A stretch of DNA of 64,000 nucleotides, from NCBI GenBank assembly GCA_947466425.1, contig CANIBZ010000002.1, positions 1 to 64,000 on the forward strand, written 5' to 3'. Position 1 is the first letter of the stretch. Each line of letters starts with the position of its first letter. The DNA comes from Flavobacteriales bacterium (lineage in GTDB: Bacteria; Bacteroidota; Bacteroidia; Flavobacteriales_D; Sanyastnellaceae). Below the pieces are notes generated by a model, which did no database searches, had not been told where the DNA came from, and was given only the letters and a program-made list of their open reading frames with translations. The translations under genes and the position numbers were made by a program. This document shows positions 1 to 64,000 of this stretch, one piece after another.

Positions 1-1004
1 ATCGCGAGATCTAAGCGACGTAAAATTTCTTTTCGAAGGGAAGAGGGTTTCAACACTTCAACTTCATTTCCATAACTGAGAATGAAATTGTATAACTCTT
101 GACAAGGATGCAATTCAAATTGAAAAACAGTTCCTTCTTTCGATTCTTTAATTTTCTTTTGTGAAGAATGAAGGGGTTGCGTTTCTACCAGCTTTGCAGC
201 AACCGTTGAAAATCGAAGTTCAATTTTCTCGGGCTTACCGGTGCTTTCAGAAATTCCCATGCTGTATTTGAAAAACGTTTCCGGAGAAAATCCTTTCGGG
301 ACGGTGAACTTCGTTTTGCTTGATTCAATAGAAACAATGCGCTCCAAGCCGAATGTCAAAATCTTTTCGCGCTCAGGTACAAACGCAACTAGGTACCAGC
401 GATTCAAATATTCTTTCAACAGCAACGGATGAATCGTGTATTGCTTCACTTCATTCTCTTTGAAGCTCTGGTAGAAAAGCGTGCAGGCCGTTTTCGATTT
501 TGCAGCTTCAAGCAACGGACCAAGAAATTCGTTTCCCTGACTTACTGTGCTTGTTTCAAACTGAATTAACGCTTTGTGTTTCTCTTCTTCAATAGATGAA
601 TTCAAGTTTACGCGTTGAATGATTTTATCAACGGCACTTTCGTATTGAGAAAGAAGAGGTACATGACGAAACTGATTTAAGATAGCAGCAGCGAATCGAA
701 TGGCTTCAATGTCTTCGTCGACAAGGTTTAATTCGTTGATCGAATAATCTTCTTCGGTATAGTGATATCCCTTGTGAGTTCTGTGGTATTCGATAGGGGC
801 GTAGTAGCCTAGCTCATTTTCGTTCTTCATAGCCCATATGTCTTTGTCTATGGTGCTCAATGAAATCTGATCGGCTCCAGAGCCGTACAACGCATCTGCA
901 CAAGCCTCACGCAAATCTTCTCTACTGGGGAAGGATTTCCCTTTGTTCGTTAAACAACGATCAATGATTCGGTAGCGAAGAAGTGCGTATTTATTGGCCG
1001 GCAT
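1..1004 (-). CDS. WYL-domain transcriptional regulator, partial (C-terminus off the left edge)
   Basis: Reverse-strand reading from ATG at 1004: MPANKYALLRYRIIDRCLTNKGKSFPSREDLREACADALYGSGADQISLSTIDKDIWAMKNENELGYYAPIEYHRTHKGYHYTEEDYSINELNLVDEDIEAIRFAA..., typical of Bacteroidota WYL regulators. Absent from the ORF track because no stop lies in the window. Confidence 0.7.
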   Translation of the reverse strand, partial: MPANKYALLRYRIIDRCLTNKGKSFPSREDLREACADALYGSGADQISLSTIDKDIWAMKNENELGYYAPIEYHRTHKGYHYTEEDYSINELNLVDEDIEAIRFAAAILNQFRHVPLLSQYESAVDKIIQRVNLNSSIEEEKHKALIQFETSTVSQGNEFLGPLLEAAKSKTACTLFYQSFKENEVKQYTIHPLLLKEYLNRWYLVAFVPEREKILTFGLERIVSIESSKTKFTVPKGFSPETFFKYSMGISESTGKPEKIELRFSTVAAKLVETQPLHSSQKKIKESKEGTVFQFELHPCQELYNFILSYGNEVEVLKPSSLRKEILRRLDLA

Positions 1005-1011
1005 TTTTTAA

Positions 1012-1398
1012 TTAGAATGGCAAGTCGTCTCCATCTGCGTTGTTATCCGATGGATTCTCGTTCATGACTGGAGCAGAAATTGGAGCAGATGAATTGCCCA
1101 TGGTTGAAGGGTTACTTGCTGAAGTATTTCCTGCAGCAGCAATATCCATAGTCCACATATCCAATGAAACGAAGTGTCTTCCGTTATACTCTCTTCCACG
1201 AAGATTGAATTTCACTTTCACCACATCGTTTTCCTTGAAATTTTTCAAGACATCAATTTTTTCTTTTGCTGCTTGAACAAGGATTTCCTGTGGGTAACGC
1301 TCGTCTGTGCGAACCACAAATTCTTGAATACTGAATCCGCTAGGGAAGGATTTTGTTTCGTAGAACTTAACTAAAGTTCCGGTTAATTCTAATGACAT
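1012..1398 (-). CDS. DUF3127-like protein, SSB-like, with DDLPF C-terminus
   Basis: ORF MSLELTGTLVKFYETKSFPSGFSIQEFVVRTDERYPQEI...DDLPF; OB-fold-like N-terminus, Asn/Ser-rich linker and acidic tip resembling SSB. Confidence 0.7.
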   Translation of the reverse strand: MSLELTGTLVKFYETKSFPSGFSIQEFVVRTDERYPQEILVQAAKEKIDVLKNFKENDVVKVKFNLRGREYNGRHFVSLDMWTMDIAAAGNTSASNPSTMGNSSAPISAPVMNENPSDNNADGDDLPF

Positions 1399-1453
1399 AA
1401 TACTGATTGTTTAGTAGCAACGAATATCGGAATTCTTGTTAGGATTCGAAAGC

Positions 1454-1734
1454 AATTGTTATGAACAATTCGCCCGAATGTTGCATAGCAACGAATGTCC
1501 GAAGGACTAATGTTGGCAGAGCCAACGAATGTGCAAAAGCACGAATGTCCGAAGGACGAATGTTGACTCTGTCAACGAATGCGGGAGGCGAATGTCTGGC
1601 GACTTAAATTAATCTTACGAAGTATCGTCTTCGACATTCGTTGGTGAAACCAACATTCGCCATTGGGCATTCGTCGAAGACATTCGTTGGCTCTGCCAAC
1701 ATTAGTCCTTCGGACATTAGTTGCTATGCAACAT
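1454..1734. repeat. Mini-hairpin array 1: variable hairpins on a CGAATG/CTAATG linker, folded into a larger inverted repeat
   Basis: Left half: AATTGTTatgAACAATT, TTGCataGCAA, TCCgaaGGA, TTGGCagaGCCAA, TGCaaaaGCA, TCCgaaGGA, TTGACtctGTCAA separated by CGAATG/CTAATG. Right half carries CATTCG/CATTAG linkers with TTGGTgaaACCAA, TTGGCtctGCCAA, TCCttcGGA, TTGCtatGCAA. 1481-1532 is the reverse complement of 1680-1731 with one mismatch. Confidence 0.93.
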
Positions 1735-2983
1735 TTTTTTTCTCGCGGAAGAGGATAACAAATAAGATGAGCACCACCAACGAATAACCGGCGAAACACA
1801 ACCAGGTGCTGTGCCAATCGATTTGTGCGATTTGTTTTCCGTTTTCGCCAGGGATGTAAGTTGTGAAATATTTTTCCATTACCCAGCCACTTGCGCGACT
1901 TCCAAAGACAGCTCCCACACCGTTTACCATCATGGTGAATAAGCCTTGCGCGCTTGCACGAATGCTTGGCTCAACGCTTTTTTCAATGAACAAAGATCCT
2001 GAAATATTAAAGAAGTCGAAGGCCATTCCGTAGATAATACACGACAACACAATCATCCACAATCCACCAGCAGGATCTCCGTATGCAAACAGTCCAAAAC
2101 GAAGAACCCATGCCACCATGCTAATAATCATGATTTGCTTAATTCCGAATCTCTTCATGAAAAATGGAATGGCTAGAATAAAGAGGGTTTCAGAGATTTG
2201 AGCAATGCTTGAAATAATAGCCGGATACTGAACAGCTAAAGGTTTTGGGTCTGAATACAAATTATCGAAGCTGTGCAAGAACACATCTCCGTAAGCATTC
2301 GTCAATTGCAACGCTGCACCCAACAACATCGCAAACAAGAAGAAAATCGCATAGCGGTAATTTTTAAACATCGAAAAGGCATGCAATCCAAAGGCTTGCA
2401 AATATCCTTTATGCTCCATGTTCTTTCCTAAAGGCGGACAAGCCGGTAGGGTGAAGGAATAAATTCCAAGAACCAAAGAAGCAATTCCACCTAAATAAAA
2501 CTGAAAGGCATGTGTTTCGTTTCCGGTTAAACTTACCGTCCACAGCGCGACAATAAATCCAACCGTTCCCCAAACACGAATAGGTGGAAAGACTTTCACC
2601 ACATCAATTCCTGGTTCGCGAGATAAAATGGCATAGGCTACAGTGTTCGATAAGGAGATGGTTGGCATATAAAACACCATGGTTAATAAGATTCTCCAGA
2701 ACATTTCGTCTGGAGTAGAAGATGCAGGGACAAAGAATAAGCAAATACCACCAAGTATATGAAGCACTCCGTAAAGCTTTTCCGCGTTAATGTATCGGTC
2801 GGAAAGTATTCCAGCAATAGCTGGCATAAATAGGGCAGAGATACCCATAGTAGAGAAGATCACTCCAAATTGATCAGGGCCCCATTGTTTGGTTTCAAAC
2901 CAAAAAGCACCAATCGTAATTAACCAACATCCCCAAATAAAAAACTGAAGAAAACTTAATGCGGTGAGACGTTGCTTAATCAT
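1724..2983 (-). CDS. MFS transporter, nucleoside:H+ symporter-like
   Basis: 419 aa, 12-TM-like hydrophobic pattern; MIKQRLTALSFLQFFIWGCWLITIGAFWFETKQWGPDQFGVIFSTMG resembles NupG-type permeases. Confidence 0.8.
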   Translation of the reverse strand: MIKQRLTALSFLQFFIWGCWLITIGAFWFETKQWGPDQFGVIFSTMGISALFMPAIAGILSDRYINAEKLYGVLHILGGICLFFVPASSTPDEMFWRILLTMVFYMPTISLSNTVAYAILSREPGIDVVKVFPPIRVWGTVGFIVALWTVSLTGNETHAFQFYLGGIASLVLGIYSFTLPACPPLGKNMEHKGYLQAFGLHAFSMFKNYRYAIFFLFAMLLGAALQLTNAYGDVFLHSFDNLYSDPKPLAVQYPAIISSIAQISETLFILAIPFFMKRFGIKQIMIISMVAWVLRFGLFAYGDPAGGLWMIVLSCIIYGMAFDFFNISGSLFIEKSVEPSIRASAQGLFTMMVNGVGAVFGSRASGWVMEKYFTTYIPGENGKQIAQIDWHSTWLCFAGYSLVVLILFVILFREKKNVA

Positions 2984-2994
2984 GTTGAATGAGT

Positions 2995-3885
2995 TTAGTT
3001 GTTAAAGGCCAAAAGCGTACACGCCGCTTCCGTTGTTTTTTTAAGTCTTAGTAATTCAGCTGCACGCGCATGAAGCGCTTGTTCCAACGCCTCTGCTTTT
3101 CCTTCATGTTCTAAAAATAGGTCAGAAAGCTCTATTAATTTATATTCATTCACATCGGTCTCGTTCGGAAGGGCTTGCAGATTGCCCAGCATGCCTAAAT
3201 CATTACCTGTTAAAATCTTTGAAAAGCGAATGTCCTCGGGCAATGCATCGATTCCAATTCCAATTTTTTCATTGGGTTTCGGAACTTCAAACAATCCATC
3301 AATAGCTCTAACATAATAGTCTCCTCCAGCACGCGCCACAAGATCGGCCTTGAGCATGTCTATTCTTCCGTTTTCATCGAGAATGGAATCGTTGATGTGA
3401 ACACGAACAATTTCGCATACCACCAAATTTCCTGCTCCTCCTTCGGTTCCGAGCTCAATCACTTCTTTCACTTTACATTCCAACTGAATCGGAGATTCAG
3501 CAACACGCGGAACGCTTATGGCTTCAGAAGCCAATTCAGTCACTCCGGCTTTAATGAATTCATTTACTCCGGCTGGGTATTCAACGCTGCTTAGCGAACA
3601 TTGCTGAACCAAGCTATAATTGACAATGTTGATTACGCATTCTGGAACGCGCTTCACATTTTCATACGTGTGCTTGGTCGTGTTATCGCGTCCTCTGCGT
3701 GCAGGAGAGAATATAGCAATGGGAGGATTCGCTGAAAACACATTGAAGAAACTGAACGGAGAAAGATTCGGTGTTCCGCTTTCATCAACGGTGCTCACCC
3801 ATGCAATGGGTCTTGGAGCAACGCTGCCTAAAAGAAGTTGATGCAATTTCCCAACGGGAATTTCACCGGGAATAAATGTGGCCAT
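2995..3885 (-). CDS. flavin reductase family protein (FMN-binding split barrel)
   Basis: VGKLHQLLLGSVAPRPIAWVSTVDESGTPNLSPFSFFNVFSANPPIAIFSP is diagnostic of the family. Confidence 0.88.
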   Translation of the reverse strand: MATFIPGEIPVGKLHQLLLGSVAPRPIAWVSTVDESGTPNLSPFSFFNVFSANPPIAIFSPARRGRDNTTKHTYENVKRVPECVINIVNYSLVQQCSLSSVEYPAGVNEFIKAGVTELASEAISVPRVAESPIQLECKVKEVIELGTEGGAGNLVVCEIVRVHINDSILDENGRIDMLKADLVARAGGDYYVRAIDGLFEVPKPNEKIGIGIDALPEDIRFSKILTGNDLGMLGNLQALPNETDVNEYKLIELSDLFLEHEGKAEALEQALHARAAELLRLKKTTEAACTLLAFNN

Positions 3886-3886
3886 A

Positions 3887-4402
3887 TTATTTTTTTGAAA
3901 GCGCTTCCACTTCGGAAACGGAGTCCATGACTTTTTTCTTCAATTCATCTTTGAATTGCGCTATGCGTTGCATCAATTGCGCGTCGGCAACGGCTACAAT
4001 TTGCGCGGCAAGAATTCCTGCGTTACGCGCACCATCGAGGGCAACGGTTGCAACGGGAACTCCAGCTGGCATTTGTAGAATACTTAGAACGCTGTCCCAT
4101 CCGTCGATACTATTCGAAGATTTAATTGGAACACCAATAACAGGAAGGGGCGTGAGAGAAGCAGTCATTCCTGGTAAATGCGCCGCCCCACCGGCTCCGG
4201 CTATAATTACCTGAACTCCTCTACTGGCGGCGCCCTTGGCATACTCGAACATGCGGTCAGGCGTGCGATGTGCGCTAACTACACTAATTTCAAAGGGGAC
4301 GTTCAACAGGGAAAGAACATCTGCAGCTTCTTGCATAATGCGCAAGTCGCTATTACTTCCCATTATAATTCCTACCATAGTCTTTATTGTTTGTGTCGTC
4401 AC
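3887..4402 (-). CDS. purE: 5-(carboxyamino)imidazole ribonucleotide mutase
   Basis: VGIIMGSNSDLRIMQEAADVLSLLNVPFEISVVSAHRTPDRMFEYAKGAASRGVQVIIAGAGGAAHLPGM motif. Confidence 0.96.
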   Translation of the reverse strand: MTTQTIKTMVGIIMGSNSDLRIMQEAADVLSLLNVPFEISVVSAHRTPDRMFEYAKGAASRGVQVIIAGAGGAAHLPGMTASLTPLPVIGVPIKSSNSIDGWDSVLSILQMPAGVPVATVALDGARNAGILAAQIVAVADAQLMQRIAQFKDELKKKVMDSVSEVEALSKK

Positions 4403-4424
4403 TCAAATCCTATGGATCAGAGCT

Positions 4425-5009
4425 TTACTTTTTGTTTCTTTTATCCAACTCGTCGCGAAGCTTCGAAGCTAACTCGTAATCTTCATTCAACAAGGCTTCA
4501 TCGAGTTTCTTCAAGATCTCTTCCGGAGTCAATACTTCTTCTAAATCATCTTCAGTTATGTCAAGGTCGAAATCCAACTCGTCTCCTTCAGTCAATGCAC
4601 GCATGTCTCTTCCAACTTCATCCATAACCTCCTTCGCACAAAAGATAGGAGCACCAAAGCGAATAGCTATGGCTACGGCATCGCTCGTGCGTGAGTCTAC
4701 TTCAATCGTTTTTCCATTTCCTCTCACAATAATACGCGCATAGAAAATTCCATCGATCATCTGATAAATGAATACTTGTTCTACTTGAATTTCAAAATTC
4801 TCCGCAAGAGAAACGAAAAGGTCATGGGTAAGCGGACGGGTGATGGGCATTTTTTCCATCACAATCACAATACTGTGTGCTTCCGCCGGACCAATAACAA
4901 TGGCCAAGCTGCGAGCACCCGCTATTTCAGTAAGTGCCATGACATACGCCCCGTTCGAGCTGCTGCTCGGGGTAATGTCTACCAGATCAAGCTGAATTTT
5001 TTCGGCCAT
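4425..5009 (-). CDS. bifunctional nuclease family protein (BFN/DUF151) with C-terminal UVR motif
   Basis: LAIVIGPAEAHSIVIVMEKMPITRPLTHDLF and RTSDAVAIAIRFGAPIFCAKEVMDEVG; C-terminal LDEALLNEDYELASKLRDELDKR (UVR). Confidence 0.9.
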   Translation of the reverse strand: MAEKIQLDLVDITPSSSSNGAYVMALTEIAGARSLAIVIGPAEAHSIVIVMEKMPITRPLTHDLFVSLAENFEIQVEQVFIYQMIDGIFYARIIVRGNGKTIEVDSRTSDAVAIAIRFGAPIFCAKEVMDEVGRDMRALTEGDELDFDLDITEDDLEEVLTPEEILKKLDEALLNEDYELASKLRDELDKRNKK

Positions 5010-5956
5010 TATTTTGTGGCGTTGAAGGCTTTCGCCGCTGCTATTAATTGTGGAACCACTTCAAACGCATCGCCAATAATTCCATAATCAGCGGCTTTGA
5101 AGAACGGCGCTTCAGGGTCTTTGTTTATTACAACAATAACCTTCGATCCGTTAACTCCAGCCAAGTGCTGAATAGCTCCGCTAATTCCTACTGCAATGTA
5201 TAAGTTCGGACGAATAGCAATTCCCGTTTGTCCCACGTGCTCGTGGTGAGGGCGCCATCCGATATCGGAAACCGGACGTGAACATGCTGTTGCCGCTCCG
5301 AGTTCCTTCGCTAATTCTTCAATCATTCCCCAGTTCTCGGGGCCTTTCATTCCTCTTCCTGCTGATACAACTTTGTCTGCTTCAGGCAATGGAATAGACT
5401 CACTCTCTTCAACACGAACTTCTTTCACACGAACACGTGCAGTTCCAACTTCAGCATTGAAAGCGTTAACTGGACAAGCTGCGCCAGCAGCGTTCACTCC
5501 GTATGAATTCGGAAGAACGGTAACAATGCTTATTTCAGAATTCACGGTAACATGCGCAATGGCCTTACCTGAGAATACATTTTTCTTAACGATATTTCCA
5601 GTTGGAAGGAAAGACGCTCCTGAAACCAATCCCGCGTTCAAACGAACAGATAGGCGAGGGGCTACAGACTTTCCAATTAAATCTTGAGAAAGAACAATGG
5701 CAGTTGCGCCACTTTCTTTTTGAGCAGCGAGCATAAGCTTGGTGATTTGTTCACCATCTGCAGCGCTCAATGCATCCATTTTCCAAACTTCATTAGCGCC
5801 CGCTGTTCCAAGAACAGAAGCGTCAATGCTTCCGTAAGTAATAGCGATACACGTTCCTCCAACGCTTGCAGACCAAGCTGATGCGTATGAAACGGCCTCT
5901 AATGAGGACTTCGTGAATTTACCGTTGAGGTGTTCTGCGAATACGATTGTTTTCAT
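5009..5956 (-). CDS. etfA: electron transfer flavoprotein subunit alpha
   Basis: C-terminal FAD-binding region VVSAGRGMKGPENWGMIEELAKELGAATACSRPVSDIGWRPHHEHVGQTG. Confidence 0.93.
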   Translation of the reverse strand: MKTIVFAEHLNGKFTKSSLEAVSYASAWSASVGGTCIAITYGSIDASVLGTAGANEVWKMDALSAADGEQITKLMLAAQKESGATAIVLSQDLIGKSVAPRLSVRLNAGLVSGASFLPTGNIVKKNVFSGKAIAHVTVNSEISIVTVLPNSYGVNAAGAACPVNAFNAEVGTARVRVKEVRVEESESIPLPEADKVVSAGRGMKGPENWGMIEELAKELGAATACSRPVSDIGWRPHHEHVGQTGIAIRPNLYIAVGISGAIQHLAGVNGSKVIVVINKDPEAPFFKAADYGIIGDAFEVVPQLIAAAKAFNATK

Positions 5957-5969
5957 GTTCAGTTCGGTA

Positions 5970-6710
5970 TTAGATGACTTTCGCCTCTTGATGTAACAAG
6001 GTGATTAACTCGGCAGCGTTTGCTGGATCTACATATTTGCAAGCGCTCTTCGCAGGTGGCAATTCGTAATTGTTTACCGAAGTGGTTGCTGTTGTATTTT
6101 CAACAGAAACAACTTCTAACGCTTTTGTGCGTGCCGCCATAATGCCACGCATGTTTGGAATGCGTTGCTCTGCCATTCCTTTCGCAGCGCTTATTACCGC
6201 AGGAAGATTAACTTCTAACACTTCCATTCCACCAGTTACTTCTCTTTCGCAAGTAGCAACGCCGTTCGTAACATCAAGCTTCGCAGCCAACGCAACCAAA
6301 GGCATATCTAAAAGTTCAGCAACCATTCCCGGTACAACAGATCCGTTGTAATTTATGGTTTCCTTTCCACATAAAATTAAATCGAATCCTTTGTCTTTCG
6401 CGTAATTCGCAATGTGAGTCGAAACGCTTAGGGCATCTGACTCAGGAGCGTCAATGCGAACAGCATCATCAGCACCTATGGCCAGAGCCTTACGAATGAT
6501 TTGCTCGTAGTCTATTCCGCCAACGCTAAGAACAGTAACGTTTCCGCCTTGCGCTTCCTTCAATTCCAACGCACGAACAAGGGCGTACCACTCGTCATAC
6601 GGATTAACAATGAAGTTTACTCCAGCCTCATCGAATGAAGAGTTGTTGTTGGTGAAGGCAATCTTCGACGTAGTGTCGGGCGCCTTACTCACACAGACTA
6701 AAATTTTCAT
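5970..6710 (-). CDS. etfB: electron transfer flavoprotein subunit beta
   Basis: MKILVCVSKAPDTTSKIAFT...NPYDEWYALVRALELKE; directly upstream of etfA. Confidence 0.93.
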   Translation of the reverse strand: MKILVCVSKAPDTTSKIAFTNNNSSFDEAGVNFIVNPYDEWYALVRALELKEAQGGNVTVLSVGGIDYEQIIRKALAIGADDAVRIDAPESDALSVSTHIANYAKDKGFDLILCGKETINYNGSVVPGMVAELLDMPLVALAAKLDVTNGVATCEREVTGGMEVLEVNLPAVISAAKGMAEQRIPNMRGIMAARTKALEVVSVENTTATTSVNNYELPPAKSACKYVDPANAAELITLLHQEAKVI

Positions 6711-6775
6711 GTTGCAGTTTTAAGGCTGCGAAGTTACGAAAGCAAGCGCCAAATTTTAGAATTTCACGCGATGAT

Positions 6776-7741
6776 TTATTGAATCATTTCCAACTGTCGA
6801 GCGACCTTCTGAAGAATCTCGAAAACAGTCTCTGCCATTACGTTTTCACTGTCGAGGGTTGGGTTGATTTCAGTGAATTCTAAACAACAGATTCTTTCGT
6901 TTTGAAGTAACTCAAGGATTAAGTCAGCCGCTTCACGCTCGTTAATTCCTCCTTTTACCGGAGTGCCTGTTCCTCTAGAAACCGTTGGATCCATAGAGTC
7001 TACGTCGAAACTGATGTAGATTTTATCGCATGCACTTAAGTAACGAAGAATCTCGCGACTCAATTTTGTGATACCCGTTTTACGAAGTTCGTTGGTTGAA
7101 ACAACCTTCACTTTATTCTGCTTGATGAGTGCTGCTTCCTGCTCTTCAAAGTCACGAAGGGTGATGTAGACAAGGTCGCGGTATTCAATCTTCGGACAGA
7201 TATCTCCCACATTCTTCAACATTTCCCACAAATCAATGGTCTCGTAATCGAGGTCATTCACTTTTTCTTCGATATTGTCTTCGTTCAATGCTACGGCCAA
7301 TGGCATTCCGTGGAGGTTTCCGCTTGGACTCGTATATGGGCTGTGTAAATCGGCATGAGCATCGATCCAAATAACCCCAACGCGCGATTCTGGATAGGCC
7401 ATGCGAATTCCAGCGAGCGTTCCTCCAGCGTTGCTGTGATCACCACTTAATAGTAAAGGAAAGCGATTGTCGCGAATGGTATCGCGCACTGCTGCTCCAA
7501 TGCGCTCGTACATTTTTAGCACGCTGCGAATATGCTTCGCGTAGCGGCTGCCTGGATTGTTATGCAAAGCGGCATTGTCATTCGGAATGACAATGCTTCT
7601 GTATTTCTTGAAAAAGCCTGAACGGAAGTCGAGCGCTGCAATTTTCAATGCGTCTACTCCTAGACTAGATCCGCGTGTTCCTGCTCCAACTTCACTCGGA
7701 ACTTCGATAATTCGAATGTTTTTCGCTTTTTTGTTAATCAT
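6776..7741 (-). CDS. arginase/agmatinase family protein
   Basis: Ureohydrolase metal motifs GDHSNAGG, WIDAHADLHSP, SFDVDSMDP. Confidence 0.88.
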   Translation of the reverse strand: MINKKAKNIRIIEVPSEVGAGTRGSSLGVDALKIAALDFRSGFFKKYRSIVIPNDNAALHNNPGSRYAKHIRSVLKMYERIGAAVRDTIRDNRFPLLLSGDHSNAGGTLAGIRMAYPESRVGVIWIDAHADLHSPYTSPSGNLHGMPLAVALNEDNIEEKVNDLDYETIDLWEMLKNVGDICPKIEYRDLVYITLRDFEEQEAALIKQNKVKVVSTNELRKTGITKLSREILRYLSACDKIYISFDVDSMDPTVSRGTGTPVKGGINEREAADLILELLQNERICCLEFTEINPTLDSENVMAETVFEILQKVARQLEMIQ

Positions 7742-7754
7742 AATACAAAGATAG

Positions 7755-8198
7755 TTATTGAAGTGCTGTTCTAATCCAATGATCGGCTTTCGATTCTAAG
7801 ATGTGATACATCTTTTCAAATCCGTCTTCCTCACCGTAATACGGATCTTCCACATCCTCTTCAATGAGGTATAATTTTATTTTCTTAAGATCCTCTGAGT
7901 TTCGAGCCACAGAGGAAACATCGCTGTAGTTCATTTGATCCATGACCAAAATAATTTCGAACTCATCGAAATGCTCGGCCTTAAATTTCTGAGCCTTATG
8001 ATTGGAAATGTCGACATTGTGTCGTTTTCCTACTTTCTCTGATCGCTTGTCTGCTCGACTGCCTATGTGATATCCGGCGGTACCCGCACTAGCAATCTCC
8101 AGAGGAACGTTTAACTCTTGCGCCTTTGCCTTTAAAATTCCTTCGGCTAGAGGAGAGCGACAAATATTACCTAGACAAACGCAGATAACTCGTTTCAT
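7755..8198 (-). CDS. low molecular weight protein-tyrosine-phosphatase
   Basis: CLGNICRSP P-loop near the N-terminus and DPYYG near the C-terminus. Confidence 0.92.
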   Translation of the reverse strand: MKRVICVCLGNICRSPLAEGILKAKAQELNVPLEIASAGTAGYHIGSRADKRSEKVGKRHNVDISNHKAQKFKAEHFDEFEIILVMDQMNYSDVSSVARNSEDLKKIKLYLIEEDVEDPYYGEEDGFEKMYHILESKADHWIRTALQ

Positions 8199-8917
8199 TT
8201 CTTTTCAATTCCAATAGCAAAAATGACATTTCGCTTGTTGAAGTCCCAATTCATTTCACGCCATTCAGCAATAGACTTGGTGATCACATAACCATTTTGA
8301 CTGTGCACGTCACAACCAATGCAAAGTAACGTTGTAGGTTGAAGATGCTCGCGCAAATCGTCGTACACATGATGACTGCGATATGGCGCATCCATGAACA
8401 GTTGTGTCACTCTGAATTCCGAAGATTGTCTTTCCAACATTTTTATTTTCTTCATACGTTCACCACGCTCGCGCGGAAGGTATCCGTGAAAAGTGAAAGA
8501 TTGTCCGTTCAAACCAGATGCTGCAAGAGTGAGCAGAATAGAGGAGGGGCCAGTCAATGGAACCACAGGAATACCCATGCGGTGCGCTTCGGCAACAATC
8601 ACTGCTCCGGGGTCTGCAATGCACGGCATACCCGCCTCACTCATAAGACCCGCATTCTTTCCCTCGAGAATCGGCTTCAACCAATTATCGTAACCAAGTT
8701 CCTTACTATGCTCATTAATAACGTTTAAAGTAATTTCATCAAAAGCTTTGGTATATCCGATTTTGCGTAAATATCTGCGAGCGGTTTTCAACTCTTCCAC
8801 AAAGAAAATGTCTAATTCTAACATTAATTCGTTGTTGAATGGAAGGTGTTCCATCTGATGAAGATCTCCAATTGGGGTAGGAAAAAGGTAAAGCGTACCT
8901 GGATTTATTTTAGACAT
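8195..8917 (-). CDS. SAM-dependent methyltransferase, RsmI/tetrapyrrole methylase family
   Basis: GTLYLFPTPIGD..., SEAGMPCIADPGAVIVAEAHRMGIPVVPLTGPSSILL; start reassigned from the track (8986) to the internal ATG giving MSKINPGTLYLF. Confidence 0.88.
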   Translation of the reverse strand: MSKINPGTLYLFPTPIGDLHQMEHLPFNNELMLELDIFFVEELKTARRYLRKIGYTKAFDEITLNVINEHSKELGYDNWLKPILEGKNAGLMSEAGMPCIADPGAVIVAEAHRMGIPVVPLTGPSSILLTLAASGLNGQSFTFHGYLPRERGERMKKIKMLERQSSEFRVTQLFMDAPYRSHHVYDDLREHLQPTTLLCIGCDVHSQNGYVITKSIAEWREMNWDFNKRNVIFAIGIEKK

Positions 8918-8988
8918 AAGCGATATATCGAAGTGATATTTTTTGCGTCCGTGAAGGTACTGCAACAATTCATTGAGTTGAAACAAAA

Positions 8989-9012
8989 AAAAGACAGCCG
9001 CGGCTGTCTTTT
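8989..9012. terminator. Intrinsic terminator-like perfect palindrome
   Basis: AAAAGACAGCCG/CGGCTGTCTTTT followed by an A/T tract, between the 9032 gene stop and the 8917 gene start. Confidence 0.8.
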
Positions 9013-9031
9013 AAAAATGCAATGTTTCAAT

Positions 9032-9442
9032 TTATAAATCGTCGAATGAAATGTCGCTTGAAGAGGAAGATGCTGTGGGTTCTTCTGAACTCGATGATTC
9101 GGCAGCCGGTGCAATGTTTTCAGTCTCGGATTCCGAATGCTCGTTTTCTGATGTTTCAAACTCAGATGAGCGGAAATCTCCCGTGTCTTGCAGTTGGCGA
9201 ATATGATTAATGGTGTCTTCCAATCCTTCAATGAATTTATCGAAGTCTTCCTTGTACAAGAAAATTTTGTGCTTTTCGTAGCTGGCTTGTCCGCTATCTG
9301 AAAATCCGGAACGCTTGCTTTCCGTGATAGTCATGAATAAATCGTTGCCTCTTGTTGTTTTTACATCGAAGAAATACTTGCGTTTACCCGCGCGTACCTC
9401 TCTAGAAAATACATCGTCACGGTAGTTACTGCCTTCTGCCAT
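9032..9442 (-). CDS. PUR family DNA/RNA-binding protein (DUF3276)
   Basis: SREVRAGKRKYFFDVKTTRGNDLFMTITESKR...KHKIFLYKEDFDKFIEGLEDTINHI. Confidence 0.88.
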   Translation of the reverse strand: MAEGSNYRDDVFSREVRAGKRKYFFDVKTTRGNDLFMTITESKRSGFSDSGQASYEKHKIFLYKEDFDKFIEGLEDTINHIRQLQDTGDFRSSEFETSENEHSESETENIAPAAESSSSEEPTASSSSSDISFDDL

Positions 9443-9525
9443 AGCTGTTAAAGTTTTCGTTCAATTTGGTTAAGTGTACCAAAAATAAAAAAAATACTCA
9501 CATATCAAAATATTCTTGCCTTTTT

Positions 9526-10656
9526 TTACAACGAATCTTTGAGATTGGGTGAAAGGCGGTAACGATCTTCGCCGTATCTGCTGTCCAATTTCGTCATTTC
9601 CCAAGCCACTTGATCAAGTCCCAATTCTTTTCCCCAAGCAATAAGCCCCTTCGGATAATTCACTCCTTTGGTCATGGCCAGATCTAAATCTTCAGCACTG
9701 GCGAGGCCTGTGCGCAAGGCTTCATAAGCCTCATTGATGAGCATGCACAGGATTCGTTTTCCAATTTCCTCTTGACTCAAAATATTTAGAGATTCTGAGG
9801 CATTGGTTGCGCCCTCTTCATACGAATAAAATCCTCTTTTGGTCTTTCTTCCCAACCATCCGGCTTCTACATGACGCTTCTGTGTGGTGCTAGGGGTATA
9901 TCTCGGATTGAAATAATTCGCTGCGAAGACGCTTTCGGTAACGGCATAATTAACATCGTTACCTATTAGGTCCATCAATTCAAAGGGGCCCATCTTGAAT
10001 CCCAAAGACTTCATGGCTTCATCAATTTCGAAATATGTCGCCATGCCTTCATCATAAATACGAAGCGCTTCCGAATAAAATGGACGAGCCAAGCGGTTCA
10101 CAATGAATCCAGGTAAGTCTTTCGTGACAACAGGTGTTTTTCCCCAATCACTTATTTTAGTTTGAATTTCTTCCAATCTATTTTTTTCAGTTTGAAGGGC
10201 AGGAATAATTTCAACCAAAGGCATTAGAAACGCTGGATTGAAAAAATGAATTCCCCAAACGCGCTCCGGGTGCTTGCATGCCGAAGCAATAGCCGTAACG
10301 GAGAGACTGGAAGTATTGGTTGCTAGAATACTTGTCTTCGGCAACAAGGCGTCGAGCTCTGCAAATACAGCTTTCTTAACAGCAAGGTCTTCCACAATAG
10401 CTTCTATGACCCAATCACAATCGGCTAAGTCATTCATATATCGAACAAAACTCACCTGCGAAACAAGTACTGTTTTCCTTTCTTCCGTAATCTTTCCTTT
10501 TTCAACCAACTTCGAGAATTGAGCATCTAAGCTAATCTTAGCGCGTTGCAGTGCTTCTTCATTCGTATCGAATAGAGCAACATGATCGTTACCCATTAAT
10601 GCAACTTGCGCAATTCCAGTGCCCATTGCACCCGATCCAATAATTCCTATTTTCAT
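9526..10656 (-). CDS. 3-hydroxyacyl-CoA dehydrogenase
   Basis: N-terminal GSGAMGTGIAQVALMGNDHVALFD Rossmann motif; WGIHFFNPAFLMPLVEII; DLPGFIVNRLARPFYSEALRI. Confidence 0.93.
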   Translation of the reverse strand: MKIGIIGSGAMGTGIAQVALMGNDHVALFDTNEEALQRAKISLDAQFSKLVEKGKITEERKTVLVSQVSFVRYMNDLADCDWVIEAIVEDLAVKKAVFAELDALLPKTSILATNTSSLSVTAIASACKHPERVWGIHFFNPAFLMPLVEIIPALQTEKNRLEEIQTKISDWGKTPVVTKDLPGFIVNRLARPFYSEALRIYDEGMATYFEIDEAMKSLGFKMGPFELMDLIGNDVNYAVTESVFAANYFNPRYTPSTTQKRHVEAGWLGRKTKRGFYSYEEGATNASESLNILSQEEIGKRILCMLINEAYEALRTGLASAEDLDLAMTKGVNYPKGLIAWGKELGLDQVAWEMTKLDSRYGEDRYRLSPNLKDSL

Positions 10657-10683
10657 ATTGCAAATTTCGTTAGTTTTGGTGAA

Positions 10684-12831
10684 GTGACTGCACGATATAT
10701 AAAAATAGCAATTCTTTTCTTTTTAGCTACCAATTGTTTACCTCAATTGTCGGCTCAATCGCCTGTAAAATTAAAGGAGTTTGCCAAGAAGGAAGCAGAC
10801 GCGTTGAATTGGCCAGCTGCATACGATTGGGCCAAACAGGCATATTTATTAGACACGACTAATTTCGATTCACAAGTTTTATTGGCATTGTGCGCGAATG
10901 AAATTAAGGAATTCGAGGAAAGTATAAAGCTGTTTGAAAAAATAGCTGAAAAGGACTTAGGCAAGATTCAACCCGATGCCATGTACTATTTGGCCAAAGC
11001 CAAAAAGGAGTTAGGTTATTACGAAGAGGCAGAGGTCTTGTACCGCAAGTTCACTAAAAAAAGCAAGACGAAGAATGTCGCCTTGAAGAAAAGAGCGGAA
11101 CAAGAAATTAAAAATTGTACTTGGGCTTTAAAGAACATTCAAACAGATGATTCCTTGCATATATATCGGTTGCCGAATGCGCTTCAGCACGCAGGGGCCG
11201 ATGTTTTTCCAAGAATGAATGACACCCTTTTGAATTATTATTTTTATGAGGAAGAAAAGAAAGCATGGGGTTCCGTTTCTCGGTCTTTGAATGGGGGGAA
11301 GGTTCATACTCAGATTCCCATGAAATATGGATACCTGACTTTTTTAGGAGACACCGCTGTCGGAGTTGAAATTAATGAAGGATTAAGTAAATTGCTTCTA
11401 TTGGCGAAACAAGACACTTCGTGGGTGATAGCAGATAATTTAGAAAAGATTAACGAGGGCAACGGAACTATGCCTCATTTGGCTCGCATCGATGGAGTTT
11501 TGCATTTGTTTTTTGTTTCTGAAAGGGTAGGAGGTGAAGGGGGGAAGGACATCTGGATTTCCAGGCAAACAAAAGGGGGGTGGGGAAAGCCGTTCAATGC
11601 GGGTAAAAAGATAAATTCTGCGGAAGATGAAATTTCGCCATTTTACTTCAAGAATAATCTGTACTTCACCTCTTCTTGGTACGAGGGTTTCGGAGGTTGG
11701 GATATTTATTTTTCAAAGGGTAAGCCCGGAAGTTTTGAAAAAGCCGAAAATGCAGGCCGTGGGTTGAATTCGATATACAATGATTGGGGATTAAGTCTTT
11801 ATGAAAAAAATGGAATTGCCTTTTTCAGTTCTGATCGGCCCTTGGACGACGGATCGAAGTTCCCTCCATGCTGTACAGACCTATACGCAGCAACTTGGAC
11901 GCAGGCGGTAGAGAAGATCACCTCTGATTCTCTTTATATTTCCTTGTACGAGTTGAATAAAATTCTACCTGTTAAGTTGTTTTTTCACAACGATGAACCA
12001 AATCCGGATTCAAACGACACCACCACGTTGTTCACCTATACAGAGACCTTCACTAATTATTTAAAGTTGAAGGAAAACTACGCTAGTAAATTAGGTAGTG
12101 AAAAAGGTGCTGGTGAAGACACCGAGGTAGAGGTAGATGCGTTTTTCGAAAATAAAGTTCAACAAGGAATGAAAGATTTGTTTCAATTTGAAGATTTATT
12201 GAAAAAGGAATTAGTTGCTGGGAACACGGTGAAAGTAACGGTTAGAGGATTTGCCAGTCCACGCGCAGCAAGCGATTACAACCGAAGACTTTCTTTAAGA
12301 CGCATCGCGTCTTTGAAGAACAGATGGCTTCAAGACGAAGTGTTCAAGGCGGCGTTGGATTCGAATGCACTCGAAATCATTCCACTTCCTTTCGGAGAGA
12401 ATCAGTCTAAAGCAGGAGTGAGTGATGATATTAAAAACGAGAAGAAAAGTATTTATAGCAAAGGTGCTCGTCTTGAAAGACGGATAGAAATTGAGAGCGT
12501 GTCTATTAATAGGAAAGAAGAGACAACAGCCAAACTAGATGTAGGAAGTGGAATTGTTTATTTGGGAAGGGTAGCTAAAGGAAGTTTCACTTCGCGTGAG
12601 GTAATCATTTCGAATAGCGGAAATTCAATATTGAAAATAGACAGTGTTGAAGCCTCATGCGGCTGCACGGTGCCTGTTCTAGCGAAAGATGTTTTAAACC
12701 CTGGAGAAAAGACAACGTTGAAAATAACATTTTCAGCACCGCAAAAAACGGGTAAGGAAGTGAAATTTGTTACACTATTCTCCAACGGTAATGCCATAAA
12801 GGTCATTACCGTTGAAGCTATAGTTGAGTAA
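10684..12831 (+). CDS. TPR / PD40 beta-propeller / OmpA-like / DUF1573 multidomain exported protein
   Basis: TPR segment, KDIWISRQTKGGWGKPFNAGKKINSAEDEISPFYFKNNLYFTSS (PD40), VRGFASPRAASDYNRRLSLRRIASL (OmpA), IISNSGNSILKIDSVEASCGCTVPVL (DUF1573). GTG start at 10684 is more likely than the track start at 10606. Confidence 0.78.
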   Translation: MTARYIKIAILFFLATNCLPQLSAQSPVKLKEFAKKEADALNWPAAYDWAKQAYLLDTTNFDSQVLLALCANEIKEFEESIKLFEKIAEKDLGKIQPDAMYYLAKAKKELGYYEEAEVLYRKFTKKSKTKNVALKKRAEQEIKNCTWALKNIQTDDSLHIYRLPNALQHAGADVFPRMNDTLLNYYFYEEEKKAWGSVSRSLNGGKVHTQIPMKYGYLTFLGDTAVGVEINEGLSKLLLLAKQDTSWVIADNLEKINEGNGTMPHLARIDGVLHLFFVSERVGGEGGKDIWISRQTKGGWGKPFNAGKKINSAEDEISPFYFKNNLYFTSSWYEGFGGWDIYFSKGKPGSFEKAENAGRGLNSIYNDWGLSLYEKNGIAFFSSDRPLDDGSKFPPCCTDLYAATWTQAVEKITSDSLYISLYELNKILPVKLFFHNDEPNPDSNDTTTLFTYTETFTNYLKLKENYASKLGSEKGAGEDTEVEVDAFFENKVQQGMKDLFQFEDLLKKELVAGNTVKVTVRGFASPRAASDYNRRLSLRRIASLKNRWLQDEVFKAALDSNALEIIPLPFGENQSKAGVSDDIKNEKKSIYSKGARLERRIEIESVSINRKEETTAKLDVGSGIVYLGRVAKGSFTSREVIISNSGNSILKIDSVEASCGCTVPVLAKDVLNPGEKTTLKITFSAPQKTGKEVKFVTLFSNGNAIKVITVEAIVE

Positions 12832-15384
12832 TTATTCTGCAGCGGGAGGAGTACCCTTCTCTACATGCATCTTCACCTCATTCAATTCAGTGTCGAAGTC
12901 TACATGAAGCGTATCACCCGGCTTAATCTGACTGTTAATGATTTCTTCAGCCAAAGGATCTTCTAAATACTTTTGAATGGCTCTGCGCAATGGGCGTGCG
13001 CCATATTTCTCATCGAATCCTTTATCAGCAATGTAGTCTTTAGCTGTCTCTGTAAGGGCAATGGTGTATCCAAGGTCGGTGATACGAGAGAAGAGTTTCT
13101 TCAATTCGATATCAATAATCTGATGAATGTCTTCCTTTTTCAAAGCATTGAAGACAATAATATCGTCAACACGATTCAAGAATTCAGGAGAGAACGCTTT
13201 CTTCAAAGCCGCTTCAATCACACCTTTCTTGCTGTCTTCTTCTTGCGTTGTTCTTGATGTTGTTCCGAATCCAACACCTACACCGAAATCTTGAAGCTGA
13301 CGTGCGCCAATGTTCGAGGTCATAATCATAACCGTATTCTTGAAGTCGATCTTACGACCCATGCTGTCCGTCATTTGCCCATCGTCTAATGCCTGAAGCA
13401 ATAGATTGAAAACATCTGGATGCGCCTTTTCAATTTCGTCTAACAAGATAATGCTATAAGGCTTGCGACGAACCTTTTCGGTCAATTGTCCACCTTCTTC
13501 ATATCCAACATATCCCGGAGGCGCTCCAATCAAGCGTGATACAGCGAATTTCTCCATGTACTCACTCATATCAATGCGTATCAACGCATCATCAGAGTCG
13601 AACATATAACGCGCTAATTCTTTCGCCAGTTGTGTTTTTCCAACTCCAGTTGGACCTAAGAAAATGAACGAGCCAATTGGGCGATTTGGATCTTTCAATC
13701 CAGCGCGATTTCGTTTAATGGCTTTCACCACTTTCAAAATAGCGTCCTCTTGTCCAATAACTCTTCCTTCAAGCTCCTTGTCCATTTTTGCAAGGCGACC
13801 GCTTTCGGTCTCTGCTACTTTCTGAACGGGAATACCTGTCATCATGGCCACAACTTCTTCTACGTTAGCTGCGGTTACCTTAGTTCTTTGTGTGCGTGAC
13901 TCATCTTCCCATTTCTTTTTCGCTTCATCAAGTCTCGTCTCTAATGCTTTCTGTCTATCGCGTAATTGCGCTGCTTCTTCGTACTTCGCGCTACGAACCA
14001 CGCGTAATTTTTCTTCTTGAATACCTTCAATTTCTTTTTCAATCTCAATGATTTCCTGCGGAACTGAAATGTTCTGCAAGTGAACACGAGATCCCACTTC
14101 ATCCAAAGCGTCAATTGCCTTGTCTGGAAGGTGACGGTCTGTAATGTATCGAGCCGTTAACTTCACACACGCTTCCAATGCTTCTTCCGTATAGGTTACA
14201 CTGTGGTGAGATTCGTATTTGTCCTTAATGTTATTTAAAATCTGAATCGTTTCTTCAACGGTAGTTGGATCAACTACTACTTTTTGGAAACGACGCTCGA
14301 GCGCTCCATCCTTTTCAATATACTGACGATATTCATCAAGCGTTGTTGCTCCAATGCATTGAATTTCTCCACGCGCTAAGGCTGGCTTGAACATGTTGCT
14401 AGCGTCTAAACTTCCGCTTGCGCCACCCGCACCAACAATGGTATGAATTTCATCAATGAATAGAATGACATCTGGAGATTTTTCCAATTCATTCATCACC
14501 GCTTTCATGCGCTCTTCGAATTGTCCGCGGTATTTTGTTCCCGCAACCAAAGAGGCTATGTCTAACGTCACCACGCGCTTGTCGAAAAGCACACGCGATA
14601 CTTTTTTCTGAATAATTCGAAGGGCTAGTCCTTCAGCGATAGCCGATTTACCAACACCTGGCTCACCGATAAGAATAGGATTGTTTTTCTTTCTTCTTGA
14701 AAGGATTTGAGAAACACGTTCGATCTCTTTTTCACGTCCTACAATTGGATCCAATTTTCCTTCCATCGCGTACTTTGTTAAGTCGCGACCGAAGTTATCT
14801 AGCACCGGAGTTTTGCTTTTTGAATCTCCAGGCTTTTTAACAGTTCCACCGGAACCGCCTGTGAATGGGCGATCTTCTTCATCATCGTCATCTGAACTTG
14901 GGAATTCAGCACGTGGCAAATCTGATTTGCGCACGTTTTCGTCTTCGGTGTCTCCTAGCTCGCGGTTCACCGCATTGTAATCTACCCCCATAGGTTCGAG
15001 TGTTCTTGTAACCACATTATCAGAGTCTTTTAATATTGTCAGAAGCAGGTGCTCTGTATTCACCAAGGTCTTCTTGTGAGATTTAGCTTCAATGTAGGAA
15101 AGCTTCAACACGCGTTCGGCTTGCTTTACCAAAGAAATGCCTGAGCTTGTAACGGTTGAAGAACCGTAAGAACCTGCGTTGCGGACGGAAGCTTCTACGC
15201 TTTTGCGTAAAAACGAAAGGTCAACCCCTAAGCTCTTTAAAACTTTCGTTGCTGTACAATCTTCTTCACGAAGAATTCCCAATAAAAAATGTTCAATTCC
15301 AATGTAGTTGTGTCCCAACCGCAATGCCTCTTCTCTGCTGTATCGCAGTACTTCTTGTACTTGTTCTGAAAACTTAGCGTCCAT
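12832..15384 (-). CDS. clpC: ATP-dependent Clp protease ATP-binding subunit ClpC
   Basis: Two AAA+ modules ([30 protein letters not shown]), Clp N domain, UVR motif. Confidence 0.95.
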
Positions 15385-15582
15385 ATCTTTCCTTACCTTA
15401 TTTAGTCAATGTCAAATGTATTCCTTAGTTCCGTTCCACTAAACTTTATACCATTGAATTTTCCACAGCCATTTTGACATTTGTGAATAACTATAAGCGC
15501 CACAAGTGGTCAATTTTCTATCCAATCGGAAGTATTTTCGCGTACCCGTGACAGTTCAATTTTTTAAGCGGGAACAAGCACT

Positions 15583-18102
15583 ATGGAATCAGGAGAAAGA
15601 ATTCTTAAGATAAACATTGAAGATGAAATGAAATCAGCCTACATCGATTACTCGATGTCGGTGATTGTGAGTAGAGCGTTACCAGATGTTCGTGATGGAC
15701 TGAAACCGGTTCACAGACGCGTGTTATACGGAATGCTTGACTTAGGAATGTTGTCGAACAGACCTTATAAAAAGTCTGCGCGTATTGTCGGAGAGGTATT
15801 GGGTAAGTATCACCCACACGGTGACTCGGCGGTATACGAAACCATGGTGCGTATGGCGCAGCCGTGGTCTTTGCGCTATCCGCTGGTAGACGGACAAGGT
15901 AACTTCGGTTCGATGGATGGTGATAACGCGGCTGCGATGCGTTACACTGAAGCACGTTTGCGCAAATTAGCTGAAGAACTTTTAGAAGACTTAGATAAGG
16001 ATACTGTAGACTGGCAGGCAAACTTCGACGACTCGTTGCAAGAGCCAAAGGTAATGCCAGCGAAGGTTCCGAACTTGTTGTTGAACGGTGTAAGTGGAAT
16101 TGCAGTGGGTATGGCAACGAATATGGCTCCGCACAATTTGACTGAGGTATGCGACGGTATCGCGGCATACATCGACAACCGTGATATCACGATTGAAGAA
16201 TTGATGCAACACATCAAGGCTCCCGATTTCCCTACTGGAGGTGTTATTCACGGATTGGAAGGGGTGAAGTCTGCCTACGAAACAGGAAGAGGTCGTGTGG
16301 TTATTCGTGCGAAAGCACGCATTGAACAAGTTGCAAATCACGAGTGTATCATTGTTGAACAGGTCCCATACCAGATCAACAAAGCAGACATGGTGAAGCG
16401 CACATGGGAATTGGTTGTTGAAGGAAAGATTGATGGAATTGCTGAAATCCGCGATGAGTCAGATAGAAACGGAGTTCGTGTTGTTTATGAATTGAAGCGC
16501 GATGCAATTTCAAATGTTGTATTGAATAATCTTTACAAGTATACAGGTCTTCAGACCTCATTTTCAGTAAACAACATTGCTCTGGTTAATGGTCGTCCTG
16601 AAGTATTAAACTTGAAAGATATCATTCGTCACTACGTAGAGCACCGCCATGAAGTGGTTACGCGTAGAACGAAATTTGAATTGCGCAAAGCTGAAGAGCG
16701 TGCGCACATCTTGGAAGGGTATTTAATTGCCTTGGATAACATTGATGCAGTTATTGCATTGATTCGAAAGTCTCAAACGCCAGACGAAGCGAAAGACGGA
16801 TTGATTCAACAATTCGGATTGTCTGAAATTCAAGCGAAGGCTATTCTTGAAATGCGTCTGCAAAGACTTACAGGATTAGAGCGTGATAAGATTCGTGCAG
16901 AGCATGCTGAATTGATGGCGTTAATCACTCGTCTTCGTTCAATCTTGGACAGTGAAGAGTTGCGTATGCAAATCATCAAAGATGAATTAACGCATTTGAA
17001 AGAGAAGTTCGGAGACGAGCGTCGTTCTATTATTGAGTTCTCATCTGCTGATCTGAGTATTGAAGATATGATTCCTGATGAAGCAATGGTTGTTACCATC
17101 ACGCACGCAGGTTACATCAAACGTACAAACTTAAACGAGTACCGCACGCAAAGCCGCGGCGGAGTTGGAGCGAAGGGAACATCTGCACGTCAAGAAGATT
17201 TTGTAGAACACATCTTCACAGCAACAAACCATGATTACCTGTTAATCTTCACTATGAAGGGAAGATGTTTCTGGATGCGTGTGTTTGAAATTCCGGAAGG
17301 AGGAAAAACGGCGAAAGGACGTGCAATTCAGAATATGATTCAAATTGAGCCAGACGACAAAGTTTTGGCATATATCCCGGTGAAGGATTTGAATAACGTT
17401 GAGAATTTGAAATCGAACTTTGTGATTCTTTGTACAAGACAAGGATTGATTAAGAAGACATCATTAGAGGCATACAGCAGACCACGTTCTTCGGGTATCA
17501 ATGCAATTACCATTGTAGACGGAGACGAATTGTTACAAGCGCGTTTGACGACCGGAGCAAGTGAGATCATAATGGGAACAAAAGAAGGTAAAGCCATTCG
17601 TTTCCCAGAGGTGAAAGTTCGTGCGGTTGGAAGAACAGCGCAAGGAGTGAAGGCAGTTTCTCTTGGAAGCGCAACCGACGAAGTAATCGGAATGGTTTGC
17701 GTAGACGATCCGAACAGCGATATCTTAGTTGTATCTGACAAAGGATTCGGAAAGCGTTCATCGTTGGAAGACTACCGTGTAACGAATCGCGGTGGAAAAG
17801 GAGTGAAGACCATCAACATCACCGATAAGACCGGACCGTTGTGTGCAATTCTATCTGTAGACAATGAATTTGATTTCATGATTATTAATAAATCTGGAAT
17901 CGCCATTCGTTTGAGTGTAGATGCATTGCGTGTGATGGGAAGAAACACCCAAGGTGTGAAGTTGATTAACCTTCGTGGAAATGATGAGATAGCGGCAGTA
18001 TGTGCTGTTATTCGTGACGAAAATGAAGGCGAAGCTACCGAAGGCGAGGAAAACGCAGCCGAAGGTGAAACTGCAGCTCCAACGGAAGGAGGTGAAGAAT
18101 AA
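15583..18102 (+). CDS. gyrA: DNA gyrase subunit A
   Basis: [46 protein letters not shown] catalytic Tyr; GyrA C-terminal repeats and acidic tail. Confidence 0.97.
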
Positions 18103-18161
18103 ATTGCAACAAGTTCTTTTGGCACTAACGTTGCCAAAGGGGAAAATGTAAAAAACATATC

Positions 18162-19271
18162 ATGAAAAAAACACTAATCCTATTCGCGACAGTTCTAACA
18201 TCGTTTGCAACCTTCGCACAAGCAGAATTAACGAATGCATTCAATGCAAATAAAGATGGTAATTTTGAAGAAGCTCTGAATTACATCAATCAAGCGTCTT
18301 CGAATCCTAAAGCAACTGCGAAAGAAAAGTATTGGAGATTCCGTGGGGATATCTACATGAACATTGCAATGGATAGCGTATTAAGCATGAAATACGCAAG
18401 TTCCTTCAATGAAGCCGTTGTCTCTTATACAAAAGCATTAGAGCTAAGTAAGGACTATGTGATGGAGATAGGCGCGGTGGTAGACAATGCACGTAGATTG
18501 GAAGAAGGAAAGGCAATAGCTGCGTACAAAGCGAGCAACACTTGCGGGGCAGCTGGTCACTACGACAACCTAATTCAGACGAGTAAAATGTTTGGTGTTT
18601 CTGACACGATCTATATTTATTACTCAGGGATTTGTCACGAGTCATGCGGAAATATTGACAAGGCTTTAGCAAATTTCACAACGTGCGCTAACCTGAACTA
18701 CCAAGCTGCAGATTGCTATACCCGCCTTGGAAACATGCTTGTGAAAGCAGGAAGAAAAGAGGAAGCCCTTAAAATTATTGGTGAAGCGCGTGCAAAGTTT
18801 CCGAAGAACTCTTCAATCCTAACAGCTGAAGTTAACATTTATATTGAAGACAAAGACTATCAGAAGGCACACGATGTATTGATTGCTTTAGCTGAGGCTG
18901 ATCCTAAGAATGAAAGTGTGTTATTCGTTTTGGGAGTGACGTATGAAAAAAACAATAATCCGGGTGAAGCGGAAAAGGTATACAACAGAGCTTTGGAATT
19001 GAATCCGACTTACTTCGATGCACACTACAACTTAGCGGTTATGAATTACAACCAAGGCGTTGAAAAATTCAAAGTGTGCGACGCTATACCACCAAGAGAA
19101 ACTGCACGCTTCGATGCGTGTAAAGCGGAAACAAAGGGAGTATTCGCAAAAGCTGCAGAGCACTTTAAGGTTTGTTACGATCAAGAGCCAGATCAAGCTT
19201 CCATTAAGAAAGTACTTCAAGAATGCTACAGAAAATCAGGTCAACCTGAGAAGGCGACTGAATTGAAATAA
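18162..19271 (+). CDS. tetratricopeptide repeat protein with signal peptide
   Basis: MKKTLILFATVLTSFATFAQA signal; multiple TPR motifs (e.g. NPGEAEKVYNRALELNPTYFDAHYNLAVMNYNQG). Confidence 0.85.
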   Translation: MKKTLILFATVLTSFATFAQAELTNAFNANKDGNFEEALNYINQASSNPKATAKEKYWRFRGDIYMNIAMDSVLSMKYASSFNEAVVSYTKALELSKDYVMEIGAVVDNARRLEEGKAIAAYKASNTCGAAGHYDNLIQTSKMFGVSDTIYIYYSGICHESCGNIDKALANFTTCANLNYQAADCYTRLGNMLVKAGRKEEALKIIGEARAKFPKNSSILTAEVNIYIEDKDYQKAHDVLIALAEADPKNESVLFVLGVTYEKNNNPGEAEKVYNRALELNPTYFDAHYNLAVMNYNQGVEKFKVCDAIPPRETARFDACKAETKGVFAKAAEHFKVCYDQEPDQASIKKVLQECYRKSGQPEKATELK

Positions 19272-19290
19272 GATAATATTTCATGTTGAT

Positions 19291-19315
19291 AAAGGGAGCG
19301 AAAGCTCCCTTTTTT
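19291..19315 (+). terminator. Rho-independent terminator
   Basis: AAAGGGAGC-gaa-AGCTCCC followed by a T7 tract, 20 nt after the TPR gene stop. Confidence 0.88.
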
Positions 19316-19359
19316 AGTTTTCAACATTTAGAAAACAAAGACAATTTGACCTTCAATTT

Positions 19360-20277
19360 GTGAAAAAGAAAAGTATGTTTAATTGGTCGAAATTAATGAC
19401 GCATTCGCTGCGTAGAATAGAGCAAAACGAAATCAATCAAGTTGTTTCCTTTCCAACAGGAATAGATTTGTGGGATAAGAATGGTGGAATTCGATCACAA
19501 GAGATTTCATTGCTCGTAGCGAACAAACATTCGGGAAGCACGAGTATGGCGTTGCAAATTGCCTTGGTTAATGCCGACGCTGGAACGCCTGTTCTTTATG
19601 TGAGTTCAGATATTTCGCCAGAGCTCTTTATGTATAAAATTATGCTGCAAAGAGCAAAGGAGGAAATTCCTTCCTTTCACGAAGTGACCAACGACGTGTT
19701 GTATTGGGATTCGCTTTGCTTGAAGCATTTGGAAGATCTACACAACAAGCCGCTTTATTTCCAAGAGTTTAAAGAACCTCAACTCAATGTTGCAATGGAG
19801 GGTATTTTGAAGTTTCGAGATAAACATCCGAAGGGGCTCGTTATCATCGATAAATTGAATTATAAATACAGCGAAGGAAAGATATCTCCAGAATTACTTA
19901 AAATGTTTATATCCGGATTGAAAGATGACGTGTTGGGTAATGAAAGAGGTGTGCTGATTGTAGGGACGACGACATGTGATTTAATTGACTATTCGTATGG
20001 CAAATTCCCGTCACTTTTGAGCGTGTACAATTGGAATTTAATGGAGCATGATATGAGCCGCGTGTTTATGTTACGGAAGGACATTAATGCTTGGATGAAC
20101 AACGATTATTTCCGTCCCGATTTTTTATTCTCCTCAGGTGTAGCAATAACTGCGGATGCTCGGGTTAGAGACGAAGAAGAGTTCTTGTATTATCATTCTA
20201 CACACAGTCAATTTTACAATAAATCAAATCCTGTGATTAAACCTCTAGACGAGGACGATCTGGACAGTCCGTTCTAA
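19360..20277 (+). CDS. DnaB/RecA-like P-loop domain protein with degenerate Walker A
   Basis: FPTGIDLWDKNGGIRSQEISLLVANKHSGSTSMALQIALVNADAGTPVLYVSSDI... parallels the DnaB C-terminal domain layout; LVIIDKLNY at the Walker B position. Confidence 0.5.
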   Translation: MKKKSMFNWSKLMTHSLRRIEQNEINQVVSFPTGIDLWDKNGGIRSQEISLLVANKHSGSTSMALQIALVNADAGTPVLYVSSDISPELFMYKIMLQRAKEEIPSFHEVTNDVLYWDSLCLKHLEDLHNKPLYFQEFKEPQLNVAMEGILKFRDKHPKGLVIIDKLNYKYSEGKISPELLKMFISGLKDDVLGNERGVLIVGTTTCDLIDYSYGKFPSLLSVYNWNLMEHDMSRVFMLRKDINAWMNNDYFRPDFLFSSGVAITADARVRDEEEFLYYHSTHSQFYNKSNPVIKPLDEDDLDSPF

Positions 20278-21440
20278 CGTACTCGAATCTTTTCACCAAC
20301 ATGCAAGGTTTTCGATTCCTTGATATTATTTAGTTTGCAGATTTTAGAAACGCTTGTCTTGTTTTTTGAAGCGATTTTTGAGAGTGTATCTCCTGACTTC
20401 ACGGTATAATATTTTTTGTTGTTTGACGAGTTGTCCTTGGGCTGATTGGTTTTATTTCCTGAAACAATTAGCTTTTGTCCAACTTTCAATTTGCTAGTTT
20501 CCTTGATGTTGTTTTTTTCGCAAATACTTTTAACTGAAGTATTCTCTTCTTTTGCAATTGAAGATAAAGTTTCACCTGAGCGAACTACATGTGTTCGTGT
20601 TTTACTTTCGTCACTTGTCTTAGAAGTTGGTGATTCCATCATTGAATTTTGTCCAGCATCGCCCTCGTTTTGTATTTCAGAGATGCTTTCCACCTCTTTA
20701 ACTTTCAGAACTGATTCTGTCATGCATGGACAAATGCGCGCGCGCGTGATGGAGTCAGTTTGAAATTCTTTGTAAGGTTTAAATTCAAGTATTTTGCTTT
20801 TTACAGCAGGAAAACCTTTGTAGTTGCCGTCTGTGTTTTGTTCCCAATACTTTAGCGCTTGTTGATTGCTAATGCCGCAAAACTGCATTAACGTAAATGC
20901 GCTAAGCATTCCACTCTGGTGCCATCCGTTCCAACAGTGGATATAAATGGGAGCGATTTCTTGCGCATAAATAAGTTTGTTTAGATCAGTGAAGATTCCC
21001 TTCACCACATCTGGATTTAAATCGGGAAGACATCTGTAGTTAAATCCAAGCTCTTGCAAAGAATCTAACATTGGAGTAGGATAGTCTTGATCGAAATATT
21101 TTGAGTAGAGATAAATCGCGCCGCCGAATCCAGAAGTTCTCAGGTTGCTCAAGCCCCAATAGGGCAATGGGTGCGAATTATATGTTTTTGGTTCTGCTTC
21201 TTTTCTATGAAAGTTGTTCGACCCCCCGCGGTAAAGCACGTTATTTAATACAACGCGCATGTTGCGCACTCCGAACAGACTATCAGGTCCTTCCCCTTTA
21301 TTGTTCACCAGTTTGGTTTGAACGCTGTCTAACCCAAATACATCCTTTTGGGCAAAGCACAATTCATGAAAGAACAAAAAAGCAACTAAAAAAGTAATTC
21401 TGCGCAAAGTTATAATCATAATTATAAAATTAGCACTCAA
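20274..21440 (-). CDS. PTP/dual-specificity phosphatase-like protein with two C-terminal LysM domains
   Basis: IYIHCWNGWHQSGMLSAFTLMQF (PTP loop-like); two LysM copies THVVRSGETLSSIAKEENTSVKSICEKNNI and YYTVKSGDTLSKIASKNKTSVSKICKLNNI. Confidence 0.75.
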   Translation of the reverse strand: MSANFIIMIITLRRITFLVAFLFFHELCFAQKDVFGLDSVQTKLVNNKGEGPDSLFGVRNMRVVLNNVLYRGGSNNFHRKEAEPKTYNSHPLPYWGLSNLRTSGFGGAIYLYSKYFDQDYPTPMLDSLQELGFNYRCLPDLNPDVVKGIFTDLNKLIYAQEIAPIYIHCWNGWHQSGMLSAFTLMQFCGISNQQALKYWEQNTDGNYKGFPAVKSKILEFKPYKEFQTDSITRARICPCMTESVLKVKEVESISEIQNEGDAGQNSMMESPTSKTSDESKTRTHVVRSGETLSSIAKEENTSVKSICEKNNIKETSKLKVGQKLIVSGNKTNQPKDNSSNNKKYYTVKSGDTLSKIASKNKTSVSKICKLNNIKESKTLHVGEKIRVR

Positions 21441-21482
21441 TGAAAGAGCTACTAGGGACCAAGAACTCCTTTTTCGAACGAC

Positions 21483-21959
21483 TTATTGTGCATATTCAAA
21501 TAGCTCTTTGGTGGAATAGCTGCTGTAATAATTCAAGAAGCGGTTTTTCCAACCCACATTGTTAGCCGGTAAATGATGAAACAAGTCGCGGAATCCCTTG
21601 CATTGCTCTTTCATGTAGGAGCGAAAAGCAAACTGATCGTTTTCATTCAAACTAGCGAAAGCCAACAAACAGCGCAAAGTTGCAATGTTCAAGTTGTCGA
21701 ATAAGTGCCAGCGCGAAAGCGGACCGTTCATCACATGCACTCTTCCATCTTTCAAAAAGACAATCATGCAATCGCCATTTTTACGAAGGTGAATCATTTT
21801 TCCAGGCTCATATCCCAGTCGCGCCGCGTGACTCGTGCTGAAACCAGCTTGCTGATTAAATCCGTTGTTGTTAAAGATTTTCCACAACTTAGGACCGGCT
21901 GTGAATAGAGGCAAGAAATCCGATGTGGTCTCGCTGAAGTAAGGGTTTTGTGTTTTCAT
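21483..21959 (-). CDS. hypothetical protein
   Basis: 158 aa ORF preceded by a palindrome; no family recognised. Confidence 0.6.
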   Translation of the reverse strand: MKTQNPYFSETTSDFLPLFTAGPKLWKIFNNNGFNQQAGFSTSHAARLGYEPGKMIHLRKNGDCMIVFLKDGRVHVMNGPLSRWHLFDNLNIATLRCLLAFASLNENDQFAFRSYMKEQCKGFRDLFHHLPANNVGWKNRFLNYYSSYSTKELFEYAQ

Positions 21960-21979
21960 GAGACAAATGTTTTGTCTCA
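21959..21979. promoter_or_regulatory. Perfect palindrome overlapping the start codon of the 21483-21959 gene
   Basis: TGAGACAAA-TGT-TTTGTCTCA, 9-bp arms. Confidence 0.6.
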
Positions 21980-22031
21980 GGTCGTAATGTATTTACGAGA
22001 TGATTTTTGAAAGAAAATTATTTTTATTTGG

Positions 22032-22056
22032 ACTTAGTGTAAAATTTACACTAAGT
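22032..22056. promoter_or_regulatory. Perfect 12-bp-arm palindrome upstream of pfkA
   Basis: ACTTAGTGTAAA-A-TTTACACTAAGT, about 20 nt before the pfkA ATG. Confidence 0.65.
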
Positions 22057-22076
22057 TAGCATTCTAGTTTAGAAAC

Positions 22077-24067
<1,991 letters not shown>

Positions 24068-24110
24068 TTGAAGAGAAATCATAGTTTGAAACAACAGTAA
24101 AAAAAGAGAA

Positions 24111-24974
24111 ATGATACTTATAGCTGATAGCGGGTCCACTAAATGTGATTGGGCTCTCATTGACGAGAAAGGATCTCGATTAGGGAATTTTGAAACGATG
24201 GGTTTGAATCCATATTTTCACGATGAGAAAGTTGTTGAAGGTGCCATTCGAGGAAATGCACCTCTGGCCCTTTACGCCGATAAAATTTCTCATGTTTATT
24301 TTTACGGGGCTGGAAGCAGCACGCCAACGATGTGTGGAATTATTGAACGCGGTCTGCGTGCTGTTTTTCCAACTGCTGAATTATTGATTGAACACGATTT
24401 GTTGGGAAGTGCTTATTCAACATACGACGGAGAGCCTTGCATTTCTTGTATACTTGGAACAGGAAGCAATTCTTGTTTCTTCGATGGAAAAGATATTCAT
24501 GAGTCTGTTCCTTCATTGGCTTACATCTTAGGCGATGAAGCGAGTGGTTCTTACTTTGGTAAGATTTTGTTGCGCGAATATTTCTACAAAAAACTTCCAG
24601 CTGAAATCGCTGAAGCGTTTGAGAAGAGTTTCCCACTAAGCAAAGACGAATTCATTTCGAAAATATACCGCGAGCCAAACGCAAACGTTTACCTTGCAAG
24701 TTTCACGCGCTTCATTGGAAACTTCGCTCATCATCCACATGTGATGAATTGGGTAGTGAATGGTATGCGCGAATTCTTAGATATTCATGTGAAGTCCTTT
24801 GAAAATTGGGACAAAGTTCCTGTTCATTTCGTTGGCTCGATCTCTCACTATTTCAAACATTGTTTGGAAGAAGCATGCAGATTGGAAGGTGTGAGATTGG
24901 GTAACATCATTAAGAAACCTATCGACGGTTTGGTGAAGTACCATGTAAAATACGTATTTCATCACGCAGAATGA
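24111..24974 (+). CDS. BadF/BadG-type ATPase, N-acetylglucosamine kinase-like
   Basis: MILIADSGSTKCDWALIDEKG; CILGTGSNSCFFDG; LGDEASGSYFGKILL. Confidence 0.85.
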   Translation: MILIADSGSTKCDWALIDEKGSRLGNFETMGLNPYFHDEKVVEGAIRGNAPLALYADKISHVYFYGAGSSTPTMCGIIERGLRAVFPTAELLIEHDLLGSAYSTYDGEPCISCILGTGSNSCFFDGKDIHESVPSLAYILGDEASGSYFGKILLREYFYKKLPAEIAEAFEKSFPLSKDEFISKIYREPNANVYLASFTRFIGNFAHHPHVMNWVVNGMREFLDIHVKSFENWDKVPVHFVGSISHYFKHCLEEACRLEGVRLGNIIKKPIDGLVKYHVKYVFHHAE

Positions 24975-25597
24975 AAGGAGCCATTTTCGATTTAGACGGT
25001 GTCTTGGTAGATACTGCGAAGTATCATTATCAAGCTTGGAAGCGATTAGCAAATTCTGTTGGGGTTGAATTTTCATTGGATGACAACGAACATTTAAAAG
25101 GTGTAAGTCGTGCTGAATCTTTGGAAATCATTTTAAAGAAAGGAAACATTGCGAAATCGGCAGAGGAGAAGCAAGCACTCATGGACGTAAAGAATGAATG
25201 GTATTTGGAATTGGCTGCAGAAATGAATGCCGATGAAGCATTGCCCGGAGCCATTCCTTTCCTAGAATCTTGTAAGTCGAAAGGAATTAAAATCGCATTG
25301 GGCTCTTCTTCGAAGAATGCCCCGATGATTTTAGAACGTTTAGGGATTACGCATTTTTTCGATGCTATTGTAGATGGAAATGTCGTTTCCAAATCGAAGC
25401 CTGATCCAACAGTCTTTTTAACAGCTGCTGAAAAACTCGGATTAACTCCAAGTGAATGCATCGTTTTCGAAGATGCTATTTCAGGTGTTCAAGCTGCTAA
25501 AACCGGAGGGTTTTATTGTGTGGGCATTGGAACGAAAGAAGTTCTTCCACTTGCCGATGAGATTGCAACTACGCTCGGAGAGTATAGTGTGAGGTAA
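24971..25597 (+). CDS. pgmB: beta-phosphoglucomutase
   Basis: HAD motif FDLDGVLVDTAKYHYQAWKRLA; ALGSSSKNAPMILERLGI; VFEDAISGVQAAKTGG. Confidence 0.92.
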   Translation: MKGAIFDLDGVLVDTAKYHYQAWKRLANSVGVEFSLDDNEHLKGVSRAESLEIILKKGNIAKSAEEKQALMDVKNEWYLELAAEMNADEALPGAIPFLESCKSKGIKIALGSSSKNAPMILERLGITHFFDAIVDGNVVSKSKPDPTVFLTAAEKLGLTPSECIVFEDAISGVQAAKTGGFYCVGIGTKEVLPLADEIATTLGEYSVR

Positions 25598-25598
25598 C

Positions 25599-27746
25599 TC
25601 AATCCCACCACATGTGCTGGTAGTTAGACATGTCAGGCTGACTCCAATCGCCGCGACCGTTGTAAAACTCAACGTCTCCATCGTCGTAGAGTGTAAACAG
25701 TTTTGATGCGCCGTAGTTGTTAAGTGTTACAATATAGGCCTTCTCGTTTTCTCTTCGTTCGAATAAAAAACTGCTGAAGTTGCGATATCCTTTCAATCCA
25801 TAATCAACTTCAGATTGTAAGCTGTTCGCATAGAAATATCCGCTGTTGAATGGAAAAAACTTAACGAGCATTTCATTGAAAGATGCGATACCATGGTAGT
25901 CTTCGGTTGTGAGTTGGAAAGTACAGTATCCCGCTTGTTTTGATTTTTTTGTAATGGTGAATCCTCTTGAAACTAATATGGAGTCTATCTGTTGTTCATG
26001 CGGGTCATAAGCGCTTACTGGAGCATTAAACGTATACGAAATTTCTCCATCAACCTTAACATACGCATTTGGTAGGAAAGTGTATCCATTTTGATTGCAA
26101 TACTCAACTACCTTCCAAATGATTTCTGCTTCTTGATCTATTTTTTCTTTTTCAACGAAACTCGGAGAAGGGTCTTGAATACTGTTGTTGTAGAATTGTC
26201 TTATATAGGTTGAAATCACGGCTGCTCTCCACACTTTAAGTTCGTCTTTAGGAGCAGAAACGATCTTTACAGGTTCTATTTTTTCGCATTTCCCGAGTTT
26301 GAATCCGGAAGAATAAAAGCAATTGCGCAGCGTATTTCCCAACGAATCTTTTTGAATCCAATTTCCATTCAGTAAATCGTTGATATAATGTTTCTCGGTT
26401 TTTAATTTTCCGTTTCGATAGAAATCTCTTTCGGTTTGTTCTTTTTCATGAAGAACAAGTTCCCATTTGAAATTCCCATTTTCGTAGAATTGCTCAATGT
26501 GCTGATCTGTAATGCCGTCTTTGTAGGTGTAGTAGGACTGAGATTGCATTTTGCCAGGGGAGTAATAAGTGGCCATCAACTGCTTTGTATTCCCGCTTCC
26601 AATATTTGGAGTTAGGTTTAAGTGTTTCATGCTGCCGTCCTCGAAATACTCTGCGCTTAGCGTGTCGTTTTTCGCTCTGTAATAGGTTTTTCTTTTGAGT
26701 TGTCCAGTTTCGAAGTAAGCGTAGTATTCCGAAATTTCCGAGGGGCCGTGATAGTATATGGTAATGTCATTCGGAATCCCATTGTCGAAATAGGATTTCT
26801 CGAAGCCTCTTCCGTCGAGTAATATTTCTTTTTCGTAAACCACTTGTCCCTTTTCGTTATAACGAGTGGTTTTAGGCACAGGCCAATAATATTTTTCGTC
26901 GTTGAATACTTCTGTCGTTGCAATTTTTCCAGTGTTGTAGTTATAACTAACCCAAGTGCCAATGCCGAAGTCGTCTTTGTAGGATTTTACCTCAGAAAGT
27001 TTTCCATCGAAAAAATAAGTACGCCATTCACCATTTTTTCTGCCGTCGACATATTGTCCTTTTGAAATGAGCACGCCTTCTTCGTTGTAGGATTCATAAG
27101 GGCCGTTTAAGCCAAGATCATATTGCGCCAACGCGTTTTTTGTATATGAATAGGTGCTGAGTGTGTTTAGTTTTCCATTTTGAAAGTAGGTCTTACTTAC
27201 CCCAACGATAACAACTTGCCAACCGTATCCTTCAGAATCAATCGTGTGCTCAGGAATGACATCCGATGAAAAACCTTTGAGTTCTTCAGCGCGAAGCGCG
27301 GCATAAGATTCAACGGATTGTAGTTTGCCATTCGGATAATAATGAGAATCTTGCCAGCAGCGTCTGCCGGTTTGATCGTGGTAGTATTTTGTTGTGCGTT
27401 CTAATTTCCCGTCTTCTCGGTATTGTTTGTATTCCGCTATGGTGCTATCGCGCTTCACACGTTCGAAGTGTGTTCGCTTTCGCGTTGGGTTGATGTAGTT
27501 CGTTGTTTCAAGTTGAATGATTCCTTTTTTGAATATGCGCTTCTCGTATACCTCAGCGGTATTCGCCATATACTGAATGCATGTGCCATCCATAAGGTTG
27601 CTTGGAGAAACATCCCAGTAGGTTGAGAAGAAGTAGTTACTACCTTTTTTGTTATACGGATTGAAAATGCATTGAATCTCTTGTGCCGAACTGCAAACAG
27701 GTTGTCCGAGAATTAAGAGGCAAAGAATTAAAACAATTTTATTCAT
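25599..27746 (-). CDS. MORN-variant (YwqK-like) repeat exported protein
   Basis: Signal peptide; repeats such as YYPNGKLQSVESY, YFQNGKLNTLSTYSY, YFDGKLSEVKSYKDD, FYRNGKLKTEKHYINDLLNGNW. Confidence 0.75.
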   Translation of the reverse strand: MNKIVLILCLLILGQPVCSSAQEIQCIFNPYNKKGSNYFFSTYWDVSPSNLMDGTCIQYMANTAEVYEKRIFKKGIIQLETTNYINPTRKRTHFERVKRDSTIAEYKQYREDGKLERTTKYYHDQTGRRCWQDSHYYPNGKLQSVESYAALRAEELKGFSSDVIPEHTIDSEGYGWQVVIVGVSKTYFQNGKLNTLSTYSYTKNALAQYDLGLNGPYESYNEEGVLISKGQYVDGRKNGEWRTYFFDGKLSEVKSYKDDFGIGTWVSYNYNTGKIATTEVFNDEKYYWPVPKTTRYNEKGQVVYEKEILLDGRGFEKSYFDNGIPNDITIYYHGPSEISEYYAYFETGQLKRKTYYRAKNDTLSAEYFEDGSMKHLNLTPNIGSGNTKQLMATYYSPGKMQSQSYYTYKDGITDQHIEQFYENGNFKWELVLHEKEQTERDFYRNGKLKTEKHYINDLLNGNWIQKDSLGNTLRNCFYSSGFKLGKCEKIEPVKIVSAPKDELKVWRAAVISTYIRQFYNNSIQDPSPSFVEKEKIDQEAEIIWKVVEYCNQNGYTFLPNAYVKVDGEISYTFNAPVSAYDPHEQQIDSILVSRGFTITKKSKQAGYCTFQLTTEDYHGIASFNEMLVKFFPFNSGYFYANSLQSEVDYGLKGYRNFSSFLFERRENEKAYIVTLNNYGASKLFTLYDDGDVEFYNGRGDWSQPDMSNYQHMWWD

Positions 27747-27898
27747 TGGTATAAAGGTATAGAAGTCTTGCTGTACAAGCTAAACCAATCATGGTTCAAT
27801 CTTGAATAAGGATAACTAGCACATAAGGATTCGGGAACTTTCAGTGTAAAATTTCAAAACTCAATTTGGAGTAATGACACTTATAAGTTACATTTGAT

Positions 27899-28243
27899 AT
27901 GCAGAAAATTCGAAGAATAGTATTTTACGGAGATTATTTTAATCGATTCTATTATGAGCAAGATATTAGAGTCAGGAAGAAGATTAATTGGCTAATTGAA
28001 TTGGTTGTAACTCACCAGAAGTTATCCAGCAACCACATGAAGAGTATTCGGAATGTAAAAGGATTGTTTGAACTTCGGGTTATGCTTGGAACGAATTGTT
28101 GGAGAATTTTTTGCTTTTTTGATGAAGGGAATATTGTGGTATTGCTGAATGGATTTGTTAAGAAGGATCAGAAAACTCCAATGAGAGAAATAGAAAAAGC
28201 GAAACTATTAATGTACAAATATCATGAAGAAAGAAAAAGGTAA
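27899..28243 (+). CDS. RelE/HigB-type toxin (phage Gp49-like family)
   Basis: VKGLFELRVMLGTNCWRIFCFFDEGNIVVLLNGFVKKDQKTPMREIEKAKLLMYKY; overlaps a downstream HTH antitoxin. Confidence 0.86.
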   Translation: MQKIRRIVFYGDYFNRFYYEQDIRVRKKINWLIELVVTHQKLSSNHMKSIRNVKGLFELRVMLGTNCWRIFCFFDEGNIVVLLNGFVKKDQKTPMREIEKAKLLMYKYHEERKR

Positions 28244-28526
28244 ATTAACAACTTGGTCGGAATTTAAGGATGAGCACTTTGGTCTAATTGGAACTCCTGA
28301 GCGAGATGCGTATGAAAGAGATGCTACGGCATTTGTAATCGGAATGCGATTACGTGCATATAGAGAGGAAGCTAACCTTACTCAAGAACAGTTTGCTCAA
28401 AAAGTGAACAAGAAACGCAGTTATATTTCTCGTATTGAAAACGACGGACGCAACATGACGTTGAAGACGCTTTTGGAATTGTTCGAAGTTGGTTTGGGAA
28501 AAAAGGTTACAATTGAAATTAAATAA
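28224..28526 (+). CDS. HigA-type XRE-family antitoxin
   Basis: LRAYREEANLTQEQFAQKVNKKRSYISRIENDGRNMTLKTLLELFEVGLGKKV; overlaps the toxin ORF by 20 nt. Confidence 0.87.
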   Translation: MKKEKGKLTTWSEFKDEHFGLIGTPERDAYERDATAFVIGMRLRAYREEANLTQEQFAQKVNKKRSYISRIENDGRNMTLKTLLELFEVGLGKKVTIEIK

Positions 28527-28528
28527 TC

Positions 28529-28846
28529 ATGGGTGCGCTTCCTTTGTTTTTGGTTGGATTAGCCTTTTCCATTGCAGCATTTATCACAATGAAGTTCCCC
28601 CCAAAGAAGATTAATGGCATATACGGATATCGCACTGCGAGAAGTATGAAGTCTCAAGAGAATTGGGACATAGCTCAGCGCTATTCTTCGCGGCTTATGC
28701 TGAAGCAAGGATTGGGTATACTTGCAATTGCAGGATTGCTGAACGTGCTGCCTTTACCAGAAGAAGTGGCTGCAATTATTTCAGTTGCGTTATTGATTCT
28801 TAGCGTTATTGTTCTTTTTGTGCAAACAGAAAAGAAATTAAAATAA
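28529..28846 (+). CDS. SdpI/YfhL family membrane protein
   Basis: FPPKKINGIYGYRTARSMKSQENWDIAQRYSS is typical of the family. Confidence 0.82.
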   Translation: MGALPLFLVGLAFSIAAFITMKFPPKKINGIYGYRTARSMKSQENWDIAQRYSSRLMLKQGLGILAIAGLLNVLPLPEEVAAIISVALLILSVIVLFVQTEKKLK

Positions 28847-28849
28847 AAA

Positions 28850-28875
28850 AGGCCGACAAATTGTCGACCATTTTT
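28850..28875. terminator. Bidirectional terminator-like hairpin between convergent genes
   Basis: AAAGGCCGACAAATTGTCGACCATTTTT between the stops at 28846 and 28900. Confidence 0.7.
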
Positions 28876-28899
28876 CCTCAACACCTTCAACTTCACGAA

Positions 28900-31176
<2,277 letters not shown>

Positions 31177-31278
31177 TTATTTCTAGTTTGAAGACTCAAA
31201 TGTAGAGGCTAACTTAGGATACAGATTATCAATATTTTTTATGTAATTATAGTTTTTGTTTATACCTTTTAGACGGTA

Positions 31279-32256
31279 TCAATTCCCTCCATGCTGAAAA
31301 CATCTGCCGTTTTCACTAAGCGTCATGCGTCTGCAGCGGTCACCAGCTTTCGTTATGCCAGAGCATTGTACAGACGTTCCTGATTTCAGGGAAGAACTAG
31401 AACCACTTTTGGAATTAGATGCCTGCCAAGACCAGCAGCTTTGACAAACTTCTTTTTCAAGTTTTGTTTCTTGATCATCTGGCAAGGCCGGAAAAAAATC
31501 AATCCCTGTTTGTCTTTCAACTTCATCAACGCTTATGGCGAATGTGCTTAGAGATGCGCTAGATGAAGCATTTGGAAGAATAAACCCTATTGCATGAATT
31601 TCGGGTTGGGTATAATCTAAAATAACTTTGTAATAGTAGTTTGGAATAGAAACACCATTGCTTCCAATAGCAGGAAGTCCTTTCGATAATAGAGGGCCAG
31701 TAACAATATAGATGGCCTTATTGTCAATTGCCCAAGATCGCATGAGTTCTTCCAAGCGTTTCCAAACACCACGATTGAATCCAGGCAGTTGTGGACTCAT
31801 ATTGCTGAAGTAAAAGCTTTCTTTCATAGTTACGGCGGACCATCCCATATCAGCAGCAGGAGCCAAATGACCTTTGTCGTATCCTGATTTTAAATAGTCA
31901 CTATTTTCAGCCGTACCAGTCGAAACCATTGGATCGACAAGAAATTTATCTGTTCGTTCGAAGAGACTCGTGGTTTCTTCTTTGGTTAATTCATATGCGA
32001 TCCATTTCGCTTGCTCGTGTTCTTCCGAATAGACAAAGGAATAACCGGTATGAGAGATTATTTTTTCGTTGGGAAGTAGGGCCGGATATTCAAGATGCGA
32101 GATGGATTCTGACGGGACGATGTCTTGCTTTAATTCTTGCTGAACTTTCTGAGTAGTTTGATAAACAGGTTCACTGCTCGATTGAAATGCGAATACAATA
32201 GCAACGAGCAACGACATTGTTGCAACGAGTATAAATATTTTCTTTGATCGGTTCAT
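31279..32256 (-). CDS. DNA/RNA non-specific endonuclease, membrane-anchored or secreted, with C-terminal Cys/His motif
   Basis: N-terminal hydrophobic anchor; YDKGHLAPAADM (DRGH-like); C-terminal QCSGITKAGDRCRRMTLSENGRCFQHGG. Confidence 0.87.
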   Translation of the reverse strand: MNRSKKIFILVATMSLLVAIVFAFQSSSEPVYQTTQKVQQELKQDIVPSESISHLEYPALLPNEKIISHTGYSFVYSEEHEQAKWIAYELTKEETTSLFERTDKFLVDPMVSTGTAENSDYLKSGYDKGHLAPAADMGWSAVTMKESFYFSNMSPQLPGFNRGVWKRLEELMRSWAIDNKAIYIVTGPLLSKGLPAIGSNGVSIPNYYYKVILDYTQPEIHAIGFILPNASSSASLSTFAISVDEVERQTGIDFFPALPDDQETKLEKEVCQSCWSWQASNSKSGSSSSLKSGTSVQCSGITKAGDRCRRMTLSENGRCFQHGGN

Positions 32257-32265
32257 AGTGATAAC

Positions 32266-32886
32266 TTAATCGTTTAGTCCTTTACCGTTGAAGATGGCTT
32301 CCATGCACTTTTCTATTCGAGAAAGGCGAGTGGCAGATTGCTTGGCTTGAGAGAAGTGTAGTAAGTATCCGCGTTGTCTACCTGGAGTTAATTTCTCGAA
32401 TGCCGCTTTCAATTCAGGAAGTTCTTTGAATTTATTTTTCAATTCATCGGGTATGGGGTATTCCGATGTTTTCTTCGCTTCGACTTTTGCTCCTGATTTT
32501 TCAATTTCAGTAGCCTCGAAGATGTATTGAAGAATTGTCTTTTTAATTTTTAAAATTTCTTTTGCATTCGTGAATCGAAGTTGTCTTCCTGAATTCGTAT
32601 TCTCAGTGGGTTGAACCAATAGTTGTTCAGGATCGCTGAGCAAGGCTCCTTTGAAAAACATGACCGTTGAGTATTCCTTGAAACTGCCTAGCATGAAAAT
32701 GTTTTTCTTTTTGAAGGTATAGGCGGGAAATCCCCATTTAATTTCCTCGTCTAAGCCAGTTTCTAGCGCTATTTCTCGAAGCGCCTTCATTTCTGAATTC
32801 CGAATAATGATTCGACATTGCGGGGTGCCGACGAGTTTGCATCTGCCGCAGCCTTCTTCGAGTATGATGTCTACTTGAGGGTTCAT
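32266..32886 (-). CDS. YdeI/OmpD-associated family protein (DUF1801 plus YdeI-like region)
   Basis: IKWGFPAYTFKKKNIFMLGSFKEYSTVMFFKGALLSDPE...LTPGRQRGYLLHFSQAKQSATRLSRIEKCMEAIFNGKG. Confidence 0.87.
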   Translation of the reverse strand: MNPQVDIILEEGCGRCKLVGTPQCRIIIRNSEMKALREIALETGLDEEIKWGFPAYTFKKKNIFMLGSFKEYSTVMFFKGALLSDPEQLLVQPTENTNSGRQLRFTNAKEILKIKKTILQYIFEATEIEKSGAKVEAKKTSEYPIPDELKNKFKELPELKAAFEKLTPGRQRGYLLHFSQAKQSATRLSRIEKCMEAIFNGKGLND

Positions 32887-32890
32887 GATG

Positions 32891-32959
32891 TATCAAAGAT
32901 ACGAATGTCCTGTGGACTAATGTGCGAAGCACGAATGTCCTGCTGACGAATGCCGATGG
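32891..32959. repeat. Mini-hairpin array 2 (CGAATG linker family)
   Basis: TATCaaaGATA-CGAATG-TCCtgtGGA-CTAATG-TGCgaaGCA-CGAATG-TCctgctGA-CGAATG-CCgatGG. Confidence 0.88.
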
Positions 32960-32997
32960 CGAGTCTTTGAAAAGGGAAGAAAAGGTAAGATTAATCG

Positions 32998-33017
32998 GGT
33001 CGAAATATCTTTCGACC
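32998..33017. repeat. Hairpin GGTCGAAA-TATC-TTTCGACC
   Basis: 8-bp perfect stem, 4-nt loop, in the gap between the 33049 gene stop and the 32886 gene start. Confidence 0.8.
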
Positions 33018-33048
33018 ATAGGTAAGAGAAGGTAAGAAAGTGGAAGAG

Positions 33049-33855
33049 CTATTTCTTTAGATAAGTTAGAAATCCTTGGTAGAGGCTATTGTGAAGAATG
33101 GTCGCATGATTTTCATTCGGCATGAGATTGAAAACAACGTTGCCGATAGAGGAGTGGTTTTTAATTTTCTTGTAGAAGGTTTTTGCATCATGAACCATGA
33201 TTTTATCTTCTTTCTTTCCAACGGCAATGTAAACATCGGGGGTGTAAGATGATTCATTCAACAAATACTTTTCAGTTTGAAGAAGTAATGAATGATTGTC
33301 CCACCAAAGACTTGGACTTGTGATAAAGTACTTCGTGAACAATTGAGGACGCTTCAATAGAATCTCAGTGGCCAATAAACCTCCGAGTGATTGTCCGATT
33401 ATCATTTTCTGCTCATTCACTTTGAATTTTTCTCCAATAAAAGGTTGCAATTCTTTTTCAATAAATTGAATGAATAGGTCTGAGTGACCTGCCGTTGGAA
33501 ATTCTCTTTGAAGCGAAGTGTCTTGGGTTGCAAATGTGAAATCTCTCTTTCTATCAACGTTAGCAATACCAACTACAATGGTTTGCGGAATTTGAAACGT
33601 CATGTCGAAGAATTGAATCAATCCAGCAACATGCATAAAATCTTCATTCAATGATCCATCAAGAAGATACAAGACGGCGCTGCTTTTAGTTGAATCGAAG
33701 TATTCTGTTACGTAAATATTCAGTTCGCGATTCTCGTTGAGAATTTCGGAATGCAGTTGAAGCGTTTTTCCGATAATAATCTTGGAATTCGTTTGTCCAA
33801 ATCCAGGAAATGGAAATGACGCGAGAATGCAAATTATTAGGATAAATCGGTTCAT
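33049..33855 (-). CDS. alpha/beta hydrolase, esterase D/BesA-like
   Basis: IIGQSLGGLLATEILLKRPQLFTKYFITSPSLWW; signal peptide. Confidence 0.85.
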   Translation of the reverse strand: MNRFILIICILASFPFPGFGQTNSKIIIGKTLQLHSEILNENRELNIYVTEYFDSTKSSAVLYLLDGSLNEDFMHVAGLIQFFDMTFQIPQTIVVGIANVDRKRDFTFATQDTSLQREFPTAGHSDLFIQFIEKELQPFIGEKFKVNEQKMIIGQSLGGLLATEILLKRPQLFTKYFITSPSLWWDNHSLLLQTEKYLLNESSYTPDVYIAVGKKEDKIMVHDAKTFYKKIKNHSSIGNVVFNLMPNENHATILHNSLYQGFLTYLKK

Positions 33856-33856
33856 A

Positions 33857-34600
33857 TTAAAACTCAGGAACTCCTATTGTTCGTGTAGCTTTTTCCTTTT
33901 TCTTTTCAATCGTATAAAAGTAAGAAAACTGCATAACCCAAACATCCCATTTTTTAGTTTGAAAATCGCGATAGAGCCCGCCAATCTGAATTTCATGGTT
34001 GTTGGGTAAATCGAAGTTCAGACCGAAGCTGTAACGCATTTCATTCATGAGTCCAGATGTCACAGCAACGTTATTCACGAGTTGGAAGTACTGATTCGTT
34101 CTGAAAAAACTTTCTGCGCTAAAAACAGGAGTCATTCTTTTCAATCCAATGTAAAGGTCAAGTGACAATCTGTTTCTCCAATAGATCTGTTCACGTTTGA
34201 ACTTGAAGAATTCCTTTTGGTATTGAGAAGTGTACTTCAAACTAGATTTGGCCTTTGATTTTATTGTTCGAAGAAGGTCCCAAGAGAATCCAGCAGCGAA
34301 GCGATGTCCGTAGGTATTATCTTGATTGTCCAGATAGAAATAATCATTCGGCATCCAGGTTCTTCTGTAAGATGCTTGAATGGAAAATGGTTTAGCGATG
34401 TCGTATTTCAATCGTGCACTAAAAAGTGTTTTCGAATAGATCTTGTCAGATACATTCCAACGGTATTGCCCCGAAAGTGTAGCCGAGAAACGTTTGGTTG
34501 GTTTCACTTTAACTCCTATTTCATTCCAATTGAAATTAGAGTTCTGTGTCCATCCAATGCTTGGTAGCACAATCAGAAGAAACAATGCAAAGCGCTTCAT
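33857..34600 (-). CDS. DUF2490-like outer-membrane protein
   Basis: Signal peptide; alternating beta-strand pattern; FNWNEIGVKVKPTKRFSATLSGQYRWN. Confidence 0.65.
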   Translation of the reverse strand: MKRFALFLLIVLPSIGWTQNSNFNWNEIGVKVKPTKRFSATLSGQYRWNVSDKIYSKTLFSARLKYDIAKPFSIQASYRRTWMPNDYFYLDNQDNTYGHRFAAGFSWDLLRTIKSKAKSSLKYTSQYQKEFFKFKREQIYWRNRLSLDLYIGLKRMTPVFSAESFFRTNQYFQLVNNVAVTSGLMNEMRYSFGLNFDLPNNHEIQIGGLYRDFQTKKWDVWVMQFSYFYTIEKKKEKATRTIGVPEF

Positions 34601-35355
34601 TAATGTTGAATGAAAAGGTTTCCAACTTCTACCACACTTCCATCTGCTGTAATTTCAATTTCTTGACGAACAGGAATGGTGTACTCTTGCGTGAGGCTGT
34701 CTTTCGAAAGAACGTAAACGGAGTATTTTCCAATTTGAAGGTTTCGGAAAGCGAAAGCTCCGTTAGCACCAGTCTTCGTTGACGCATCGAACAATTCATT
34801 TTCTCCGTAGCATAAGTAAACGCGCATGTCAGTCATGGGAGTTTCAGCCCCGACGCTTCCCACTTGTCCTTGATTAGAAACATCGACAAGGAAAGATGTT
34901 GTTACGTCATCTGGATCAGGAATGTTTCCCATCTCTGTTGCTGTGAGCGTTATAATATCGCCATTGGTTGAGACATTGAAAGCGGTACCAACATTTGCAG
35001 TTAGAACTGAATCTACTTTAGCGGCGATTTCAAAATTTGTTTCGTCGTACGAAAAATCTATTTGAACACCTGTTCTTCCAAGCAGAGCAGGATCAGCACT
35101 TGTTACCCAAACTGGATTGTTGAAATAGAAGTAATAGTTGTCGCCGGAAAGTTGATTAATAATGAAATAATCTCCGTGCTCTAAAATACTTCCAGGAGTA
35201 ACAGTGATTTCAATGGTCTCGTATTGACCAGCGCTTGAGTTAATACCAGAGACAGTTCCGGTGATTGAAGACGTGCCGCCTGGACCCGCAATTTTATCGC
35301 AAGAAGAAAAGGCAATAGCCACAAGTGCTGCGAAGAGTATAGATTTTATTTTCAT
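34600..35355 (-). CDS. putative lipoprotein with carboxypeptidase-regulatory-like C-terminal domain
   Basis: Lipobox-like FSSCDK; TKTGANGAFAFRNLQIGKYSVYVLSKD. Confidence 0.6.
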   Translation of the reverse strand: MKIKSILFAALVAIAFSSCDKIAGPGGTSSITGTVSGINSSAGQYETIEITVTPGSILEHGDYFIINQLSGDNYYFYFNNPVWVTSADPALLGRTGVQIDFSYDETNFEIAAKVDSVLTANVGTAFNVSTNGDIITLTATEMGNIPDPDDVTTSFLVDVSNQGQVGSVGAETPMTDMRVYLCYGENELFDASTKTGANGAFAFRNLQIGKYSVYVLSKDSLTQEYTIPVRQEIEITADGSVVEVGNLFIQH

Positions 35356-37532
35356 TGTACAATTATTTTTTGAGTGGTGAAAGTTTGGTTGTCGTTTTTA
35401 ATTTGAATGAAATACATTCCTTTAGGAAGATTAGCGAGAGACAGAGCAGTGCGCGGTGCATTAGCTCGCTGAATACGTTGAACCAATGTGCCTTGTGTGG
35501 TGAAGACTTTTATTTCAAAATTTTTCTCGAAGGGCGTTTCAACATACAAGATGTCGTTGGTTGGATTAGGATATATGTTAAATGGAACATGATTCAAATC
35601 GGTAACTTGTACTGTCGTGTCGCATGTTCCGAACATATTAGCATCCATCCACGCAATTCGCTCTCCAATCCATAATTTTAAATAGTCAATCTCCTCTTGG
35701 TAGGTGTTTCCAATAAAATTGTTTGGCCACACATAGTTCCCCAATATTGGCCAACGTTGGTAGTGACGTGTTGCAGGAGTCTCAAGAATTAGAGCAAGAC
35801 TGTCGATGTAGTTATACAAATAGGTTGTGTCAAGAAGGGTAGTGCGCAACTCCCCCCATCTGCAATTCACTTCATTGGCATAAAGACTATCTTCCAATAA
35901 TCTATTCCACCAGGAAGGATTATTTCCTCCGCCACAGACTTCATTGAAATTAATTTCCCATCCGAATGTATCGCCACCTTGACAGTAGTTCGAGTTTCCC
36001 CAAGCGATATTGAAATCCCAAAGCGGACCAGCCACTAATTTGTTTCCTTCACTGAATCGCTCTTTGTAGAAGAAGGAAGAAATGCGATATCCATCTACAT
36101 TTTTAGAGACTTCATTCACAAGAAAGAAGTCTATAAATGAAGGCACATCTATGAACTTGCGATATCCAAGCACGGGATCAGTGAAATCTGATGATACAAG
36201 CGCATTTTCCCAATCGGTGAAATAGGTTTGAATGTAATTCAGTTGCGAAGGATGTAATTCTTCAAGTTCAGGGTCGTGCAATTGAAGACCAATGGTCACA
36301 TTGCTTGGTGCTTGAGCAGGGTAGGGAGAGTCCCATGCAATAACACCTCCGGCTGTGGTCTTGTCTACCTTCAAAATATATCCTCCCGTTAGCTCATTGT
36401 TCAATGTGTCAGTTGGAAGAAGTTCATTAATGTTAACTCTTCCCGGATTTTGTTTAATACGCTCCATGAATACATAGACGCCCATGTATTCATCGTTCAA
36501 AACAAGTTCGCAGAGTTTAGTCCGTGGCGTCCATCTTCCCATTTCATTGCCCAAGTGATAAGTAAGCATATTTCTAATCATAGCTTTGTCGGTATAGGGC
36601 GCATACAATATCCAGTCGTTATCTGCAGGCCAATTGAAAATTGAAGCGTTGTAATTCACGCTATCTGGTCCACGCGTCTCGAGGCCATAGGATTGCGCAG
36701 GAAAGCTGCTGGAAGAAGATCCTCGGGTCTCAATGGCGATTAGTCCGAAGAACTCATTTAACGAATCGTTGATGTGGTTGATTTGTCCTTCGCCGTTGAA
36801 AATGATACCCATTTGGGCATCTATTTTAGGTTCGTCGGGAATGTCCACTCCGTAGGTATTCACCACAACAATGGGTAGGTTCGATTTGAAAAATTCAAAA
36901 GGAGGGGTGAACCATGAAGGTGTTGGACCGAAGTAGGTATTCGTTGTCGTTAGTCCAACATGAAGAAAGGGTCTCGAAGTAAGATCCCCAGAATTCGTTG
37001 TTATGTTGTGCGTCTCGATACAAAGTACATTGTCTCCGTTATTCAGAATGGAAAGATAGTCTTGTGTTAGAAAAATTACTTCATCAGGCAATCCGCCTTG
37101 ATACATAACAGCCTCGTGTTGTCCGTCTGCACCATCGTTCCAAACAGGCTGTCCCGCAGTGCTGATATTCGAACGCGAAATTTCAACGCCATTTAAATAC
37201 GCTACATAGGCATCGTCGTAATCCATGTTTAAAATGAATTTCGAAATTTCATTCCAGTTGTTTATGTTGAAATGAATGCGGTGGTAAACTGAAATGTTTC
37301 CTGTTGGAATAGTTGTTCCATCGTCGGCATCTCCGAAACCGAATCCTCCATTTCCAATGCTCCAAGCAGATTCGTCAAAGGTTGGACTAATCCAATCTAT
37401 AGGCGTTGTGGCGTTGGGAACAATGTAATGCCATTCGAGCGTATCGTAAACAGCGGTTTCCCAATGATCCACTTGCGCATCCGCGAAAGAAAATAGAAAA
37501 ATAGAAATAACTAGGGCTATCGTTTTTTTCAT
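35352..37532 (-). CDS. CotH kinase family protein with T9SS type A sorting domain
   Basis: VNYNASIFNWPADNDWILYAPYTDKAMIRNMLTYHLGNEMGRWTPRTKLCELVLNDEYMGVYVFMERIK; C-terminal FNIYPNPTNDILYVET...LPKGMYFIQIKNDNQTFTTQKIIVQ. Confidence 0.9.
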   Translation of the reverse strand: MKKTIALVISIFLFSFADAQVDHWETAVYDTLEWHYIVPNATTPIDWISPTFDESAWSIGNGGFGFGDADDGTTIPTGNISVYHRIHFNINNWNEISKFILNMDYDDAYVAYLNGVEISRSNISTAGQPVWNDGADGQHEAVMYQGGLPDEVIFLTQDYLSILNNGDNVLCIETHNITTNSGDLTSRPFLHVGLTTTNTYFGPTPSWFTPPFEFFKSNLPIVVVNTYGVDIPDEPKIDAQMGIIFNGEGQINHINDSLNEFFGLIAIETRGSSSSSFPAQSYGLETRGPDSVNYNASIFNWPADNDWILYAPYTDKAMIRNMLTYHLGNEMGRWTPRTKLCELVLNDEYMGVYVFMERIKQNPGRVNINELLPTDTLNNELTGGYILKVDKTTAGGVIAWDSPYPAQAPSNVTIGLQLHDPELEELHPSQLNYIQTYFTDWENALVSSDFTDPVLGYRKFIDVPSFIDFFLVNEVSKNVDGYRISSFFYKERFSEGNKLVAGPLWDFNIAWGNSNYCQGGDTFGWEINFNEVCGGGNNPSWWNRLLEDSLYANEVNCRWGELRTTLLDTTYLYNYIDSLALILETPATRHYQRWPILGNYVWPNNFIGNTYQEEIDYLKLWIGERIAWMDANMFGTCDTTVQVTDLNHVPFNIYPNPTNDILYVETPFEKNFEIKVFTTQGTLVQRIQRANAPRTALSLANLPKGMYFIQIKNDNQTFTTQKIIVQ

Positions 37533-37754
37533 GAATGATAATTATCGTGCGGTTAATTTAACGCATTCTTAACAATTAAGGTTGCATTTATTCATCAATT
37601 GCTCTTTTGGGTACATGACTGAATATGTTTAGTGCTGTTTGTAAATATGATAATTGTCATACTAGCGGCTAATGAAGGCCAATAGAGGTGTCGAGATATT
37701 TACCATACTAAAGAAATTCTTCTGAAAACGCCATGTTTAGATGATATTTGCTCT

Positions 37755-39782
37755 ATGAGATTTAGAGCATACTCCATTTTTGTTTTTTTTGTTCTTTGCT
37801 TTGTTTTTTTATGCTCTAATAATTCATGGTCTGAAGATCTTCCGAAAGATTCGGTTCCAACCATTTCACTCAACAACCTTTCAAATACAGAAATTCCTAT
37901 TTCCATTACGAAGCGGAAATTTCCAGGTTTGAATTTAGATACATTTGTCACTTCGAAATACTACCAGGGAGACAGCGTATCGTTTTCAGCATTAGATTTT
38001 GACGACCGGAATTGGCTGAACCTTACAAATACGGAAGGCAATGCTTTTGCAATAGACAAGATTTACTGGAGTCGAATGAAGTTTCGTGTTTCACCGGAAT
38101 TGCAAAATAGGACATTGGCGCTCTATGTTAAATGGCAAGGAGCAATGGAGGTTTTTCTAAATGGTGAATTAATCTATTCTTTTGGTTCGATTTCCAATAC
38201 TGGTGAGGCTGTGGTTATACAAGATGCTTTTCATTTTCCTTTAAGAAAAGTGATTGTCACATTTAAAGATTTAGATGGCCCGCAAGTACTTGCATTTCGA
38301 TTCGCTCATCATTCAAATATTGGAAACCTGAAAATTAAAGAGTCGCTGTCTAATTCAGAATGGTTGTCATTTAGTTTGCATACGACTGAAGCAGCCGAAC
38401 ATATAGACACGGCACGTAGCAATACTCTTCTTTATTACGGTTTTTTCTTCGGTATCAATTGTATTATTTTCCTACTAACCATTTTTCAAGTCAATAAAAG
38501 ATACAAGAACAAAACGCTTTTGCTATTTAGTTGTTTTACTTTTTTCACGGCTAGCGTGGCGTTGACCAATTTTATTGAATTGGGTGCATTTCAAATGATG
38601 ACAGGCACTGTCGTTCTCATTCATTTGGTTAATCAATTGTTCTATGCCTTAACAACTTTTTTCTTGCTTCATGTAATGCGCTCCTTGTTCGATGCTAAGA
38701 ATAGATTTACACCATACGTTTATTTGTCCATATTAATTGCATATTTATCGGTTGGATATTATGAGTTTTTTACTGCGAAGAATTTCGCGAATTTTAATTT
38801 TTTAATTTTATTAATTTCCTCCTTCGAAATAGTAAGGATGTCTTTGTTGTCAATAAAGAACAAGGTCATGGGCGGTTGGATAATCATAATAGGATCGCTT
38901 GTCTTCATTCTAGCCGGGCCAGTTTTGGAGCAATTGTTTAATTCGTTAGGAACTACAAAACCGTTTTTCGTAACTATATGTCATAGAATTTCGTTCTATT
39001 TGTCTCTTCCTATATCACTGAGTATTTTTCTTGCGCGACAATCGGTAACGAACAATTTATTACTCGCTCGTCAGCGTGATGAATTGGATTTGGAAGTTCA
39101 GGAACGAACGAAAGAATTGCGCTTAGAAAAACAAAAGTCAGATGATTTATTGTTGAACATTCTTCCCGAAGAAGTTGCCAACGAACTGAAAGAAAAGGGC
39201 AGTGCCGACGCCAAGCAATTCGATATGGTAACTGTCATGTTCACGGACTTCAAAGGATTTACAAAGATCTCTGAGCGATTATCACCTTCCCAGTTGGTTG
39301 AAGAAATACATATTTGCTTCAAAGCATTCGACGCTATTATAGCAAAACATAACATTGAGAAAATTAAAACAATTGGCGACGCATACATGTGCGCTGGTGG
39401 ACTTCCAGTATCGAATGAGACTCATGCCATTGATGTGGTAAAGGCGGCGATTGAGATTCGACAGTTCATGCAGGAACATTTGGAGCAAAAGAAATTGGTT
39501 GGTGAAGAAGTATTTGAAATTAGAATAGGCATTCACACGGGGCCTGTTGTCGCTGGAATTGTTGGAATAAGAAAATTCGCTTATGATATATGGGGCGATA
39601 CCGTTAACGTTGCCTCTCGTCTTGAATCCTCTGGCGAAGCTGGAAAAATAAACATCAGTGGCAGCACATACGAATACGTGAAAGACCAATTCGCATGCAT
39701 ACACAGAGGTAAAATTGAGGCCAAGAATAAAGGTCAAATCGATATGTATTTTGTTGAAAATGCATCAGTGAAAGGCGAATAA
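37755..39782 (+). CDS. class III adenylate/guanylate cyclase with 7TMR-DISM-type sensor region
   Basis: Signal peptide, extracellular beta-rich domain, about 7 TM, coiled coil, then VMFTDFKGFTKISERLSPSQLVEEIHICFKAFDAIIAKHNIEKIKTIGDAYMCAGG. Confidence 0.88.
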   Translation: MRFRAYSIFVFFVLCFVFLCSNNSWSEDLPKDSVPTISLNNLSNTEIPISITKRKFPGLNLDTFVTSKYYQGDSVSFSALDFDDRNWLNLTNTEGNAFAIDKIYWSRMKFRVSPELQNRTLALYVKWQGAMEVFLNGELIYSFGSISNTGEAVVIQDAFHFPLRKVIVTFKDLDGPQVLAFRFAHHSNIGNLKIKESLSNSEWLSFSLHTTEAAEHIDTARSNTLLYYGFFFGINCIIFLLTIFQVNKRYKNKTLLLFSCFTFFTASVALTNFIELGAFQMMTGTVVLIHLVNQLFYALTTFFLLHVMRSLFDAKNRFTPYVYLSILIAYLSVGYYEFFTAKNFANFNFLILLISSFEIVRMSLLSIKNKVMGGWIIIIGSLVFILAGPVLEQLFNSLGTTKPFFVTICHRISFYLSLPISLSIFLARQSVTNNLLLARQRDELDLEVQERTKELRLEKQKSDDLLLNILPEEVANELKEKGSADAKQFDMVTVMFTDFKGFTKISERLSPSQLVEEIHICFKAFDAIIAKHNIEKIKTIGDAYMCAGGLPVSNETHAIDVVKAAIEIRQFMQEHLEQKKLVGEEVFEIRIGIHTGPVVAGIVGIRKFAYDIWGDTVNVASRLESSGEAGKINISGSTYEYVKDQFACIHRGKIEAKNKGQIDMYFVENASVKGE

Positions 39783-39833
39783 TTAGGCCACCGCGTTCCG
39801 TTAATTTTTCTTAACACTCTGAAATCATTAAAT

Positions 39834-41333
39834 ATGAAAAAAGCTCTATTTCTTTTATTATTGTTTTGTTATTCTTCTTCTTCTTCAAATGCGCAAACAG
39901 GATATGATGTTCCAAATTTGGTGAACTTTGATGATGCAATGATTAATCTGCTGAGCGATTATGATGTGCCAGGTGGGCAGTTGGCAATTACGTACCACGG
40001 AAGACTCGTCTACAGCCGAGGATTTGGATATGCAGATATAGAGGCAAACACGATGGTTTGCCCCGACAATATTTTCCGATTAGCTAGCGTGTCAAAGCAA
40101 ATAACTTCCATAACCTTAATGCACTTGTATGAGCAGGGAAGAGTGGGTTTGAATGATACTGTGTTTGGTGCCAACGGCCTTTTAAACTCAATTGCCTTTC
40201 AAAGTGCCATAGACCCTCGGGTGTATGACATAACTGTTCGAAATCTTCTTCAGCATGCTGGAGGTTGGGACAGAGATGTGTCAGGAGATCCCATGTTTGA
40301 TAGTTATTACATCGCGCAGGCAATGTCTGTTGCAGCTCCGGCAAATGAAATGACTACTATGGAATATGTCTTGAATAATCAAATGCTGGATTTTACCCCA
40401 GGAACACAATTCCATTATTCCAATTTTGGTTTCGTTATACTTGGAAGAGTAATTGAAGAAATAACAGGACAAGAATATGAAACCTATGTTCGAGATAGCA
40501 TTTTAGCTCCATTGAATATCGTAGATATGTATTGCGGAAAGAATTTGTTGGTGAATAAACTTCCCAATGAAGTTAACTATTATGATTATTCATCTGCCTC
40601 ATACGTGTCCTCAGTTTATGACAATCCTTTAATGGTTCCTGAGCCATATGGAGGCTTTAACATTGAAGGATTGGATGCAGCAGGGGGGTGGGTTGGCTCT
40701 GCGGAAGACTTGTGCAAAATTCTTTGTGCAGTTGATCGTTTTACTTCAAGGCCAGATATGTTGCTTCCAGCAACAATAGACACCATGATAAGTCCATCTT
40801 TTGTAAGTGATTACTATGCGCTTGGTTGGGCTGTGAGTCCGTTTCACAGTAATTATTATCACATGGGTTCGCTTCCTGGAACCACAACAGAAATTGTTCG
40901 CGCGAATAATCAATTGAATTGGGCCATTTTATTGAACACGAGGCCGCTTTATCCAGATAATCTAATTAACGATGTCGATGCACTTGTTTGGAATGTGCTT
41001 CCTACTTTAGGTCTTTTTCCATTCTGGGATCTATTCGACTCGGCTTCTTATTGCATGCCTACAATGGTCGCTTCAATGAGTGAAAGCCGACCCGTGTTAG
41101 AAGTTTTTCCGAACCCATCCAATGGCAATATGACCGTTAGATATAACGGCAAGCTTTTAGCTAAAAGAAATTTGCAAATTTATAATGCAATTGGAGAGCT
41201 GGTTTATTCAGATAAATTCATTACAGGTCAATCTGAATTAAAAATTGAACAGTTGAATTTTCAATCGGGATATTATATGTTGAAAGTTCAAGATGATTCG
41301 AATTTAATTGTTCAGAAAATAATAATTCAGTAG
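39834..41333 (+). CDS. serine hydrolase (class C beta-lactamase fold) with T9SS sorting domain
   Basis: ASVSKQITSITLMHLYEQG (SxxK), FHYSNFGFVILG (YxN), C-terminal EVFPNPSNGNMTVRY...YYMLKVQDDSNLIVQKIIIQ. Confidence 0.88.
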   Translation: MKKALFLLLLFCYSSSSSNAQTGYDVPNLVNFDDAMINLLSDYDVPGGQLAITYHGRLVYSRGFGYADIEANTMVCPDNIFRLASVSKQITSITLMHLYEQGRVGLNDTVFGANGLLNSIAFQSAIDPRVYDITVRNLLQHAGGWDRDVSGDPMFDSYYIAQAMSVAAPANEMTTMEYVLNNQMLDFTPGTQFHYSNFGFVILGRVIEEITGQEYETYVRDSILAPLNIVDMYCGKNLLVNKLPNEVNYYDYSSASYVSSVYDNPLMVPEPYGGFNIEGLDAAGGWVGSAEDLCKILCAVDRFTSRPDMLLPATIDTMISPSFVSDYYALGWAVSPFHSNYYHMGSLPGTTTEIVRANNQLNWAILLNTRPLYPDNLINDVDALVWNVLPTLGLFPFWDLFDSASYCMPTMVASMSESRPVLEVFPNPSNGNMTVRYNGKLLAKRNLQIYNAIGELVYSDKFITGQSELKIEQLNFQSGYYMLKVQDDSNLIVQKIIIQ

Positions 41334-41343
41334 AATCATCCCG

Positions 41344-42993
41344 ATGCGTATAATCAAATTCTCAATCAGTATGAAGGTCATTTTTCTTCTTTCATGCTCC
41401 GTGTTTTTTTTCTTGCCATCGCACGCTCAAATACAAGATTCGTTGCGCGAGAAAGTAGATGCAATTTTCGAGAATTATAAATCTCCGAACACACCAGGAT
41501 GCGCTATAGCATTGGTAAAAGATGGTAAGATCATTTATGAAAAGGGTTATGGGGCATCGAATTTAGAATACGGCATTCCAATAACTCCAACTTCAATATT
41601 TCACGTAGCGTCTATTTCTAAACAGTTTACAGCAGCAGCAATAATAATGCTCTCGTTAGAGGGTAAATTAAGTTTGAATGAAGACATTCGGAAATATCTT
41701 CCTGAAGTTCCCGACTTTGGACATGTCATTACATTTAATCACCTCATTCACCACACAAGTGGAATGAGAGACCAGTGGGATCTTCAGGAATTAGCGGGTT
41801 GGCGCGATGGAGATTTAATTACGGAAGATGATGTTTTAGAGATGCTTCAAAGACAAACGGCATTGAATTTCATTCCAGGATCGGAATATAATTATTGCAA
41901 CACGGGTTATACAATCCTTGGCGTTGCTGTTAAACGAATTACAGGCATTTCATTGAGAGAGTATTCTGATTCAGTCTTTTTCAAACCACTTGGAATGGTG
42001 AATTCCCATTTCCACAGTGACCATGCAGAAGTTACTCCCAATAGAACTTCTGCATATCAGCAGGATGAGCAGGGCAATTGGAAAATATCTATTCCGGTAT
42101 TTGATAATTACGGCGCGACGAGTCTATTTACAACCGTAGAGGATTTGAGTAAATGGGATGAAAATTTTTACTCGAAAAAAATAGGTGGTCCGGCTTTCAG
42201 AAGTGCGATGTTGGAAAATGGAATCTTGAACAGCGGCACGAAGCAGGCTTATGCGGGTGGCATAAGCACTGAATCTTACAAGGGATTCAAAACGGAACAG
42301 CACAGTGGGGCAGACGCGGGTTATCGCAGTAATTTTATTCGATTCCCTGACCAACATTTTTCCGTTATTTTACTAGCTAATCATGCCGAAAGTCAGGCTA
42401 TGCTGTTGTCTCAGCAGGTAGCGGATATTTTTTTGGAAATCAAAACGAAAGAAGCCCTTGATGTAATCTTCCCAATAGACAGTTCAATTGTAAAAGGATG
42501 GGTTGGGACTTACATAGATGCTTTGACAAAAAGGAGAATCGAATTGAATTTTGAAAATGGAAAATTGATTTTGGGAAGTACAAAGCTGTTGTCGTTGAGT
42601 AATTCGGAATTTAGCCTTTCGGGCAGTTACACGAAGTTGTCTTTTTCTAAAGAATTAGGAGTTGAGAAGTTATGCGTTACGAATCCAAATGTGATTAACC
42701 GGAATTATAAACGAGCGGTTAAGGTTGACTTGCAACCTTCGGATTTTCTGGAATTTATTGGAGAGTATTACAGTCCTGAACTTGATACGAAATATATTGT
42801 TACAGCCAACGACAGTGTGTTGTTTGTTAAAATCCCACGAAATAATAAGTTAGAGTTCTATCCTTTTTCCAAGGATGAGTTCTCAGGAAATTTCTTCATT
42901 CAATTTTCAAGGGGAAAAAGGAAGAAAGTTGAAGGTTTCTATCTTACAACCGGAAGAGTTCGTAATTTGTACTTCGAAAAGTTGAAGAAATAA
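41344..42993 (+). CDS. serine hydrolase (class C beta-lactamase fold)
   Basis: VASISKQFTAAAIIMLSLEGKLSLNEDIRKYLPEVPDFG; YNYCNTGYTILG. Confidence 0.9.
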   Translation: MRIIKFSISMKVIFLLSCSVFFFLPSHAQIQDSLREKVDAIFENYKSPNTPGCAIALVKDGKIIYEKGYGASNLEYGIPITPTSIFHVASISKQFTAAAIIMLSLEGKLSLNEDIRKYLPEVPDFGHVITFNHLIHHTSGMRDQWDLQELAGWRDGDLITEDDVLEMLQRQTALNFIPGSEYNYCNTGYTILGVAVKRITGISLREYSDSVFFKPLGMVNSHFHSDHAEVTPNRTSAYQQDEQGNWKISIPVFDNYGATSLFTTVEDLSKWDENFYSKKIGGPAFRSAMLENGILNSGTKQAYAGGISTESYKGFKTEQHSGADAGYRSNFIRFPDQHFSVILLANHAESQAMLLSQQVADIFLEIKTKEALDVIFPIDSSIVKGWVGTYIDALTKRRIELNFENGKLILGSTKLLSLSNSEFSLSGSYTKLSFSKELGVEKLCVTNPNVINRNYKRAVKVDLQPSDFLEFIGEYYSPELDTKYIVTANDSVLFVKIPRNNKLEFYPFSKDEFSGNFFIQFSRGKRKKVEGFYLTTGRVRNLYFEKLKK

Positions 42994-43016
42994 ATGTTAT
43001 TGTAATTCAGGACCAA

Positions 43017-44114
43017 ATGGAAAATTTAACGAGTATTCAAACCGAAGTTGACGCTTCTTTTCTTTATGCCTTGCTAGCCGAGCATGAAGAAGATTCGAAT
43101 GTGGCGCATGTGTTTCGTGAGATGAGCGAGATTGAAATGGGACATGCGAAAGCGTTTTTGAAAAGTAAGGGTCTTCCAGAGTCTGATATGCCTGGCCCTT
43201 CAGGAAGAGCGAAGACGTTGAAAAGAATTGGGAAGATATTCGGATATGATTATGTCTTAGGTGTTTTGTTGGATACAGAGAAGGGACTTTCCGCTGGTGT
43301 GTTGAGTGCTCGTAAGCAACAGAATATGAAGAATTCTATTTCGGATACCGCTCACGTTTCTATTCTTCGAAATATTCTTCACACCAATAAAAACATTTCA
43401 GGATCGTCCTTGGCGCGATTCGAAAAACGTCACCGCAATGTTGGTGGAAACGCTATTCGCGCGGCTGTTTTAGGCGGTAACGATGGACTTGTTTCGAATT
43501 TCAGTTTGGTTATGGGTATTGCAGGAGCCAGCGCTGGAAGCGGTCCTGTGCTCATGACAGGATTAGCGGGAATGCTGGCAGGAGCGTTGTCCATGGCATT
43601 GGGCGAGTGGATCAGCGTGAAGTCTTCGCAAGAGCTTTCCGAAAATCAAATGGAATTGGAAGCCGAAGAGTTAGAGATTAATCCGGAAGGAGAACAACAA
43701 GAGATTGCTTTGATCTATATGGCCAAGGGAATTCCCGAAGCTCAAGCCAAGGAAATGGCGGCTTCAATTATGCAGAACAAAGAACAAGCTTTGGATATTT
43801 TAGTGCGAGAAGAGTTGGGTATAAATGCAGAGGAACTCAAAGGTTCTGCTATGGAAGCTGCTTACTCTTCGTTCTTCTTGTTTCTCATGGGAGCAATCAT
43901 TCCAGTTGTGCCATTCTTCTTTACATCAGGATTCACAGCAATCATTTTAAGCACCGTTTGCAGTGCCTTCGGATTGTTCGGAATTGGTGCCGCTATTACC
44001 TTGTTCACAGGAAGAAACGTGTGGTACAGCGGATTTCGTCAGGTGTTATTCGGACTAATAGCCGCAGCAATAACCTTCGGAATAGGATCGCTTATCGGCG
44101 TATCCATGAATTAA
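43017..44114 (+). CDS. VIT1/CCC1 transporter family protein with N-terminal ferritin-like domain
   Basis: FLYALLAEHEEDSNVAHVFREMSEIEMGHAKAFL, then RAAVLGGNDGLVSNFSLVMGIAGASAG...ALSMALGEWISVKSSQEL. Confidence 0.9.
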   Translation: MENLTSIQTEVDASFLYALLAEHEEDSNVAHVFREMSEIEMGHAKAFLKSKGLPESDMPGPSGRAKTLKRIGKIFGYDYVLGVLLDTEKGLSAGVLSARKQQNMKNSISDTAHVSILRNILHTNKNISGSSLARFEKRHRNVGGNAIRAAVLGGNDGLVSNFSLVMGIAGASAGSGPVLMTGLAGMLAGALSMALGEWISVKSSQELSENQMELEAEELEINPEGEQQEIALIYMAKGIPEAQAKEMAASIMQNKEQALDILVREELGINAEELKGSAMEAAYSSFFLFLMGAIIPVVPFFFTSGFTAIILSTVCSAFGLFGIGAAITLFTGRNVWYSGFRQVLFGLIAAAITFGIGSLIGVSMN

Positions 44115-44164
44115 GGATCTACGAGTAATTTCAATTTTATCATCGAGGAAACTTTTTCAATGTA

Positions 44165-44758
44165 TTGATAGTCTATCTATCAATGGCGCTAGAAAGTAAA
44201 TTAGGTTCAACATACTTTAAAATAGGCCTCATGTTTTTGGCATGGGGCTTCATGATTGCGCTTCGCGCTATGATTGTTATTCCAGATACTCCCCCTCCAA
44301 TTGAGTATGTTTATGTTCGCCCTGAGAAGAAGATTGATGAAAAGATTGAAAAGAAAATTGAGCAGCGAGATACCATCTACATGATGACTGGAGATTGGTT
44401 TTTCCCGTATAATTTCCAACTTTACAATTACCCATTTTACGGATGTGGCGGAGTCATTTATATGGATCAATGGGGATACCCCGGTTACGGTTTTCCTTCC
44501 TGGGGAGGCTATCCGTTAGGGGGAGTTGTTACATTGCCTGGCGCAGATTCAACAAGCACAGATTCTTTGAAAACAAGGAGTCAAGATTCATTATTCAATG
44601 CGAATAATGATTCCAATGCGGTTAATCAATTGGCTCAAGCGAGTATCAATTCTTCCATGAAGAAGGGAATCGGCAAAAGGCTCTTCGATAAATTGAGTCA
44701 AATGAAGATCAATAGAAAATCCCGCAGGGAGCGTCGTTCTGAGCGACGCGAAAATTGA
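44165..44758 (+). CDS. membrane-anchored protein paralogous to the ORF at 45297-46103
   Basis: Shared core: W(G/A)...ALR(A/T)(M/F)IVIPD.P.P(I/V)EYVY.RPEE...EKK.EQRD(T/S)I compared with 45297-46103. Start codon uncertain. Confidence 0.7.
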   Translation: MIVYLSMALESKLGSTYFKIGLMFLAWGFMIALRAMIVIPDTPPPIEYVYVRPEKKIDEKIEKKIEQRDTIYMMTGDWFFPYNFQLYNYPFYGCGGVIYMDQWGYPGYGFPSWGGYPLGGVVTLPGADSTSTDSLKTRSQDSLFNANNDSNAVNQLAQASINSSMKKGIGKRLFDKLSQMKINRKSRRERRSERREN

Positions 44759-44823
44759 AGATTTCAAATTATTTGTTGAAGTCTTGTAACTTTTAGCATC
44801 TTGGTGCGTCTTGGTTTTGTCGA

Positions 44824-45300
44824 ATGAGCATAAGAGAATACAATGAAGCTGTTGACCTGTGGTCTGATCGAATCTTTGGATTTGTATTGAAGTTGGTGCG
44901 CGACAAAGAGTTGGCAGAAGACCTTGTGCAAGATGTGTATGAAAAATTGTGGAAGAAAAAGGACGATGTTGAAGCAAGTAAATCCAAGGCGTATTTGTTC
45001 ACTTCGGCATACAACGCAGTTGTTGATTGGTCGAGAAGAGAGAAGTTGAAGAATAACATTTCAGCTTCTACCGAAGTTGCAGAGCAAGATCACAGCGGTG
45101 AGCTGAAAGCATTGATAGATGAAGGATTGGAAAGGTTGAGCCTTCAACAAAAACAATTATTACTTCTGCGCGATTACGAAGACTATTCCTACGCAGAGAT
45201 AGGGGAGATAACAGGGCTATCAGAATCTATGGTGAAAGTGACGCTCTTCCGAGCAAGAAAAGAATTGAAAGAATTTATAACCCTTCATTGGACAGCATGA
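44824..45300 (+). CDS. RNA polymerase ECF-type sigma factor
   Basis: LVRDKELAEDLVQDVYEKLWKKKDDVEASKSKAYLFTSAYNAVVDWSRREK; LLLLRDYEDYSYAEIGEITGLSESMVKVTLFRARKELKEFI. Confidence 0.93.
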   Translation: MSIREYNEAVDLWSDRIFGFVLKLVRDKELAEDLVQDVYEKLWKKKDDVEASKSKAYLFTSAYNAVVDWSRREKLKNNISASTEVAEQDHSGELKALIDEGLERLSLQQKQLLLLRDYEDYSYAEIGEITGLSESMVKVTLFRARKELKEFITLHWTA

Positions 45301-46103
45301 ACGAATGGAATGAACATATAGAAGATGAGTTTCCGAAAGTTGAACGGACAGAAGTTTCGTTTGATAAGAAGGATTCTTTGAAGTGCTATGCTGTTTCCGA
45401 TGAGGAAATTCAGAACCATTTTCAAAAGGAAATTTCTGGTGTCCGTTTGCATGAAGATCGCAAGCAAAGTTTAAAGAAAGAAGAAAACAATCGAAGCGTT
45501 TATTTCTGGATTAGCTCAATGGCTGCCGGTTGGGCAATTGCTTTGGTGTTGCGGACATTCATTGTCATACCCGACGAGCCTGTTCCGGTGGAATATGTTT
45601 ATAATCGTCCCGAGGAGAATGTTGATGAGAATATTGATATCATTATTGAAAAGAAGTTTGAACAACGTGATTCAATTATTTTCATTAGCTCGGAATGGCT
45701 CATCCCTTGGAACGATGTGAATTTTCCGTTGTATTGTGGCGGAACATTTTTCCCCAACATGTGGAATCCTGAATATGAATATGGTTTTCCAAACGGCACC
45801 ATTCCATGGTCGAACCTAGTTTACATTCCAGTTGTGGATTCCACAGCACTTGAAATGAAAATTGAAGCCAATCAAGATTCACTTCTTGTTGCCAAAATAG
45901 ATTCAAGTCTTCAGCAGTTCAAACAGAAAGAAAAAACAAAAGAGTATTTAACCATTCGAGAATTGATTGCCCAAGAAATCGATGAACATGTTGAGAAGTT
46001 ACGAAAGATCAAGCGTGTCCTTCGCGCGGCAAGAAATAGAAATAACGAAAACGATAAAGATCGATTTGTTGTTGATTGGAAAGGAAAACGAATTGGCCTA
46101 TAG
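45297..46103 (+). CDS. putative anti-sigma factor / single-pass membrane protein
   Basis: ATGA overlap with the sigma gene (translational coupling); cytoplasmic N-terminus, then one TM (ISSMAAGWAIALVLRTFIVI), then periplasmic domain. Confidence 0.65.
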   Translation: MNEWNEHIEDEFPKVERTEVSFDKKDSLKCYAVSDEEIQNHFQKEISGVRLHEDRKQSLKKEENNRSVYFWISSMAAGWAIALVLRTFIVIPDEPVPVEYVYNRPEENVDENIDIIIEKKFEQRDSIIFISSEWLIPWNDVNFPLYCGGTFFPNMWNPEYEYGFPNGTIPWSNLVYIPVVDSTALEMKIEANQDSLLVAKIDSSLQQFKQKEKTKEYLTIRELIAQEIDEHVEKLRKIKRVLRAARNRNNENDKDRFVVDWKGKRIGL

Positions 46104-46168
46104 GGGCGAAAAATATTTCGCCCGTATTAAGAAAAATATTTCGCACGGAAACGAAATATTTTTCGCCC
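46104..46168. repeat. Nested hairpin element, GGGCGAAA/TTTCGCCC family
   Basis: GGGCGAAA-AATA-TTTCGCCC (46104-46123); GAAAAATATTTCG...CGAAATATTTTTC (46131-46164, 13-bp arms); 46104-46120 is an exact inverted copy of 46152-46168 (17 nt). Confidence 0.9.
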
Positions 46169-46200
46169 AAGAATTGAATAAAAAAAACAAAAAAATAAAA

Positions 46201-47109
46201 ATGAAAACAAAGTTGTTATTGATTTTATCAGTGTTTGCGATGACTGGAGTTGTTGCGCAAACGGAGGTGGAAGTTAAAAAAGAAATGAAAATTGTTGTAT
46301 CAAATAGCGCAGTAAAAGATACCACAATTAAAGGAAATCAAGACGATACGCTGCACATTCGTTTGGGCGATATGAAGATTGATATCTATCCCGATTCAAC
46401 TTCGAAATTGGCAACAACTAGTGAAAAATGTAAATCACTTCCGATAGAGGATTTTCCTTGGTATGGATTCGAGGGGTTCCGCTTCGGTTTCTTAACGTTT
46501 ATGGATGCGAATCAAAATTCGTATGAGCCAGAGTGGCTTCAGAATCAAGGGAAAAGAAACTCTAGCGGTTATTTAGGAATTGGAATCGTTAACACATCTT
46601 TTGAATTGATTGAAGATCGTTTTCGCTTGGGAACGGGATTAGGTCTCACATGGCAGACGATAGCCATAAATAGAAATTTACGATTAGCAGAAGCAGATAC
46701 ATTTGGATTTCAATCGGCAAGTTTTCCTGTGAGCGAGTTGGCAACATTGAACTCGTCTTATCTAACCGTTCCATTGGTGTTTCAATACAACGGTAAAGTA
46801 ACAGAACAAGACAGAAAAGATCTTTGGATGAATGAAGAACGAAATATTTTTCACGTTTCCTTTGGAATTATTGGAGGTTACCGCATTAGCTCAAGTGCGT
46901 TGTACAAATGGAAGGAAAACGGTGACAAGCGCAAACAGCGCGTTGCCGGAGATTTTGGAGTAAACGATTATATGTTGAATTTATATGTCGAAGCAGGATT
47001 CACAAGCAGTCTATCATTCTTTTTAGAATCTGGTTTATTGCCAAAATTTTCGAAGGGAAAGGGCCCCGAAATTTATTCAAATGCCTTCGGGCTGAAGTTG
47101 AACTTTTAG
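46201..47109 (+). CDS. putative outer-membrane beta-barrel protein
   Basis: MKTKLLLILSVFAMTGVVAQ signal; C-terminal GLLPKFSKGKGPEIYSNAFGLKLNF. The track ORF starting at 45967 is over-extended. Confidence 0.68.
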   Translation: MKTKLLLILSVFAMTGVVAQTEVEVKKEMKIVVSNSAVKDTTIKGNQDDTLHIRLGDMKIDIYPDSTSKLATTSEKCKSLPIEDFPWYGFEGFRFGFLTFMDANQNSYEPEWLQNQGKRNSSGYLGIGIVNTSFELIEDRFRLGTGLGLTWQTIAINRNLRLAEADTFGFQSASFPVSELATLNSSYLTVPLVFQYNGKVTEQDRKDLWMNEERNIFHVSFGIIGGYRISSSALYKWKENGDKRKQRVAGDFGVNDYMLNLYVEAGFTSSLSFFLESGLLPKFSKGKGPEIYSNAFGLKLNF

Positions 47110-47146
47110 TAATGGGTTTTGGTTAAGTAGAGAAATACAACGAAGA

Positions 47147-47170
47147 AAGCTCGCAACGGCGAGCTTTTTT
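47147..47170. terminator. Bidirectional terminator between convergent genes
   Basis: AAGCTCGC-aacg-GCGAGCTT with A/T flanks. Confidence 0.82.
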
Positions 47171-47823
47171 TATTTGAATAATTCAGGAGTGAAAGGTTCT
47201 TCCTCCCAACGAAATTCAGTGTGCTTGTCGACAAGACAATCACAAACCAAAGTTGGGAAAAGGTGAAGCTTGCTTCTTTCAACAACGGGAAAAGAATACC
47301 TCGATTCAGCGTCGTACGGACTTTCAAAGGTGAAAAGGTAGATTCCCTTTTCTTTGTTCATGGATGTTACGGTTAAGTAATATTCCAACGATTTTTCAAT
47401 GTCTTCGTAATTGAATTGAAGAATTCGAAATTGAATTTCATTTTCATCTTCGTGCTCAATTGCAGCAATGGGCGAGCCTTCCGGACCGTCGTAATACAAG
47501 TGAACAAAGGCCGAATCATTGAAGACCCAAGCCGATTCGAAAATGCCATCGCAAGGATCATAATAAACCAGTTTACCTTCATAAACATTCAAAGGCAAGT
47601 AGGTTTCATTCAAATTAAAATTGAATTTTCTGAATGCAGGAACTGGCGGATAATAAATGCTGTCGGAAGAAGTCCAGATTTCAGGCTTCTCAAATTTTCC
47701 TGGAGGCAATAAATAAATGGCGTGTCCATTTTCCCAGTTTTGAATAAATAAGGTGTCGGTTTGCGCATTCATTGGAGCAATCAAACTGAAAACAGTAATA
47801 ACAATCAAGAATAGTTTTTTCAT
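47170..47823 (-). CDS. hypothetical exported protein
   Basis: Signal peptide MKKLFLIVITVFSLIAPMNAQT; ATG/stop overlap with the upstream gene. Confidence 0.62.
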   Translation of the reverse strand: MKKLFLIVITVFSLIAPMNAQTDTLFIQNWENGHAIYLLPPGKFEKPEIWTSSDSIYYPPVPAFRKFNFNLNETYLPLNVYEGKLVYYDPCDGIFESAWVFNDSAFVHLYYDGPEGSPIAAIEHEDENEIQFRILQFNYEDIEKSLEYYLTVTSMNKEKGIYLFTFESPYDAESRYSFPVVERSKLHLFPTLVCDCLVDKHTEFRWEEEPFTPELFK

Positions 47824-48455
47824 CGAAAGAGTTCTTGAATGCTTGTTCCCGAATCTACATTTCTGGAAGCGAGTCCAAAGGAAACTCCCAGTCGAATTCC
47901 ATATTGCTCATTGATGCTGGTTTGCTTGTATCTATAGTAAAGTCCAACCATCGGTGTAATGTAGGAAGGAATGCGCGACTTCAGTTTGTAGTGAATCCGT
48001 GCCACAGCGCTGCAACTCATGCCTACATATTCTTGTGTGAAATCTCCGGCAGAAAAATAGTCCATTCCAAGTGGATTCACAGAAAGGTGAAGGGCTTGTC
48101 CGTCTGGACCCATATACATTCCAACACCTTCAGGAATAGCTAAGCAAATAAGTCCAAGTGTAGCAATTCCCGGATAGTTTCCGTTTAACGCAAGCAGGTA
48201 ACTTCCCAATAAAGTCGATACGGATGAGTGAAACATGAAGCTATGGTCTTTGCTCAAACCTAATTTAAAGCTGTAGTTCAAGGTGAAACGATCCCCGACA
48301 GGCGCGTAGATATCGGTTCCAATGGAGTAGACGCTTGATTTGTTGTAAGTCAAATTTTCAAACGTAATTCCTCCATACATATCGTTTTGACCAAAAGCAA
48401 TGGGAGTTACAAGGGAAAGCGTTCCAACAAGAATGAGTAATTTGAAAAACTTCAT
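47820..48455 (-). CDS. hypothetical exported outer-membrane-like protein
   Basis: Signal peptide MKFFKLLILVGTLSLVTPIAFGQ; beta-rich. Confidence 0.62.
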   Translation of the reverse strand: MKFFKLLILVGTLSLVTPIAFGQNDMYGGITFENLTYNKSSVYSIGTDIYAPVGDRFTLNYSFKLGLSKDHSFMFHSSVSTLLGSYLLALNGNYPGIATLGLICLAIPEGVGMYMGPDGQALHLSVNPLGMDYFSAGDFTQEYVGMSCSAVARIHYKLKSRIPSYITPMVGLYYRYKQTSINEQYGIRLGVSFGLASRNVDSGTSIQELFR

Positions 48456-48516
48456 TCTTCAAAAATACACGAATGAATAGATAATCTCATTAACTTGCAT
48501 ACCAAAATAAATTTCA

Positions 48517-49239
48517 ATGAAACGTAAACATATTGTACTTCTTGGAGCGAGCTTATTGGTATTGAGTTCGAATGCAATGGATCAAGGAGATAAAAAGAAG
48601 AAACCAAAAGACGAACCGAAGAAATCTACGGTTGTTTTAAAAAATGAAAACGATAGCTTGTCATACGCCATTGGTGTTAGCATAGCAAATAACATTGCTA
48701 GCAGCGGCATTCAAGGCCTTAATGAGAGCATCATGGGACAAGCAGTATTGGATCACGCGAACAAGGTCAACCAACTTCCAAATGAAATGGTAGATCCATA
48801 CATTCAAGGAATTTTAGCAAGAAGAGAATCTGAAAAAGCAGCAAAAACAATGGAACAGGAAACAACATTTTTAAAAGAGAATAAACTGAAGCAAGGTGTT
48901 ATTACAACTGAATCAGGATTGCAATACAAGATTATTCGTGAAGGAATAGGCTTATCTCCAGATGACAACGATACAATTGTAGTGAACTACAAAGGTTCTT
49001 TAGTTGATGGAAAAGTCTTCGATAGCTCATACGAGAGAAACGAACCGATTACCATCACGGCTGGACAAGTTATTCAAGGATGGGGAGAAGGATTGAAGCT
49101 TATGAAAGCAGGAGGGAAGTATGAATTGTATATCCCACAGAACTTGGCTTACGGCGAGCAAGGTGCAGGTGGAGTAATTCCTCCTTTTGCAACACTTATT
49201 TTCGAAATGGAGATTGTAGAAATTAAACCAGTGAACTAA
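48517..49239 (+). CDS. FKBP-type peptidyl-prolyl cis-trans isomerase
   Basis: TESGLQYKIIREGIGLSPDDNDTIVVNYKGSLVDGKVFDSSYERNEPITI...IPQNLAYGEQGAGGVIPPFATLIFEMEI. Confidence 0.93.
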   Translation: MKRKHIVLLGASLLVLSSNAMDQGDKKKKPKDEPKKSTVVLKNENDSLSYAIGVSIANNIASSGIQGLNESIMGQAVLDHANKVNQLPNEMVDPYIQGILARRESEKAAKTMEQETTFLKENKLKQGVITTESGLQYKIIREGIGLSPDDNDTIVVNYKGSLVDGKVFDSSYERNEPITITAGQVIQGWGEGLKLMKAGGKYELYIPQNLAYGEQGAGGVIPPFATLIFEMEIVEIKPVN

Positions 49240-49245
49240 AAAAAT

Positions 49246-49935
49246 ATGAAGCGTTTATTAATTTTCATAACTCTTTTCGCTGTTTCTACAGCAGTATTTG
49301 CACAAAAGAAAAAGGACAAGTCAGGGACTAAGGCCATGTTAACTCACGAAGACAGTTTATCCTATGCATTCGGTCTTTCTGTTATGGAAAACGCAAAGAG
49401 TGCAGGCTTTGAGAACTTGTCTGATGAGTTAATCATGCAAGCGATCATTGATAGCAAAGCAGGTAAGTCTAAATTGGACAAGGACAAAGCAACAGGTATC
49501 ATTAATGCCGAAGTTCGTAAAAACTCTCAGAAGAAAAGTGACATGAATAAAAAGCGAGGTGAGGATTATCTTGTTGCGAATGGCAAAAAGCCAGGGGTTC
49601 AAACAACTTCAACTGGATTACAATACAAATCGAATGTTGAAGGTCAAGGTGTAATGCCAGACAAGAACGACAAGGTTACGGTGCATTATCATGGAACTAC
49701 CATAGATGGAGTTGTTTTCGACAGCTCTGTAGACCGCGGTAAACCCGCAACTTTTGGATTGAATCAGGTTATTCCCGGTTGGACAGAAGGGCTTCAATTG
49801 ATGAAGGAAGGTTCGAAGTTTACCTTCTACATTCCCCAAGGATTGGCCTATGGGTCAAGAGCACAAGGTAAAATCGAGGCTTTTTCAACCTTGATTTTCG
49901 AAGTGGAATTGATTAAAGTTGAGAAGATAGATTAA
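49246..49935 (+). CDS. FKBP-type peptidyl-prolyl cis-trans isomerase (tandem paralog)
   Basis: TSTGLQYKSNVEGQGVMPDKNDKVTVHYHGTTIDGVVFDSSVDRGKPATFGLNQVIPGWTEGLQLM. Confidence 0.93.
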   Translation: MKRLLIFITLFAVSTAVFAQKKKDKSGTKAMLTHEDSLSYAFGLSVMENAKSAGFENLSDELIMQAIIDSKAGKSKLDKDKATGIINAEVRKNSQKKSDMNKKRGEDYLVANGKKPGVQTTSTGLQYKSNVEGQGVMPDKNDKVTVHYHGTTIDGVVFDSSVDRGKPATFGLNQVIPGWTEGLQLMKEGSKFTFYIPQGLAYGSRAQGKIEAFSTLIFEVELIKVEKID

Positions 49936-49960
49936 GTCTTCTTCTTATTGAATAAATTGA

Positions 49961-49988
49961 ACAGCACTCATCGGGTGCTGTTTTTTTT
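49961..49988 (+). terminator. Rho-independent terminator
   Basis: ACAGCAC-tcatcgg-GTGCTGT followed by T8. Confidence 0.85.
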
Positions 49989-50061
49989 GAGTAATTTCGG
50001 TTTAAAGTATGCAAAGAAATTAGTACATTGCTAAACCTTTAAAGGCAGCAAAAGCAACTTA

Positions 50062-53000
50062 TTGTATGCAACTGCTGTCTTACAACTGAACAACAAAACC
50101 AAAGCCTTGAAAAGAATTTTATTATTCTCTGTGTTCGTTTTAACATTTTCTTTTTTTGGAAATGCCCAAGACGATTGTATTACTGCAGATCCATTTTGCA
50201 CGAGTACTGGTGTTTCATATCCGGCTGGAGTTGATAATGGCGATGCTGCTGTTGGACCCGATTATGAGTGTTTGTTATCACAGCCAAACCCCGCTTGGTA
50301 CTATTTAAATATTTCTCAAGCTGGAAACATCAATATTTCTCTAACCAATAATGCTGCGGTTGATATTGATTTTATTATTTGGGGTCCGTTCAGCAATATT
50401 AACTGCAACAACAATCAGCTTACAAGTAGCGGAGGTTTTTTTGGTTGCCTATCATATCCCTGCGGAAATGTTGTCGATTGCAGTTTTAGCACAGCCGCCA
50501 GTGAAGAGGTTAACATACCAAATGCTCAGGTTGGTCAGTGGTATATGCTCCTGGTAACAAACTACTCGAATATGCCTACCGACATTACAGCAACTCAAAT
50601 CAGTGGCGGTGGTGCAACGAACTGCGCCATTCTTTGCACGTTCAACGGTATAACAGCTAATCCAACGGCTTGCGTCCAAGCAACGCAGCAATACAGTGTC
50701 AGTGGAACCGTAACAGTTACCGATCCTCCAAGTACAGGAACTTTAACCATCACGAATTCGTGCGGAGGGGCGCCAATTGTCATGAATCCACCGTTTGCAG
50801 CAAGCATACCTTATTCTTTTTCGAATTTGTCGGCGAATGGATCATCTTGCACAGTAACAGCGACATTCTCTGCGGATCCGACGTGTACAGGAACAGTTAC
50901 ATACAATGCTCCTGCACCATGCGCAGTTGCGACATGCAATATTGATTATTTCGAAGCGAATTTTGGAGCATGTGACCCTGCGAACAATGCCTACGATATT
51001 ACAGGACAAGTTCAATTTTCGAACGCGCCTGCAACCGGACAGTTGATAGTGGAAACATGCAATGGGCAGCAAGCCGTTTTCAATGCACCTTTCGCGTCAC
51101 CAATAAACTATTCTATTCTTGATGTGACTTCAGATGGTTTAGCTTGTGATGTTACAGTCTACTTTACAACAACTCCAACTTGTGCGAATACGATCGCTTA
51201 TACCGCTCCTGCTGCATGTGGTTGTTTAGTGAGTGCTGGCACTTATGTGACTTCAACAACTGGAGATACAAACTCGCCAAACTACTTGTGCTTCAACGAT
51301 CAATTCAATATTGTTTCCAATAACGATTACCTATTCTCAGCGAATGTTTTCGATGACGACACGCTTTACAACCCCGCCATTTGGTATTTGGTTTATTCTT
51401 GTCCACCAACGGTGCTTCAGGGTGGAAATGTTGAAACCGACCCTTGTTTAGTGGGTACAGTATCATCACAAGATTTAATAGATCTCAATGATGGAAGTTT
51501 CATTGCTCAATTCCCCGCAGGTACCTTTACCAATAACACGGTGTATTTTACTCCGCTTACGATGTACGATGAAACTACCGCGACGTATTCATTTACCAAT
51601 TTTGCAGGTATGTGTTATGATTTGGGGCCAACGTATACCTATACTTATTTACCCGAAATTATAGAAGGTACCTCAACGCAGGATTGCGCTGGACAGACAC
51701 TAACCGTTGGTTTCTCAGGCGGTGCACCAGAATTATTGGGTACATCCTTCACCGCAATCAATCTATCTCCCGCAAATGCCTTCTTCGTTGACGATGTCGC
51801 TCCAAATAACGGCACTATCGTAGTTGGCGGATTGTTAGAGGGGGATATTGTAACATATACAATTGAAGACCAATACGGTTGTCCTTATAGTTACACTTCG
51901 GCGCCATTTGTTGGTCCAGCTATTCCAACATTAACCGCACAAAACCCTTTGTGTGTATCAGATGCTCCGGTGCAATTGACTGCAACACCAGCAGGTGGAG
52001 CTTGGACTGGTGTCGGTGTTTCCGCAACAGGTTTGTTCAATCCAACAACAGCTGGTGTAGGAACAGAAATTATTTCATACTTACCTGCTGGCTGTGCATT
52101 GACAGGAACTTTGAATATTCTCGTTTATGGTCCACTAGACGCGACCATTGTGAATCCAGGTGCGTTGTGTATTGACGCTAATCCGATTACATTAACAGCC
52201 GCTAGTCCTGGCGGAACTTGGAGTGGAGTGGGTATTACAAATCCAGCAACGGGAGCTTTCGATCCGAGTGCAGCAGGTGTTTTAACAACGACGATTACAT
52301 ACACGATAGCTGGAAACTGCGGAGACACCGATACACAGACCATTACTGTGAACCCTTTGCCTGTTGTTTCATTCACAGCCGATGTAACGTCTGGTTGCGC
52401 GCCATTGAGCGTGACCTTAACCAACACAAGCGTTCCATTGGGTAACGGTTGCACATGGTGGGTAGATGGAGTTCCAAGCGGAAATAATTGTTCTTCTTTG
52501 AGCTACACGTTCAATACCCAAGGATGCTACGACATTATGCTTTCGACTACCGACGGAAACGGATGCAGCAGCAATGCTTCAATAGTCGATTACATCTGTG
52601 TTTCTCAACAACCCGTTTCAACCTTCAGTTGGTCGCCAATTGCTCCAAACGTTGGAAATTCCACGGTTCAGTTTATCAATTATTCATTGGGTGCAGTGAG
52701 TTACGATTGGACCATTATGGACATGTATTACCTCAATGTACCTGAACCAAATTTTACTTTTCCGAGTGAAGTACCCGGAGAATACAATGTCTGTCTATTG
52801 GTCACAAACGCCGATGGATGCACCGATTTAAGTTGCGGTACTGTCGTTGTGAATGACCAGTTTAATATTTTCGTTCCGAACTGTTTCACACCGAATAAAG
52901 ATGGTAGAAATGAATTGTTTAAGCCATCCATTCGTGGTGAATCATTGATTCAAACCTATGAATTTCAAATATTCAATCGTTGGGGTGACGTTTTGTTTGA

Positions 53001-53151
53001 GACAAATGACATCAACGACGGATGGTACGGAGAAGTTGACGGCGGTGAATATTATGCCATTGACGCAGTTTACTCTTGGAGAATAAAGATCCTACCAAAC
53101 AACGGCCAAGAGCCCTTCGAACAGACAGGGCATGTGACAATTGTTCGTTAA
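50062..53151 (+). CDS. large secreted protein with PKD-like domains and gliding/T9SS type B C-terminal domain
   Basis: Signal peptide ALKRILLFSVFVLTFSFFGNAQ; C-terminal FNIFVPNCFTPNKDGRNELFKPSIRG...YEFQIFNRWGDVLFETNDINDGWYGE. Confidence 0.85.
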   Translation: MYATAVLQLNNKTKALKRILLFSVFVLTFSFFGNAQDDCITADPFCTSTGVSYPAGVDNGDAAVGPDYECLLSQPNPAWYYLNISQAGNINISLTNNAAVDIDFIIWGPFSNINCNNNQLTSSGGFFGCLSYPCGNVVDCSFSTAASEEVNIPNAQVGQWYMLLVTNYSNMPTDITATQISGGGATNCAILCTFNGITANPTACVQATQQYSVSGTVTVTDPPSTGTLTITNSCGGAPIVMNPPFAASIPYSFSNLSANGSSCTVTATFSADPTCTGTVTYNAPAPCAVATCNIDYFEANFGACDPANNAYDITGQVQFSNAPATGQLIVETCNGQQAVFNAPFASPINYSILDVTSDGLACDVTVYFTTTPTCANTIAYTAPAACGCLVSAGTYVTSTTGDTNSPNYLCFNDQFNIVSNNDYLFSANVFDDDTLYNPAIWYLVYSCPPTVLQGGNVETDPCLVGTVSSQDLIDLNDGSFIAQFPAGTFTNNTVYFTPLTMYDETTATYSFTNFAGMCYDLGPTYTYTYLPEIIEGTSTQDCAGQTLTVGFSGGAPELLGTSFTAINLSPANAFFVDDVAPNNGTIVVGGLLEGDIVTYTIEDQYGCPYSYTSAPFVGPAIPTLTAQNPLCVSDAPVQLTATPAGGAWTGVGVSATGLFNPTTAGVGTEIISYLPAGCALTGTLNILVYGPLDATIVNPGALCIDANPITLTAASPGGTWSGVGITNPATGAFDPSAAGVLTTTITYTIAGNCGDTDTQTITVNPLPVVSFTADVTSGCAPLSVTLTNTSVPLGNGCTWWVDGVPSGNNCSSLSYTFNTQGCYDIMLSTTDGNGCSSNASIVDYICVSQQPVSTFSWSPIAPNVGNSTVQFINYSLGAVSYDWTIMDMYYLNVPEPNFTFPSEVPGEYNVCLLVTNADGCTDLSCGTVVVNDQFNIFVPNCFTPNKDGRNELFKPSIRGESLIQTYEFQIFNRWGDVLFETNDINDGWYGEVDGGEYYAIDAVYSWRIKILPNNGQEPFEQTGHVTIVR

Positions 53152-54164
53152 TCGAGATCGCGAAACAATTGAAACGCCTTTTTCCAAGGCAGGGTAGGAC
53201 AAACTAATTTATTTTTCCTGGAAATTTCCGCCATGATTTTCCAATGTTTTCTGAATTCATTCAAGGCGAAGAAATAGGAATGGTTGGGGTCATAGACATG
53301 CGTGGGCTCGCTGTTCGCGCCGTTCAATTCAACAATGGAAAACGATTCTCCTTTTTCGAGTAACTCCCATGATTCGAACTTCACATCGAATCTTCCATAA
53401 TAAAAACCTTCAATTTGATTTGAAATGGAATCGAAGAGACGTTCCAATTTTTCGCTGTTTCGAATAGTGACATCGAAGAATGTCGCGCCCCGCGCATGAT
53501 TCCCAATACTTGAAAGTTCTTTTGTTTTTCCTGTTGGAAGAATTTCGTTCAAGTTCAGTGAACTATCTTTTTCCAAATGAATTAAATGCAACGCATAACG
53601 CTCACTAATCTGAACAAGTTCTTTGATGGAATGAACGCCATCTCCTGTTATTTCAATTCCTTTCTTCTCAACGATTCCTGTAATTCTTCCGCAGGATTCT
53701 CCGGGTACTCTTACATAGAAAATTCCAACTTCATTGTTGAAGGGAATCAGCGATTGAATAACCATTTTCTCTTGGTAATTCAAGATGAAATGTTGAAGTT
53801 CTTTTTCGGAATGAATAAATTCAACTCCTCTTCCACGAGCACCTTTGGCGGGTTTCACCACAAGTGGAAATTCAATGTTGTTGGTTGAAATCCATTTTTG
53901 AATGGAAGTGAATTCTGTTTTCGAATTGAAATATGAGGTAGTTGGAAATGACCCTTCGGGAAGAAGATTGTACATGTCTTCTTTGTCCATAAGTCCCATG
54001 CCTCCTGTTGGCATGCTTGGATTGGTGCGCGTGAAAAATCCCAATCCACCTGAACGAATACTTTGCAAAATGTAATAGGGGCCCAAGGGCAAATAGATTG
54101 TCCACATGGGCCAATACTCCCAATGTGTTAGTCGAATCCAGCGCTGCTTAAGCGTGAGCGACAT
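53148..54164 (-). CDS. ATP-grasp domain protein
   Basis: FPLVVKPAKGARGRGVEFIHSEKELQHFILNYQEKMVIQSLIPFNNEVGIFYVRVPGE; YGRFDVKFESWELLEKGESFSIVELNGANSEPTHVYDP. Start reassigned to MSLTLKQRW. Confidence 0.78.
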   Translation of the reverse strand: MSLTLKQRWIRLTHWEYWPMWTIYLPLGPYYILQSIRSGGLGFFTRTNPSMPTGGMGLMDKEDMYNLLPEGSFPTTSYFNSKTEFTSIQKWISTNNIEFPLVVKPAKGARGRGVEFIHSEKELQHFILNYQEKMVIQSLIPFNNEVGIFYVRVPGESCGRITGIVEKKGIEITGDGVHSIKELVQISERYALHLIHLEKDSSLNLNEILPTGKTKELSSIGNHARGATFFDVTIRNSEKLERLFDSISNQIEGFYYGRFDVKFESWELLEKGESFSIVELNGANSEPTHVYDPNHSYFFALNEFRKHWKIMAEISRKNKLVCPTLPWKKAFQLFRDLD

Positions 54165-54864
54165 GTTCAAGAATGTGTTGATGTCTTTGGTCGTCCCAGG
54201 ACTGCCAATGAACATACTTGCTTTGCGTTGAATTCAATTCAACCTGACTAATGCTCTTGGTTGTTTGGTGCTCGCGACTCATGAAAAAATTCAAATCCAA
54301 AGAATTGATATTTTGGTTGGAATGAATTTCTAAAAGTTGAGAAGAATCCATGGACTCGATTTCAGCAAGTATTTTGAAGAAGTGATTTCGTTTTTCCTCC
54401 TGTTGCTCTTTGGTGTACAAAGTGGGAGAGAAGAATACTTGCGGAGTTGAAAGGTCTATAGCGAAAAGATGTTTTTGATTCCCGTCCCAAACGCATTGAA
54501 AAGCTTGGTCAGTATCTAAATAAATGACTTGAAAGGGCTCAATATTTTCAAGGTTGTAAAACAGAAAAGCTGATTTAAAATTTTCTTCCTGAAAGAGATT
54601 CATTAAGATAATTCCTCTGCTCTCTCTGTACGGTGGAGCTGGAATGTGGCTCTCAAAAGCACCATTTAGCAATATGGCCGTTCTTCCAAAATTATCTGTA
54701 AGCAACCATGTTCCTTGCGCCTGGGCGTCGCGAGCAATGATTGCTTTGCATTTGCCCAGATCAAGAAATTCAGGGGTTAGTGAGTTTTTTCGAGAACGCT
54801 GTTCGTCGCGATTCGAGGTAATGACAATTCCTTTTTCAGACTTAACTATACTGAGAATACACAT
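54148..54864 (-). CDS. NRDE family protein (TANGO2-like)
   Basis: MCILSIVKSEKGIVITSNRDEQRSRKN contains the NRDE signature. Confidence 0.85.
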   Translation of the reverse strand: MCILSIVKSEKGIVITSNRDEQRSRKNSLTPEFLDLGKCKAIIARDAQAQGTWLLTDNFGRTAILLNGAFESHIPAPPYRESRGIILMNLFQEENFKSAFLFYNLENIEPFQVIYLDTDQAFQCVWDGNQKHLFAIDLSTPQVFFSPTLYTKEQQEEKRNHFFKILAEIESMDSSQLLEIHSNQNINSLDLNFFMSREHQTTKSISQVELNSTQSKYVHWQSWDDQRHQHILEHVAHA

Positions 54865-55337
54865 GATTTTCGGTATTCCAGGGTTGAAGGCGCTACACCG
54901 AAATGTTCAGACATGGCAACGTCTGAGATGTCATTCACTCCGATACGAATAAGCGCATTGTGATGAATGCAATGTTCTAGGTTGAAAACCAATTCACGAT
55001 AGAAGTTCGTTTCAACTTGAATAATTGATTCTCCAAGATTGTATGTGCTGTTCAGTGATTTATTCGGAAGTTTTATTTCCATGCAAATCAATTTCAAATG
55101 AGTTTGAGCAAATTCAATATTGGTCTCTAAAAGTAAATTTCGTTCGCGGTTGTCGTATGAAAATTCACCGCCTTCATATCCCTTCAACAAACATTGAAAC
55201 ATTTCAATGCTGTGTCTTGTATGCTGACCAATAGAGGAATTGCTTAAAACACTCAGCGGAGAGCTGAATTCAGAAGAATTCAGTTGTCCAATAACATGAG
55301 ACAATTCGCTTAATGTATGTTCTATGGTAGCATGCAT
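54846..55337 (-). CDS. DinB-like domain protein
   Basis: SSIGQHTRHSIEMFQCLLKGYEGGEFSYDNRERNLLLETN; LEHCIHHNALIRIG. Confidence 0.75.
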   Translation of the reverse strand: MHATIEHTLSELSHVIGQLNSSEFSSPLSVLSNSSIGQHTRHSIEMFQCLLKGYEGGEFSYDNRERNLLLETNIEFAQTHLKLICMEIKLPNKSLNSTYNLGESIIQVETNFYRELVFNLEHCIHHNALIRIGVNDISDVAMSEHFGVAPSTLEYRKSCVFSV

Positions 55338-55343
55338 TCGAGT

Positions 55344-55754
55344 TTATTTGAAAATGGATTTTAGAATCGGTAGAGACTTTCTGCTTTGATAAACCACGAT
55401 GATGTTACAAATGAACGTTGCAACAGCAAGGTAGAATACCTTTCCATCATCGCCTTCCACCTCAATTCCTAGAATCATTAAATGCGTTAACAACGCTCCT
55501 GAGATAAGCCCGAGAGAAAGCGCTGCACCGTAATGACTGTTTTTCGGCCACAACAAAAGCAATCCAGCGATTAATTCCCCAACACCTGTTCCAATGCGCC
55601 CGTAGGGTTCCATGACATGATTCCAATGCATGAAGGTGTCAATAGATCCAAAAATAAATTTAGAAACGGCAGCTCCCGTGAACTTGAAGTAAAGTGTTTG
55701 TAGCAAAATAACTGCAGGGAAATAACGCAGGGCGTAGAATAGAATATTTGACAT
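55344..55754 (-). CDS. DoxX-like membrane protein
   Basis: LYFKFTGAAVSKFIFGSIDTFMHWNHVMEPYGRIGTGVGELIAGLLLLWP. Confidence 0.75.
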   Translation of the reverse strand: MSNILFYALRYFPAVILLQTLYFKFTGAAVSKFIFGSIDTFMHWNHVMEPYGRIGTGVGELIAGLLLLWPKNSHYGAALSLGLISGALLTHLMILGIEVEGDDGKVFYLAVATFICNIIVVYQSRKSLPILKSIFK

Positions 55755-55798
55755 ATGAGTTGAATGAAAATCAAATATACAAAACGCAAAGCGATAGT

Positions 55799-55939
55799 TC
55801 CACTTTGTGGATTAATCCCGAAGGGATATATCCGCTCTGCGGACCAATCCGCTTCGCGGACTTATCCTGAAAGGACTTATCCGCTTCGCGGACTTATCCT
55901 GAAAGGACTTATCCGCTTCGCGGACTTATCCCGAAGGGA
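55799..55939. repeat. Mini-hairpin array 4: nine perfect hairpins on 4-nt linkers
   Basis: TCCACtttGTGGA-TTAA-TCCCgaaGGGA-TATA-TCCGCtctGCGGA-CCAA-TCCGCttcGCGGA-CTTA-TCCTgaaAGGA-CTTA-TCCGCttcGCGGA-CTTA-TCCTgaaAGGA-CTTA-TCCGCttcGCGGA-CTTA-TCCCgaaGGGA. Confidence 0.96.
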
Positions 55940-55940
55940 A

Positions 55941-56357
55941 TTAGATGTACTTCGCCAAAAACTTATTATGCTCGTGACGAAGATCGTTAATAGTCGTCTC
56001 CAAAGAAGTATAACGATCACGCAAAGCGTCATGCAGGACAAGCGTTTCGGCATAAATGTGTTGTGCCATTGTTATAGCTTCGGAGCTAACTTTTTTTGCG
56101 AATGAACCGATATCATGTGCTAATTGATCTATATTGTTTCGTTGGACGATGAATTGATTTTGAAAGTGTTCGACATTCTCTTTCAATTCGGCCATTGAAT
56201 TATACATGCCAGAAACATCGCTTAGTCGGTGGTTGTGAATTTGCAATTCTTGCTTGTAGAATATCAGTCCGCGCTGCCAATCGTTTTGCTCGTTGCTCAT
56301 TCTTGAGATGTGAAAAGTGTTGTGTTTAGACATAAATGGTGTTATTTGTAGAAACAA
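55941..56357 (-). CDS. hypothetical protein, helical
   Basis: 138 aa; predicted helical and coiled-coil-like; no family recognised. Confidence 0.58.
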   Translation of the reverse strand: MFLQITPFMSKHNTFHISRMSNEQNDWQRGLIFYKQELQIHNHRLSDVSGMYNSMAELKENVEHFQNQFIVQRNNIDQLAHDIGSFAKKVSSEAITMAQHIYAETLVLHDALRDRYTSLETTINDLRHEHNKFLAKYI

Positions 56358-56452
56358 ATTTCATTTTATTATTGAAAAGTGGGCATGACGCAAGTCAAGG
56401 TTGGCGGTGAAAGTTGTCAATGTAGTAGCTAGAATTAATGATTCGATAATAC

Positions 56453-59089
56453 GTGTTTATGCACGTTTCAGACGTACTTTCGCTGTTGCAAAATTTGTCA
56501 ATGGGAAATAGTTTGGGAAAGAAAATAGGTTCGTTTATAGCGCTTATTATTTTATCGCTTTCAGCGAATGCCCAATGCATTGTTATAAATGAGGTTATGG
56601 TAAATGCCGCGGGAGGCTGCGATGGCGGATGCACTCCAAGCACGGCAGAGTGGGTGGAACTTTACAACACCTGCAACACTCCTCAAGATATTTCATGTTT
56701 TGTCTTAACCGATGGAGATTTTGGAGTCACTTTTCCTGTAGGAACAATTATTCAGCCCTATAGTTTTTTTGTCGTTGGGTCATCTAATTCAGGAACAACG
56801 GTTAATCTCGATTTAGGCACTTGTGGTTGCACATCTGGACCAACTTCGCAAGTTGGAATTTTCACGAATAGCGCGGAGCAATTGGCTTTTGTAAATCCTT
56901 TGGGGATTATCTTGGATGGTCTGTATTGGGGTGGTGGACAATTTGCGCAAACACCTTCCTTCACCACTGCGAATACAGTCGGTTGTCCAGATGTAACTGT
57001 AATTCTTTCGGCAAGTGATCCAGCACTTGTATCAGTAAGCGGACAATCGAATAACGATGGTCAATCGATATACAGAGAATGCGATGGAACGAATGTGTGG
57101 TTAACAGGAGCAACAGTTCCGACACCCGGAACTTCAAATTCGCTCTTCATTCCAATTACTTCAACTCCAACAATTGTCCAACCCTCATGTGGAACCAGCG
57201 GTTCCATAGATGTAATCATTTCAGGTGGGGTAGGGCCTTTTACATACGAATGGCTGGGAACCACGAATATCACTCCGAACATAGGAAACCTTCAACCAGG
57301 TATTTACACTTTGGCAGTCACCGATCAAGGTCAGTGCGGAACTCCGCAGTTGTTTAACTACACAATTTCGGCTTCTCCAACTGATCCTGTTTTACTTGTT
57401 GCCGCAACTTCGCTGTCCATTTGCTTAGGAGAATCAACGACACTAACAGCGAGTGGCAGCGCGAATTATGTGTGGAACGCAGACCCTACTTTGAATACAA
57501 ACCTGGGTGCAACGGTTATTGCAACTCCTACAATAAACACTACCTACATTGCGAGCGCTACCATTAACGGTTGTGCACAAACAGCATCTATTACTGTAAA
57601 TGTATCAGAAGCACCAGTTTCTTCAATAAATTCCAATTCTCCTCTGTGTGAAGGAAGCGCTTTGACTTTGAATGCAGCTCCGGTTGCAGGAGCAACCTAT
57701 TTGTGGAGTGGCCCGAATGTATTTTCTTCTTTAAGTCAAAATCCAACAATAGCAGGTGTTTCGCCATTATCGGGAGGAACATATACATGCCTGGTCGCGA
57801 TTGGGAATTGCTTTTCCACCTATACTACCAATGTTGTTGTTGACGCGGCAACACCTTCATTTATTGATCCTGCAGGCCCCTTTTGTATTTCAGATGCGTC
57901 TTTCGATTTGAGCTCTCCGAATGAGCCAGGCGTGTGGAGTGGATTGGGAATAACCAATGCAAACTCAGGATTGTTTCTACCAAGCGCTGCAGGCGGAAAT
58001 GTGAGCTCACTAATTACGTTCGACAGCGATAGCTATTGCACTTCACCTTCCACCTTGAGTATTTCTGTTGCAGCAGTATTAGATGCTTCAATTTCATCAC
58101 AAGTTCCCTTGTGTGTAAATGGAAATCCTATCCAACTTCAAGTTGCGAATGCCGGAGGAACATGGAGCGGGAACGCGGTTAATTCAAGCGGAACGGTAAG
58201 TCCAGCGGCCCTCGGAGTTGGAACATTTCAAGCGATTTATACCATAGCTGGTAGTTGCGGGGGAGCTGATACATTGAATATTCAAGTGGTTCCGCTTCCA
58301 CAATTTAATTTTTCTTCGAATGTAACAACAGGGTGTGCGCCGTTGAATGTGCAATTCAACAGCTCATCTGCTTCAGCATTGTCTAGTTGCATTTGGAGTA
58401 TTGATGGTCAGAATGTTGGAAATGGATGTGGAAGTTTCAATTACAATTTTCAATCAGCTGGATGTTTCACTGTTGCATTAACATCAACCGACGGAAATGG
58501 ATGCTCGAATACCGTTGCGATTACAGACATGGTGTGTGTGGATTTATTTCCTGAAGCAGCGTTTCAATGGACTCCTATCACACCTTCACTGAATAATCCA
58601 ATAGTTGAATTTTCAAATTTGTCTTTGGGCAACACAACGAATCAATGGGACATCAATGGCGAAATATCTAGCAACGCAGATGCTCAATACACCTTCAACG
58701 AAACCATTGGCAGTTCATTTGAAGCATGTTTGGAAGTTAGCAATCAATACGGATGTGCAGATTCAGTTTGTTACACCGTCTTTGTCAACCGCGAGGAAAT
58801 GGTCTTTGTTCCGAATTCATTCTCGCCCAATGACGACGGACTAAACGATGTATTCTTTCCAGTCCTTTCAGGATTCAATTTGAATGAAATTCAATATGAA
58901 TTTGGAATATACAATCGATACGGCGAACGCATCTTCTATTCGCAAGATCCTGAGCAAGCATGGATTGGCAACGCTTTCGGAAACGAATACTACACGCAAA
59001 TAGATGGCTACACCTGGACTTTGCGAATCATCACCTCTTCTTTCTCCGAACCCATTGAACTAACGGGTTCGGTTGTAATCATCAGATAA
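56453..59089 (+). CDS. lamin-tail-domain-containing secreted protein with PKD-like domains and T9SS type B C-terminal domain
   Basis: CIVINEVMVNAAGGCDGGCTPSTAEWVELYNTCNTPQDISCFVLTDGD (LTD); C-terminal MVFVPNSFSPNDDGLNDVFFPVLSG...YEFGIYNRYGERIFYSQDPEQAWIG. Confidence 0.88.
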   Translation: MFMHVSDVLSLLQNLSMGNSLGKKIGSFIALIILSLSANAQCIVINEVMVNAAGGCDGGCTPSTAEWVELYNTCNTPQDISCFVLTDGDFGVTFPVGTIIQPYSFFVVGSSNSGTTVNLDLGTCGCTSGPTSQVGIFTNSAEQLAFVNPLGIILDGLYWGGGQFAQTPSFTTANTVGCPDVTVILSASDPALVSVSGQSNNDGQSIYRECDGTNVWLTGATVPTPGTSNSLFIPITSTPTIVQPSCGTSGSIDVIISGGVGPFTYEWLGTTNITPNIGNLQPGIYTLAVTDQGQCGTPQLFNYTISASPTDPVLLVAATSLSICLGESTTLTASGSANYVWNADPTLNTNLGATVIATPTINTTYIASATINGCAQTASITVNVSEAPVSSINSNSPLCEGSALTLNAAPVAGATYLWSGPNVFSSLSQNPTIAGVSPLSGGTYTCLVAIGNCFSTYTTNVVVDAATPSFIDPAGPFCISDASFDLSSPNEPGVWSGLGITNANSGLFLPSAAGGNVSSLITFDSDSYCTSPSTLSISVAAVLDASISSQVPLCVNGNPIQLQVANAGGTWSGNAVNSSGTVSPAALGVGTFQAIYTIAGSCGGADTLNIQVVPLPQFNFSSNVTTGCAPLNVQFNSSSASALSSCIWSIDGQNVGNGCGSFNYNFQSAGCFTVALTSTDGNGCSNTVAITDMVCVDLFPEAAFQWTPITPSLNNPIVEFSNLSLGNTTNQWDINGEISSNADAQYTFNETIGSSFEACLEVSNQYGCADSVCYTVFVNREEMVFVPNSFSPNDDGLNDVFFPVLSGFNLNEIQYEFGIYNRYGERIFYSQDPEQAWIGNAFGNEYYTQIDGYTWTLRIITSSFSEPIELTGSVVIIR

Positions 59090-59103
59090 TCGCGAAGCAA
59101 TCG

Positions 59104-59153
59104 TCGAAGACATTAGCCTCCGGCATTCGTTGCTCTGCAACATTCGCCTTCGG
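59104..59153. repeat. Mini-hairpin array 3 (CATTCG/CATTAG linker, reverse orientation of arrays 1-left and 2)
   Basis: TCgaaGA-CATTAG-CCtccGG-CATTCG-TTGCtctGCAA-CATTCG-CCttcGG, ending 1 nt before the stop of the 59154-59594 gene. Confidence 0.9.
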
Positions 59154-59594
59154 CTATTTGATCATCTTTTTCAGATAATCCAAAATACTATCTTCCAGCC
59201 CCGCCATATCGCTTAACTCAATTTCCAACGACCGCGTTGAATTAATTAATTCAATTAATGAAAGAAATAGAGAAGCGCAGAATAAAATTAGTGCGGTTGC
59301 AAAAGTGAATTCCGCAATGTTCATCTCTTCGCGATATATGAAATACATGGAAACAATGGCAAATGTGAAGCTGAGTACGCCAAATATCTGCATGTTTTTG
59401 ATCAGGCGTAATCTGAATTTTAAGTTCTTTATTTGCGCGTAGAGTAGGGCGGCTTCCTTGGGCTCACGTCCTTTATAGCGGTCGTGAAGACTGCGGATTA
59501 CGTTAGCCAAAGCAAGAAAACGATTGGTGTAGGCCAACATGATTAGGCTAATTGCCGGAAACAATAATGCAGGGGTGTTAATAGTTATGTCCAT
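59154..59594 (-). CDS. DUF2721 family membrane protein
   Basis: FPAISLIMLAYTNRFLALANVIRSLHDRYKG...RLIKNMQIFGVLSFTFAIVSMYFIY. Confidence 0.85.
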   Translation of the reverse strand: MDITINTPALLFPAISLIMLAYTNRFLALANVIRSLHDRYKGREPKEAALLYAQIKNLKFRLRLIKNMQIFGVLSFTFAIVSMYFIYREEMNIAEFTFATALILFCASLFLSLIELINSTRSLEIELSDMAGLEDSILDYLKKMIK

Positions 59595-59787
59595 TTTTAC
59601 AATAAGTATGTCAAACTTAATATAGAATTAGTGGTTATGTCATTAAATTAGCAAACATCTAAAAATAATGGTGATGTCGGAGAGAAATTTTTTGGGTTTG
59701 AAAGTGCAGTCAAGCAAAAAAAATCAGCGTGTTGAGATTTTTTTGAATTGTTTGTGCGCTATAGAAAATACATTAAAGTAATAAGAG

Positions 59788-59818
59788 GAAAAAAAAGGGG
59801 CATAAGCCCCTTTTTTTT
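59788..59818 (-). terminator. Terminator hairpin at the end of the 59817-60950 gene
   Basis: AAAAAAAGGGGC-ataa-GCCCCTTTTTTTT. Confidence 0.85.
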
Positions 59819-60950
59819 ATTGTTTCACACAGCCTTTTTGAGTGTATAGCCAATTCTGTAGAATCTGATTTTTATCTATCTGAAACCAAACATGATTGTT
59901 TCCGTTTGATCTCTCAGAACAATCTGAGTCGGGACAAGATCCAAGGGTTGTGCCTATCAAAGATCTTGCGACATATTGTGTCAACACGGGGTCCAGTCCA
60001 ACCAGTTCAATCCATGCGTCGCGGCAGGTTTTATCATTACCACAATTTGGCTCATTCACTTTAGGTTCTGTTATTTCACATTGCATACCACAATGCTTAC
60101 ATTCCTTCGTGTATTTCGTTAATTGAACTGTAAACGGGATAGAAAATTTATTGGTTTCTAAATATTTCATTACTCTTTCTAAGAACTTCTTCCTGTTTTT
60201 CGCGGCTAAATCAGCGGACTCTTTCTCCTTTTGTTTTTTTAATGCTAATTCTTCATTAAGATTTTGTTCTTTCTGAGCAACTAATATTTTTTCAGCATCA
60301 TATACATCCTTTTGAAACTGCTGAATCAATACATAGATTCCATCCAAACGATTTTTAAACTCTTTTGTTTTTTCTTCTAAGGTGGAAAAATGATTCAGGT
60401 ATCTACTCTGAAAATCTTGAGTAATAAGGTTATTTCTACTTTCTTTAGATTCGTTGATTAATGACATACTATTTAAATAGTACGTATTCATTTCTTCAAT
60501 AAGAGGTGATATTTTTTGATTGATATCATTTTCTAAATCACTATCCAGTTCCAAATTCGCAAGGGTGTATCCTCCTACCTGGCTATATGGACGAGCTAAT
60601 TTCAAGTTTCTTTTCCAATTGGGTAAAAAGTCAATTAAAGTTTTGAAGTCAGTACTATAAACAAACCCAGTGGTAGGATCCGCTTCATTATACACCAACG
60701 AAAGATTCGCTATTTCCACGGAAAGATTACTAAGGTTCCAACTTTGTTCTTTCCTGTAGATCTCATTTTTTCCTTGCTTAAACAAAACATTAGCCGACAT
60801 TCTGCCAGCAAAAAAGCCAACTCGCTTCATGAAACTTGCTTTTTCGCAATTTTTGTTCAGTCTAGTGACATAATTCTCGGGTAAAGTTTGCGCAGCAAGT
60901 CCAAATGAAATTGAAGCGAATGCTAACGATAAAAGTAATTTTCTTGTCAT
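59817..60950 (-). CDS. hypothetical exported protein with coiled coil and Cys-containing C-terminus
   Basis: Signal peptide MTRKLLLSLAFASISFGLAAQT; TKECKHCGMQCEITEPKVNEPNCGNDKTCRDAW. Confidence 0.65.
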   Translation of the reverse strand: MTRKLLLSLAFASISFGLAAQTLPENYVTRLNKNCEKASFMKRVGFFAGRMSANVLFKQGKNEIYRKEQSWNLSNLSVEIANLSLVYNEADPTTGFVYSTDFKTLIDFLPNWKRNLKLARPYSQVGGYTLANLELDSDLENDINQKISPLIEEMNTYYLNSMSLINESKESRNNLITQDFQSRYLNHFSTLEEKTKEFKNRLDGIYVLIQQFQKDVYDAEKILVAQKEQNLNEELALKKQKEKESADLAAKNRKKFLERVMKYLETNKFSIPFTVQLTKYTKECKHCGMQCEITEPKVNEPNCGNDKTCRDAWIELVGLDPVLTQYVARSLIGTTLGSCPDSDCSERSNGNNHVWFQIDKNQILQNWLYTQKGCVKQ

Positions 60951-61045
60951 TTCGTTATTTTTTTATTTTCAAAGGTAAATTTTATGAACACGATGAATTT
61001 ACTTTTTAGTGTTTTATTGCTATTTTCAAGGTTATTTTTGTACTT

Positions 61046-61414
61046 TTGAGGTACTTACTAAGGGTTATGGAAAATTATATGCAAATAGCGGAAAATATTA
61101 AAAAGTTCCGAGAGCTTAAAAATTACACAAGAGATCAGATGGCTGATGAGCTTGAAATGAGTCTCTCTGGATACGGAAAATTAGAGAGGGGGGAAGTTGA
61201 TATTACGATCAGTAAATTATACAAAATATCCGTCATATTAGAAGTAAGTGTCTCTCAAATGATGAATTTTGATGTGTCAAACATCTTTAATGTTCACGGA
61301 AACCAAACTGTAAATGGAGTTGAAGTAAAAGAGCAGAATTATTACTCTGATCAGTATAAAGACAAGTACATTCAAATTCTTGAGCAAGAAATTGAAAGAC
61401 TCAAGAAAGGATAA
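61046..61414 (+). CDS. XRE-family HTH regulator (start may be at an internal Met, e.g. MENYMQIAENIKKF)
   Basis: IAENIKKFRELKNYTRDQMADELEMSLSGYGKLERGEVDITISKLYKISVILEVSVSQMM. Confidence 0.85.
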   Translation: MRYLLRVMENYMQIAENIKKFRELKNYTRDQMADELEMSLSGYGKLERGEVDITISKLYKISVILEVSVSQMMNFDVSNIFNVHGNQTVNGVEVKEQNYYSDQYKDKYIQILEQEIERLKKG

Positions 61415-61524
61415 ACTAAGAATACACTTAAAAAGAACGCGATTTCTTATATCTGAGTTTCGAATTTTTGGCAGAAGACTCGGCGTAATTGCGATTATGA
61501 GTTATTAATTTTTATCTTTACGAG

Positions 61525-62463
61525 ATGCCAATAAACTTCGATCGGTCCTATATACAATCGTACTCATCACTTGAATTGCTTGCGAAACAAGCGGTGGAAG
61601 GTTTCATTACGGGTATGCATCGATCTCCATATCACGGATTCTCGGTAGAGTTTGCCGAACACAGATTGTACAATGCCGGAGAGTCGACAAGACATCTCGA
61701 TTGGAAATTATTGGCACGAACAGATAAGCACTTCGTGAAGCGCTACGAAGAAGAAACCAATCTGCGTTGTCAATTGGTGGTCGATGTTTCTTCTTCCATG
61801 CTTTTCCCAACCATTAAAAACGCCGAAGGCAAAGAATGGAACAAGTTGAAGTTCGCACTTTACGGAGCCGCAAGCGTTATGGAACTCATGAAGCGTCAGC
61901 GCGATGCCGTTGGTCTCAGCGTTTTCGCAAATGAACTCATGGTTCACACCAAAGCGGGAAGCAGTCAAGCGCACATTCATTATTTGTATTCTGAAATGGA
62001 GAAGTGGTTGGAGCAAAGCGCGACTTCATACAAGAGTAACAGCCATGTTTCTGAAGTTATTCATGAAATAGCTGAACGTATTCATAGAAGAAGTTTGGTG
62101 GTTGTGTTCAGTGATATGCTCGATGATTCGAAGCAAGTAGAGGAAGTCTTTCAATCGCTTCAGCACTTGCGTCACAACAAGCATGAAGTCATTCTTTTTC
62201 ATGTGGTGCATCAAGAGCACGAGTTGGATTTCAATTTTGAAAACAGACCGTACTCGTTTGTCGATTTGGAAACAGGAGAAGAAGTGAAAGCTCATCCGCA
62301 TGAATTGCGCAAAGCTTATCAAGAAAAAATGACTGCCTTTCGAACGTCATTGCAGATGAAGGCTGGACAGATTGGAGTCGATTATTTTCAAACATCTATT
62401 GAAGACGGAATTCAAAACTGCATGCTTCAATTCTTATTGAAGCGTCAGCGAATGATGATTTAA
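61525..62463 (+). CDS. DUF58 domain-containing protein
   Basis: GMHRSPYHGFSVEFAEHRLYNAGESTRHLDWKLLARTDKHFVKRYEEETNLRCQLVVDVSSSM. Confidence 0.93.
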   Translation: MPINFDRSYIQSYSSLELLAKQAVEGFITGMHRSPYHGFSVEFAEHRLYNAGESTRHLDWKLLARTDKHFVKRYEEETNLRCQLVVDVSSSMLFPTIKNAEGKEWNKLKFALYGAASVMELMKRQRDAVGLSVFANELMVHTKAGSSQAHIHYLYSEMEKWLEQSATSYKSNSHVSEVIHEIAERIHRRSLVVVFSDMLDDSKQVEEVFQSLQHLRHNKHEVILFHVVHQEHELDFNFENRPYSFVDLETGEEVKAHPHELRKAYQEKMTAFRTSLQMKAGQIGVDYFQTSIEDGIQNCMLQFLLKRQRMMI

Positions 62464-62467
62464 TTTT

Positions 62468-63148
62468 ATGAAACATTTAGTGGTCTTAACTGGCGCTGGA
62501 ACCAGCGCCGAAAGCGGTATTAACACCTTTCGCGACTCAAACGGACTGTGGGAGCAATACCGCATTGAAGACGTTGCAACTCCTGAAGGTTGGGAACGCA
62601 ACCCCGATCTTGTTACCGAGTTCTACAACCAACGTCGATTGCAATTGAACGAGGTGCAACCCAACAACGGACACCTCATTCTGGCTCAATTGGAAAAACA
62701 CTTCCGTGTTTCTATCATTACGCAAAACGTAGACAACCTTCACGAACGCGCCGGCAGCTCAAACATCCTTCATCTACACGGAGAGCTGACAAAAATGAGA
62801 AGCTCGTGCTGCGTAAATGAAATTGGGCAAATTGCCCAATCGACGCTCAGTACTTGCGGACATGGAAATTCGTTACGTCCGCATATTGTCTGGTTCGGAG
62901 AAGATGTTCCATTACTTCAAGACGCTGCTGAGTTAGTGGAGGATGCCGACATCTTTATGGTCCTCGGTACTTCGCTGGAAGTGTATCCGGCAGCCGGATT
63001 GCTATACAACGTTCCGCTCAAAGCAGAGCGTTGGGTGATTGATCCGAAAGTCCCTGAGCTTGCAACAAAACTAGGCTTCAACGCCATTGCCTCTGGTGCT
63101 TCCGAAGGCATGCAGCGCTGGTGCGAGTTTCAAAAGATTAGTCTCTAG
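62468..63148 (+). CDS. Sir2-family NAD-dependent protein deacylase
   Basis: VVLTGAGTSAESGINTFRDSNGLWE; ITQNVDNLHERAGSSNILHLHGEL; VLGTSLEVYPAAGLL. Confidence 0.94.
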   Translation: MKHLVVLTGAGTSAESGINTFRDSNGLWEQYRIEDVATPEGWERNPDLVTEFYNQRRLQLNEVQPNNGHLILAQLEKHFRVSIITQNVDNLHERAGSSNILHLHGELTKMRSSCCVNEIGQIAQSTLSTCGHGNSLRPHIVWFGEDVPLLQDAAELVEDADIFMVLGTSLEVYPAAGLLYNVPLKAERWVIDPKVPELATKLGFNAIASGASEGMQRWCEFQKISL

Positions 63149-64000
63149 CGCGAAGCTTCCAAGCACTGGTTTTGTGCTCGTTTGTAGAATTCGTCGAAGC
63201 AGAAGTATTGTCTTGCTGAAACAAAATCTCAGCAGCAATAGCTGCAACTTCTGTTTCTTCAACCGACAATTCTTTCTTCAAGATTTCTGGAGTGAAATAG
63301 TCCTTCACGAAATGCGTGTCGAAATTTCCAGATTTGAATGCTTCATGATTAATCGCCCATGAACAAAAATCAAGTGTAGTCTGAACTCCTGAGATCTTAT
63401 ATTCTGCAATGGCTCTGGTCATGCGCTCAATGGCTTGCTCGCGATTCGCAGCATGCACAATCAACTTCGCAATCATCGGGTCATAGTAAATCGGAATGTC
63501 CATGCCTTCTTCAAAGCCATCGTCAACGCGAATGCCCGGTCCTTGCGGACGAACATACGTGTTCAATCTTCCAATATCAGGAAGGAAGTTGTTGGTTGGA
63601 TCTTCAGCATAAACACGAACCTCAAGTGCATGTCCGTTGATCGAAAGGTCGTCTTGCGTAAACGCTAATTTCTCTCCGCGAGCCACACGAATTTGTTCCT
63701 TCACCAAATCAATTCCTGTAATGCTTTCTGAAACCGGATGCTCCACTTGCAAGCGGGTATTCATTTCCAAGAAGTAGTAATTCAATTTATCGTCGAGCAA
63801 GAACTCCACCGTTCCCGCGCCTACGTAATCGCAGCTTCTAGCGGCATCGCATGCGCTCTTACCCATGGCAGCGCGAAGCTCTGGAGTAAGAATAGCAGAA
63901 GGCGCTTCTTCAATCACTTTCTGATGTCTGCGCTGAATGCTGCATTCACGCTCGAAAAGGTGAACAATGTTTCCGTGTGTATCTGCCAATACTTGAATCT
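63138..64000 (-). CDS. biotin carboxylase subunit (acetyl-/propionyl-CoA carboxylase), partial, N-terminus off the right edge
   Basis: ADTHGNIVHLFERECSIQRRHQKVIEEAPS; YYFLEMNTRLQVEHPVSESITGIDLVKEQIRVARGE. Confidence 0.92.
   Translation of the reverse strand, partial: IQVLADTHGNIVHLFERECSIQRRHQKVIEEAPSAILTPELRAAMGKSACDAARSCDYVGAGTVEFLLDDKLNYYFLEMNTRLQVEHPVSESITGIDLVKEQIRVARGEKLAFTQDDLSINGHALEVRVYAEDPTNNFLPDIGRLNTYVRPQGPGIRVDDGFEEGMDIPIYYDPMIAKLIVHAANREQAIERMTRAIAEYKISGVQTTLDFCSWAINHEAFKSGNFDTHFVKDYFTPEILKKELSVEETEVAAIAAEILFQQDNTSASTNSTNEHKTSAWKLRARD

Follow-up and report, generated by a model that had tools for sequence, protein, structure and literature searches.

One genus of uncultured freshwater Flavobacteriales carries a repeat family that is specific to it, the GAAT arrays. 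Each unit consists of the tetranucleotide GAAT or TAAT and a perfect hairpin of 3-6 bp with a C-NNN-G loop, and units follow one another head to tail 3-11 times. Pairing and linker are kept between sister species, loops drift, and loop statistics point to hairpins of single-stranded DNA. The window, by which we mean the whole 64,000-nucleotide stretch of DNA that was analysed, contains a two-armed member of the family at 1454-1735, where hairpins joined by a constant linker form a left array, followed by an AT-rich core and an oppositely oriented right array. The following features of the window are relevant here.

1012-1398, minus strand: SSB-like gene of 128 aa, downstream, with its start codon ~80 bp from the left array
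1454-1470, no strand assigned: outer hairpin AATTGTT-atg-AACAATT, which is conserved here in G001 and G004
1475-1596, plus strand: left array in GAAT orientation, hairpins at 1480-1492, 1497-1507, 1512-1526, 1531-1542, 1547-1557 and 1562-1576
1477-1532, plus strand: left arm of the inverted repeat, 56 nt long and 98% complementary to the right arm at 1680-1735
1601-1629, minus strand: central AT-rich core GACTTAAATTAATCTTACGAAGTATCGTC, which contains the 22-nt motif CTTCGYAADATTAATTWAAGTC
1627-1735, minus strand: right array, in GAAT orientation on the minus strand, hairpins at 1627-1635, 1640-1654, 1674-1680, 1686-1700, 1705-1715 and 1720-1732
1680-1735, minus strand: right inverted arm
1724-2983, minus strand: MFS-type transporter gene, C-terminus ...KKNVA and stop
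32882-32972, plus strand: second class A (GAAT) array, 3-4 hairpins
55785-55860, no strand assigned: array of another class, TCC..GGA hairpins (TCCGC-NNN-GCGGA) with linkers TTA, ATA, CCAA and similar
59091-59166, minus strand: third class A array, longer at orthologous sites (5 units at L066, 3 units at L103)

The first-pass annotation had described the element at 1454-1735 as hairpins strung on a constant CGAATG linker. Every hairpin that it named was located, and the constancy of the linkers, the compensating variation of the arms and the mostly 3-nt loops were all confirmed. The linker is shorter than proposed, however: the outer C and G of CGAATG base-pair within the neighbouring hairpins, so that the linker is the 4-nt GAAT or TAAT, each hairpin runs from G to C, and the unit is one linker plus one such hairpin. 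GAAT/TAAT joints connect the left-array hairpins from 1480 to 1576, after which the units are degenerate, and the outer hairpin is linked to the array by CGCC, not GAAT. The TAG stop codon of the MFS-type gene falls inside hairpin TTGCATAGCAA, the first of the right array. Folded as single-stranded DNA the element reaches -101 kcal/mol (z -17.4) and as RNA it has a z of -17.3; in either case 0 of 200 shuffles equalled it. The array at 55785 opens a stretch of ~530 bp (55785-56428 region) that is missing from the orthologous G001 site.

Two levels of symmetry, small palindromes within a large one, had also been claimed and do exist at this locus, where the 56-nt arms differ by 1 mismatch. As a trait of the family the large palindrome does not hold: most arrays are one-armed, and since the two-armed form with the 22-nt core is present at just two loci of the source genome, we rejected it as a hallmark. 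The one further copy of the core motif in that genome lies at C31:24447-24468, within the second two-armed array; the motif is found at 2 loci each in G000, G001 and G004 and at 1 locus in G003. The interior of the window locus has the opposite orientation in G001 to that in G000 and G004, as expected from recombination or fold-back between inverted arms. The two-armed element of the window would represent an inverted duplication of the kind that recombining arms produce.

Arrays of this design are far more frequent than chance allows. The strict linker-hairpin-linker pattern CKAATGT-N4..22-ACKAATG has 130 matches in the 2.59-Mb source genome, against 2 for the reversed pattern that served as control. 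Within the sampled source-genome stretches, which surround pattern matches and are therefore biased toward arrays rather than covering the whole genome, 144 of 160 inter-linker segments form perfect hairpins, where letter shuffling predicts 11.8. The window alone has 5 clusters of at least three C-NNN-G hairpins, compared with 0.2 in dinucleotide shuffles. The genome-wide search that the first-pass annotation had called for thus did not return linker-joined hairpins at the shuffled level.

The composition of the family was determined from 122 distinct arrays with at least three hairpins (3-11 units, genus-wide). Their linkers are GAAT 510 times, TAAT 82 times and GAGG 25 times, with few others, the minor linkers of this class being GAGG, GAGT, TAGG and GAAG. 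About 15-20 distinct stems share the common linker and form a restricted vocabulary that is reused at many loci. The arrays are polar: the last hairpin is GTCTTCGAC (GTCttcGAC) in 53 of the 122, and this hairpin is seldom found elsewhere (p 4e-22, with an approximate inner total), while a purine-rich stretch, GGTAAGA..GAGGGGAAGAATG, often lies upstream of the first unit.

The single linker design suggested by the window element applies to the GAAT class, but that class is only one among several in the genome. In another class of the source genome the linker TG joins A..T hairpins; in a further one the linkers CCAAC, CTAAC, CCAAT and GGAAT join hairpins of the AAC-NNN-GTT type, often immediately after a GAAT array. 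Additional classes use the linker TCAT, or have TCC..GGA hairpins with different linkers, such as the array at 55785-55860. One AAC-NNN-GTT array (L033 823-1116) is open as a repetitive reading frame (..CWNYVVGT..), a likely source of spurious hypothetical proteins. At L134 1768-1860 (G005:C1), TTC-gta-GAA and TGC-ttc-GCA hairpins with the linker TCT constitute yet another class, possibly within coding sequence.

The nine genomes of the genus have 130, 99, 83, 63, 58, 19, 13, 6 and 2 pattern matches. The genome with 2, which is at control level, is G007, the most distant by its EtfB protein (78% amino-acid identity, versus 96-97% for the remaining genomes with a located EtfB gene). Few matches (13 and 6) were also seen in G002 and G008, close relatives with assemblies of 1.6-1.7 Mb that are 71-84% complete; their scarcity may reflect loss with genome reduction, or else independent gain in the other genomes. 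In other genera of this family and order the pattern does not rise above control level. When ~85,000 species genomes were scanned for the commonest unit, CKAATGTTGCNNNGCAACKAATG, 48 stretches were recovered, all in ~8 Flavobacteriales/Bacteroidetes MAGs (some with misnamed species) bar one single match in Alginatibacterium, and on this near-confinement we rejected the idea of a widespread element. Mini-hairpin clusters showed no excess in 20-kb samples of 15 other genera; other linker classes may occur elsewhere. IMG/VR held 0 matches to the most frequent unit type and PLSDB 0 matches to the window element, on which a phage or plasmid origin was rejected. With no match in Rfam or in these two collections, the statement that the element belongs to no standard family was borne out.

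The loops of the hairpins follow a rule. Across all classes, 714 of 824 triloops (87%) are GNA, TNC, ANA or TNT and so read purine-N-A on either one strand or the other, where chance would give 25% (4 of the 16 loop-end combinations). Among hairpins with stems of at least 4 bp, a C-G closing pair is present in 121 of 175 array hairpins versus 224 of 1131 isolated ones, and among such C-closed hairpins the loop rule is obeyed by 108 of 121 in arrays and by 88 of 224 isolated in the same DNA (p 1e-20). Among DNA triloops, ANA is the second stable type. C-GNA-G forms a DNA mini-hairpin of extraordinary stability that resists nucleases and has a G-A pair within the loop (PMC4686876). Imperfect stems contain 7 G.T and 6 A.C mismatches; RNA selection would accept G-U, and G.T pairs that are no commoner than A.C leave no RNA-strand signature and argue against maintenance at the RNA level. 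The array hairpin thus appears to matter, or to have mattered, as DNA. Changed loops conform to the rule less frequently than unchanged ones (32/46 versus 132/150, p 0.006, based on 23 units), as if it were imposed at the birth of a unit and not maintained. With loop statistics that point to hairpins of single-stranded DNA, the way in which such repeats are born, whether by DNA copying, transposition or RNA selection, becomes testable by sequence statistics and simple in vitro assays.

A comparison of 55 orthologous hairpins with sister species, using units that are perfect in one species and aligned without gaps, showed differences at 15 of 472 stem positions (3%), 18 of 440 linker positions (4%) and 44 of 165 loop positions (27%). 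For fourfold degenerate sites of the genes next to the arrays the figure is 37.5%. Pairing and linker are thus kept, and loops drift nearly neutrally. Two-sided stem changes are few and are mostly found at replaced units or in the inverted element. Insertions and deletions comprise whole units: 31 nt at L036:6004 correspond to two units, and 13 and 15 nt at L034:7754 to one each. Entire arrays also come and go. The site of the array at L030:15136-15200 is empty in G005, where the flanking genes are almost adjacent; at L039:9602 G001 retains just a short AAC-class remnant; and at L041:5548 a TG-class array substitutes in one species. At L111, a near-empty site, no duplicated target sequence can be seen. 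The arrays can serve as fast strain markers and as a natural hairpin collection for studies of deletion and inversion between short repeats. Those stems and linkers that are retained are strongly conserved, more than a bias at birth would explain by itself, which points to selection by the host or to frequent re-copying; conservation in place within arrays that can be lost as wholes is covered by no single explanation.

Nearly all of the ~51 class A arrays in the sampled source-genome stretches are extragenic. In GAAT orientation, and with simple ORFs as gene calls, 32 of 50 lie behind a gene on the same strand, at a median of ~12 nt past the stop codon, and their spacers split 19/25/6, convergent ones being over-represented and divergent ones under-represented (chi-square p 0.012). 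Among arrays between co-directional genes, 13 share the direction of the genes and 12 oppose it. In 420 kb of G005, with ten intergenic clusters, the preference for 3' ends did not recur. An intrinsic terminator has a G+C-rich hairpin and a T run on the strand of its gene; in the arrays the last hairpin, GTC-TTC-GAC, is weak and is often followed by a T-rich stretch (GATTTT). Rfam gave no match for window positions 1-4000 even at E 1, and for seven array-rich loci it returned just a tRNA and a SAM riboswitch, no array being matched; a known structured RNA family was rejected because no match at the arrays exceeded the gathering cut-off. The SAM riboswitch (RF00162, 78 bits), at L032 11850-11953 on the minus strand, adjoins a GAAT array.

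We favour, with about even confidence, the reading that the arrays are genus-specific interspersed palindromic repeats whose units are born and copied at the DNA level via single-stranded hairpins, are reshuffled, and have possibly been spread by a Y1/HUH enzyme. Units would arise and be copied as DNA, with single-stranded hairpins as intermediates; replication forks, where C-GNA-G and C-ANA-G fold-backs would be favoured, are one possible setting. The short linker repeats on either side of a hairpin would permit loss or duplication of units by slippage or unequal recombination, and recombining inverted arms would flip or enlarge an element. A REP-like mobiliser of the Y1/HUH type that reads tetranucleotide plus hairpin may have spread the units. 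Arrays would be tolerated mainly at the 3' ends of genes and may also serve there as REP-like hairpin barriers. Somewhat improbable, and put forward tentatively, is a broader proposal in which a DNA-level process makes mini-hairpins as such: C-GNA-G and C-ANA-G fold-backs would be copied to perfect palindromes and strung on class-specific tetranucleotides, and the classes would arise, swap at sites and spread through intergenic DNA.

The position of the arrays just past stop codons, their spacer distribution, the strong stem conservation and the T-rich stretch after the last hairpin would all suit functional 3'-UTR RNA, in which terminators or barriers to 3'-5' exonucleases have their pairing preserved by RNA selection. 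We consider this rather improbable, as array orientation is indifferent to that of co-directional genes, G.T and A.C mismatches are equally rare, orthologous sites lack whole arrays, no Rfam family matches, and G005 shows no context bias, albeit on few arrays. Transposition has a precedent in IS608, where the guide GR, GAAT, lies 5' of the hairpin IPR and the cleavage site CR is TCAA (PMC5934647). The class A linker has the letters of the former and the class B linker, read in one way, those of the latter, IS200-like TnpA genes occur in G000, G001, G004 and G005 (4 of the nine genomes), and at three loci (L060, L061, L062) an array lies within ~400 bp of one; IS200-type TnpA is the nearest candidate transposase for the arrays. 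That they are themselves REP/REPIN-type non-autonomous transposons of an IS200-like Y1 transposase (TnpA or RAYT), which would take the GAAT in front of (5' to) each hairpin as its guide tetranucleotide, is nevertheless unlikely. The proteins are IS200 transposases (IS200 equivalog), a single one reaching 22 bits with the REP-associated model against a cut-off of 80. G003, 96% complete and with 83 matches, has no Y1 gene, though bins often lose IS copies; the genes at L060 and L062 are related and may not be independent; and identity of four letters is weak evidence where stems are too variable for a single REP class. IS200-like TnpA genes are situated amid hairpin-rich DNA at L060 1318-1419, on both gene sides at L062, at L041 ~5700 and at L047 ~6650. 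Both sides of the L062 gene carry CCCCCAGCTTCACTGGGGG..ATACCCATGCC..CTCGC-aaa-GCGAG, a palindrome dispersed elsewhere too, which has the look of a distinct repeat of REP or TIR type.

Gene conversion among arrays could also have made inert repeat debris uniform, with neither birth bias nor host function. A limited stem vocabulary common to many loci, loops that switch between members of that vocabulary, and different classes at the same site in different species speak for it, but if whole units were converted, loops should be made uniform along with stems, and they diverge ~8x more; the loop rule is left unexplained, and we regard this account as quite unlikely. Binding sites for a protein on double-stranded DNA seem barely credible: half-sites such as TTGC-N3-GCAA do resemble operator dyads, but stem sequence and length (3-6 bp) vary, units are irregularly spaced, and the loop rule has no role.

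Palindromic repeats in bacteria usually consist of one hairpin or a pair, belong to a single sequence class and are linked to one transposase. The genus described here has several classes of hairpin strings in which linker and pairing are kept, stems are interchangeable and loops drift. A CRISPR-like array was rejected because the intervening segments are perfect palindromes and the invariant part is only 4 nt; the gene-per-array layout of the integron attC type was not seen in eight mapped stretches; and MITEs, with terminal inverted repeats and target-site duplication, are not matched by arrays that are mostly one-armed and polar and leave no duplication at L111. A search of the open-access literature found no description of mini-hairpin strings on a constant tetranucleotide in several classes.

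Repetitive hairpin elements of sponge mitochondria (PMC2800124) are likewise lineage-specific and intergenic, with conserved stems, variable loops and tandem insertions that yield multi-hairpins; they are organellar, have stems of 10-18 bp and no constant 4-nt linker, and are not known to follow a triloop rule. LIMP of the Lobosphaera mitochondrion (PMC4524435) is also a palindrome with internal repeats, present in both orientations and tied to rearrangements, but it has one long stem of pentanucleotide repeats and an invariant 7-nt loop, the opposite of fixed stems and linkers with free loops. The ends of IS608 (PMC5934647) share a GAAT guide that immediately precedes, on its 5' side, a small DNA hairpin, and their cleavage site is TCAA; there, one hairpin stands at each end of a full transposon, whereas GAAT arrays have many hairpins and no gene. 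CGTC-tagged palindromes, or RPE (PMC3733652), are similarly tagged and lack a dedicated transposase, but their tag is different and their palindromes measure 20-40 bp, in contrast to strings of mini-hairpins.

The closest resemblance is to REP, BIME and REPIN sequences. Like these, GAAT arrays are extragenic, interspersed and palindromic, occur in many copies (130 matches), place a tetranucleotide beside a hairpin, form inverted pairs, undergo compensatory changes, are often found just past stop codons and have a possible Y1 transposase link. They differ in carrying GAAT/TAAT instead of the GTAG or CGTC tag, in having many interchangeable stems (~15-20 on one linker) in place of one conserved palindrome per class, and in their hairpins of 9-15 nt with 3-nt loops that run head to tail 3-11 times in several linker classes per genome. 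REP/REPIN elements flank a RAYT gene; here no RAYT has so far exceeded the cut-off, Y1 TnpA occurs in 4/9 genomes, and arrays lie near three of the genes. GAAT arrays are best read as interspersed palindromic repeats of a new, REP-like form that arise and are reshuffled at the DNA level.

Follow-up and report, generated by a model that had tools for sequence, protein, structure and literature searches.

Mini-hairpin chains with constant 4-nt linkers at gene 3' ends in a genus of Flavobacteriales: probable REP-like palindromes in a new layout

The window analyzed here is a stretch of 64,000 nucleotides from a 2.59-Mb draft genome of a Flavobacteriales bacterium (the host, G000; 116 contigs, 86.5% complete), and it was compared with further sequence of the host and with eight further genomes of the genus. 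Between two co-oriented minus-strand genes the window carries a string of nine mini-hairpins, and the features of this locus are as follows.

55344..55754, minus strand: co-oriented gene downstream of the array, coding for a small membrane protein (MauE match weak and below cut-off)
55799..55939, minus strand: array of family F1, nine perfect mini-hairpins with stems TCCAC/TCCC/TCCGC/TCCT, 3-nt loops and 4-nt linkers
55847..55943, no strand assigned: 32-nt tandem repeat within the F1 array (TRF, 95% match), present in 3.0 copies of two hairpins each
55941..56330, minus strand: upstream gene, small protein with no family above cut-off, stop codon at 55941-55943

A sequence-only reading had described nine perfect hairpins with 3-nt loops and 4-nt linkers at 55799-55939, and this description proved exact on re-parsing, the hairpins being located (sequence and parser) at 55799-55811, 55816-55826, 55831-55843, 55848-55860, 55865-55875, 55880-55892, 55897-55907, 55912-55924, and 55929-55939. 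The stems are perfect and 4-5 bp long, the loops in order are ttt, gaa, tct, ttc, gaa, ttc, gaa, ttc, and gaa, and the linkers on the plus strand are TTAA, TATA, CCAA, and five times CTTA, which makes them TAAG-type on the gene strand. A chain of more than four hairpins was never obtained in shuffles of the whole window. The last hairpin does lie, as had been claimed, 1 nt from the stop codon of the upstream gene (55941-55943), while the far end of the array is 44 nt from the start of the downstream gene. Past the array, a conserved flank at 55770-55795 reads TATATTTG on the gene strand, which we take to resemble the Bacteroidota -7 promoter element, and given this flank the downstream gene may have its own promoter. 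Hairpins 4 to 9 also form an ordinary tandem repeat with a two-hairpin unit of 32 nt, and because of this only five distinct hairpins occur in the array (TCCAC-ttt, TCCC-gaa, TCCGC-tct, TCCGC-ttc, and TCCT-gaa). The earlier claim that stems vary with full compensation thus holds in that pairing is kept, but part of the compensation is copying; likewise, the claim that this is not an ordinary tandem repeat stood for the constant linkers and the varying yet paired arms, but not for hairpins 4 to 9.

As free RNA, the window array is predicted to be more stable as one rod than as nine hairpins. The predicted energy was -72.7 kcal/mol for one long rod on the gene strand in comparison to -43.8 for shuffled sequences (z -7.3), and the z value for the opposite strand was -5.5. 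When only short-span pairing was allowed, nine separate hairpins were predicted, at -52.9 on the gene strand in comparison to -42.8 on the other, and the greater stability on the gene strand comes at least partly from additional G-U pairs contributed by the TAAG-type linkers. Among units with one mismatch, 16 of 23 were wobble-type, with no clear G-U bias on the gene strand by which a strand could be decided. Intrinsic terminators, which the arrays resemble in placing G+C-rich hairpins past stop codons, were considered and rejected for the window array, as they require a T run per hairpin: none was found after its individual hairpins, and there is a single weak terminator-like site, at the distal edge only.

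The window array belongs to one of at least five linker-defined chain families in the genus, designated F1, F2, F3, F4, and F6. The unit layout is shared and consists of a 4-nt linker, a variable perfect stem (mostly 4-5 bp, at most 7) and a 3-nt loop, repeated head-to-tail with one polarity in runs of up to about 19 units. A second, inverted arm is often added, which yields bipartite arrays in many cases of F2, F3, F4, and F6, single-polarity arrays being also common. The families are distinguished as follows: (i) F1, a TAAG/CTTA-like linker in the pattern GGA-NNNN-TCC between stems of TCC plus C, T, AC, or GC; (ii) F2, linker GAAT (ATTC on the other strand), stems starting with G and about 25 arm types; (iii) F3, linker TCAA; (iv) F4, linker TCAT/ATGA and about 20 arm types; (v) F6, linker AAGA(T) and 10 arm types. 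The window itself also contains the following F2 arrays.

1480..1588, minus strand: bipartite F2 array, left arm, with GAAT as the plus-strand linker
1641..1732, plus strand: right arm, ATTC/ATTA linkers on the plus strand, the last hairpin containing the stop codon of the right-hand gene
32890..32946, minus strand: short F2 array
59102..59153, plus strand: F2 array that takes up the whole spacer of two convergent genes; in G005 an F4 array stands in its place

In F2 arrays (e.g., at L031, L036, and L128) the distal end often consists of a fixed last unit, GTCTTCGAC, followed by linker-less sequence, and it looks as if these arrays possessed a defined end. A separate palindromic repeat, GGGCGAAAAATATTTCGCCC, with partial copies, one of them inverted, was noted by a gene start at 46105-46170 of the window.

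To measure pairing without presupposing it, units were excised by their linkers alone, and the control consisted of 3' arms re-dealt among units of the same length. The percentage of perfectly paired units was 97% for F1 in comparison to 52% with re-dealt arms, 91% in comparison to 50% for F2, 91% in comparison to 33% for F4, and 93% in comparison to 31% for F6, which bears out for these four families the earlier proposal that the linker is conserved while the stems vary and still pair. For F3, whose short 4-nt delimiter admits chance matches, the values were 58% and 17%. F5 (linker CCTC) probably counts as a sixth family, and no more than probably because its pairing was 38% in comparison to 24%. 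An ordinary tandem repeat, in which linker and insert would be equally conserved, was rejected as a reading: the linkers are constant, whereas the arms vary and keep their pairing. Most loops are 3 nt long; the closing pair was C-G in 364 of 435 triloops and T-A in 68, and GNA or TNC made up 51% to 78% of triloops depending on the family. C(GNA)G is a motif of exceptionally stable DNA mini-hairpins (PMC4686876), and triloops of this kind thus point to single-stranded DNA as much as to RNA.

We also counted, with no prior choice of linker, all 4-nt linkers between neighbouring 3-nt-loop hairpins in 853 kb of host sequence. The results showed 32.5 occurrences of ATTC in comparison to 1.7 in shuffled sequence, 16.5 in comparison to 1.3 of TCAA, and 5 in comparison to 0.2 of ATGA, and the CAAA/CCAA/CTTA/TACA/CTAA set, which is family F1, was enriched as well. 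Chains that had three or more hairpins and a recurring linker numbered 21 in the 853 kb of G000, a sample partly picked for F1 hits, and 9 in 400 kb of G005; in unselected sequence there were 10 in 775 kb of G000 and 6 in the 360 kb of G005 contig 1. No such chain occurred in shuffles of either sample, in 709 kb from about 30 other genera (381 kb from the same family and 328 kb mostly from other genera of the order), or in the 200 kb sampled from G007, a genome of the same genus. Of 299 genomes of the order, 7 carried an F2 signature, and these seven belong to this genus; a GTDB-wide scan with one F2 signature returned five stretches, of which three are apparently chance and two lie in F2 chains, namely the F2 array of a lake MAG that is apparently G004 and a 6-unit F2 run in a Flavobacteriales MAG. 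With the F1 signature, the 299 genomes of the phylum gave only single matches outside the host, none of them chained where inspected. Copies in the genome and in relatives, which the sequence-only reading had proposed to look for, are accordingly many, and its view that neither a simple tandem repeat nor one REP accounts for the array agrees with this recurrent layout of fixed linker and varying paired stems. A contig end (L007) and a run of N (L069, about 1545-1645) fall inside hairpin arrays, and short-read assemblies therefore probably undercount them.

With respect to genes, array edges lie mostly at, inside, or within a few tens of nucleotides of a stop codon, and the stop codon is often contained in the first hairpin. 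Spacers 60-1500 nt long and bordered by a called gene at either end were compared by orientation: divergent spacers were avoided (4 of 32 spacers with arrays in comparison to 120 of 362 without, p 0.016), and convergent ones were enriched (9 of 32 in comparison to 33 of 362, p 0.003), some of the divergent cases possibly being errors, as the simple gene caller misses short genes. In F2, F3, and F6 the stop-adjacent arm has one fixed reading direction relative to the upstream gene (GAAT, TCAA, and AAGA, respectively) in 20 of 20 stop-abutting arrays in non-convergent spacers, corresponding to 17 of 17 independent sites (p 1.5e-5), while F4 shows no polarity (5 to 4) and F1 a weak one. The earlier idea of an RNA-structured operon spacer would fit the position at 3' ends and the polarity, but the arrays are tied to the upstream stop codon and not to operon spacers in themselves, as convergent spacers are enriched.

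The same gene ends in related species were then compared, and the family was found to be exchanged at four orthologous sites. At the window-array site F1 is present in G000, G003, and G001, and G005 has a bipartite F4 array in the same interval, with the flanks CAAAACGCAAAGC and TTAGATGTA common to G005 and the others. The site at 1398-1723 of the window holds F2 in G000, G001, and G004 and F4 in G005, and that at 59089-59153 holds F2 in G000 and G001 and, in G005, an F4 array that ends at the same stop codon. At the L020 site on host contig 1, F3 occurs in G000, G005, and G004, F4 in G001, and F2 in G003, where the array begins at the same conserved flank, GAGGAGAGTCACAT, although the original arrangement of the two flanking genes is not retained in G004 and G003. 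At two other orthologous sites the family is constant and the stems and unit number differ. The array-7 site has 8, 7, 6, 2, and about 2 decayed units across five species. Unit number, stems, and even linker family thus vary among species while the array stays at the gene end. In G001 (L059) the gene matching 55941-56330 is missing beside the array and the junction lies at the array edge; arrays may therefore promote deletions.

How stems change could be followed at the window array, where G000 and G003 differ at 10 of 141 positions, all in one 27-nt patch. Two stem pairs were changed on both sides (G-C to A-T and T-A to C-G), and one-sided changes numbered zero. Since the G000 version of the patch is identical to its own neighbouring units, the compensation at this site would most simply reflect copying of a two-hairpin unit, and the earlier suggestion of replication-templated palindrome expansion is to this extent favoured, as a mechanism of change. 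Duplications of two units (32 nt) and of three units were also seen. The remaining part of the array, about 113 nt, shows no difference at all between the two genomes, in comparison to 83% and 77% identity in the flanking genes; either selection or recent exchange between species could account for this.

Among known systems, REPs come closest. They often lie no more than 20 bp from the 3' end of a gene, sometimes provide its stop codon, form GTAG and CGTC super-families, and lie mostly in unidirectional and convergent spacers (PMC3733652). The arrays share with them short intergenic hairpins near gene 3' ends in unidirectional and convergent spacers and the presence of several families per genome, but they consist of many head-to-tail units with a constant 4-nt linker, their stem sequence varies within a family, and families are exchanged at orthologous sites. 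Neither a GTAG nor a CGTC tag was among the enriched linkers (ATTC, TCAA, ATGA, and CTTA/CAAA/CCAA/TACA types), and chain stems, mostly 4-5 bp and up to 7, depart from the fully paired basal stem of 7-20 nt used as a search rule for REPs (PMC6006769). BIMEs and REPINs, whose basic module is a pair of inverted units, are likewise composite, and some arrays here have two inverted arms, but chain units are mostly direct, up to about 19 per run, and without a REP core. IS200/IS605 and RAYT systems are similar in the tetranucleotide before the hairpin, which TnpA-REP reads 5' to the hairpin foot (PMC6006769), and differ in that no consistent transposase partner was found in the genus; in REPtrons each family has a cognate Y1 gene flanked by the same repeat, whereas the Y1 genes here are accompanied by other hairpins. 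As tag, stem length, direct constant-linker chains, and RAYT partner all disagree, the arrays are not members of the described REP super-families. The TAACTGA heptamers of Beggiatoaceae, Cyanobacteria, and some Bacteroidetes are also short intergenic direct repeats beside genes, but in the best-studied genome they lie mostly upstream of start codons, with no paired inserts and no predicted structure (PMC4679880). Sponge mitochondrial hairpin elements are structurally divergent hairpins that repeatedly invaded spacers; they are organelle elements, and the abstract of their description mentions no linker-defined chains (PMC2800124). No Rfam 15 match above the gathering score was obtained in the window, and no description of the repeat sequence or of tandem hairpins in Bacteroidota emerged from the literature searched. 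The strings therefore resemble REPs but fit no described family found.

The best reading is that the arrays are REP-like extragenic palindromes in a new layout, mini-hairpin chains at gene 3' ends. That they are REP-like 3'-UTR hairpin elements, putatively transcribed and changed by unit copying, we consider to have about an even chance of being correct, and the arrays would most likely act on transcripts. An array would be transcribed along with the upstream gene and form an RNA structure, either a rod or a hairpin chain, which may set the mRNA 3' end or slow 3'-to-5' decay and may separate neighbouring cistrons; with function residing in RNA structure, any linker family would do. In the course of change, whole hairpin units would be duplicated in tandem and copied, and both arms would thereby remain matched. 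This reading is favoured by edges at or inside stop codons with depletion of divergent and enrichment of convergent spacers, the polarity of F2, F3, and F6, the exchange of families, the presence of repeated-linker chains in G000 and G005 in comparison to none in shuffles and in 709 kb of other genera, the pairing of linker-only units in F1, F2, F4, and F6, and the predicted folding on both strands. Against it, a neutral or mobile element would also be tolerated at the 3' position, the C-G-closed GNA/TNC triloops are of a DNA-stable type, F4 and F1 have no or weak polarity, one-mismatch units lack a clear G-U bias on the gene strand, and the G007 sample is without chains.

It is also conceivable, albeit somewhat unlikely, that the arrays are a distinct class of 3'-end element, with the lineage requiring or favouring linker-coded chains at set gene ends while the sequence family is exchanged wholesale; if true, this would mean either selection on sequence-independent structure or an unknown enzyme writing chains with a family-specific 4-nt linker.

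Mobile DNA and neutral palindrome expansion remain serious rivals to action on transcripts. In the former, which we hold to be doubtful, selfish or passive REP/MITE-like hairpins would be moved by a single-strand HUH (IS200/RAYT-like) enzyme with the 4-nt linker as guide tetranucleotide, landing past stop codons as insertions are tolerated there. TnpA-REP reads a layout of this kind, linker plus hairpin (PMC6006769), the C(GNA)G triloops are stable as DNA, several families coexist and replace one another at a site, and two host Y1 transposase genes each lie within about 300 nt of a chain. RAYT mobilisation, suggested by these two genes, nevertheless failed on the distribution in the genus, where Y1_Tnp genes occur in only 4 of 9 genomes and are absent from the array-rich, 96% complete G003, and on the nearby hairpins, which differ in sequence (AGCCCC..GGGGYGAMAT); moreover, neither a clean empty site nor a target duplication was encountered, and decayed units persist in the shortest orthologue (array-7 site, G001). 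As an observation on the Y1 (IS200-like) genes themselves (L016 1489-2007, L017 1483-1941, and L082-L085), AGCCCC-N3-GGGGYGAMAT hairpins, full or partial, are found at 6 of 6 loci, an arrangement that is REPtron-like and unrelated in sequence to the chains.

Neutral expansion is less likely still. Template switching and slippage would multiply hairpins in functionless spacers, quasi-palindrome correction would repair the arms, and linkers would be alike because units are copies, in agreement with the 32-nt two-unit and the three-unit duplications, the confinement of all 10 G000/G003 differences to a patch equal to neighbouring units, and the range of about 2 to 8 units at one orthologous site. 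Plain copying, however, would homogenise stems like linkers, whereas stems are diverse; a polarity set by the stop codon, and an array that persists when its family changes, are not expected; and the identity over about 113 nt outside the patch stands against the 77% to 83% of the flanking genes. Putative binding arrays, in which a sequence-specific protein would recognise the linker as RNA or DNA and hairpins would only set spacing, are very improbable: conservation is indeed highest in the linker, which is non-palindromic in F2, F3, F4, and F6, but with at least five linkers per genome and exchange at one site, either an equal number of proteins or a very relaxed recognition would be required.

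That perfect stem covariation here arises partly from whole-unit copying calls for caution when structured RNA is sought by covariation. REP-like palindromes are widespread in bacteria, and the reason for their gene-end position and their mode of multiplication are still open questions; related lake species with at least five interchangeable versions, in several cases at the same gene ends, provide a natural swap experiment that can separate structure from sequence.
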